A stretch of DNA of 35,342 nt, from positions 1 through 35,342 of the forward strand of contig CALVWV010000018.1 of NCBI GenBank assembly GCA_944368065.1, in the 5' to 3' direction. Below the pieces are notes generated by a model. The model did not search any database and was not told where the DNA came from. It saw only the letters and a program-made list of their open reading frames with translations. Numbering within the stretch: position 1 is the first letter of the stretch; each line of letters begins with the position of its first letter. Below are positions 1 through 35,342 of the stretch, piece by piece. This DNA is from an uncultured Clostridia bacterium. GTDB taxonomy: Bacteria; Bacillota; Clostridia; Christensenellales; Borkfalkiaceae. The translations under genes and the position numbers were made by a program.

Positions 1-26
1 GGGTTCGAGTCCCTGAAGGTGCACCA
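1..26 (+). tRNA. tRNA 3' end (partial)
   Basis: The first 26 bases have the form of a tRNA 3' end: part of the T stem (GGG), a TTCGAGT loop, the returning stem CCCTG, a seven-base acceptor strand AAGGTGC, discriminator A and an encoded CCA. The rest of the tRNA lies upstream of the window, so the anticodon cannot be read. A GCACCTT/AAGGTGC acceptor would suit some arginine or leucine tRNAs, which is only a guess. The mobile element is inserted directly after it and leaves the tRNA end intact. Confidence 0.75.
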
Positions 27-28
27 AA
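18..28 (+). repeat. attL core of the integrated element
   Basis: GGTGCACCAAA here is repeated exactly at 9789-9799. The core contains the perfect 8-base palindrome GGTGCACC and overlaps the tRNA CCA end. Just inside it is a second inverted repeat, ACTCGT-C-ACGAGT at 50-62, a possible recombinase-binding arm (inference). Confidence 0.75.
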
Positions 29-108
29 GCAATATAATCCGAATTGTTTACTCGTCACGAGTGAGTGGTTCGGATTTATTGTTTATATTGAAGATTTGCA
101 ATAAAAAA

Positions 109-150
109 CGAGAGCTTGCGGATTTTACTCCGCAAGCTCTCGTGCCGTTT
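109..150. terminator. Strong bidirectional intrinsic terminator
   Basis: A perfect 14-bp stem (109-122 with 129-142) and a 6-base loop are followed by TGCCGTTTTTA on the plus strand and by GTTTTTTAT on the minus strand. It ends the minus-strand relaxase unit. In the circular form of the element it would also sit five bases after the predicted integrase stop at 102-104. Confidence 0.85.
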
Positions 151-208
151 TTATCGGTTTCTAACGGCAAACCGTTTCGTTTCCGCCCTCAATGGCGGTA
201 TCCCTGTG

Positions 209-400
209 TTAATCAATGGGATCATTCTTATTTAATTTTTTATTAAGTTGTAATTTTTGCCTTTCGGCTTTCCATTCGGCAAACTCGCGCTGACCTTCTT
301 CGGTGGCGAAAAATGCCTGAATAGTGGGTAGTAATGCTCTTGCAAGGGAATCGATCTCAAAATCGGGAATCCCTGTGTTGTTCTTGCGCTTTCTCGTAAT
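209..400 (-). CDS. Small hypothetical protein downstream of the relaxase (63 aa, non-ATG start)
   Basis: This frame reads as a soluble helical protein: it contains IPDFEIDSLARALLPTIQAF and EEGQREFAEWKAERQ and ends NKNDPID before TAA. No ATG lies in frame. The best start is ATT at 398-400, preceded by AGGAG (404-408) with a four-base spacer, so either a rare start codon is used or the 5' end is broken. A longer ATG-initiated frame (232-474) overlaps it, but its low-complexity, proline-rich tail is less protein-like. The family is not recognised. Its place between the relaxase and the element end would fit an accessory factor such as a recombination directionality factor, but nothing in the sequence shows that. 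Confidence 0.5.
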   Translation of the reverse strand: MTRKRKNNTGIPDFEIDSLARALLPTIQAFFATEEGQREFAEWKAERQKLQLNKKLNKNDPID

Positions 401-481
401 ATTGCTCCTAAGATTTTATTCGTTGTCAACTTATCTATAAGTCCTCCTTTCCGCATATCGCGGACTGATTTCATTCTGCCA

Positions 482-582
482 TTATCCCCGTAGTGGGCTA
501 ACTATTTCATCAATATCAATCGGCTGCTTAAATTTGCCGTATTATGGTAAGCTCTGCGGGTGGCTCTGCCCTTATGCCAACG
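482..582 (-). pseudogene. Decayed small ORF after the relaxase gene
   Basis: Two protein-like segments lie in adjacent frames on the minus strand. RWHKGRATRRAYHN runs from 582 to about 541 in one frame, then YGKFKQPIDIDEIVSPLRG follows in another to the TAA at 482-484. A one-base shift near 538-543 would join them. There is no start codon. This looks like the end of a gene broken by frameshift or deletion; the family is not recognised. Confidence 0.3.
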
Positions 583-600
583 TCAGCATAAAGTCAAATA

Positions 601-1638
601 CTAATACTTGAAGTTGCCTGTGGATTTTACTCTCGGCTTGGGCGTGGGATGCATAAGCTCGTTGTACGCTTCGGGATTTGTTCTCTCTAATTCTCTGAGC
701 TTGTCAAGAGCTTTCTTGCCCGCCTCGTTGCTGCGCTCGGCTTGGTCGGCGCGTTTAGCTTCCCGTAACGTTTCGGTCATAGCAACGTCAAGCCGCTTGG
801 AAAGATCGGCGTTCTCCTGCTTCAGCTTTGCGTTCTCTACCCGAAGAGAAGTGATGACGGAAGTCTTGCCCACAACGGGGATAGGACAGGTTGCGGCGTC
901 CTTTACTTCGGATAAATCGTCAACCTCTTTTGTGAGCGTTTCCTTCTGTGTGGACAAGCTCTCAACTTCCTTTTCGGTATTACGCTTTTCCGCTTTAACG
1001 TTTGCCAAACCCTGTTCGGCTTCGACACAAGCTACGGTAATTTCGGCGGCTTTTTCTTCCGCCATTTTTACCTTGTATTCAGCCACGTCGAGGTGCTTTG
1101 TCTTGCTTCCTTTTTCTCCGCGCTTCAAACCCCAATGCTTGCCGACTTGCTCGTAAATATCTGTCTGCAATTTCCTTAACGCAACCCTGTCAAAAAGGTG
1201 TTTACAGCAAAGCCTATGTCCCTGATAGATTGGAACCATATTAAGGTGCATGTGTGGTGTCGTTTCGTCCAAGTGGACGACTGCGCCGACAATGTTTTCC
1301 TCGCCGTATCTTTCCGCAAAGAAGCGGTAGCATTCCCGAAAATATTCCTGTATATGTTCGGGACGCATTCCCTTAAACCATTCCGGACTTGCGGTTATAA
1401 CCCAACTGCTTAACAGCACGGAATCCTTTTTAATTCTTGCGCCGACTTCCTTAACTCTTTGCTTGATGTAGGTTAGGTAGGATTGTCCACGCTCAACGAA
1501 GCGGATATTATTGCCCGTGCGAGAATGGTCTATATTCTTGTTAGCGCCGTTGTACTGTTCGTCGCGCTCGTTTTCTTTCTCTACGGGCGGAATACCGTCG
1601 TGTTTTATTTTCTTCTCATTGCAAATTATGTAGCTCAA
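601..1638 (-). CDS. mobV: MobV-family relaxase (Pre/Mob plasmid mobilization protein)
   Basis: A 345-aa relaxase expected to nick oriT and pilot the single strand during mobilization by a helper conjugation system. The family's three-histidine metal motif is present as HLDETTPHMH at residues 122-131, and the N-terminal motif as NIDHSRT at 35-41. Residues about 190-325 form a long charged coiled coil, as in MobM-like proteins. The start is TTG at 1636-1638, preceded by GGAGG seven bases upstream. It is read toward the left attachment site, and its candidate oriT lies about 190 bp upstream. Somewhat shorter than typical plasmid Mob proteins, but the catalytic half is intact. Confidence 0.9.
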   Translation of the reverse strand: MSYIICNEKKIKHDGIPPVEKENERDEQYNGANKNIDHSRTGNNIRFVERGQSYLTYIKQRVKEVGARIKKDSVLLSSWVITASPEWFKGMRPEHIQEYFRECYRFFAERYGEENIVGAVVHLDETTPHMHLNMVPIYQGHRLCCKHLFDRVALRKLQTDIYEQVGKHWGLKRGEKGSKTKHLDVAEYKVKMAEEKAAEITVACVEAEQGLANVKAEKRNTEKEVESLSTQKETLTKEVDDLSEVKDAATCPIPVVGKTSVITSLRVENAKLKQENADLSKRLDVAMTETLREAKRADQAERSNEAGKKALDKLRELERTNPEAYNELMHPTPKPRVKSTGNFKY

Positions 1639-1685
1639 ATTATTTCCTCCAAAATTTTGTTTTTGTTCAGTGGATAAAAGTTCTC

Positions 1686-1794
1686 ACACGGCGCAAGGGT
1701 AACGCCGTGTTCGGTCACCGCTCGCGCGAGCATATGCGCTCGCTCACCTCGTGGGAACGCGACAGCGCACTGTGCTGTCGCGAGAACTTCCCAC
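1686..1794. repeat. Cluster of hairpins upstream of mobV
   Basis: Three consecutive inverted repeats lie between the relaxase start and the oriT palindrome: ACACGGCG/CGCCGTGT at 1686-1710, GCGAGC/GCTCGC at 1726-1743, and CGCGACAGC/GCTGTCGCG at 1758-1782 flanked by an outer GTGGGAA/TTCCCAC arm at 1751-1757 and 1788-1794. Such density suggests a structured transfer or single-strand conversion region. The overlapping open frame 1715-1936 on the minus strand is probably a by-product. Confidence 0.55.
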
Positions 1795-1826
1795 TCGCCC
1801 TCGGCAGAGCGCACACCTTGCTTTCA

Positions 1827-1846
1827 AGGTATAGTGCGCTATACCT
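1827..1846 (+). other. oriT: Candidate oriT (MobV/pMV158-type palindrome)
   Basis: The sequence AGGTATAGTGCGCTATACCT is an 8-bp inverted repeat around TGCG. It resembles the pMV158 oriT core, whose TATAGTGTG-TTATA palindrome is nicked by MobM after TAGTGTG. By analogy the nick would fall between 1838 and 1839 (TAGTGCG/CTA) on the plus strand. Position upstream of a MobV relaxase supports the call. Strand choice is less certain because the stem is palindromic. Confidence 0.65.
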
Positions 1847-2367
1847 CGTCGCGCAAAACTGCGCTCCGAGGTTATAGGATAAATCCCATAACCAATATCG
1901 CTTCGTTTGCGCTCCTCTTCCCAAAAAATCTTGCAAGCAATCTTTTTCGGGATACCCTGTTGTTTGGTTAGATCCTGCCGGCAGCCATTTCCACTTAATT
2001 TTGCTTTCCGTTAAAGTCTTATTTGCTTTCCGTTTGTTTGCCGTTTAAGGCGGTCTGATTGTCATAAACTTTTACCTCCGATTGCATATTTTTTATATCT
2101 TATCCACGCAGAAAAGGGTGGAACAGATACTGAAAAAAAGACGACAAAAAAGCCGCTGATACTCGTAACGTAATCACCGACTTTAACCGTGTTTAGCAAC
2201 TTTTCATTGCTCTATGTTGGTTAGACATTCTATATGGTTGTATGAAAAAACTTAGTTCATATTTAAACTCAGATTACATAAAAAACTGTACAACAAAATA
2301 AACCCTCAACATTATCCGACTTTTGCATCCTCACAGGAATCTCGGATAACTCCGGCTTACTTTGAAT

Positions 2368-2392
2368 ATTGTTGTAAAAATTGTACAACAAT
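2368..2392. repeat. Inverted repeat ATTGTTGTA-7-TACAACAAT
   Basis: A perfect 9-bp inverted repeat with a 7-base A/T-rich spacer. Its right arm repeats a sequence found about 95 bp upstream (TGTACAACAA at 2287-2296). The form suits a dimeric repressor site; a hairpin role is also possible. Confidence 0.4.
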
Positions 2393-2398
2393 AAAAGC

Positions 2399-2531
2399 CT
2401 ATCTCCGCTCACGAATTTTGCGTATAACTAAAAAATCTACGCTCTTATCGTAAGCTAAGGCACGGGCGACCATATCGCCCAAAATCTTCTGCATCATACA
2501 GACTAATTACGTTATCATCTGCCGCAGAACT
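2399..2531 (-). pseudogene. Frameshifted small protein remnant
   Basis: Minus-strand segments in two frames join into a plausible protein: ADDNVISLYDAE (2531 to about 2487) and then ILGDMVARALAYDKSVDF through to a TAG at 2399-2401. Removing one G near 2485 would fuse them. No ribosome site or start codon is evident, so this is most likely a degraded gene of the element. Family not recognised. Confidence 0.35.
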
Positions 2532-2646
2532 CTACTACCTCAAAAGGGTACAATGCCACTCATTACAATATCATGGCACACTATGCATTTTATCACAATA
2601 AAAATAAGAAGTCAATAGAAAATTAAACATTTGTTTGCTAAATTTT

Positions 2647-2676
2647 AGGGAGTTTTGTAGAATGACAAAACTCCCT
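2647..2676. terminator. Hairpin downstream of the ABC permease
   Basis: A perfect 12-bp stem AGGGAGTTTTGT/ACAAAACTCCCT with a six-base loop, 16 bases past the permease stop. The trailing U tract on the minus strand is weak, but the arms are A/T-rich at their inner ends. Probable terminator or mRNA-stabilising hairpin of the cargo operon. Confidence 0.6.
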
Positions 2677-2691
2677 ATTTGCGATATATTT

Positions 2692-5034
2692 CTATTCACC
2701 GACAAGCAAATTACGCGGTGCAATCTTTTTGACTTTGAGAGAGAGCAGACAGGCAAAAGCAAATGCGAACAAAATCAGTCCGATACCTGCTATGACGCTG
2801 AATAGTACAGGCGGTGCAAACGTACACTTAACTATCCCCATAGAGCTTAAAAACAGCGACATAAGCGGGTTTATAATCAGGCAACTTATTATCAGTCCGA
2901 TTACGGTAGAAAGAATAATCGCAGGCATAAACGAAAGCGCAGTTTGTAAAACAAGTTGCTTTGTGGTAAAACCGAGCGATTTCATAACACCGTAATCGCG
3001 CATCTTGTTGTTGAGCATAGTTCGAACAAGTAGATATAACACAAAACAAATTATTATTACCGATAGCACAAGTATGGCAACAACTATAATCGTCATAAGA
3101 TTAACATAAACGCTACCTGCACTTTCAACCGTTGCTAAAACATTTATAACTGCGTTTATATTGCCAGGGAACAAATCTTTCATTTCTTCGTTGAAAGCGT
3201 CAATGTCGGTATCTTGCGAAAGATTGATATAATAAGTTGCGTTTTGAAGCGTGCCTAACCGTTCATAGCCTTGCCTTGTCAAAAGGCAATCCCTGCCGAG
3301 ATTATTTGTAATTTGAGTAAATCCGCTTATAAGATATTTTTCGGTTTTACCGTTCACCGTAATTTCGATTTCATTGCCTACCTTTAAGCCATTTTCTCTT
3401 GCGTACTTTGCGGCAACGGCGATTTCGTTATCGTATTTGGGAAATCTGCCTTGAAACACTACGGACTGATTGTTTACGTTTTCAAAATCGTCCGAAAGAG
3501 TTGCCATAAGCTCTGCGCCGCCTACGTGCGATAAGTTCAATGAATTGTAAAGGTAAACTTTTTCTACACGTTTGTCGTTATTTAACTTTTCTATAAAATC
3601 GTCTTCGACTTCGCATTGTACATTGATTGCGCTATCTGCCGTTTCGCCTACGATTAAATTCAAAAAGGGCGACATATCGGCGATGACATTTTCCGTCATC
3701 AGCCCCGAAAACACAACGATAAGCGACAGCACAAGCATTGTAATACAAACCGTTATATTATGCTTAACACCCGAAAGCGTAGTTTTGAGAGCAAGAGCAA
3801 GATTTAAGGGCGCTTTCGTCTTTTCGAGCGGAATGCGGTTTTTCTTGAAATTGTGCGTTTGTATCCCCGAGCGCAGGGCGAGTATAGGCTCTATCTTTTT
3901 AATTTTGCGAGCGGCAAGATATACGGCAAGTGCAACAGTTCCGCCCAAAACCAAAAGAGAAATCAGTATCGGCAACGGCAAAAAATGAATTGCATAAGGT
4001 ATTCCCGTCTGCGCTATCATCATTGCGTTTACCGCAGGGAATAGACAATAAGATAACCCTGCACCGACAATCGCCGTAATTAAAGTCAACCCTAAAAATT
4101 GTAATAAAAGCGAACAGATGAGTTGTTTTGACGTATAACCAACGGCTTTCAGCGCGCCGAGATTTTTCATATTGACTTGAATGTAATTGATAATGTTCGA
4201 TACCAATACCACGACGGCAATCAGTAAAACAAAGAACGCCATAGCCGCCATTACTGCCGAACAGATACCCTGTGAAATATAGCGCGACTGAGATACTATA
4301 TCGTAACAGTTGCTTGCCATACGGGTATTCGGGAAGCGTTCGGAAACGATTGCTTTCAGCGACGATTCATAATTGAGATTAGCCGATTTATCGTGCAAAC
4401 GTATCGAACAAAGAGCGGTTTCGGGCGCAAGCCCGCTTGCTTCAAGTTCGGCATATTTATCTGCCGTAAGTATGATTTGAGTTAAGGCGCAGTTATGAGA
4501 GCCTAACATTACGCTATTGAAAAAGCCGCAAATCGTGTAGGTTACGGGATGGCTGCCAATTGATACCTCTATTGTTTTACCTATCGTATAATCATTCGAT
4601 TTATATAGCATAGGTAAATATATACCGCTTGTCAGGTCGCTGTCTTCGACGATTTCGGATCTACCTATTGTGCGTGTGATAGCCGTTTGCCTATCCATAA
4701 AAACAAACTCACTATTCATCATTCCGCCGTTATAGGGAAATGTGCCGACCATGTGCATACTTTTATCCAAACGATACTCTTTAACTTTTGTGTCGTTTGC
4801 AAGCATCTGCGCTAAAAATTCTTTTACGCTACCGTCGCTGTCGTCAACGGCAAGCGTAACGTGTTCGGCGTTGAGTTTGTCGTGGTATCTGTCAAAGTTA
4901 GCGCGGTAATCCATAGATAGCATAAGCCAGAGATTGAACAGTAACGACGCAAGCAATATAAGCACGACAATAGCGACGGTCTGTCCTTTAGCTTTCCGCA
5001 TATTAGAGCGGGCAATCAAAAATAACTTTTTCAT
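2692..5034 (-). CDS. ABC transporter permease with two FtsX-type domains
   Basis: A 780-aa membrane protein. An N-terminal segment at about residues 18-40 is followed by a MacB-like extracytoplasmic domain to about 255, three helices at about 258-375 (first FtsX domain), another helix at about 420-440, a second extracytoplasmic region, and three final helices at about 665-770. That gives eight helices in a duplicated 1+3 arrangement. This fits MacB/LolC-type permeases that move peptides, antibiotics or lipoproteins rather than the ten-helix BceB type. It starts one base after the ATPase stop, so the two are translationally coupled. With the kinase and regulator upstream it is probably an inducible exporter; the substrate cannot be told. 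Confidence 0.85.
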   Translation of the reverse strand: MKKLFLIARSNMRKAKGQTVAIVVLILLASLLFNLWLMLSMDYRANFDRYHDKLNAEHVTLAVDDSDGSVKEFLAQMLANDTKVKEYRLDKSMHMVGTFPYNGGMMNSEFVFMDRQTAITRTIGRSEIVEDSDLTSGIYLPMLYKSNDYTIGKTIEVSIGSHPVTYTICGFFNSVMLGSHNCALTQIILTADKYAELEASGLAPETALCSIRLHDKSANLNYESSLKAIVSERFPNTRMASNCYDIVSQSRYISQGICSAVMAAMAFFVLLIAVVVLVSNIINYIQVNMKNLGALKAVGYTSKQLICSLLLQFLGLTLITAIVGAGLSYCLFPAVNAMMIAQTGIPYAIHFLPLPILISLLVLGGTVALAVYLAARKIKKIEPILALRSGIQTHNFKKNRIPLEKTKAPLNLALALKTTLSGVKHNITVCITMLVLSLIVVFSGLMTENVIADMSPFLNLIVGETADSAINVQCEVEDDFIEKLNNDKRVEKVYLYNSLNLSHVGGAELMATLSDDFENVNNQSVVFQGRFPKYDNEIAVAAKYARENGLKVGNEIEITVNGKTEKYLISGFTQITNNLGRDCLLTRQGYERLGTLQNATYYINLSQDTDIDAFNEEMKDLFPGNINAVINVLATVESAGSVYVNLMTIIVVAILVLSVIIICFVLYLLVRTMLNNKMRDYGVMKSLGFTTKQLVLQTALSFMPAIILSTVIGLIISCLIINPLMSLFLSSMGIVKCTFAPPVLFSVIAGIGLILFAFAFACLLSLKVKKIAPRNLLVGE

Positions 5035-5035
5035 T

Positions 5036-5794
5036 TTACCACCCCATATCTTTAAGGAATGCGGAAAGTTTTTCGTGCCTTGCGGTATCGCCGTGCGTGT
5101 ATTTGCCCAAATCGCACTCGCCTAAAATAACGCCGTCTTTTAAGTATAAAATACGGTTGCCGCGACGAGCAGAGCGAATATCGTGCGTTACCATAACTAC
5201 GCTTTGCCCCTGCTCGTTGAATTTAGTAAGCATATCGAGAACGTCAAGCCCCGTTTGAGAATTGAGCGCACCCGTAGGCTCATCGGCAAAAAGTATATCG
5301 GGATTATTTATCAGTGCGCGGACTATACCTACGCGCTGTGCTTCGCCGCCGGATATTTGCGTGGGGAACTTTTTTTGAGTATCTTCCGAAATATCGACAG
5401 CCGCAAATAATTCTTTTGCCTTTGCAACGAGCGCTTTTTTGTCCTTGTTTACAAGTAATCCTGCGGAAAGTACGTTATCCATAACCGACATTCCGTCAAT
5501 AAGATATATTTGTTGGAATACAAATCCGCAATGGTCGCGACGGAATACGGCAAGTCCGTCTTGCGATAAATCGGTAATAACTTTGTCGCCGAAAGTAATT
5601 TTACCGAGCGACGGCGTGTCCATACCCGATAGGGCGTACAAAAGCGTAGATTTCCCCGCGCCGCTTGCGCCCATTATAACGGTAAAGTCGCCTTGATACA
5701 GTTCCAAATCGATGTTTTTGAGAACGTGTTGTTGACTTCCGCCGTTAGAGAAAGTCTTGCTAAGGTTTTCTGTTTTCAATAAAATTTGTTCCAT
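5036..5794 (-). CDS. ABC transporter ATP-binding protein (MacB/LolD-like)
   Basis: A 252-aa ATPase that would power the adjacent FtsX-type permease. Visible motifs are Walker A GASGAGKST (about residues 42-50), the Q-loop region FVFQQIYLI, signature SGGEAQR, Walker B ILFADEPTGAL with catalytic E, and the H-loop VMVTHD. The start ATG has AGGAG at 5805-5809 about ten bases upstream. Length and motif order are typical of the MacB/LolD/Bce group. A direct-repeat operator and promoter lie immediately upstream, between it and the kinase gene. Confidence 0.93.
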   Translation of the reverse strand: MEQILLKTENLSKTFSNGGSQQHVLKNIDLELYQGDFTVIMGASGAGKSTLLYALSGMDTPSLGKITFGDKVITDLSQDGLAVFRRDHCGFVFQQIYLIDGMSVMDNVLSAGLLVNKDKKALVAKAKELFAAVDISEDTQKKFPTQISGGEAQRVGIVRALINNPDILFADEPTGALNSQTGLDVLDMLTKFNEQGQSVVMVTHDIRSARRGNRILYLKDGVILGECDLGKYTHGDTARHEKLSAFLKDMGW

Positions 5795-5818
5795 ATAAAA
5801 TCTCCTTTTAACACGTTC

Positions 5819-5875
5819 ATTTTAGCTTTTATAATTCTTAAATGTCTTTAACGATTTCTTAAATATTTCTTAAAT
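5819..5875 (-). promoter_or_regulatory. Promoter and direct-repeat operator of the ABC genes
   Basis: On the plus strand TTCTTAAAT occurs at 5835, 5856 and 5867, with a degenerate member GTCTTTAAC at 5844, giving four half-sites spaced about 9-12 bp. A TAAAAT -10 element on the minus strand lies at 5819-5824. Tandem half-sites about 11 bp apart are the usual OmpR-family binding pattern. The same pair (a TCTTTAA site, then CTTAAAT 12 bp further) occurs at the regulator's own promoter. The last half-site overlaps the kinase stop codon. Confidence 0.7.
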
Positions 5876-7135
5876 CTTACCGCCTAAAGGCACGGAAACG
5901 GTTACTTTCAGTCCGTGTACTCCGTTTTCGATAATCAATTCGCCGTGCATTTCTTTCATAAAATAATCGGATATATAAAGTCCCAAGCCTGCGCCTTCCG
6001 TATTTTTGGCATTGCTTCCGCGCTTAAATTTTTCTTTGAGTACGGGTAGTTCTTCCGCTTCCACGCCGCCGCCGAAGTCTTCGATGGTTATATCGATATG
6101 CTTGTCTGTTCTATGCAAGGAAACAGTAATTTCGGTATTTGCGTATTTGTAAGAATTTGCGAATATATTATCGAACACCTGTTGCAACCTGAGTGCGTCG
6201 GCGAATACCAAGCAATCGGGCATATCGGGAATGATGGAACGGCGAAGATAATCAGCGTTTTCGAGCATGGTTTTCACTTGCTTGCTCTCTATGTTGGTAG
6301 GCGTTACGGTAAGTTGTTGCAATTCTTCGAGCGTTGCCGTAAACAGATTTGTAACAAGTTTATTTATTTGATCGGCTTTGCCCATGATTTGAGTATAGTT
6401 TGCTTTGTCTTTTTCGGTTGTCGCAACCGCAAGCCCGACTTCGGAAACTGCTTTAATACTTGCAACCGGCGTTTTAATATCGTGAGATAGTTTTGCAACA
6501 AGTTCCTTTTTACTCTGTTGTGCTTGCGCTTCGGCAAGACGGGCTTTTTTTAGTTCCGAACGCATAATGTCAAAACTTTCGGTAAACGCACCGAAAAGAT
6601 TATGTCTATCCATTGCAAGCGGCATATCGAGATTGCCGCCGGCAACTCGTTCGGCAAAGCCTTTTAATTTGCGGAACGGTCTGATAACGGATAAGTATAA
6701 ATAAACAGTGTACCCTATACAAATAAAAATTTGAATAACGATAGCAACCGACAATACGATAACAGCCGTTTGCTTTTGATATTGTAAAGTTTGCGTTCCG
6801 TCGTTGTAGATAATGATTTTCCCAACTTGCGTTTTGTCGATAGTAATATCGAGTATTGTATCTCGGTGTGTGATTGCTACATTTATACTTTCGGATAACC
6901 CCGATTGCGTCTTATAAAGAAGATTGCCGCTATTATCCAAAACAACGTAGTTGAGAGCGGTAGTATTTCTATGTTCTTCCATATTATTAAAATCGTCGGT
7001 TACGGTCTGTACGATTTCATTAACAGCAACGGCGTCTTGCGATAAATCGGGTGTCTGAACAGCGAATATAATAAGAGCGATTATTTCGGCAATAAGTAGG
7101 AGAATAGTTCCGAATAGAAAAATTTTACTTTTCAT
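5870..7135 (-). CDS. Sensor histidine kinase
   Basis: A 421-aa membrane kinase, partner of the overlapping response regulator. Helix 1 (about 5-27) and helix 2 (about 123-147) flank an extracellular domain of about 95 residues, so it has a real sensor domain, unlike the loop-less BceS kinases. HAMP follows, then the HisKA motif KLSHDIKTPVASIK with phospho-accepting H218. The ATPase domain has an N box (NIFANSYKYAN), EDFGGG and GAGLGLYI. Its start overlaps the regulator's stop by four bases. Likely senses the compound exported by the neighbouring ABC system (inference). Confidence 0.92.
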   Translation of the reverse strand: MKSKIFLFGTILLLIAEIIALIIFAVQTPDLSQDAVAVNEIVQTVTDDFNNMEEHRNTTALNYVVLDNSGNLLYKTQSGLSESINVAITHRDTILDITIDKTQVGKIIIYNDGTQTLQYQKQTAVIVLSVAIVIQIFICIGYTVYLYLSVIRPFRKLKGFAERVAGGNLDMPLAMDRHNLFGAFTESFDIMRSELKKARLAEAQAQQSKKELVAKLSHDIKTPVASIKAVSEVGLAVATTEKDKANYTQIMGKADQINKLVTNLFTATLEELQQLTVTPTNIESKQVKTMLENADYLRRSIIPDMPDCLVFADALRLQQVFDNIFANSYKYANTEITVSLHRTDKHIDITIEDFGGGVEAEELPVLKEKFKRGSNAKNTEGAGLGLYISDYFMKEMHGELIIENGVHGLKVTVSVPLGGKI

Positions 7136-7812
7136 TGATTTTCTCCTGTAAACTTATATCCGTCGCCCCAAACGGTAACGATATATTTCGGCTCATTGGG
7201 GTTTTGCTCTATTGCTTCGCGCAATCTTCTAATATGAACGTTGAGCGTTCCGTCGCCCGTAAATTTATCTTCCCAAACTTTCTCAAACAGTTCCCGCTTC
7301 GATATGACTTTGCCTTTATTTTCAATCAAATACAATAAAAGTCTGAATTCAAGAGCGGTCAGTTTTGTGGGAACGCCGTTTACGCAAACTTCTTTCGATT
7401 GAGTATTCACGGTTAAATATCCATCTGAATAATTAGTTTGAACGGCTTGTCCGAAACGCTTTAATACCGCTTTTACCTTTGCAAGCAATACGCCGAGCGA
7501 ATACGGTTTTTGAATATAATCGTCGCCGCCGATATTGAGCGCAACTATTTTGTCGTCGTCGCTGCCCCTCGCGGAAATAAAAAGAATGGGAATGTTCGTA
7601 GTTTCCCGTAATTCTTTGCATAAATCAAAGCCGTTACCGTCGCCCAAGTTTATATCGAGCAAGATAAGTTCCGTTGAATTGTTCTGAAAAAATCTACGGC
7701 AATCTTCCGCAGAATAGCGGGCGGCGGCTGTTACGCCGAAAAGATTAAAATATTCTGCCGTGCTATCGGCAAGCACTTTTTCGTCATCAATAATTAAACA
7801 ATTATATTTCAT
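7132..7812 (-). CDS. OmpR/PhoB-family response regulator
   Basis: A 226-aa regulator. Its receiver domain (1-120) has the acidic pair DD at 9-10, phospho-acceptor D53 (LLDINLGDG), a conserved Ser in ISARG and K in IQKPYS. The C-terminal winged helix (about 130-224) has the family features ALEFRLLLYL, RELFEKVWED and VHIRRLREAI. It is the first gene of the four-gene cargo operon. Matching direct repeats at its own promoter and at the ABC promoter suggest it controls both. Confidence 0.94.
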   Translation of the reverse strand: MKYNCLIIDDEKVLADSTAEYFNLFGVTAAARYSAEDCRRFFQNNSTELILLDINLGDGNGFDLCKELRETTNIPILFISARGSDDDKIVALNIGGDDYIQKPYSLGVLLAKVKAVLKRFGQAVQTNYSDGYLTVNTQSKEVCVNGVPTKLTALEFRLLLYLIENKGKVISKRELFEKVWEDKFTGDGTLNVHIRRLREAIEQNPNEPKYIVTVWGDGYKFTGENQ

Positions 7813-7829
7813 AGTTTATCTCCATACTA

Positions 7830-7874
7830 ATTATACCATTTTTCAAGGCAGAAATCTTTAAAAATTCCTTAAAT
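7830..7874 (-). promoter_or_regulatory. Promoter and operator of the response regulator operon
   Basis: A TATAAT -10 element lies on the minus strand at 7830-7835 with no good -35 hexamer, as expected for an activated promoter. Where the -35 would be, the plus strand has ATCTTTAAA (7854) and TCCTTAAAT (7866), 12 bp apart. This is the same pair, at nearly the same distance from the -10, as upstream of the ABC genes. Supports positive autoregulation. Confidence 0.65.
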
Positions 7875-7904
7875 TTTTTTCTCAACGAAAATGTTTGTTT
7901 GACA

Positions 7905-7933
7905 TTGACTTTAATGTGAATTTATGTTATAAT
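7905..7933 (+). promoter_or_regulatory. Sigma-A promoter of the XRE-integrase operon
   Basis: TTGACT (7905-7910), a 17-base spacer and TATAAT (7928-7933) with an extended -10 TG. Transcription would start near 7940. That argues against an ATG at 7945 and favours the one at 7963. The promoter diverges from the cargo operon. Confidence 0.85.
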
Positions 7934-7962
7934 GCGTGTAAATTATGGAATTGAGGTTTTTA

Positions 7963-8328
7963 ATGGATAAAAAAATTGTAGGTGAACGCTTAAAGGCTTT
8001 ACGGGAAGGCGTACACCTTTCGCAAGCCAAACTTGCAGCTATATTTGACGGTGTTGACCAACCTTCTATCTACCGTTACGAAAAAGGGACAACTTCCCCT
8101 TCTTTTAATGTGCTTATACAGTATGCCGATTATTTCGACGTATCGCTTGACTATATTTTCGGGCGGTGCGAAAAGCCGCAAGGCAGGTTGTACGATTTTC
8201 AACCGAAAGTGTGGAAAGACAACAAACAAATGCAAGACTTGATAGAGATGTGTTTCGATCCGAACTCTCCTGCAAATGCACAGTTGAAAGAAACGCTTTT
8301 ACGCCTTATGGGGGAACAACAGAAATGA
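7963..8328 (+). CDS. XRE-family transcriptional regulator
   Basis: A 121-aa DNA-binding protein with an N-terminal HTH_3 domain (about residues 6-62): KALREGVHLSQAKLAA, then QPSIYRYEKGTTSPSFNVL, then DYFDVSLDYIFGR. The ATG at 7963 is chosen because TTGAGG lies six bases upstream; the earlier in-frame ATG at 7945 almost coincides with the transcription start. Its TGA overlaps the integrase ATG (ATGA), so the two are co-translated. Probably the switch that controls integrase expression and excision, as in many integrative elements (inference). Confidence 0.9.
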   Translation: MDKKIVGERLKALREGVHLSQAKLAAIFDGVDQPSIYRYEKGTTSPSFNVLIQYADYFDVSLDYIFGRCEKPQGRLYDFQPKVWKDNKQMQDLIEMCFDPNSPANAQLKETLLRLMGEQQK

Positions 8329-9818
8329 AAGCAGTAATTTATGCAAGATACAGTTCGGATAATCAGACCGAAGCGTCCATCGAGGGGCAGCTTCGCGAAT
8401 GTATGGAATATGCCGAGCGTACGCGAATTGACGTCATAGGCAATTACATAGACCGTGCTTTGACTGCAAAGACAGATAACCGTCCTGAATTTCAGCGCAT
8501 GATTAAGGACAGCTATAAACATGCCTTCGATATTATTATCGTTTGGAAGTTGGACAGGTTTTCCCGTAACAGATATGACAGCGCTTACTACAAAGCGTTG
8601 CTCAAAAAGAACGGCGTTAAAGTTGTATCCGCAAAAGAAACGATTGCCGAAGGCTCGGAAGGCATATTGCTTGAGGCGGTTTTGGAAGGCTATGCCGAGT
8701 TTTATTCGGCAGAACTTTCCGAAAAGGTTGTGCGCGGTATGACCGAGAATGTACTCAAAGGCAGAAACAACGGCGGACAGGTTACTTTCGGCTATGAGAT
8801 AGATGATGATATGTATTTTCATCCTCATCCTACCACCGCGCCTATCGTTGAAGAAATCTTTACAATGTACGACGACGGAAAAACCATTAAGCAGATAGTT
8901 GATTATTTGGAAGAGAAGAATATCAAAACAATTCGCGGCGGCAAGATGACGATAAATATCGTTCAGCGTATGCTCTCTAACCGCCGTTATATAGGCGAAT
9001 ACAAGTTCAGAGATACGGTTATTCCCGACGGTATTCCTGCGCTCGTCAATAAAGATTTGTTTGAAAGAGTGCAGCAGAAACTCGCCAAGAATAAAAAAGC
9101 GCCGGCAAGACGCAAGGCGGAAGATGATTATCTTTTGACATTAAAACTTTTTTGCGGGAAATGCGGGGCGCATATGTTCGGTGAAAGCGGTATGGGAACT
9201 TCAAAGGTTTATCGCTACTACAAATGCGCTAAAACAAAGAAGGTGCATCTGTGCGATAAAAAGCCCGTCCGCAAGGAATGGATGGAAGATTTAGCCGTAA
9301 AGAAAGCGCTTGAAATACTCAACAACGAAGATTTAATTTCCGTGCTTGTAGAAAGGATATATGCTTTACAAGGGGAAGAAAATCCGAGAATACCAAGATT
9401 AAAGGAACAACTTGCCGATATTGAAAAGCGCATAGGCAATATTATGTCCGCCATTGAGCAAGGCATAATCACCGATACGACAAAGGACAGACTTTCACAA
9501 CTTGAAACGCAAAAGAAAGAGATTGAAATCACCTTGTTACAGGAACGAATTAAAAAGCCCTTCCTCACGAAAGAGCAGATACAATTCGGGATTGAGCGAT
9601 ATAAGAAATTAGATCTGTCCACGCTTGAAGGAAAACGGCGTTTGATTGAAGCTTTTATCAATGCAATCTACGTCTACGACGACAAGATAGTGTTTACCTT
9701 CAATTACAAGGACGGAACGCAGACCGTGTCAATGTCAGAGCTCACTACAATGCCAGCCACGGGCGACAATTCGGATATGAATTGCATTGGTGCACCAAAA
9801 TCCAGCAGAACGAAATAG
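8325..9818 (+). CDS. int: Large serine recombinase (element integrase)
   Basis: A 497-aa site-specific recombinase. The resolvase catalytic domain begins VIYARYSSDNQ, with the nucleophile Ser at 10 or 11, and has KLDRFSRNRYD. A recombinase domain follows (about 160-260), then a zinc ribbon with CGKCGAHMFG and paired cysteines YYKC and LCDKK, a coiled coil (about 355-410) and a C-terminal tail. The ATG at 8325 overlaps the regulator stop; upstream in-frame codons belong to the XRE gene in another frame. The attachment core lies in codons 489-492, so the last residues (SSRTK) are encoded by chromosomal DNA containing a transcription terminator. Confidence 0.94.
   Translation: MKAVIYARYSSDNQTEASIEGQLRECMEYAERTRIDVIGNYIDRALTAKTDNRPEFQRMIKDSYKHAFDIIIVWKLDRFSRNRYDSAYYKALLKKNGVKVVSAKETIAEGSEGILLEAVLEGYAEFYSAELSEKVVRGMTENVLKGRNNGGQVTFGYEIDDDMYFHPHPTTAPIVEEIFTMYDDGKTIKQIVDYLEEKNIKTIRGGKMTINIVQRMLSNRRYIGEYKFRDTVIPDGIPALVNKDLFERVQQKLAKNKKAPARRKAEDDYLLTLKLFCGKCGAHMFGESGMGTSKVYRYYKCAKTKKVHLCDKKPVRKEWMEDLAVKKALEILNNEDLISVLVERIYALQGEENPRIPRLKEQLADIEKRIGNIMSAIEQGIITDTTKDRLSQLETQKKEIEITLLQERIKKPFLTKEQIQFGIERYKKLDLSTLEGKRRLIEAFINAIYVYDDKIVFTFNYKDGTQTVSMSELTTMPATGDNSDMNCIGAPKSSRTK
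9789..9799 (+). repeat. attR core inside the integrase 3' end
   Basis: An exact copy of GGTGCACCAAA, read in frame as Gly-Ala-Pro-Lys near the integrase C-terminus. The DNA on its right is the terminator expected downstream of the interrupted tRNA gene. Confidence 0.75.
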
Positions 9819-9835
9819 TTCGGCTGGATTTTTTT
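9799..9835 (+). terminator. Intrinsic terminator displaced from the tRNA gene
   Basis: Stem AATCCAGC/GCTGGATT with an inner GAAC/GTTC stem separated by one A-G mismatch, then a run of seven T. It starts right after the attR core, as a tRNA terminator would. It overlaps the last codons and stop of the integrase gene, so it now ends integrase transcription. Confidence 0.85.
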
Positions 9836-9908
9836 CTTGCAACTTATACAAGGACTCGAGGGGAGGCGGCAAGTTTACTTGCGCAGGTCGGAAGTCTCTA
9901 CTGACGAC

Positions 9909-9932
9909 AAAACAGCGGCCACCCGCTGTTTT
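9909..9932 (+). terminator. Perfect 10-bp hairpin
   Basis: AAAACAGCGG/CCGCTGTTTT around CCAC. It resembles a terminator with T's inside the stem. It lies between the two tRNA-3'-like copies, in a stretch (9836-10170) with no recognisable gene. Confidence 0.5.
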
Positions 9933-9954
9933 CCGTGCGCGCCGCTCAAGGCGA

Positions 9955-9977
9955 GAGTCCCTGAAAGTGCACCAAAA
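9955..9977 (+). repeat. Second tRNA-3'-like attachment remnant
   Basis: The 22 bases beginning GAGTCCCTGAAAGTGCACCA match positions 7-28 at 21 of 22 places, extending into the tRNA T loop, and end in CCAAAA. No tRNA body precedes it. It looks like the right junction of an earlier insertion at the same tRNA, or a decayed tRNA copy. Confidence 0.6.
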
Positions 9978-9978
9978 A

Positions 9979-10012
9979 AACAGCAGAGCGCTTTAAGCGT
10001 TCTGCTGTTTTT
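9979..10012 (+). terminator. Intrinsic terminator after the remnant attachment site
   Basis: AACAGCAGAGCG pairs with the segment ending TCTGCTGTT (one G-U pair, seven-base loop), followed by six T. It sits directly after the CCA-like sequence, so it may be the tRNA gene's original terminator. The stretch from here to 10170 has no visible gene. Confidence 0.8.
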
Positions 10013-10170
10013 TACTTTTAAACCTACTCAATACCACCCCTTACCAAAAAGCAAGCAGCGCAACGTGCGCATAACAAAACTCAAACTTACTCAATAAACA
10101 ACACCCAGCCAACACTTAGAAAGGCAAACCTTATAACAAGCAGAACTGTACATAAACCTTCAATCCACTA

Positions 10171-10956
10171 CTATTTATAATTTTGAATTAATATCTGTAT
10201 TTCGTACTTCCACTTAAGTATTCCGGTAAGGACGATTAAACTTACTATAAACTTAACATCAGCAGAATATTTAAGTTTTGCAGCATCAATCAAAGACCGC
10301 AACACGTTATCATAGTTATCTTCCGAACACTCGGCACATAAGTACTTACCTTCAGGCAACTCCACCAGATTGTCAATTTGCGAGAATTTTTTACAAACGG
10401 CAAACAAACGCTTTGTATCGCCAGATGAGTAAACGCCCGCCAAATCTTCAAAAATAAAATCTTCTTTTCTGCTTTCTCCGATTTGCGAATAGAAATGCCG
10501 ATGATAATCCCATAAATTATCGATTGTAGGTTGGCTCAATTTATCTGAAAGCAATATTGTACGCTTAGGTAAAGAGCGCACAAACATGTTCTGTTCCGGT
10601 TTTTCTACTATTTTACTTTCATAAAATTCTTTTGCTCGGATAATCCGCAATTTTGCCTCTTGCAATTCAGACAACTTTTTATCGGCGCGCGTCAGAGCAT
10701 CTTCCAAAAATTTTACAATTTCTTCTATATCATTTAAATCAATCAATCTTTTTATTTCTTTAAGAGAAATTTCCATACAGCTTAATGCTCTTATGGTATT
10801 CAGCCGAACAATATCTTTTTCCGTATAATAGCGATATTTAGTCCATTTATCTGTCTGGGACGGATGAACTAAACCAATGCGGTCGTAATAACGCAAAGTT
10901 TCTGTTGTCATATTGACCATTTTTGCCGTTTTGCTAATAGAAAATAATTTTTCCAT
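10171..10956 (-). CDS. MerR-family transcriptional regulator with C-terminal ligand domain
   Basis: A 261-aa regulator. The N-terminal MerR winged helix reads LFSISKTAKMVNMTTETLRY then YDRIGLVHPS (residues about 3-35). A dimerisation coiled coil follows (about 78-115), then a domain of about 140 residues that may be GyrI/BmrR-like and could bind a small molecule. The ATG at 10956 is chosen because the domain starts there; the open frame upstream runs through the divergent promoter. It stops with TAG. It diverges from the lipoprotein gene and most likely controls it through the operator at 10979-10993. The unit is noticeably A+T-rich compared with the glycan genes to the right. Confidence 0.85.
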   Translation of the reverse strand: MEKLFSISKTAKMVNMTTETLRYYDRIGLVHPSQTDKWTKYRYYTEKDIVRLNTIRALSCMEISLKEIKRLIDLNDIEEIVKFLEDALTRADKKLSELQEAKLRIIRAKEFYESKIVEKPEQNMFVRSLPKRTILLSDKLSQPTIDNLWDYHRHFYSQIGESRKEDFIFEDLAGVYSSGDTKRLFAVCKKFSQIDNLVELPEGKYLCAECSEDNYDNVLRSLIDAAKLKYSADVKFIVSLIVLTGILKWKYEIQILIQNYK

Positions 10957-10972
10957 TTTATGATAAATCCCC

Positions 10973-11003
10973 TTGACTTTTGTGTAACACAAAGGTTTAA
11001 GCT
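10973..11003 (+). promoter_or_regulatory. MerR-type promoter and operator
   Basis: TTGACT (10973-10978) and TAAGCT (10998-11003) are separated by 19 bp, the stretched spacer typical of MerR-controlled promoters. Between them lies a perfect dyad TTTGTGT-A-ACACAAA (10979-10993). It drives the lipoprotein gene at 11058. Confidence 0.85.
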
Positions 11004-11057
11004 TATTGTATCGATAAATTAAGCACCAGTCAAATAATTTTAAAAAGGAGATTTTCA

Positions 11058-11717
11058 ATGAAAAAATCAACAACAGTTTTAACGGCAATTATCGGCGCGA
11101 TAGGCATTTCTCTGTTCAGCGGCTGCGGAGGCAAAAATACATTTACCGAAAATAATTATTCATCAGCAGATGCAATAATAAACAGCGTTGTTTTAGACGT
11201 TTCAGACAGAGAAGTCGAGGTTACCCAATCCCAAGACGAGCAAATTCATATCTGTTACTTTGAAAGCGAAAAAGAATACTATAGCATTTCCGAAGCGGAT
11301 GGAATATTAAAAATGTCTGTTGTTTTTAATAAAGATTGGACAGATTATATAGGATTGAAAACGGACATTCAATACCGAAAAATAAAAATTGAAATTCCCG
11401 AAAATTTTATATCGGATTTAAGCATAACAACCACAAACGAAAAAATTAAAGTTACCAACCTCACCGTCAAAGAAAGCATTTCACTTAATTCTGATGGCGG
11501 AAATCTGGAGTTTGAAAACCTCTCCGCAGGAAAATCAATAAGTTTAACCGCCAAAAATTCGGATATAACAGGCTCGGTTTCGGGCGGTTGGGACGATTAT
11601 ACCATTAAAGTAACCATTAAGAAAGGCAAAAGCAATTTAATAAGCAAAGAGGGCAGCGAAAAATTGCTAACCGCAGATTGCAACAACGGCGACATCAATA
11701 TTGACCTTATTAAGTAA
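11058..11717 (+). CDS. Lipoprotein with DUF4097-like beta-helical domain
   Basis: A 219-aa secreted lipoprotein. The signal peptide (MKKSTTVLTAIIGAIGISLF) ends in the lipobox LFSGC with lipidated C23. The rest is repetitive beta-strand sequence (for example SISLNSDGGNLEFENLSAGK and SISLTAKNSDITG), like DUF4097/DUF2807 putative adhesin or envelope-stress domains. GGAG lies about eight bases upstream of the ATG. Its promoter carries a MerR-type operator, so it is probably induced by the ligand of the divergent regulator. Its biochemical function is not known. Confidence 0.8.
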   Translation: MKKSTTVLTAIIGAIGISLFSGCGGKNTFTENNYSSADAIINSVVLDVSDREVEVTQSQDEQIHICYFESEKEYYSISEADGILKMSVVFNKDWTDYIGLKTDIQYRKIKIEIPENFISDLSITTTNEKIKVTNLTVKESISLNSDGGNLEFENLSAGKSISLTAKNSDITGSVSGGWDDYTIKVTIKKGKSNLISKEGSEKLLTADCNNGDINIDLIK

Positions 11718-11750
11718 ATCAACGAGCTTACAGAAAAAAAAATAAATATA

Positions 11751-11766
11751 CCCCCCCCCTTTTTTC
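11751..11766. repeat. C9-T7 homopolymer tract
   Basis: Nine C followed by seven T in the gap after the lipoprotein gene (11718-12021). Non-coding, so not a contingency locus for a protein; perhaps a sequencing or slippage hotspot. Apart from the terminator listed next, nothing else was found in this gap. Confidence 0.5.
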
Positions 11767-11874
11767 GATTATCAATATAAGGTTTTTAACTTTACAATTT
11801 AAAATTTATATTTGCACACACAATCAAAACTGCGCCATTCATGCACGCAACCAATAATCATATTTGTTAATAAA

Positions 11875-11907
11875 TGCGGCGCGGAGCTTTAAATGCTCCG
11901 CGCCGCA
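11875..11907. terminator. Intrinsic terminator between convergent genes
   Basis: A 13-bp G/C-rich stem (GCGGCGCGGAGC with its complement, plus a closing T-A pair), loop TTTAAAT, then CCATTTTT on the plus strand. It separates the lipoprotein gene from the histidine kinase gene, which converge here. Confidence 0.8.
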
Positions 11908-12021
11908 CCATTTTTACGCATTTAAAACCGACTTGATTCAAGAACCACAAACGGCGGCACGCAGACGCACTTGACCTAAGACCGTGATATTCTGCAGGCA
12001 AGCCACTCGCACTAATTTACG

Positions 12022-13017
12022 TCAGGTTAAGGGAAGCCTTACAGTAAACTGTGTGCTGTCTGTACAGGATACCGTAATATCCCCGCCAAGTTTTTGCAAA
12101 ATTTTTTTAACTAACGGCAAACCAAGCCCCGTACCCTTATCTTTGCCCGAACTATCGCTTGTATAAAAGGACTGGAATATAAGCTCTTCTTTTCCCGCCA
12201 GCGAATTTCCCGTGTTTGTTATGCTGAATATCAGCCAATTCTTTTCTTCGGATAGCTTTACCGAAATATTCCCGTTTACGGGCGTATATTTAACCGCATT
12301 GAAAATCAGATTCTGCCATACAAGGTAACACAAATCTCTGTTGGAACGGATATATGTTTCAGGCAATTCCGCATCAAAATTAAGATTATTCTTTGTCCAG
12401 ACTATCTGCAACGAGAGAATGATATTTCTGATTTGCTCGTCTGCGGAAAATAACTGCTGAGTATTTACAAAGTTATCAGAATCCAGCCTTGAAATGGCGA
12501 GCAGTTTTTCGCTTAAGGAGTTTAACCTTTTTGCCTCGTTATTGATATAAGTTGAATATTCCTTGATTTCTTCGGCGGTCAACCCATCCGACTGCAACAA
12601 ATCGCTGTAGCCCAGTATTATGCTGAGCGGAGTTTTGAACTCATGCGAAACGTTTTTAACAAATTCCCTGTTAAGGTATTCGTTGGATTGCAACCTGTCA
12701 ACCATATGATTGAAGTCGTAAGCCAGCTCCGACAGCTCGTCCTTGCCCTTAATGCTTATTTTACTTTCAAGATTGCCGTCCTTTACGTTATTGACCGCCA
12801 ACGAAACAGCTTTCAGCCGCCTGCCCACGAAAATATACAGCAGCAAAGCAAAAAGAATAAGCCCCAGCGCGCCGGAAATCAGCGTTATATGATACGAAAC
12901 GACAGGGTCGGTTACGTTTTGTTTTTGCAATATTAACAAGGCGACGCGCGATATGCCGAATACCAACGCCATAGCCGCACACATCATCAGAAAAATTTTA
13001 AACAGTAATTTCTTCAT
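12022..13017 (-). CDS. Sensor histidine kinase with short extracellular loop
   Basis: A 331-aa kinase. Two helices (about 8-30 and 45-64) enclose only about 14 external residues, so sensing is probably within the membrane or through a partner. HAMP (about 64-116) is followed by the HisKA motif KNVSHEFKTPLS with H125, then an ATPase domain with N box (NLIFNAVKYTP), a degenerate G1 (SITNTGN) and GTGLGL. Its start overlaps the response regulator stop by four bases. The co-transcribed polytopic protein at 13736 could supply the sensing surface (inference). Confidence 0.9.
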   Translation of the reverse strand: MKKLLFKIFLMMCAAMALVFGISRVALLILQKQNVTDPVVSYHITLISGALGLILFALLLYIFVGRRLKAVSLAVNNVKDGNLESKISIKGKDELSELAYDFNHMVDRLQSNEYLNREFVKNVSHEFKTPLSIILGYSDLLQSDGLTAEEIKEYSTYINNEAKRLNSLSEKLLAISRLDSDNFVNTQQLFSADEQIRNIILSLQIVWTKNNLNFDAELPETYIRSNRDLCYLVWQNLIFNAVKYTPVNGNISVKLSEEKNWLIFSITNTGNSLAGKEELIFQSFYTSDSSGKDKGTGLGLPLVKKILQKLGGDITVSCTDSTQFTVRLPLT

Positions 13018-13682
13018 TTCAGTTCCGCCTTATAACCAAGCCCGCGCACAGAAACAATAGCGACGTCGCTTTGCAAAAGTTTTTCACGAAGTTTATTTAT
13101 GTGCACGTCAACCGTCCGTTCCAGACTTTCAGAATCCAAGCCCCACACTTCGTCCAGCAGCTGCGCCCTGGAAAATATGCGCCCCTGCGAAGAAAGAAGG
13201 GTAAACAGCAATAAAAATTCTTTCTTTGTTGTATCCACGGTAATGCCGTTAACTTTTAAAGTTTTTGAAACAAAATCGAGCTGAGTATTTCCCGCTTGTA
13301 TTTTTTGTTTTGAAACCCGACCGTAACGCCGCAGCAACGCCCTTACGCGCAGCTCCAATTCTTCAAAATCCACGGGCTTTGTCATATAATCGTCCGCGCC
13401 GCCTTCAAAACTTTTTCTTTTATCAGCGATAGCGCTCAATGCCGTAAGCATAAGCACAGGCAGGTCGGCATCGGAAGATTTTATCGCCTGCGTAAGCTGA
13501 TTTCCGTCAAGCGCGGGCATCATAACGTCGGCAATAACAAGGTCTACATCCTTTTGCTCCAGCAAAGACAGCGCCTCGTTGCCGTTACCGCATTCATAAA
13601 CAGCAAACCCACGCATTTCAAGATTACGTTTTATAAGTTTTCTGAGCGGAACTTCATCTTCCGCCAATAGAATATGAAACAT
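13014..13682 (-). CDS. OmpR/PhoB-family response regulator
   Basis: A 222-aa regulator. The receiver domain has acidic residues EDE (8-10), phospho-acceptor D52 (VIADVMMP), MLTALS and K in DYMTKPVD. The winged-helix output domain has KKEFLLLFTL, RAQLLDEVWG and VDVHINKLREKL. The start is the ATG at 13682, with AAGGGGAA just upstream; a longer in-frame start at 13715 adds 11 residues foreign to the family. Middle gene of the membrane protein/regulator/kinase operon. Confidence 0.93.
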   Translation of the reverse strand: MFHILLAEDEVPLRKLIKRNLEMRGFAVYECGNGNEALSLLEQKDVDLVIADVMMPALDGNQLTQAIKSSDADLPVLMLTALSAIADKRKSFEGGADDYMTKPVDFEELELRVRALLRRYGRVSKQKIQAGNTQLDFVSKTLKVNGITVDTTKKEFLLLFTLLSSQGRIFSRAQLLDEVWGLDSESLERTVDVHINKLREKLLQSDVAIVSVRGLGYKAELK

Positions 13683-13735
13683 AATCTTCCCCTTAAAATT
13701 ATGAAAGAGGGGCACGCAACCCCTCTTACATTATA

Positions 13736-14437
13736 TCAATTTGCCTTAACGCTGTCAATTTGCTCCGCTTTTACCCATTTGCGGTGCTTAACAAGCCCTA
13801 TCACCACCACTCCGACATAAGCCAAAGTTTTGGGTATCATCAGAATGCCTATTACAGGCAACACATCCGCAAAAAGAACTACAGGTATGTAGAAGCCGAA
13901 AGAAAGAATTACCATAATCGCCATTATAGGATAGCTTTTGTCGTTATTCTTTTTGGCGATAATCAGACAAATTATTATTATGCCTATGCCCATTAAAGCA
14001 AAAGGAATATTTCTTAATATGCCCCAAAGAAGCGAACTTTCATACAAGAACCACTCGTTCTGCGGGAACGCGCAAAGAATAATGCGCAATGCCGTAAGCG
14101 TAAAAAGCGTTATGCGGCTTATAAGCTTTATTTTTTTATCGGGTTGCCAAACGCTTTCAAGAATAAAGTACAGAATGATATAGAACACCGTCATCGTTAT
14201 GGACGTGATTAATTTCCCGAGCCCGAGCGCAAAAGCATTTTCTTCCAGACCTGTTGTAAGCAACGCGTAAACGCGGGGTATTAAGTGGAAAGAGTCCCCC
14301 GACGACAACACCACCGCCATAACGCCGAACATTTTAAAAAATTTGCTTTTGCCTTTTACAATAAGATAGATGCCAACAACAAGCGCAAACACAAGGTAAG
14401 CGGCATCAAACAACAATTCCATTATTCCCTGAACCAT
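13736..14437 (-). CDS. Polytopic membrane protein of unknown function
   Basis: A 233-aa protein with about seven hydrophobic segments (about 5-28, 36-52, 70-95, 105-125, 135-155, 165-185, 190-212) and almost no soluble domain. A good AAAGGAG lies upstream of the ATG. It is the first gene of an operon and the response regulator starts about 50 bases further on. I do not recognise the family. Partnership with a kinase that has almost no external loop suggests it may be a sensory or transport accessory; this is inference only. Confidence 0.7.
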   Translation of the reverse strand: MVQGIMELLFDAAYLVFALVVGIYLIVKGKSKFFKMFGVMAVVLSSGDSFHLIPRVYALLTTGLEENAFALGLGKLITSITMTVFYIILYFILESVWQPDKKIKLISRITLFTLTALRIILCAFPQNEWFLYESSLLWGILRNIPFALMGIGIIIICLIIAKKNNDKSYPIMAIMVILSFGFYIPVVLFADVLPVIGILMIPKTLAYVGVVVIGLVKHRKWVKAEQIDSVKAN

Positions 14438-14560
14438 AAAAAACTCCTTTAAATTTAATTATCTGCATTTTACAATGGTTTTTTTAAGTGAATGTTAACT
14501 TTTAAAAGCTTTCACCGTGCAAAACATAAATTTAAAGTTGTTTTTTTTATTACCGAATAA

Positions 14561-15547
14561 TCAATAAGGCAAATTATTCTGATTTTCTTCCGAAGTATTG
14601 TCTTTTACCGAATTATTACCGGCCACCTCCGTAGGATTGCAAGCATTTACCCTTGCATTTCTTTTAAAAAGAGGTTTATCCTGCGAAGAAAGCCACGCGC
14701 CGACAGCCATAAGCCCCAACGCTATAAAATAGGTATAGTGCGGCAATTCCCTGAAAATTATAAGCGACAGCAACGTACCGATAAAAGGAGCAACTGCATA
14801 GTATGCGCTTGTGCGCGCCGCGCCAAGCATTCTCTGCGCGTAAACGTAGAAAAATATGCTGAGCCCGTACGCCACGAACCCGACGCCGAGAACGGCAAAC
14901 ACGCTCCACAGCACACTGACGCGTTCGCCGATGGCAAGCCCTATTATAAGCGAACCGAGCCCCGAAAATATACCCTTTAAAAGGACTATCTGAAGCGGGT
15001 CTTGGGACGAAATTTTCCTTGTGCAGTTGTTTTCAAAACCCCAGCACACGCACGCGGCGAGAATGAAAAACGAACCGTAAGAAAATTTTAACCCCGATAT
15101 ATCCTCGAACGAAAGCAGCGCACACGACAAAGTTACAAAAAGAATGCCAAACCACAGTCGGGGACTTATTCTTTCTTTGAATACGGCAAGCGCAATAATT
15201 GCAGTGGCAACGATTTCAAAATTATTCAGAAGCGACGCGTTTGCCGCAGTTGTAGATTTAAGCCCGAACAACAGGCATACAGGCGCAGCTATATCCAGAA
15301 GAATCATGCCAAGCACAAACGGAAACTGACTTTTTGTCAATCTTTTTTCCGCAGTCTGAATATGGCATGCCCGCCTGATAAGGGCAATCGCACCCATGCC
15401 TATGCCCGCGCCAAGGTATAAAAAGCCCGCCATAAGCGTCGACGGCATATAGTCAAGCAGCAATTTGGAAAGCGGCGAACTTATAGCATAAAGCGCCGCC
15501 GCAAGAACGGCGAAAAAAATTCCCGTTCCTACCGAAGAGTTCTTCAT
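14561..15547 (-). CDS. EamA/DMT-superfamily transporter
   Basis: A 328-aa inner-membrane permease with ten predicted helices in two five-helix repeats, beginning FFAVLAAALYAISSPLSKLL and with a second repeat at about 150-285. Family hallmarks include the STTAANASLLNNFEIVATA segment and a short charged C-terminal tail. Its ATG overlaps the stop of the CsoR-type repressor gene (ATGA), so the two are translationally coupled. DMT proteins export metabolites, amino acids or sometimes metals; the repressor suggests a metal- or thiol-linked signal. Confidence 0.88.
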   Translation of the reverse strand: MKNSSVGTGIFFAVLAAALYAISSPLSKLLLDYMPSTLMAGFLYLGAGIGMGAIALIRRACHIQTAEKRLTKSQFPFVLGMILLDIAAPVCLLFGLKSTTAANASLLNNFEIVATAIIALAVFKERISPRLWFGILFVTLSCALLSFEDISGLKFSYGSFFILAACVCWGFENNCTRKISSQDPLQIVLLKGIFSGLGSLIIGLAIGERVSVLWSVFAVLGVGFVAYGLSIFFYVYAQRMLGAARTSAYYAVAPFIGTLLSLIIFRELPHYTYFIALGLMAVGAWLSSQDKPLFKRNARVNACNPTEVAGNNSVKDNTSEENQNNLPY

Positions 15548-15807
15548 AAAAGCTTATCTATCGTCTCCGAAAGGCGCTGAACCGCCAGCATATCATCACC
15601 CTTAACAGCATCCACGATGCAGTGGTCAAGATGGTCCTTCAAAATGACTTTGCTTACGTTTGCAATTTCCGCCCTCACTGCTGAAAGCTGAACAAGAACC
15701 TCGCTGCAATCTCTGCCCTCTTCCACCATCTTTTTTACGGCGTTCAGATGCCCCGTCGCCCGCGACAGCCTGTTGATAACGGCTTTTGTATGTTCATGTT
15801 TTTCCAT
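15544..15807 (-). CDS. csoR: CsoR/RcnR-family metal-sensing repressor
   Basis: An 87-aa all-helical DUF156 repressor. It has C34 (GRDCSEVL), H59 (KDHLDHC) and C63, spaced exactly as the Cu(I) ligands of CsoR (C-x24-H-x3-C), rather than the RcnR nickel set or the two-cysteine CstR set. The N-terminus also carries H4 and H6. It sits directly behind a palindromic operator and is coupled to the EamA transporter gene. Copper is the best guess for the signal, although a DMT permease is an unusual target. Confidence 0.88.
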   Translation of the reverse strand: MEKHEHTKAVINRLSRATGHLNAVKKMVEEGRDCSEVLVQLSAVRAEIANVSKVILKDHLDHCIVDAVKGDDMLAVQRLSETIDKLL

Positions 15808-15817
15808 AATGCCTCAC

Positions 15818-15872
15818 AATATCCCCCTATGGGGGATATTAAAATTATAAACCAGCCTCACCAGAAAGTCAA
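15818..15872 (-). promoter_or_regulatory. csoR promoter and palindromic operator
   Basis: On the minus strand TTGACT (15867-15872), 17 bp, then TATAAT (15844-15849). Directly downstream a perfect 23-bp palindrome AATATCCCCC-TAT-GGGGGATATT (15818-15840) covers the start site. G-tract palindromes of this form are the known CsoR/RcnR operator type, so the gene is very probably autorepressed. Confidence 0.92.
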
Positions 15873-16023
15873 CAAATAGCCATCAATAAGGCAATCGTTG
15901 TAAACGCAACACATTATTAAGAAATAACCCTTTCAAAATTCAATCTGCCTTCAGATTAACGGCATTCGGCAAAGAAACTGATAGTTTGCGCAGCTTTTAT
16001 CCTTCAGATACTTCAGTTAAAAT

Positions 16024-16052
16024 CGGCGCCGCGGACTTTGTCCGCGGCGCCG
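16024..16052. terminator. Intrinsic terminator of the swapped GH3 gene
   Basis: A 13-bp perfect G/C stem with loop TTT, followed by ATTTTAA on the minus strand. It lies about 60 bases past the GH3 stop. The rest of 15873-16109 holds nothing recognisable. Confidence 0.75.
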
Positions 16053-16109
16053 CCGTATTGTTTAAACTATTTTGTACCCGCGCCAACACTTTTTAAGCGG
16101 CGCAAAAAG

Positions 16110-18968
16110 TTACCCGTTCTTCCTTACTGATGGTTTTACAATAAAGAATATGCATACCCCGAGACCGACCGCAAGAGCCACGTCGAGCAACACCCACAGC
16201 GCAGTGAAAAGCGCCGACTGAGGTATTGCCGTTACAGATACCGCGGTTGTTGTAACAACATAGGTGTACAGAATATTTTTAACCGCCTGACGCGCGCTGT
16301 ATGCCGTGCCCGCATCCGAAAGGTTTATGTCGGCGGCTCTGTCAAACGTACCGTCCAGCCAGAGATTGTTGCCCGCCTTAAGCCCGCGGGTATAGTCCAT
16401 ATAGTTTGGCTGATACCAGTCGGTTATAACCGTGCCGCGGAAGCCCCATTCGCCGCGCAGAAGGTCGGTAAGAAGTGCGTGGTTTGAACCCGCCCACACG
16501 GCGCCTACGCGGTTGAACGCGCTCATCATGCCATTTGCCCCGCCGTCTTTAACACACATTTCAAACGGCTTAAGATAGGTTTCGCGAAGGGTCTGTTCGG
16601 TAAGCCAGGTGTTTTTATCGTTAGGGTTTGCGCCCGCTTCGCTTACAGCAAAGTGTTTTACATAACAATAAAGATTGTTTTCCTTTGCGCCCTTTACCAT
16701 TGCGGCGGCAAGCCTGCCCGTAAGAACGGAATCTTCGCTGAAGTATTCATAGTTGCGCGTGTTATACACCGACCTGTGAAGGTTTACGCCTGGCGCATAC
16801 CAACCCTGAAGCCCTGTAGCCGAAGCAACTTTACCCTGAGCAACGCCCATGCTGAAAGCAAGGTCGGCGTTCCAGCAGCAACCTATGAGCGATTCTGTGG
16901 GGAAGCCCGTCCACTTTGTTTCGGTGTTGGGGTTGGTAACGCCCATATTAAAGCCCGCAGGTCCGTCGCGGTCTGTGCAAAGAGGTTTGCCCACACTGTA
17001 AACGGCAACGTTTTTAAAACCTCCCCTGCCTATCAGGTCTTTAATCTCCTGCTCGGAAAGCTGGTCGAGAACGGCGTCCCACTCTTCCGCCTCGTAATCG
17101 GAAAGCGTTTCCATAAGCTCTTTATTTATAACAAGCGTGGCATTTCCCGAATCCGTGCCTTCAAGCTGAGCAAGCGTAGCGCGCTGTGTAGAGCCGTCTT
17201 CATTTTCCACGACTACAAGGTACAGCCCCGAATCGACCCCGTACTGTATATCTGAAACATCGGCGTTATCGTAGCCGTCGTATTCGTAAGTGCCCGTCTG
17301 GTTTACCGTACTGTTTGGCGAACCCGCGGCAGTTTTAGGATAGTTTGCAAAACCGTCGGCTCTGGAAAGGTAATCAACGCCGCCCGCTATAACGGTAGAA
17401 CCGTCAATCGGCGTTCCCGCATAAGCAGTATCCCCGCTGAACAGGTTACCGACTTCGGCATTGGTATCGGGGTCGTTTGCAAACTTCAAGCCGGGGGAAT
17501 AAAGGATATATGAACTTTCTCCGTTTCCCGCCATTGCTGCGGTCGTATGCGAATTATTCATAAGCTTTATTTCGTAGTCGCCGTCAACAACCTCGTAACC
17601 CGAGAAACCGTTTTTGTTTGCGTCGTCATAGTCGTATGATGCGAGGTCGTACGCGCTGAAAGTACGCCTTACGGTATCGCTCCCGCCAGGCTGAATTATA
17701 TCCGTCTTGGCAAAAACGAGGAGGTTTACATAAGCCATTTCAATGCCGCCTTCGGTATAAGGCGGCGTATAGTAAAGCTGAACAACGTCCTGACCCGCGA
17801 CGCCGCCTTTGTTGTATACGGTAACTTCTACGGTATATTCTTCTTCGGCAGACATATCGTCCGCAGACGACCAGGACGGCTCTGCCTCCCATTCAAAATC
17901 GGTGTACGAAAGACCGTAACCGAAAGGATACTGAACGACCGCGTCGTAACCCGTACCGTAATTGTTTGCAACATTGCCGAAGAAGCCTTCTTCGTCTGCG
18001 GTTTCATACCACTTGTAGCCTACGTAAATGCCTTCCTGATAAACCATGCTGCTGTTTACGTATCTGCCGTTAACGTACGAGGGGTTATTGGTCTGATAAT
18101 CGTATGCGAGCGTGTCCGCCGTTCTGCCCGAGGGATTGACTTCGCCGCGAAGAATTCGGGGAATTGCCAGTGCGCCCGACTGACCGGGAAGTCCCGCGTA
18201 AAGCGCAGCTTTTATGCAGTCGTAATCTTCAAGGAAGCCCATTTCCATATTATTGGTCGTATTAAACAGCACAACTACGTTGAAATCGTTGGCTTCGAGG
18301 GCCTCAAACATAGCCTTTTCGTTAGCGGTGAGCTCCAGGAAAGTGCCGTTGGTATAAGAACCTATGTCTATAAGCTCGGTCTGGCTTGCGTTTTCGCCCG
18401 AAAAGCGGCTTAAAACGACTATAGCCGTATCCGAATACTGTTTTGCCTTATTCATTCTTTCCGATGTATAGAAAGATGCGTCGGGGTTAGCGAGCGCGGC
18501 TATTGAATCGGGCGAATTGCTGTTTACGTCCGCGTCTGCAGAGCTTACCGCGCTGTAAGCTTTCAGAAGGTCTTCGTTATACTCCAGCCCCTCTTTTTTG
18601 AACGCCGAAGTAAGCGTAACCTTATTTTCCGCGGCAATAACAGTACCGCCCGAGCCGCCGCCGACAAGCAGAAAACCCTGATCGGTGGCAGCCCAGCCGA
18701 AAAGGTTTACTTTTACGCTTTTATCGAGGGGAAGAAAATCATTTTCGTTTTTAAGAAGAACCATACTTTCTTCGCCGAGTTTCTGAACAAGCTCGTCGCC
18801 CTCTTCAAGCTCTGCGCCTGCGCCGCCGTAATCGGTGGTATCGCCGGCGAAGAACTGGTTAATGATGTAAGAAAACTTACTTAGCACTATATTGCCCGCA
18901 ATGATTGCCGCCGCCAAAACAAGAGCAACCACTCCCAGAATTATTCTTGTTCTGAGTTGTTTAGACAA
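16110..18968 (-). CDS. Membrane-anchored GH3 glycosidase with swapped domain order
   Basis: A 952-aa beta-glycosidase (GH3: release of terminal beta-linked sugars). The usual order is inverted. After an N-terminal helix (9-29) comes the GH3 C-domain (about 60-355: MVLLKNENDFLPL, then AGLPGQSGALAI), a fibronectin-III-like domain (about 375-470), a linker, and only then the TIM-barrel N-domain (about 640-870). The barrel has CTDRDGPAG, NYEYFSED, KHF at 771-773 and nucleophile D850 in TDW. A second helix (about 919-944) follows. Such inversion is known in Ruminococcus albus and Butyrivibrio enzymes. The start is TTG with AAGGAGG eight bases upstream. Both ends being anchored suggests a surface enzyme. 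Confidence 0.9.
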   Translation of the reverse strand: MSKQLRTRIILGVVALVLAAAIIAGNIVLSKFSYIINQFFAGDTTDYGGAGAELEEGDELVQKLGEESMVLLKNENDFLPLDKSVKVNLFGWAATDQGFLLVGGGSGGTVIAAENKVTLTSAFKKEGLEYNEDLLKAYSAVSSADADVNSNSPDSIAALANPDASFYTSERMNKAKQYSDTAIVVLSRFSGENASQTELIDIGSYTNGTFLELTANEKAMFEALEANDFNVVVLFNTTNNMEMGFLEDYDCIKAALYAGLPGQSGALAIPRILRGEVNPSGRTADTLAYDYQTNNPSYVNGRYVNSSMVYQEGIYVGYKWYETADEEGFFGNVANNYGTGYDAVVQYPFGYGLSYTDFEWEAEPSWSSADDMSAEEEYTVEVTVYNKGGVAGQDVVQLYYTPPYTEGGIEMAYVNLLVFAKTDIIQPGGSDTVRRTFSAYDLASYDYDDANKNGFSGYEVVDGDYEIKLMNNSHTTAAMAGNGESSYILYSPGLKFANDPDTNAEVGNLFSGDTAYAGTPIDGSTVIAGGVDYLSRADGFANYPKTAAGSPNSTVNQTGTYEYDGYDNADVSDIQYGVDSGLYLVVVENEDGSTQRATLAQLEGTDSGNATLVINKELMETLSDYEAEEWDAVLDQLSEQEIKDLIGRGGFKNVAVYSVGKPLCTDRDGPAGFNMGVTNPNTETKWTGFPTESLIGCCWNADLAFSMGVAQGKVASATGLQGWYAPGVNLHRSVYNTRNYEYFSEDSVLTGRLAAAMVKGAKENNLYCYVKHFAVSEAGANPNDKNTWLTEQTLRETYLKPFEMCVKDGGANGMMSAFNRVGAVWAGSNHALLTDLLRGEWGFRGTVITDWYQPNYMDYTRGLKAGNNLWLDGTFDRAADINLSDAGTAYSARQAVKNILYTYVVTTTAVSVTAIPQSALFTALWVLLDVALAVGLGVCIFFIVKPSVRKNG

Positions 18969-19297
18969 ATTTATATCCTCCTTAAAATTTTGAGTTTTTT
19001 GCCATAAAAATCAAACAATGCGCTTACATAATATTGCCGCGCATTGATATAACCGAGGCGATATAGTGATTATTCCCCGTTTACCCTTAGTTTATTCCGA
19101 TATACGGCGAGCGGTTTTGTCCGATTTGCATCAAAAATCTTAAAGCGCAGTTTCTTGTTTTTGAGCCTTCGCCGTTTACGCCGAACTGTACCGATACATA
19201 TGCGCCCGAAAGTTTAATAACTCTAATCGTTATTACATTTCACCGCGCAATATTGCCGCATCAATTAAAAAACGGAGCTTAAAAAACCGCGCACCGA
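18969..19297. other. Gene-free stretch upstream of the GH3 gene
   Basis: About 330 bp with no convincing ORF. It must hold the GH3 promoter, but no clear -35/-10 pair was found. ATATTGCCGC occurs at 19031-19040 and 19250-19259, a variant of the intergenic motif described elsewhere. Confidence 0.45.
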
Positions 19298-19327
19298 AAA
19301 AGACCGACGCTTGCGCGTCGGTCTTTT
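19298..19327. terminator. Intrinsic terminator of the lac-gal operon
   Basis: A 13-bp stem AAAAGACCGACGC/GCGTCGGTCTTTT with a TTGC loop, U-rich on both strands. It lies about 45 bases beyond the short-chain dehydrogenase stop. Confidence 0.88.
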
Positions 19328-19351
19328 ATAAAATTATCATTCACCCTGCAA

Positions 19352-19361
19352 TATGCCGCAA
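19352..19361 (+). repeat. Intergenic motif TATGCCGCAA
   Basis: One of five exact copies in the window. This one lies ten bases beyond the stop of the short-chain dehydrogenase gene. Confidence 0.55.
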
Positions 19362-19371
19362 ACACGGCGTT

Positions 19372-20169
19372 TCAGGCGTACATTTTTGCAAGTATGTAAG
19401 AAACCAGCCTTGCAGGCAAAATTCTGTTTAAAAACAAAAACAGCGCGTATTTTCTGCCGCCCGCAACTTTCACGGGCGGGTTCTTGCGCGAAGCGAGCTT
19501 TACGGCTATCCGTGCTATCGCGCGGGGCGGGAGTCCGTTCCGCTCGTCCTTTTCCATGACGGCAACCGAGCGGGTAACCCTGTCGCCGTAAGCGGGGTTA
19601 TCGCAAGCATTTTTGCGGCGCGAAGAAGTAAAATCTGTTTTAACGTCGCCGGGAAGAATTGCGCAGACCTTTATTCCGAAGGGCGCAAGCTCGCCGCGCA
19701 ACGCCGACGAAAGCGAAGAAAGTGCGGCTTTTGTTGCCGAATAAAAGGACTGAAAAGGTATTGCCAGTTCTGCCGCGACAGAGCTTATATTTACAATCGT
19801 CCCGCCGCCGCATTCGCGCATTACGGGTACGACCTCTTTAATCATGTTCAGCGCGCCGAAAAAGTTAAGTTCGAATATGGCGTGCGCGTCAGAAATTTCG
19901 GTATCTTCAACAGCACCCGAAATGCCCATTCCCGCATTGTTAATAAGCACGTCTATTCTGCCGAATTTTTCTTTTATTTCAGCCACCGCGTTTTTAACGG
20001 CGGAGACGTCTGTTATGTCTGCGGGTATGCTGTAAAAGTCTTGCGCCATGCGCCGCGCTATGCAAATTACCTGTGCTCCGTTCTCCGCAAACAGCTCTGC
20101 CGTAGCCCTGCCTATACCCGGAGTCGCGCCCGTTATAACTACGATTTTACCCTTTACTTTGTATGCCAT
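19372..20169 (-). CDS. Short-chain dehydrogenase/reductase
   Basis: A 265-aa classical SDR oxidoreductase using NAD(P). It has the cofactor motif TGATPGIG (about 11-18), NNAGMG, the catalytic Ser in IVNISSVAA and the YSATKAA motif with Tyr and Lys. The C-terminal part (FLNRILPARLVSYILAKMYA) is hydrophobic and could form a membrane-facing helix. The start is the ATG at 20169 with GGGAGC just upstream; the longer frame adds unrelated residues. Last gene of the lac-gal operon. Substrate unknown; a sugar, polyol or steroid-like alcohol are all possible. Confidence 0.86.
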   Translation of the reverse strand: MAYKVKGKIVVITGATPGIGRATAELFAENGAQVICIARRMAQDFYSIPADITDVSAVKNAVAEIKEKFGRIDVLINNAGMGISGAVEDTEISDAHAIFELNFFGALNMIKEVVPVMRECGGGTIVNISSVAAELAIPFQSFYSATKAALSSLSSALRGELAPFGIKVCAILPGDVKTDFTSSRRKNACDNPAYGDRVTRSVAVMEKDERNGLPPRAIARIAVKLASRKNPPVKVAGGRKYALFLFLNRILPARLVSYILAKMYA

Positions 20170-20211
20170 TCTATAGCTCCCGATTGCCGCGGCGCGCAAA
20201 ACGTGCCGCAA

Positions 20212-20221
20212 TATGCCGCAA
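20212..20221 (+). repeat. Intergenic motif TATGCCGCAA
   Basis: Lies in the gap between the aldo/keto reductase stop and the short-chain dehydrogenase start, preceded by a partial copy (GTGCCGCAA). Confidence 0.55.
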
Positions 20222-20236
20222 CCAATATAAATTTAT

Positions 20237-21205
20237 TCAGTTCAGACTGTCTTTTTCAAGTTCCAGATAAGCAATTTCGTCCGCCGTAAAATGCACGTCG
20301 AGCGACCTTAAATTTTCACTCATTCGCTCCGCACGGGAACAGCTTACCGCCGCAAACGAAGGGAACGGCTGACACAATACGTAGGCAAGCGCGGCTTGCG
20401 CCACGGTTACCCCCTTTATTCGCGCCAGCTCTTCGCAGCGTGAAAGGCGCACAAAATTTTCTTCGCTGAAATATCCCTTGACGGCAAATTTATCTAAAAC
20501 TGCGCGCGCGCCGACGGGTTCAGAGCTTTTCGCCTTGCCCGAAAAGAGCCCTCTGGCAAGCGAAGAATAAGCTATGACCGCCATTCCGCTTTTTTTATAC
20601 CACTGCCGCGCCGCCGCGCCGCTTTCGCCCGAAATGCTTACTCCGCCGCCCCATATATCGCGCACCTGCTCGGCGAGGCTGAAATTGGGGCTGGATACTG
20701 AAAAACCGATAAGGTTGTGGCTGTAAGCGTACTCCTGTGCCGCCTCAAGCCTTTCATGCGTCCAGTTAGAGCCGCCGAATGCGCCTATTCTGCCCTCCGC
20801 GTGAATGGCGTTAAACTCCTCAACTATTTCGCCCGCGGGCACGGAAGGGTTGTCCCTGTGCAGAAGATAAACGTCTATATAATCAGTTCCAAGCTCTTCA
20901 AGCGACTTTTTAAGGTCGGCGCGCATTGCGCGCGCGTTCACCCTTTTAACGCCCAAAATATTCGGATGGCAGCATTTTGAAAGTATTACTATCTTTTCGC
21001 GCACACCGCCACGAGCTATCCACTTGCCGAGGGCGCGCTCCGCGCCGCCGTACACCCTTGCCGTGTCGAAAGCGTTTACGCCGAGAGCAAGCATGCTGTC
21101 GAATATATCGCAACAATCGCCGCCGAGATTGTAAGGCTTTGTTGCCGTTCCGCAGAAAATGCGCGATATCTTTTTGTTTACTCCTTTAATTTCAAGGTAT
21201 TGCAT
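20237..21205 (-). CDS. Aldo/keto reductase
   Basis: A 322-aa NADPH-dependent TIM-barrel oxidoreductase. The family tetrad is visible: Asp in AFDTARVYG, Tyr in the same motif, Lys in VILSKC and His in VYLLHRDN. FGGSNW, SVSSPNFSL and AYSSLARGLFSG follow family order. The start is the ATG at 21205 immediately after GGGAGGGG; the longer frame (21247) is not family-like. It sits between the RmlB-like dehydratase and the short-chain dehydrogenase in the operon, suggesting work on a keto-sugar or an aldose (inference). Confidence 0.88.
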   Translation of the reverse strand: MQYLEIKGVNKKISRIFCGTATKPYNLGGDCCDIFDSMLALGVNAFDTARVYGGAERALGKWIARGGVREKIVILSKCCHPNILGVKRVNARAMRADLKKSLEELGTDYIDVYLLHRDNPSVPAGEIVEEFNAIHAEGRIGAFGGSNWTHERLEAAQEYAYSHNLIGFSVSSPNFSLAEQVRDIWGGGVSISGESGAAARQWYKKSGMAVIAYSSLARGLFSGKAKSSEPVGARAVLDKFAVKGYFSEENFVRLSRCEELARIKGVTVAQAALAYVLCQPFPSFAAVSCSRAERMSENLRSLDVHFTADEIAYLELEKDSLN

Positions 21206-21256
21206 AACCCCTCCCGACTTGTCTTTTCCTAAGGCAAACAGCCGCAATGCTTAAAA

Positions 21257-22240
21257 TCAGCAATTTTTTGACGAAACTGCCCTAAGCCATTTTGTATTTT
21301 TTACGTACCAGCGCACCGTCTTTTCCAGTCCCGCGTCAAAGTCCGTCTGCGGCGTCCAGCCGAGCTCGCTGCGGATTTTTGAACAATCTACGGCGTAGCG
21401 CCTGTCGTGCCCCTTTCTGTCCGCAACATAAGTTATAAGGCTTTCCGAACAGCCGAGCAAGCTTAAAACGCGCCTGACTATTTGGATATTGGCAAGCTCA
21501 TTGCCGCCGCCCACGTTGTAAATTGCGCCAGCTCTTCCCCGCCTTAAAATAAGGTCAACGGCGCGGCAATGGTCTTTGACGTGCAGCCAGTCGCGCACGT
21601 TGAGTCCGTCGCCGTATACGGGTATGCTTTCGCCCGCAAGCGCGCGCTGAATTGTAAGCGGAATAAGCTTTTCGGGAAGCTGATACGCGCCGTAGTTGTT
21701 TGAACTGCGCGAAATGCTGACATTTGCGCCATACGTGCGGCAATATGCCATAACCAACAGGTCTGCCGCCGCCTTACTTGCCGAGTACGGACTGGACGCG
21801 CGCAGCGGAGAAACTTCGCTAAACGCCGCGCCGCTGTCTGTCGGCAGGTCGCCGTATACCTCGTCAGTGGAAATCTGGTGAAACCTTTTTACGCCGTAAT
21901 TAAGGCTTGCATTCAGAAGCACCTGAGTGCCGATTACATTTGTGGTTAAAAAAATCTGAGGGTCGGATATGCTTCTGTCCACGTGGCTTTCTGCAGCAAA
22001 ATTTACCGCAAAGTCAAATTTTTCGCGAGCGAAAAGCTTATCCACCGCCGCCTTATCGCAAATATCGCCCTTGACAAAGGAAAAACGCGGGTCGGCAAAA
22101 GCCCTTTCCAAAGTTACAAGGTTGCCCGCATATGTAAGTTTATCAAGGCATACTACGCGGTCTTCGGGGTGTTCGGCAAGAATATGATAAATAAAATTAC
22201 TGCCTATGAACCCCGCGCCGCCCGTTACCAAATATTTCAT
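21257..22240 (-). CDS. rmlB: dTDP-glucose 4,6-dehydratase-like enzyme (RmlB family)
   Basis: A 327-aa NAD-dependent extended SDR. It has TGGAGFIGSN (7-16), AESHVDRSI, the RmlB-type STDEVYGDLP, YSASKAA with catalytic Tyr and Lys, and SNNYGAYQLPEKLIPLTIQR, all characteristic of nucleotide-sugar 4,6-dehydratases rather than GalE. GGGGGAG precedes the ATG. There is no RmlA, RmlC or RmlD neighbour. Its place after galT, galK and galM, where a UDP-galactose 4-epimerase might be expected, is unusual. It may serve deoxysugar synthesis or act on a hexose nucleotide. Confidence 0.9.
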   Translation of the reverse strand: MKYLVTGGAGFIGSNFIYHILAEHPEDRVVCLDKLTYAGNLVTLERAFADPRFSFVKGDICDKAAVDKLFAREKFDFAVNFAAESHVDRSISDPQIFLTTNVIGTQVLLNASLNYGVKRFHQISTDEVYGDLPTDSGAAFSEVSPLRASSPYSASKAAADLLVMAYCRTYGANVSISRSSNNYGAYQLPEKLIPLTIQRALAGESIPVYGDGLNVRDWLHVKDHCRAVDLILRRGRAGAIYNVGGGNELANIQIVRRVLSLLGCSESLITYVADRKGHDRRYAVDCSKIRSELGWTPQTDFDAGLEKTVRWYVKNTKWLRAVSSKNC

Positions 22241-22253
22241 ATACTCCCCCGCA

Positions 22254-22278
22254 AAATAAAAAGCCCGCCCGCAGGGCG
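22254..22278 (-). terminator. Internal terminator or attenuator between galM and rmlB
   Basis: On the minus strand CGCCC-TGC-GGGCG is followed by GGC and TTTTTATTTT. The short stem with a strong U tract would stop part of the transcripts, lowering expression of the three distal genes. Confidence 0.6.
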
Positions 22279-22312
22279 CTTAAACGCACGAGACAGGAGG
22301 CTTTTGCGCCGT

Positions 22313-23323
22313 TCAGACATTTTTGATTTGACTGAAAACGTATTTGATGTAATGCGACTTTACTTCGCCCGCCTTTAAAACGGGTGCTTCAAACGCGGGA
22401 ATATTTGCCGCGTCGGGGAAATACTGTGCTTCCAGCGCGAAAGCCGAATAAGGGCGAAGAGCGCCGAAGCGCGAACGCCCGTTAAGATAGTTGCCGCTGT
22501 AAAGCTGAAGCCCCGGCATATCGGTATAAACATCAAGCTTTACGCCGCTTTCAGTGCCGTAAGCCGTCGCGGCGCAACTTCCTTCAAGCACAAGGTTGTG
22601 GTCGTAGCCGCGCGCTATTACAAGCTGCTCGTCGCCGCAGTTTATGCGCTGACCTATCGCCCTGAAATCGGTAAAATCGAAGGGCGTGCCGTACACGGAC
22701 TTTATTTCGCCCGTGGGTACGAGCCCTTTTGCCGAAGGCGTAAACTTTTTGGCGTTTATTTTAAGCATATTACTAAGGCAATCGCCGCTCTGCGCGCCGT
22801 CGAGGTTAAAATAAAGGTGACAGGTGGGCGCCCACAGAGTATCTTTATCGCTGACTGCGCTGTAGCGCACCGTAAGCGCGCCTTCCTCCGCAACATACTG
22901 CACTTTAAGCTTTAAATTGCCCGGAAAACCCATATCACCGTCGGCACTTTCAAGCGTTAATTCAAGCATATTGCCGCACGAATTTACTTTAAAAAACCTT
23001 TTATCGAACCCTTCCGCGCCGCCGTGCAGGCAGTTATCGCCGTCGTTGCGCGAAAGCGCGTAATTTTTGCCGTTCAAAGAAAAGCTTGCGCCCTTTATGC
23101 GGTTAGCCACCCTGCCTATAGTCGCGCCGAAACAAGTTCCGCTCGAAATGTATTCCTCGGCGTCGTCGAACCCGGGGCATAAATCCAGCCAGCCTTGTTC
23201 GGTTTTCACCTTCAGATACTGAACGGACGCGCCCAGATCGGCAATGCCCGCAATTATATTTCCGCCGTTTATTTCGTAAATGCTTGCAGGCCGTCCGCGG
23301 AAATTTTTAAAAGATGAGGTCAT
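22313..23323 (-). CDS. galM: Aldose 1-epimerase (galactose mutarotase)
   Basis: A 336-aa GH-like beta-sandwich enzyme interconverting alpha and beta galactose, feeding galactokinase. It has the conserved NDGDNCLHGG motif, the catalytic His in PTCHLYFNL and the catalytic Glu in FALEAQYFPDA. The ATG at 23323 overlaps the galK TGA (ATGA); the longer frame from 23371 is contained in galK. Fourth gene of the operon. Confidence 0.93.
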   Translation of the reverse strand: MTSSFKNFRGRPASIYEINGGNIIAGIADLGASVQYLKVKTEQGWLDLCPGFDDAEEYISSGTCFGATIGRVANRIKGASFSLNGKNYALSRNDGDNCLHGGAEGFDKRFFKVNSCGNMLELTLESADGDMGFPGNLKLKVQYVAEEGALTVRYSAVSDKDTLWAPTCHLYFNLDGAQSGDCLSNMLKINAKKFTPSAKGLVPTGEIKSVYGTPFDFTDFRAIGQRINCGDEQLVIARGYDHNLVLEGSCAATAYGTESGVKLDVYTDMPGLQLYSGNYLNGRSRFGALRPYSAFALEAQYFPDAANIPAFEAPVLKAGEVKSHYIKYVFSQIKNV

Positions 23324-24447
23324 CTGATTTTTTCTACCGTTATTCCGTCTGAAATTTCTGTATTGTAGCACACTGCGTGGTAGCTTGTGCGCTCGGCATA
23401 AGTTTTTAAAAGATACTCTTCAAACTCTTCAACGAATTCCGTTTTTACAAGCGAAATGGTGCAGCCGCCGAACCCGCCGCCCGTAAGGCGCGAGCCTATG
23501 CAAGCGGGGTGAGCCTGAGCAGCCTCTACAAGAATATCGGGCTCGAAACCCGTAGTTTCGTACAGGTTTTTAAGCGAGGCGTGCGACTGGTTTATAAGTT
23601 TGCCCAAAAGCGCGATATTGCCTACCCTGAGCGCCTCTTCCGCCGTTTTTACGCGGTAACATTCGTTAACCACGTGCGATGCGCGCATTCTTAAAACCTT
23701 GGGCAGCATATAGCAATACTGCGAAAACTGCGAAAGCGTTACGTCGGCAAGGCAGGTTATGTCAAGCCTCTTTTTGAGCATATTAAGCGCCTCTTCCGTT
23801 TCGCTGCGGCGCTCGTTATACTTGCTGTCCATAAGGCTGTGCGGTTTGCAGCAGTCGGCAATAACAAGCGAATATCCGCCGAGGTTCATGGGTATATAGT
23901 CGCATTCAAGCGTTTTGCAATCGAGCAGCATAGCCATGCCCTTTTTGCCGCACGCCGAAGCATACTGGTCCATAATGCCGCAATTGACACCCGCGTACTC
24001 CCTTTCCGCCCTCTGCGCGGCGAGCGCGACTTCAACGTTGTCGAACTTTTCGCCCGCAACAGTGGCGAGCGCGGCTATCGTGGAAACTTCTATGGCGGCG
24101 GAAGAAGAAAGTCCGCTGCCGAAGGGCACTTTGCAGTCGGAAAGAATGTCGCATCCGACGATTTTATGCCCCGCCCTCTGCCACATGAGCGCGCTGCCCG
24201 CCTGATAGTTGCCGTACTTAAGGTCTCTGTAGTTATCGAGCGAAGAAATATCCAGACTTACTGTATCGGGCAGAGTAGTCCAGCTTACGTTGATTTTATC
24301 CGTACCGTTGGGGCGCACATATACAGTATTTTTAAGCGAAAGCGCCGCGGGCATAACTTTGCCGCCGCAATAGTCTATGTGCTCGCCGATGATGTTGACG
24401 CGGCCCGATGCCGCTACTTTGTATTGGTAATCTTGTTCGCGTATCAT
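23320..24447 (-). CDS. galK: Galactokinase
   Basis: A 375-aa GHMP kinase that phosphorylates galactose at C1. It shows the galactokinase signature GRVNIIGEHIDYCGG (about 15-29), the GHMP ATP loop PFGSGLSSSAA (108-118), catalytic Asp160 in GIMDQYAS and the C-terminal GGGFGGCTI. The start overlaps the galT stop by four bases and its own stop overlaps galM, so the three are translationally coupled. Confidence 0.96.
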   Translation of the reverse strand: MIREQDYQYKVAASGRVNIIGEHIDYCGGKVMPAALSLKNTVYVRPNGTDKINVSWTTLPDTVSLDISSLDNYRDLKYGNYQAGSALMWQRAGHKIVGCDILSDCKVPFGSGLSSSAAIEVSTIAALATVAGEKFDNVEVALAAQRAEREYAGVNCGIMDQYASACGKKGMAMLLDCKTLECDYIPMNLGGYSLVIADCCKPHSLMDSKYNERRSETEEALNMLKKRLDITCLADVTLSQFSQYCYMLPKVLRMRASHVVNECYRVKTAEEALRVGNIALLGKLINQSHASLKNLYETTGFEPDILVEAAQAHPACIGSRLTGGGFGGCTISLVKTEFVEEFEEYLLKTYAERTSYHAVCYNTEISDGITVEKIR

Positions 24448-25901
24448 AATGCTTTAAACCCCAGCTCCTCCATAAATTTTACGGTAAGATTTTTATCCTT
24501 GAACACGGCCGTGTTTTCAAGTATGCGGCCGCATATGCTGCCGAGTTCTTTTTTCATCGCCGAAGACGCGCTGCCGCCGTCGCGTTCAAAAATGGCTTTC
24601 GCCTCCTCGTAAACGAGGTTGAATGCGGCATATTCCGCGGGCAATTGCTCGCCGCGGGCAATAAATTCTTCCACTGCGGAAAGCTCTTTTTCCAGCCTTC
24701 CCGGAAGAATGAACAAGCCCTGCGCCTCGATAAGGCCTATCGACTCTTTCTTTATCGAATGGAATTCGGGATGAGCGTGAAAAACGCCGTCGGGGTACTT
24801 TTCGCTTGTTACGTTGCTGCGAAGAATTATGTTCATTTCGTAGCCGCGCGGCGTTTTTATGACGGTAGGGCTTACCGCGTTGTGCGCGCCCTGCTCGTCG
24901 TAAGGGATAATGCCGAGGCTTTCGTCGCGGAAGTCAATCCACTTCGCGCGGATTTCTTCGCAGACGTCGGCAAGCTTCTGCTTATCTTTGCAGACCACCC
25001 TTATAACCGTGCCGGGCCAGTCAAGAATTTCGGCAATGCCATCAAAGTTGCCGCGCGCAAGCAATTTATACGAATGCGCCATATGCATGGGCAGAATTTC
25101 GCCGCCGCCCTGAAAATGGTCGTGCGCAAGCACGCTTCCGCCTATTCTGGGAAGAGGCGCGTTGCAACCGATGAAGTAATGCGGGAACATATCCACAAAA
25201 TCGGTAAGCTTGACAAACGTGCTTCTGTCCACGTGCATGGGCGTGTGTTCGCAATTTACCGCAATGCCGTGCTGATTGAAATAGCCATAGGGCGAATACT
25301 GCCAGAACCACTTTTCGCCGTCGAGCGTAAGGCTTACCGTGCGAAGGGTGCGCTTGTTGCGCACGGGGCAAGCCTCGTTTTCGCGGCAGATGGCGCACTT
25401 GGGGTAACCGCCCTTAACCGAATTGCCGCTTGCCGCCTTTTTGGGGTCGCGGAATTCGGGTTTTGCCTTGTTTATGGTTACAATCAGTCCGCCCTCTTCA
25501 AAGCGGGGATTTTTATCGAGCTTGCTCTTTTTGACGTAGTCGTTCTTTACGCAATATGTATAGAACCAATCGGTTGCGGCTTTTGAATTTACGCGCATTC
25601 TGCGCGCAAAAGCTTTGTTTATATCGCGCGGGGAAAGGGTGAGCGCGCCCATAACCTTATCGGCGTACTCTTCCCTTTCGTCCTCGGTGGAAATGCCCGC
25701 CTCCTCGCACGCGGAAAACAGCTCTTCAAGCAATTTTTCGGGCGTGGAATCCGCGCATTTCTGCGCGGTGTAAGCGTAATCGGGCGAGCCGAGCACATCA
25801 AGCACGGCGTTACGCGCGTATATTTCGTTTTCGGCGTCAAGGCCGAGATTTTTGCGCGCGTAAAAAACAAGTTTATCAATTACAGCGCTTAGTTTATCCA
25901 T
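24444..25901 (-). CDS. galT: Galactose-1-phosphate uridylyltransferase, Firmicutes long type
   Basis: A 485-aa transferase exchanging galactose-1-P and UDP-glucose. The long form is the GalT2 type seen in Bacillus and lactobacilli. The active-site region reads IGGSVLAHDHFQGGGEILPM. Two cysteine pairs near CAICRENEACP may bind metal. I choose the ATG at 25901, which has a modest AAGAAG upstream; the ATG at 25934 lies inside the repeated intergenic motif and has no ribosome site. Second gene of the lac-gal operon. Confidence 0.93.
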   Translation of the reverse strand: MDKLSAVIDKLVFYARKNLGLDAENEIYARNAVLDVLGSPDYAYTAQKCADSTPEKLLEELFSACEEAGISTEDEREEYADKVMGALTLSPRDINKAFARRMRVNSKAATDWFYTYCVKNDYVKKSKLDKNPRFEEGGLIVTINKAKPEFRDPKKAASGNSVKGGYPKCAICRENEACPVRNKRTLRTVSLTLDGEKWFWQYSPYGYFNQHGIAVNCEHTPMHVDRSTFVKLTDFVDMFPHYFIGCNAPLPRIGGSVLAHDHFQGGGEILPMHMAHSYKLLARGNFDGIAEILDWPGTVIRVVCKDKQKLADVCEEIRAKWIDFRDESLGIIPYDEQGAHNAVSPTVIKTPRGYEMNIILRSNVTSEKYPDGVFHAHPEFHSIKKESIGLIEAQGLFILPGRLEKELSAVEEFIARGEQLPAEYAAFNLVYEEAKAIFERDGGSASSAMKKELGSICGRILENTAVFKDKNLTVKFMEELGFKAL

Positions 25902-25925
25902 TTTTCTGCTTCTTAACTTTATTTT

Positions 25926-25966
25926 TTGCGGCATAACCGCTTTAAAACTTTAATAGTTGCGGCATA
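25926..25966 (-). repeat. Two copies of the TATGCCGCAA motif between lacZ and galT
   Basis: Plus-strand TTGCGGCATA at 25926-25935 and 25957-25966, each followed by CCGC after two or three bases, so each forms a short imperfect inverted repeat (GCGGCATAACCGC and GCGGCATACTGCCGC). Confidence 0.6.
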
Positions 25967-25978
25967 CTGCCGCTCCTT

Positions 25979-28354
25979 TTACCATTTGCACTTTACTTCT
26001 GCATGCGCGGGACCGTATGCGCTGGAAGCGTCGAGCACAATTTTTTCCGCGCCCTTGAAGGGACGTATTATTGCAAGCGCTTCGCCGAAATAAGTGTCGG
26101 ACTCGTCTTTCAGATATCCTTCCTTGTTGTAAGGGCAGGCGCTGCCGAGTGCAAGAAGTTCGCCGCCCTGAACCTTTACGGTTACGTGTCCGCGCGCAAG
26201 CGGCTTCCATATTCCGTCGATATCGGTGAACTGCAGTTTTACGTAGCACAGTTCGTTTTCGCCGATTTCTTCAAGTTCGGGAATTGCCGAAAGATACGTT
26301 TCGTGCTTGCCGCTTTTAAGCGATGTGCGGCACACCTCGTTGCCCGCCTTATCGAGGCCAACGGCGACGAGTTCGCCCTTTTCGTATTTTACTTTGAAGT
26401 AAGCGCGCGCATCTTTGCCAACGCTCTTTTCGCCGACCTTTTTGCCGTTTATATAAAGCGCAGCTTTGGGGCAGGCGGTGTAAACTTCCACCACCGTTTT
26501 GTTGCCGTCGCATTCGTCCCACGACCAGCTCTCCCACGCGCCCGAAAGCTTCCACGCCGAAGGCGAATGCTTTTCAAACGCTTTATCGGCGCGCACAACG
26601 CCCACGCGTATGGGGTCGAGGTCGAATGCAACCCTTGTATAAAGCGCCTCGGCAAGAGGTCTGCCGTTGAGGTCAAGCCTGCCGCTGCCCGCGCTTACCC
26701 AGCCCGCGCCGCCGGTAAATTCGGGGGCATAGTCGGCGTGCTCCCACGAGCCTACGCCAACTTCGCCGAGGTAGTCCATGCCCGCCCAGACAAAGTCGCC
26801 TATGAGCGCGGGGTTTTCTTTGGCGGTAACCCAGAATCTGCGCGCGTCTGCGCAGAACGTTTCGCTGCCCAATATAACGCGGTCGGGATGGCGCTTGAAG
26901 TCGCCTTTATATCTTAAAATGCCGTAGTTGTAACCGGCGACGTCCATTGCGGCAAATGCGTCTCTTGTGCGCTTGTCGCAACCGGGAAGGGTCGCGCCTA
27001 TCTTCATGGTAGTCGCACCTAAAAGTCCCGCGAGGTCGTTGAAGAACTCGCTGCCAACCGACTTTTTCTTTTTGGGCGCCTGAGCTGCCGTTTCTGCCTT
27101 TTTATCGCTGTAAATGCCGAAGCCGAGCGAATACAGAAGGTTAAAGAATATGTTTATGCCGCACGTTACGGGGCGGTCGTCCATTGTATGCAGGAAATCG
27201 GTCATCTCTTTGGCGAGAGCTATGCCCTTTTCCTGTCCCGTTTCGGCAACCTCGTTGCCTATCGAATAGAGCACCACGCAAGGGTGATTGTAGTCCTTTG
27301 CCACCATCGACGCAAGGTCGCCGCGCCATTCGTCTGCAAACTGCGAGGCGAAGTCGTACTTGTTTTTGTGGATGTACCACATATCCACGTATTCGTCCAT
27401 TACGAGCATGCCGAGGCGGTCGCACGCGTCGAGCGTGGCTTTGGAAACGGGGTTGTGCGCGGAACGTATTGCGTTGTAGCCGTACTGTTGAAGAAGTTTT
27501 ATTTTGCGCTCTTCGGCGAACGGATGACCCGCCGCGCCAAGAATGCCGTTGTCGTGATGTATGCAGGCGCCGCGAAGAATAACGCGCTCGCCGTTTATTT
27601 TAAGTCCGCCCGCAGCATTGCATTCGAGCACGCGCACGCCGAACTTTTCTTCGCGCACATCGTCGCCGAAGGTTACCCTTAAGGTATAAAGGTAAGGCTT
27701 TTCGGGACTCCAGAGCTTAGCCGAAGGAACGGAAAGTTCGGCTTCGGCGGCTTCCTTGCCGTCAGAAGAAAGCTTTACGGAGGTTACGGGCTTGCCGTTA
27801 TCCATGATTTCTATTTTAAGGCTGCCCGCAGCGTTTGTTTTAACGCTTACGCTTACGAGGGGATTTTTATAGTCGATAGTTTTAATTTTTATGCCGTCGG
27901 TAAGAATGTGATTTTGAGGCATAACGCGCACCCACACGGGGCGGTAAATGCCTGCGCCCGAATACCAGCGGCTGTTGGGCTGGTCGGCATTGAACGCTTC
28001 TACCTTTATCCGGTTTTCCTCGCCGTATTTAAGGAATTTATCGGCGTCCACATAAAAATCGGAATAGCCGTAGGCGCGACCGCCCGCAAGCTGACCGTTG
28101 ATGTATACTTTGGCGTTGCGGTAAACGCCCTCGAATTCGAAGACGATATGCTTATCTTTCCACTCCGAAGGAACGGGAAACTTCTTTTCGTAAACATAAT
28201 CGTAACCTTCATACCAGCCGGTATTTTTGCCGCCGGCGCTTAACGCCGAGCGCTTTTCGGAAAGCATGGCGTCGTGCGGGAGAGTTACGCTTAAGCGCCA
28301 GTCCTCGCCGATATGACCGTACTCCCAACCTTCGTTAAAAGAAATTTTTTGCAT
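25979..28354 (-). CDS. GH2 beta-galactosidase
   Basis: A 791-aa GH2 enzyme of the short form. An N-terminal jelly-roll (about 1-145, with NSRWYSGAGIYRPVWV), an immunoglobulin-like domain (about 150-245), a TIM barrel (about 250-560) and a C-terminal beta-rich domain are visible. The acid/base is E368 in SIGNE and the nucleophile is E498 in LGSETF. There is no signal peptide, so it is cytoplasmic and needs imported sugar. First gene of a Leloir operon, which supports beta-galactoside as substrate, although other GH2 activities exist. Start ATG with GGAGG upstream. Confidence 0.9.
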   Translation of the reverse strand: MQKISFNEGWEYGHIGEDWRLSVTLPHDAMLSEKRSALSAGGKNTGWYEGYDYVYEKKFPVPSEWKDKHIVFEFEGVYRNAKVYINGQLAGGRAYGYSDFYVDADKFLKYGEENRIKVEAFNADQPNSRWYSGAGIYRPVWVRVMPQNHILTDGIKIKTIDYKNPLVSVSVKTNAAGSLKIEIMDNGKPVTSVKLSSDGKEAAEAELSVPSAKLWSPEKPYLYTLRVTFGDDVREEKFGVRVLECNAAGGLKINGERVILRGACIHHDNGILGAAGHPFAEERKIKLLQQYGYNAIRSAHNPVSKATLDACDRLGMLVMDEYVDMWYIHKNKYDFASQFADEWRGDLASMVAKDYNHPCVVLYSIGNEVAETGQEKGIALAKEMTDFLHTMDDRPVTCGINIFFNLLYSLGFGIYSDKKAETAAQAPKKKKSVGSEFFNDLAGLLGATTMKIGATLPGCDKRTRDAFAAMDVAGYNYGILRYKGDFKRHPDRVILGSETFCADARRFWVTAKENPALIGDFVWAGMDYLGEVGVGSWEHADYAPEFTGGAGWVSAGSGRLDLNGRPLAEALYTRVAFDLDPIRVGVVRADKAFEKHSPSAWKLSGAWESWSWDECDGNKTVVEVYTACPKAALYINGKKVGEKSVGKDARAYFKVKYEKGELVAVGLDKAGNEVCRTSLKSGKHETYLSAIPELEEIGENELCYVKLQFTDIDGIWKPLARGHVTVKVQGGELLALGSACPYNKEGYLKDESDTYFGEALAIIRPFKGAEKIVLDASSAYGPAHAEVKCKW

Positions 28355-28431
28355 ATTAACCTCCGCAAGTATGTTGCCGCGCGTCGCGCGCCATAAAAAA
28401 CGTTTTAATATACCCTTTCGGGCACTTCTAT

Positions 28432-28460
28432 ATTATAAAATATTGTGCACAATCTGTCAA
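28432..28460 (-). promoter_or_regulatory. Main promoter of the lac-gal operon with palindromic operator
   Basis: A perfect consensus on the minus strand: TTGACA (28455-28460), 17 bp, TATAAT (28432-28437). The spacer contains the perfect palindrome ATTGTGCACAAT (28442-28453), well placed for a repressor. The start site is near 28425, about 70 bases before the lacZ start. Confidence 0.9.
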
Positions 28461-28522
28461 TACCGCAGGCAAAAACAAAGGCTTTTGCGGCATTAAATAG
28501 AATAAAGCTTTTTGCCTTACAG

Positions 28523-28552
28523 ATTATATCCCCGCGCGGCGGGTTCTGTCAA
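28523..28552 (-). promoter_or_regulatory. Second upstream promoter of the lac-gal operon
   Basis: TTGACA (28547-28552), 18 bp, TATAAT (28523-28528). The spacer is a G/C-rich near-palindrome (CCCGCCGCGCGGGG). Between it and 28675 there is an interrupted hairpin, GAGCGC/GCGCTC with an inner GGGC/GCCC stem, near 28614-28640. Nothing else was found in 28355-28674. Confidence 0.75.
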
Positions 28553-28674
28553 TAACGACATCTCGAACAGTAAGTTTTTTTGCGCGGAATGACAAAAGAC
28601 TTATGCCGCGAAGAGCGCAGGGCTCAAAGCCCCGCGCTCCCGCTTTACGCATAAATATGGTACGAAAAAACTTA

Positions 28675-29115
28675 TCAGATTTTTTCAAACTTGCTGGTTA
28701 CTGCCGTAACGACTACCGCAATTATGGAAATTACGTAGAACACTGCCGCGGCGATAGCGCCGTTGAGGCAAGCACCCTTTTCCGCAGTAGCCATGCCGGG
28801 TATGAACCACTGGTCGCCCGCAACGTCGGTCCTTGCGTTAATCATAACGGCAAGGCTTACGGAAAGCAGAACCACAACGGCAAGCATAACAACGGTTATA
28901 ACCCAGTGATTGAGCTTGCCGGAAGTTGCCACAAGCGCGGCGAGCAATACGATTGAAATTACAGAGAACACTACAGGAAGAGCGTCCATTTTTGAACCTG
29001 TCATATAGCCCGTAGTTGAATTAGCGATATAAATTATCATCGCAACAAGAGTAAGCACGGCTGCGCCGATTGCTACCCAGCTGCTAACGCTCTGTTTTTT
29101 TACCCAAGCCAACAT
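28675..29115 (-). CDS. Small four-helix membrane protein beside the GH3 remnant
   Basis: A 146-aa protein with hydrophobic segments at about 12-32, 45-65, 70-92 and 118-142, and one external loop containing ARTDVAGDQWFIPGMATAEK. GGGGAGG precedes the ATG and overlaps the end of the GH3 remnant, so the two were translated together. Not recognised as a named family. It may be an accessory of a membrane-anchored glycosidase whose gene is now broken. Confidence 0.7.
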   Translation of the reverse strand: MLAWVKKQSVSSWVAIGAAVLTLVAMIIYIANSTTGYMTGSKMDALPVVFSVISIVLLAALVATSGKLNHWVITVVMLAVVVLLSVSLAVMINARTDVAGDQWFIPGMATAEKGACLNGAIAAAVFYVISIIAVVVTAVTSKFEKI

Positions 29116-29120
29116 TGCTT

Positions 29121-29705
29121 TTACACCTCCCCTTCAGATTTCTTATTTCTGACGCTGAATACCACGTATGCCGCAGCGCAGCCTACGGTGAGAACTGCCG
29201 TCACGGTTATGAGCGCGGTGTAAAGCTGCCTCCACCACGTCATGAGAAATACGGTGTGAGTATTGATGTTAAGGTCCATAGCGTAGCTGTTTGCAAGGGC
29301 GTAAAGCGCGTAGTGCATAGACTGCTGAAGCGCTTCAACCATTGCGGGATAGTTGCTGAGGGTATCTGCATTCCAGTAAGAGATGCTGGGCGAACCCATG
29401 CCGCAGAATGCCGTTGTTCCGTAAAGTATGGATTCCTTGGGAGCGGCTTTCATTGTAACGCCGGTGAAGTCGGTTACGCTGTAACCCTTGAAGCCCCACT
29501 CTTCGCGAAGCACGTTAACCATTATGCCCTTGTTAGCGCTGGATGCGGTTGCGCCGATACGGTTGTACGCTGTCATAACGCCGCGTGCGCCTTCTGCTGC
29601 ATAAACGTTTTCGGTTGCGCCCGCTTCAATGTTTTCCATCTTGGAAGACCTGCCCTTAGAGGTGAATGCCTGCTGAAGGTTGCGAAGTTCAAGTTCGCGC
29701 GCGGC
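29121..29705 (-). pseudogene. 3' remnant of a domain-swapped GH3 glycosidase
   Basis: An open frame from about 29702 down to a TAA at 29121. It starts abruptly in ARELELRNLQQAFTSK, with no start codon of its own. It contains GARGVMTAYNRIG and EEWGFKGYSVTDFTGV, matching the barrel end of the GH3 at 16110-18968 (NGMMSAFNRVG, EWGFRGTVITDW), and ends in a membrane helix (about the last 40 residues). At least two thirds of the gene, including the sugar-binding C-domain, is missing. An internal ATG at 29639 could still give a 172-aa product. The left side is fused to the LytTR relic. Confidence 0.82.
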
Positions 29706-30353
29706 TCATATGCAATTCGGCTCCGTTTTCCAGCATAACGACGTCCTCTTTTACCGCCGTAACATGCTGAAGGTTTACTATGTAACAGTTATTGCACCGC
29801 GAAAAGGTCTGCGGGTCGAGCTACTCTTCAAGATTTTTCAGCGAACCGCGGAAATTTACCGTTTCCTTTTCGGTATGCATATACACGTCGTGCATTATAA
29901 TTTCTATATAAAAGATATCAACAAAGTCTATCCTGCGGAGCACGCCTGAAGATTTAACCCAAATATAGTCTTCCGAATGACGCTCGTGCTCGCGCCTTAT
30001 TTTATCCATTTCAAGGGCAAAATCGAAGTACGAAACAGGCTTCACCATAAAATCTTTGGCATTTACTTTGTATCCGCGGATTGCAAGCTGCGCCATATTG
30101 GTTACAAAAATCAGTATTACGTCGGAATCTATTTTCCTCAGTTTTTCCGCCGCCTCCATTCCGTCGACCAACGGCATTTTTATGTCCATGAAAACGGCGT
30201 CGAACCCGGGTTTATAGCCTTCGATAAATTCAAGGCCGTTGGTAAAGACGCTTACCTGACACTTTTCCCCCGTCTCTTCGCAGTACTTGAAACATATCCG
30301 CGCAAAAGCTCTGCCTGTTCCTCCTCATTTTCGACAATGGCAACCTTAAGCAT
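29697..30353 (-). pseudogene. LytTR-family response regulator, broken in three places
   Basis: Starts at ATG 30353 after AAGGGG with MLKVAIVENEEEQAELLRGY. The frame is then lost by a one-base deletion in a T run near 30290 and resumes as FKYCEETGEKCQVSVFTNG. The receiver has FMDIKMPLVDG with the phospho-Asp. The LytTR DNA-binding domain continues VNFRGSLKNLEE, an in-frame TAG (29821-29823), then LDPQTFSRCNNCYIVNLQHV and ELHMSRAR, where homology stops at the junction with the GH3 relic. TAG also ends the MerR gene here, so codon reassignment is unlikely. Confidence 0.85.
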
Positions 30354-31037
30354 GCAAACCCCTTTATATAAAAATTTTTAACCCGTAAACTTTTTTCCGA
30401 CAGTGCTTGCGCCTAACGCATTGCAAAGCGGGCAGAACAAAAAACATTCCACCCAAAGCTTCGTTTTAACAAAAACAGAAAAAATAGTCGGTTTTCAGCC
30501 ATTTTAACACAATATCAGACCTTTTGCAATATGCTTTTTTAATAAATTATAATCTTCTTATCCGATTATGTGCAAAATAGACAATGCTTTTATCTGTTTA
30601 AAACGTAAAACATTACGCCATATATGCGCAATACACCATACACTAATCCCCGCAAGGCGCGCCTTGCGGGGATCAGTATCAAATGGAGTTAAAAAATGAA
30701 AAAACTTACGGTTTTGTAAGATCTGTATTCAACTCTTTTAAAGCTTAAAAAACGCGTTGGTTGCGTGATATATGCGCACCTTTTCTCAGCGCCGCAAAAT
30801 AAATTATGCCGCATAAATTATTCCGCGAATATAAATTCCGAAACAAGCAAAACGATTAAAACGCTATCTCACAAAAAGCGATACTGCTTAAAACGGCATA
30901 ATGCGCAAAAATCTGCGCCGAGCAATATAAGCGGTACTTTTAAGTTCTACAATCAAACCTCTGCAACGCAATTTATGCTTTGCAACAAGATTTAGCAAAC
31001 CAAACTTTTCGTGTGCGCATAATGCGCAGAGCGAAGG
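30354..31037. other. Long gene-free stretch with palindromes
   Basis: About 680 bp. The plus-strand frame 30765-30995 has no ribosome site and no protein-like features. There is a tiny ORF MKKLTVL at 30695-30718 behind GGAG, perhaps the start of a lost gene. TATATGCGCA occurs at 30621 and 30768, ATAATGCGCA at 30899 and 31019, and the dyad TGCGCAT-A-ATGCGCA at 31014-31028 just past the GtrA-like gene. Confidence 0.45.
30646..30673. repeat. Perfect 28-bp palindrome
   Basis: ATCCCCGCAAGGCG followed directly by its reverse complement, with no spacer. It could fold into a strong hairpin on either strand, but no U tract follows, so it may be a recombination or protein site rather than a terminator. 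Confidence 0.6.
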
Positions 31038-32168
31038 TTATGCCGCCGCCTGAGCGCGCTTCTCTCTTGCCGATTTAACCTCTTGTATAACGGCCTCTTC
31101 CATGGGGACAATTTCGTCGCGGGAAGCAACTGCGGAAAGAGCTTCGTTTCTTACTTTTTCTATAGTAGCCTTGGTATCGGCAATGTTCTTTTCCAGTTCA
31201 GCCTTCTTAGATGCGTCCGCCTTGCCTTCTGCGAGCTCGGCTTCATATTTGGCAAGCTTATTTTTCATGCCGTGATAGCCGTTGATTTTAGCTTCGGCAA
31301 GCGATTTTGCGGAAGAAATAGCCTTTTCGGAATGGAACACCTTTTTGTTTTCGAGCGCGATTTCGTAAGCGAGAGCAGCCTTATCGAAAGCGGCCTGAGC
31401 CTTAGCAATTTCTTCGGCGTTGCCCGAAGCTTTAGCCGCGTCGAGTTTAGCCGCAGCGGCGTCGAGCTTAGCCTTTTTGGAACGTTCAGTTTTGTCAACG
31501 TCGGGGAATATGATAAGGAAAATGAAGAAGAATATAACCATCGAAACGCCGCCCGTTACGAACGTTACGAGGAGGTTATAGACTGCCGCGGGAACATACA
31601 GTTCGGCAAAAGGCATCCACAGACCGTTGATGGCGTTGCAGAAAAGGGATACAAGAACCCAGCCGATGAAATACCACATAGCCTGCCACCAGGGGTTGCC
31701 GTGAGAACGGAAGGTTATGTTCCTCTGAAGAGGGAAGTTTATGCACTGTGCGATGAACACCGTGATTTCGTAAGCAAGGAAGTAACCGAGGCCGCCGCCT
31801 ATAATAACTTCGCCTGCAGCGTTGCGGCTTACGTTGTAGCCTAAAATGTTCCAACAAATGTCTTTACCGTCGATAGTGGTAAGTTTTAAATTGGGCCACA
31901 TGAATTCGGTGCCCGCAAGGTCGAGTCCGAACGCGTAAGGCAGGGCTACGAAGCCTATGTACTGCAATACGGTTACGCTCATGCTGAAGATGAAGAAGAA
32001 AGCAATTTTATAAATCCAGCCGGCAAGTTTTACGTGCTTTTCAGAAAAGCCGTACCACACGCCCTGCCACCAGCGCCAGATTCTCTGCCAGAACGCCATA
32101 AACGCATTCTGCGAAAGCGGCTTGGGCTGGAGTTTTGCCTCTTCGTCCAACAAAATTTTTTCGTCCAT
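31038..32168 (-). CDS. GtrA-like membrane protein with long coiled-coil tail
   Basis: A 376-aa protein. Residues about 50-225 hold four hydrophobic segments and the GtrA-type motif NFPLQRNITF. GtrA proteins are thought to move or support lipid-linked sugars in surface glycan synthesis. Residues about 227-376 are alanine-, lysine- and glutamate-rich and predicted coiled coil (for example KLDAAAAKLDAAKASGNAEE), which is not part of the usual domain of about 120-150 residues. AAAGAGGG precedes the ATG. It lies 405 bp downstream of the GH3 gene on the same strand. Confidence 0.75.
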   Translation of the reverse strand: MDEKILLDEEAKLQPKPLSQNAFMAFWQRIWRWWQGVWYGFSEKHVKLAGWIYKIAFFFIFSMSVTVLQYIGFVALPYAFGLDLAGTEFMWPNLKLTTIDGKDICWNILGYNVSRNAAGEVIIGGGLGYFLAYEITVFIAQCINFPLQRNITFRSHGNPWWQAMWYFIGWVLVSLFCNAINGLWMPFAELYVPAAVYNLLVTFVTGGVSMVIFFFIFLIIFPDVDKTERSKKAKLDAAAAKLDAAKASGNAEEIAKAQAAFDKAALAYEIALENKKVFHSEKAISSAKSLAEAKINGYHGMKNKLAKYEAELAEGKADASKKAELEKNIADTKATIEKVRNEALSAVASRDEIVPMEEAVIQEVKSAREKRAQAAA

Positions 32169-32231
32169 ATTTCTTTCCCTCTTTAAATAAAAATAATATT
32201 TTTACGCTTTACGCGCAAATTTTATATTGTT

Positions 32232-32246
32232 GCCGTAAATTACGGC
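32232..32246. repeat. Dyad GCCGTAA-A-TTACGGC
   Basis: A 7+1+7 inverted repeat between the 69-bp tandem array and the GtrA-like gene. It may be an operator or the base of a hairpin in the leader. Confidence 0.45.
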
Positions 32247-32250
32247 TAAC

Positions 32251-32482
32251 CTGCGCAATCGGTATATCGTTGCATTTATCGCGCAGATTTATTTATTTTT
32301 GCCATATATGCGGCTCAATCTGCGCAATCGGTATATCGTTGCATTTATCACGCAGATTTACTTATTTTCGCCATATGTTAGGCTCAATCTGCGCAATCGG
32401 TATATCGTTGCATTTATCGCGCAGATTTACTTATTTTCGCCATATATGCGGCTCAATCTGCGCCATATCCCTCTTTGCGCAG
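32251..32482. repeat. 69-bp tandem repeats, three copies plus a degenerate fourth
   Basis: Units start at 32251, 32320 and 32389 (exact 69-base period), with a partial unit from 32458. Each begins CTGCGCAATCGGTATATCG and contains the complementary pair AATCTGCGC/GCGCAGATT around a 24-base A/T-rich loop. In copy 2 one arm base is changed to A, which on the minus-strand RNA keeps a G-U pair. The array lies between the GH3 stop and the GtrA-like gene. The plus-strand frame across it (32135-32587) is a by-product of the 23-codon period. Confidence 0.9.
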
Positions 32483-32494
32483 ATTGCATTTATT

Positions 32495-32526
32495 TGCGCG
32501 CGCCGCAAGCCGTTGCGGCGCGCGCA
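32495..32526. terminator. Strong G/C hairpin after the GH3 gene
   Basis: A perfect 14-bp stem TGCGCGCGCCGCAA with its complement, loop GCCG, about 50 bases past the GH3 stop. No U tract follows on the minus strand, so it may protect the mRNA 3' end or attenuate rather than terminate. Confidence 0.55.
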
Positions 32527-32542
32527 TCTTAAATCATGTTGT

Positions 32543-32552
32543 TTGCGGCATA
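32543..32552 (-). repeat. Intergenic motif TATGCCGCAA
   Basis: Plus-strand TTGCGGCATA followed by TACCGC, about 20 bases past the GH3 stop. Fifth exact copy. Confidence 0.55.
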
Positions 32553-32573
32553 TACCGCGTCCTTTTATGTCTT

Positions 32574-34973
32574 TTATGCCTTTTTAGCTTTCTTTTCCTT
32601 GCTGAGGAACTGCCCTACACCCTTGAAGAAGTGTCCGTTGAATATAAGCAGAAGCGCTTCCATCTGTCTGCGCGACATTCCGCCGAACTTGGCAAGTCCC
32701 CTTACGGGCTGGTGAAGCACGCCCATTACAAGGGTATTGGCCATAGCGCGGTTACCTGTTGCCGACATAAGCTTTATGGCAAAGCGTATCACGCCGGAGA
32801 AAAGCCTGCCGACCCATCTCTTGGAATACCTTAAGTCTGCAACCGTGCAATTTTCGGTAATTACCATGCGATTCTTTTTATAGAAGTTATATCCGCTTCT
32901 GGGAATATCTCTGCCAAGAATTTCGGCAAATTCCTTATCGCCCACCTTTTCAACGTTGCCGCTGTAGTATGAGGGCAATTCTTCGGGTTTATAAGGGCAC
33001 TCCGCCTTGGTTGCGGCGCGCGTTACTTTGGTTTCAAGGCGGATATCGCGCGAGGACGCGCCTATATACAGAACATATTCGCCGCCTTCAACTTCCCACT
33101 GGTTGCTTTCCACGTCGAAATAACGGAAAGTTTTGTCGTCGAAGGAAATGGTAACTTCCTTGCTTTCGCCTTTTTTGAGGTATACCTTTTTAAAGCCCTT
33201 AAGCTCCCTTACGGGGCGGAAAATTCTGCCGTCTTTTTTGCCTACGTAGAGCTGAGCAATTTCAGCGCCGTCAACGTCGCCCGCATTGGTTACTGTGAAC
33301 TTTACGCCCTTGTCGTCGGCAGATATGCCGCTGTATTCAAACTTTGTATAGGAAAGACCGAAACCGAAGGGGAATTCAACCTGTTTTTCGGTTTTGTCGA
33401 AGTAACGGTAACCTACGTACAGACCTTCGCGGTATTCGCAAGTCATCTGCTTGCCGGGGAAGTAACTTTCGCTTGCGCAGGGAATTTCGGGAGTGGACCA
33501 GGTTTCAGCAAGCTTGCCCGAAGGGTTAACCTTGCCGGAGAGCACGTCCAGAATTGCCGCCGCACCCGCCTGACCGCTGAGTCCGGCATAAAGAATAGCG
33601 TCGGCGTCCCTTGCCCAGTCCATATAAACGGCGCTGCCGCAGGAAAGAACGACTACCACCTTTACGCCCGCAGCCTTGAGCGCTTTGTACATATTAATCT
33701 GATTTTCGGGCACTTTGAGCGTCTGCCTGTCCAGACCTTCGGCTTCGCTGAACTCGTCGAGACCGGCAAAGAACAGAGTAACATCGGCTTTTTTGGCAAG
33801 TTCCACTGCGCGGTCGATGTGCACGGTTTTGTGTTTGCCGTAGCGTTCGAAGCCCTGTGCGTAGCCTATAACCTTGAAGGGGAATTCGCGGGTGTCTTCC
33901 ATTACGCTTTCAAGCTTGGTGGGGTTAACTATGGAAGAACCTGCGCCCTGATAACGAGGCTTGCTTGCAAAGTCGCCTACAAGCGCAATGCTTGTAGATT
34001 TGGCTATGGGCAGTATGCCGTTGTTTTTAAGCAGAACCATGCATTCGTCTGCACATTCTTTTGCAAGCTCGTGGTGGGCTTCTTTGTTGAACTCCTTGCC
34101 CTTTTCGCCCGCGGTAGTGATTTCTATGAGGTCGAGAACGCGGTTCACGCACTCGTCCACGTACATAATATCAAGCTTGCCGGCTTCCACCGCTTTTACT
34201 ATATCGTCGGCGCCGTAGCGGCAGCCGGGCATTTCAATATCGCTGCCAGCTATAGTGGAAGCGACTTTATTGTTTGTGCCGGCCCAGTCGGAAACGACCA
34301 CGCCTTCAAAGCCCCATTCGCCGCGGAGTATGTCGCGGAGAAGGTGTTTATTTTCATCTGCAAACGCGCCGTTTACCATGTTGTATGAAGACATGATTGC
34401 GTGCGGCTTGCCTTCTTTTACGGCAATTTCAAATCCTGTGAGGTAAATTTCGCGGAGGGTACGCTCGTCCATGACGGAATCGGTTACCATGCGGCGCTCC
34501 TCCTGGCTGTTTGCGGCAAAGTGCTTGATGCACGAAGCCGTACCGTTCTTCTGAATACCCCTTACATAAGAAGCCGCCATTTTGCCCGCAAGGTAAGGGT
34601 CCTCCGAAAAATATTCGAAGTTTCTGCCGCAGCGCGGGTTGCGCTTTATGCAAAGACCGGGTCCGAGCAACATGTTAACGTTCTGCGAAGCCGACTCTTC
34701 GCCGAGCGCTTCGCCCATTCTTTCCGCAAGTTCCTCGTTCCAGCTTGACGCCATTGAAACGGCCGTGGGGAAACACGTTGCGGGCACGCTGGCGTTAAGT
34801 CCGAGGTGGTCCGAAGCGGCTGCCTGTTTTCTTAGTCCGTGAGGGCCGTCCGAAAAGAATATGGACGGAATGCCCAGCTCTTCATAGCCCTGCGTGCTCC
34901 AGAAATCCTTGCCCGTCAACAAGTCGGCTTTCTGACGCAAAGTAAGCTTTTCCAAAATTTCCTCTCTGTTCAT
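32574..34973 (-). CDS. GH3 beta-glucosidase-like enzyme, conventional order
   Basis: A 799-aa enzyme. The TIM-barrel N-domain comes first (SDGPHGLR at 41-48, RNFEYFSED at 117-125, KHF at 150-152, nucleophile D229 in SDW), then the C-domain with CMVLLKNNGILPI and the acid/base region LDEFSEAEGLDR, a fibronectin-III-like domain (about 570-660) and a C-terminal extension of about 130 residues that is basic and not part of the GH3 core. There is no signal peptide, so it is cytoplasmic. I take the ATG at 34973; the frame upstream to 35078 is cysteine-rich and unlike the family. GGGG lies about ten bases upstream. Confidence 0.92.
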   Translation of the reverse strand: MNREEILEKLTLRQKADLLTGKDFWSTQGYEELGIPSIFFSDGPHGLRKQAAASDHLGLNASVPATCFPTAVSMASSWNEELAERMGEALGEESASQNVNMLLGPGLCIKRNPRCGRNFEYFSEDPYLAGKMAASYVRGIQKNGTASCIKHFAANSQEERRMVTDSVMDERTLREIYLTGFEIAVKEGKPHAIMSSYNMVNGAFADENKHLLRDILRGEWGFEGVVVSDWAGTNNKVASTIAGSDIEMPGCRYGADDIVKAVEAGKLDIMYVDECVNRVLDLIEITTAGEKGKEFNKEAHHELAKECADECMVLLKNNGILPIAKSTSIALVGDFASKPRYQGAGSSIVNPTKLESVMEDTREFPFKVIGYAQGFERYGKHKTVHIDRAVELAKKADVTLFFAGLDEFSEAEGLDRQTLKVPENQINMYKALKAAGVKVVVVLSCGSAVYMDWARDADAILYAGLSGQAGAAAILDVLSGKVNPSGKLAETWSTPEIPCASESYFPGKQMTCEYREGLYVGYRYFDKTEKQVEFPFGFGLSYTKFEYSGISADDKGVKFTVTNAGDVDGAEIAQLYVGKKDGRIFRPVRELKGFKKVYLKKGESKEVTISFDDKTFRYFDVESNQWEVEGGEYVLYIGASSRDIRLETKVTRAATKAECPYKPEELPSYYSGNVEKVGDKEFAEILGRDIPRSGYNFYKKNRMVITENCTVADLRYSKRWVGRLFSGVIRFAIKLMSATGNRAMANTLVMGVLHQPVRGLAKFGGMSRRQMEALLLIFNGHFFKGVGQFLSKEKKAKKA

Positions 34974-35103
34974 CTGATACTGCCCCTGATTATTATTTTT
35001 GCATAACGGAAAACAATGCGCACAACTACGCGCGCGGAACTTACAAAAAAGCATTCCGCACTTGCTAATTACGCACAAAAAATTTTAGCCGATATCATTA
35101 TAG

Positions 35104-35132
35104 ATTTTATCACGCACGCGCGAAGTAATCAA
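35104..35132 (-). promoter_or_regulatory. Candidate promoter of the GH3 gene
   Basis: On the minus strand TTGATT (35127-35132), 17 bp, TAAAAT (35104-35109). A TATAAT at 35097-35102 has no matching -35. Start near 35097, giving a leader of about 120 bases. Nothing else recognisable lies in 34974-35224. Confidence 0.55.
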
Positions 35133-35224
35133 GCTGTTTGGCATAAAATGTTAAATTCAGCGCATATTTGGTGTAGCAAACGGTACAAAACGCCATAATT
35201 TGTTATTTTTTTGGCAATAAATAT

Positions 35225-35342
35225 CCACTGGCATAGCCAGTGGTTTTTATTTTTCGGGCATAGCCCTAATACTACCAGCAGGGCACAAGTGCCCTTCAGG
35301 AACGCCTGGCAGCGCGCTACTTTTACTTGCTACCCTTAAAAG
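35225..35342. mobile_element. Probable end of an IS200/IS605-family element
   Basis: Four hairpins in a row: CCACTGGC-ATA-GCCAGTGG (35225-35243) followed by TTTTTATTTTT, GGGC-ATA-GCCC (35256-35266), AGGGCAC-AA-GTGCCCT (35280-35295), CAGG-AACG-CCTG (35297-35308). Small imperfect palindromes of this type next to T-rich linkers are typical of subterminal regions recognised by Y1 (TnpA) transposases. No transposase is in the window; it would lie beyond 35342. Confidence 0.5.

Follow-up and report, generated by a model that had tools for sequence, protein, structure and literature searches.

Within the window (the whole stretch of 35,342 nucleotides analysed here), the 3' end of a tRNA-Lys gene is followed by an element of about 9.8 kb whose last gene encodes a large serine integrase, and the attachment site of the element lies inside that gene. 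The in-frame site and the layout of the tails at both ends are confirmed by what is read in the sequence, which also supports the crossover, the conservation of the tail, its replacement by host-encoded residues and the presence of a hairpin. The best explanation, and a likely one, is an integrative mobilizable-type element of a gut bacterium that inserts into the ends of tRNA genes. Its attP would lie within the integrase gene and have arms resembling a T-loop; integration would exchange the tail of the integrase and leave a hairpin behind the tRNA. The family comprises at least 80 genome loci, plus phage-like contigs. A domain search of seven open reading frames found both an integrase and a MobV relaxase in the element:

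601..1638, minus strand: MobV-family relaxase (Pfam Mob_Pre; NCBIfam MobV, 177.6 bits against a cut-off of 100)
2692..7812, minus strand: cargo genes for an FtsX-type permease, an ABC ATPase, a sensor kinase and a response regulator (Pfam)
7963..8328, plus strand: HTH repressor-like gene (HTH_3), overlapping the start of the integrase gene
8325..9818, plus strand: large serine integrase in its integrated (chimeric) form, 497 residues, the last of them host-encoded (Pfam domains; translation)

The integrase has Resolvase (PF00239), Recombinase (PF07508) and Zn_ribbon_recom (PF13408) domains, all above the Pfam cut-offs. Family scores within the cargo operon (2692-7812) lie under the curated cut-offs. 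The two ends of the element are proposed to be made up as follows:

1..26, plus strand: the target gene's 3' end (tRNA-Lys), with T-arm, acceptor and CCA, forming the left half of attL (26-nt identity to a complete tRNA)
4..9, plus strand: TTCGAG of the T-loop, at positions 18-13 counted from the crossover; putative attB motif for the zinc domain (match to the P arm at a 5-bp shift)
21..22, plus strand: crossover dinucleotide GC, left copy, in attL (halves of L036 and L046; relatives' tRNA-Arg ends GCGCGCCA)
27..104, plus strand: native 3' end of the integrase gene, now detached: tail KQYNPNCLLVTSEWFGFIVYIEDLQ and its stop codon (open frame, pN/pS, contiguous viral genes; tblastn matches in divergent left ends)
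36..76, plus strand: 19-pair hairpin with a T-rich 3' flank, likely the replacement terminator of the tRNA when integrated (terminator-like listing, fold, covariation)
37..43, plus strand: P' arm ATCCGAA of attP, positions 16-22 (palindromic with the P arm, 84%, 22 loci)
108..143, plus strand: terminator-like hairpin of 15 pairs that follows the native stop and is detected on both strands
9770..9776, plus strand: TTCGGAT, the P arm of attP, within the integrase gene at positions 23-17 counted from the crossover (arm comparison, 22 loci)
9792..9793, plus strand: crossover dinucleotide GC, right copy, in attR (same comparison of halves; L036 diverges at 9800)
9794..9836, plus strand: host tRNA-Lys flank, stem AATCCAGC..GCTGGATT followed by a T-run; encodes the chimeric tail (flank 89% identical, C5:62110-62258)

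An 11-bp core, GGTGCACCAAA, is present at 18-28 and again at 9789-9799. Coordinates and translation bear out the original prediction that this core lies in frame inside the integrase gene, and that the integrated gene (8325-9818) encodes 497 residues with the C-terminus GAPK-SSRTK. At the left end, the integrase frame, entered at the CCA of 24-26, reads PKQYNPNCLLVTSEWFGFIVYIEDLQ and reaches a stop at 102-104. In the circle, reconstructed here from sequence, GGTGC would be fused in frame to ACCAAAGCAATATAATCC, and the predicted protein would have 492 + 24 = 516 residues, GAPK-QYNPNCLLVTSEWFGFIVYIEDLQ; the frame was claimed to be open over just this length, and the 24-residue tail does read open. 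A terminator had been placed after the native stop, at 109-142, and the 15-pair hairpin is found there. The further claim, that integration replaces both the tail of the integrase and its terminator, agrees with the sequence, and as an interpretation it is supported. In place of the native terminator, the stem at 9794..9836 may now end the integrase transcript; this stem was read by eye, with one mismatch, and the consensus hairpin scan did not list it. As to the rejoining of the core, the location stands, but the exchange can be narrowed to two base pairs, GC, rather than the whole 11. The crossover, the targeting of the T-loop, the arrangement across the family and the double use of the tail DNA as a hairpin go beyond what had been predicted.

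The target is recognizable from related DNA. A complete tRNA of this genome (L002) has a 3' end identical to bases 1-26, and homologous tRNAs in L037 and L045 are tRNA-Lys(ctt) according to ARAGORN, which finds no complete tRNA within the window itself. From 9797 onward, the sequence is 89% identical over 147 nt to DNA that follows another tRNA-Lys 3' end of this genome (C5:62110-62258), and the right flank is for this reason taken to be the host flank of a tRNA. A search of 9700-10100 against Rfam gave only matches below threshold. The same element, 99.9% identical over 9802 bp, lies behind a tRNA-Arg in a contig of Candidatus Borkfalkia avistercoris (L036), where the match covers 1-9800 of the window and then ends. 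The sequence is GCGC-ACCA at the left end and GTGC-GCCA at the right end in both L036 and L046, and a similar tRNA-Arg of two relatives ends GCGCGCCA (2 of 61 genomes matched). Thus the base before GC is inherited with the left halves; the discriminator base, with the right halves. Since these T/C and A/G differences flank the GC, the exchange is bracketed to that dinucleotide (21-22 / 9792-9793), which by inference from the sequence is a 2-bp crossover at the centre of both attP and attB. Recombination would exchange the two base pairs just inside the discriminator base of the tRNA genes. The discriminator base of the tRNA-Arg in L036 (1626-1702), like that in the host of L046, was apparently turned from G to A by integration, because the right half of attP supplies the last four bases of the tRNA.

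A longer direct repeat, 7-28 / 9955-9976, is identical at 21 of 22 positions. If it marked the ends of the element, the C-terminus of the integrase would never change. The repeat exceeds the 11-bp core in length, and a hairpin with a T-run directly follows 9976. However, the 99.9% identical element in L036 ceases to match at 9800, short of the outer copy, and for this reason the outer repeat is rejected as the junction. Positions 9797-9943 of the window, moreover, are 89% identical to the tRNA-Lys flank elsewhere in the genome, and it is the inner site that the P and P' arms flank. This reading is barely credible.

The arms of the proposed attP form a near-palindrome, with the P arm in codons NSD, the central GC in GAP and the P' arm in NPN. 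Over 22 loci, P and P' are complementary at 84% in one register and at no more than 36% in the others. Over the same loci (which include L139, whose integrase core was poorly placed and whose P arm is unreliable), positions 11-19 of the tRNA strand agree best with the P arm when shifted by 5 bp (62%, with other shifts at 34% or less). According to excerpts of PMC3783163, the zinc-domain motif lies at 16-24 in attP and at 11-19 in attB, and the 5-bp shift found here matches those positions. On the right half-site, the host flank gave no T-loop-like shift signal in the 22 loci. The element thus seems to recognize the T-loop of tRNAs, and such recognition would account for near-identical copies in different tRNAs (Lys, Arg and Leu).

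These copies differ in how their integrases end. In the window, behind tRNA-Lys, 6 residues follow GAP, and in the near-identical element behind tRNA-Arg (L036), 137 do. The elements of L047 and L048 (99.85% identical over 3266 bp) lie in tRNA-Leu and tRNA-Lys, those of L081 and L083 (99.95% over 6105 bp) in two tRNA-Leu, and each pair has different host tails. Over the 67 of 81 genome loci with the core placed (the other 14 were dropped, the core not being found by pattern), 0 to 189 residues follow the core, with a median of 17. Most of these tails look unrelated, as expected for host flank, though not all 67 are host-made: that of L049 is the native tail of a tandem array, and that of L051 looks like one. 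The residues at the core track the target, being GAP in 35 of the 67 and otherwise GSP, TPP, ASP, GEP and others.

The original prediction would be contradicted by native homologues ending near residue 488, yet in the cases listed, viral homologues with intact attP run 18-34 residues past the core, and two genome contigs follow integrated relatives up to the core and then continue into a tail. One of these, L332, is 98.1% identical over 476 nt to the end of the L049 integrase and then reads on into DPNQILVMSEWFGFYFL; the other, L333, is 99.4% identical over 154 nt to L012 and reads on into a tail with its arm out of frame. A pattern for intact attP that makes no demand on coding (GTTCGGAT-N18-CCA-N10-ATCCGAAC) has 68 matches in viral contig stretches, and a slightly shorter one has matches in 2 of 300 genomes. 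Genes homologous to the query integrases contain 64 of the 70 matches. With the frame at each match taken as the longest upstream open frame and duplicate tails removed, there are 49 distinct integrase cases, none of which meets a stop in the first 15 codons beyond the centre; 45 share the codon phase of the window and 4 have a different one. Six of the 70 matches were not scored as integrases, three of them (L300, L304, L318) with integrase-like tails and too little upstream sequence. A protein search gave 104 distinct viral integrases; 41 of them have a near-palindrome 55-112 nt before the stop, and in 15 the arms near the end of the gene pair at 9/9 (three of these being other hairpins), compared with at most 8/9 in background windows. 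The contiguous viral tails share a recurring hydrophobic pattern. Tail ends vary among the relatives listed (YL, YLKQ, SDLQ, KHRVE); that of the window is YIEDLQ.

Some relatives are less simple. In L049 and its copy L011, the integrase runs on into NPNQILVTSEWFGFTFYL; this is a tandem insertion (L049 7486-11452), with the left-end tail of the following element forming the end of one integrase, and a further left-end-like hairpin follows the second integrase. Integrases of L051 (3678-3746) and L016 have another type of tail (NYPNT...VRVVF), probably native tails in a different register. The integrase of L037 used as a query against viral sequences gave no matches. No terminal repeat was found in the phage records MT83xxxx (L137-L144), whose ends are mostly of the integrated type; one of them, L139, has a left end behind a tRNA. 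Counting against the best explanation is L145, the record of a circular Subdoligranulum plasmid, in which the integrase homologue ends GAPKTVSSEAVF and in which no P' arm or tRNA was found. That end (13480-13640) precedes a terminator, and neither the integrated nor the tailed state fits it cleanly.

Is the detached tail in fact coding? The alternative is that the left end is conserved solely as DNA and RNA structure, that is, as an attP arm and a terminator hairpin for the tRNA. The tail does fold very strongly, its base pairs are kept, and the P' arm and the hairpin arm span the NPN and FGF codons, as this alternative would have it. It leaves much unaccounted for, however. In all 22 left ends behind tRNAs, the integrase frame runs for 23 codons or more without a stop, while the other frames do so in 5 and in none; these left ends (21 loci and the window, each assigned to the nearest upstream tRNA on the same strand) include near-identical pairs and are not independent. 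In a comparison set of 27 other tRNA 3' ends, the three frames are open in 12, 9 and 10. The ratio pN/pS in the integrase frame of left-end tails is 0.64 in class A, 0.37 in class B and 0.25 in the pair L088/L093, each time the lowest of the three frames; in a fourth set, consisting of one pair with few changes, it is not the lowest. Contiguous viral tails give 0.55, 0.37 and 0.39, again lowest in the integrase frame each time, with one further single pair an exception. The spacing to the hairpin arm falls into seven classes (56 to 80), yet of the 29 frame-0 sequences that have a good arm, 27 agree in the value of this spacing modulo 3. In a separate scan for exact arms, 25 of 30 sites share one register modulo 3, and of the rest, those at L011:2950 and L333:150, where the arm is out of frame, look like real exceptions and the other three like chance. 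The tail of L088/L093 extends about 30 codons beyond the hairpin, at the low pN/pS already given, and contiguous tailed genes exist in viral contigs. A profile made from phage tails places left-end tails in its top 40 fragments, at weak E-values (best 0.08, window 9.6), which is suggestive. Given the open frames, pN/pS, the register of the arm and the contiguous viral genes, hairpin conservation was rejected as the sole explanation, and the structural alternative as a whole is very unlikely.

That the tail encodes protein does not prevent its DNA from serving also as a hairpin. The fold of the window's tail RNA has a z of -6.2, and 12 of 13 folded tails have z of -3.6 or below; L055 is weaker (z -2.0, with 8 of 200 shuffles equally good). 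In seven class A tails, 89.5% of pairs are kept. Their covariation score, 0.248, is reached by 10 of 500 shuffles, and slid versions score 0.008-0.068, but double-sided pair changes alone are not significant (195 of 500 shuffles reach the same), so covariation in the hairpin is modest. Because the tRNA's own terminator ends up 9.8 kb away after integration, the hairpin is probably the element's substitute for it, and we infer that the detached hairpin ends the tRNA transcript in place of the native terminator that is lost. In the circle, translation through the tail would keep the hairpin open. The role is not general, because few phage tails whose centre lies in frame 1 have a well-matched arm (at least 7/8 in 2 of 21).

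What might the exchange of tails accomplish? In the free circle, the integrase gene would read through attP into its native tail of 24 residues. Upon integration, the tail would stay behind the tRNA at a distance of 9.8 kb, and the integrase would end in residues encoded by the host flank. Loss of the tail may alter the activity of the integrase, most simply if the tailed form is the one that integrates. We favour such a self-limiting switch, though at less than even odds. In its full form, attP would serve three ends at once, as recombination site, as coding sequence for a conserved tail and as terminator hairpin for the tRNA, and the tail would be a sensor of state: the tailed enzyme would integrate into T-loop/CCA ends, integration would strip the tail, a second attP x attB reaction would be disfavoured, excision would be left to a partner factor, and translating ribosomes would hold the hairpin open. 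So complete a scheme is put forward tentatively.

A serious rival keeps the same architecture and supposes that the tail is tolerated rather than regulatory: a site at the end of the gene would hold enzyme and attP together as a module, and both forms would work alike. It is a real possibility, if short of an even chance. Host tails of 0-189 residues sit on otherwise intact genes, near-identical pairs of elements in two sites imply that chimeric forms are not rapidly purged, and tails differ widely in length and sequence. A merely tolerated tail sits less well with pN/pS values that in most sets are under 1 and smaller in the integrase frame than in the other two, and with the hydrophobic pattern that recurs in contiguous viral tails, though overlap with attP and the hairpin could cause part of both. 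Or perhaps the switch acts on stability, the circular tail being a degradation signal that integration removes. This has a formal parallel in the attP inside a repressor gene (PMC8092301, as excerpted), and the tails are hydrophobic. But the window's tail ends YIEDLQ, the ends of relatives vary with no shared ssrA-like end visible, and the sequences of host tails are arbitrary; this version is unlikely.

The enzyme itself is best classed, on its domains, as a variant large serine integrase. With those of the LI/A118, phiC31, Bxb1 and TP901-1 type (solved relatives being TP901-1 and A118 integrase), it shares the Resolvase, Recombinase and zinc-ribbon domains, a 2-bp crossover and the 5-bp phase between attP and attB arms. 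Unlike the usual members, it has attP within the integrase frame, targets tRNA 3' ends at the T-loop and has its C-terminal tail swapped. Among tyrosine integrases, there are known examples of an overlap between the 3' end and attP.

Self-disrupting integrases, in the excerpts of PMC8371274, are confined to archaea and are tyrosine enzymes cut through the protein. The archaeal suicidal (SSV-type) integrases described there are alike in having attP inside the integrase gene, as found here, in targeting tRNA and in the alteration of the gene. However, the domains found here are those of a serine recombinase rather than the tyrosine recombinase fold, the host is bacterial, and only the C-terminal tail is exchanged, leaving the catalytic and DNA-binding domains whole. 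The family departs from a description limited to archaea and tyrosine enzymes. In mycobacteriophages with integration-dependent immunity, attP lies in frame within the repressor gene, and the virion and prophage products differ at the C-terminus (PMC8092301, in part). The in-frame attP that alters a C-terminus is common to both, but there it is the repressor that changes, a degradation tag that is removed and a tyrosine integrase that acts; here the site lies in the integrase gene, not in the repressor-like gene (7963-8328), and there is no evident tag. Among Firmicutes, serine-integrase IMEs (Tn4451 and others) are similar in having a relaxase, a single serine integrase and very short direct repeats, but according to the portion of PMC5704250 consulted, they insert within genes, and tRNA 3' ends are targets of tyrosine integrases, whereas here a serine integrase targets tRNA 3' ends. 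A literature search, with most subscription papers outside its scope, returned no description, in Faecalibacterium, clostridia or elsewhere, of a serine integrase with attP in its own gene.

If the circular gene is the working one, every integrated copy is mis-ended relative to it, in a family of this size. Annotations based on integrated copies would then give the integrase a C-terminus encoded by the host, a point of importance in prospecting for enzymes. Because enzymes with native and with host tails occur as natural pairs, what sets the directionality of serine integrases also becomes directly testable.

The DNA to the right of the element has features of its own. At 9955-10013 lies a second tRNA-Lys-like 3' end (21 of 22 positions shared with 7-28), followed by a separate hairpin and T-run; it may be left over from an earlier insertion. 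The stretch 9850-9960 contains a repeat that occurs in several places in genomes of the same genus and, in its own genome, outside tRNA flanks; 9797-9985 as a query matched 23 of 61 same-genus genomes at E of 0.001 or below. Elsewhere in the genome, at C5:62258-73741 (L001, L002), a complete tRNA-Lys is followed by an apparent integrase-family gene, with a tRNA-Lys 3' half 11.5 kb away, apparently another element in a tRNA-Lys gene.
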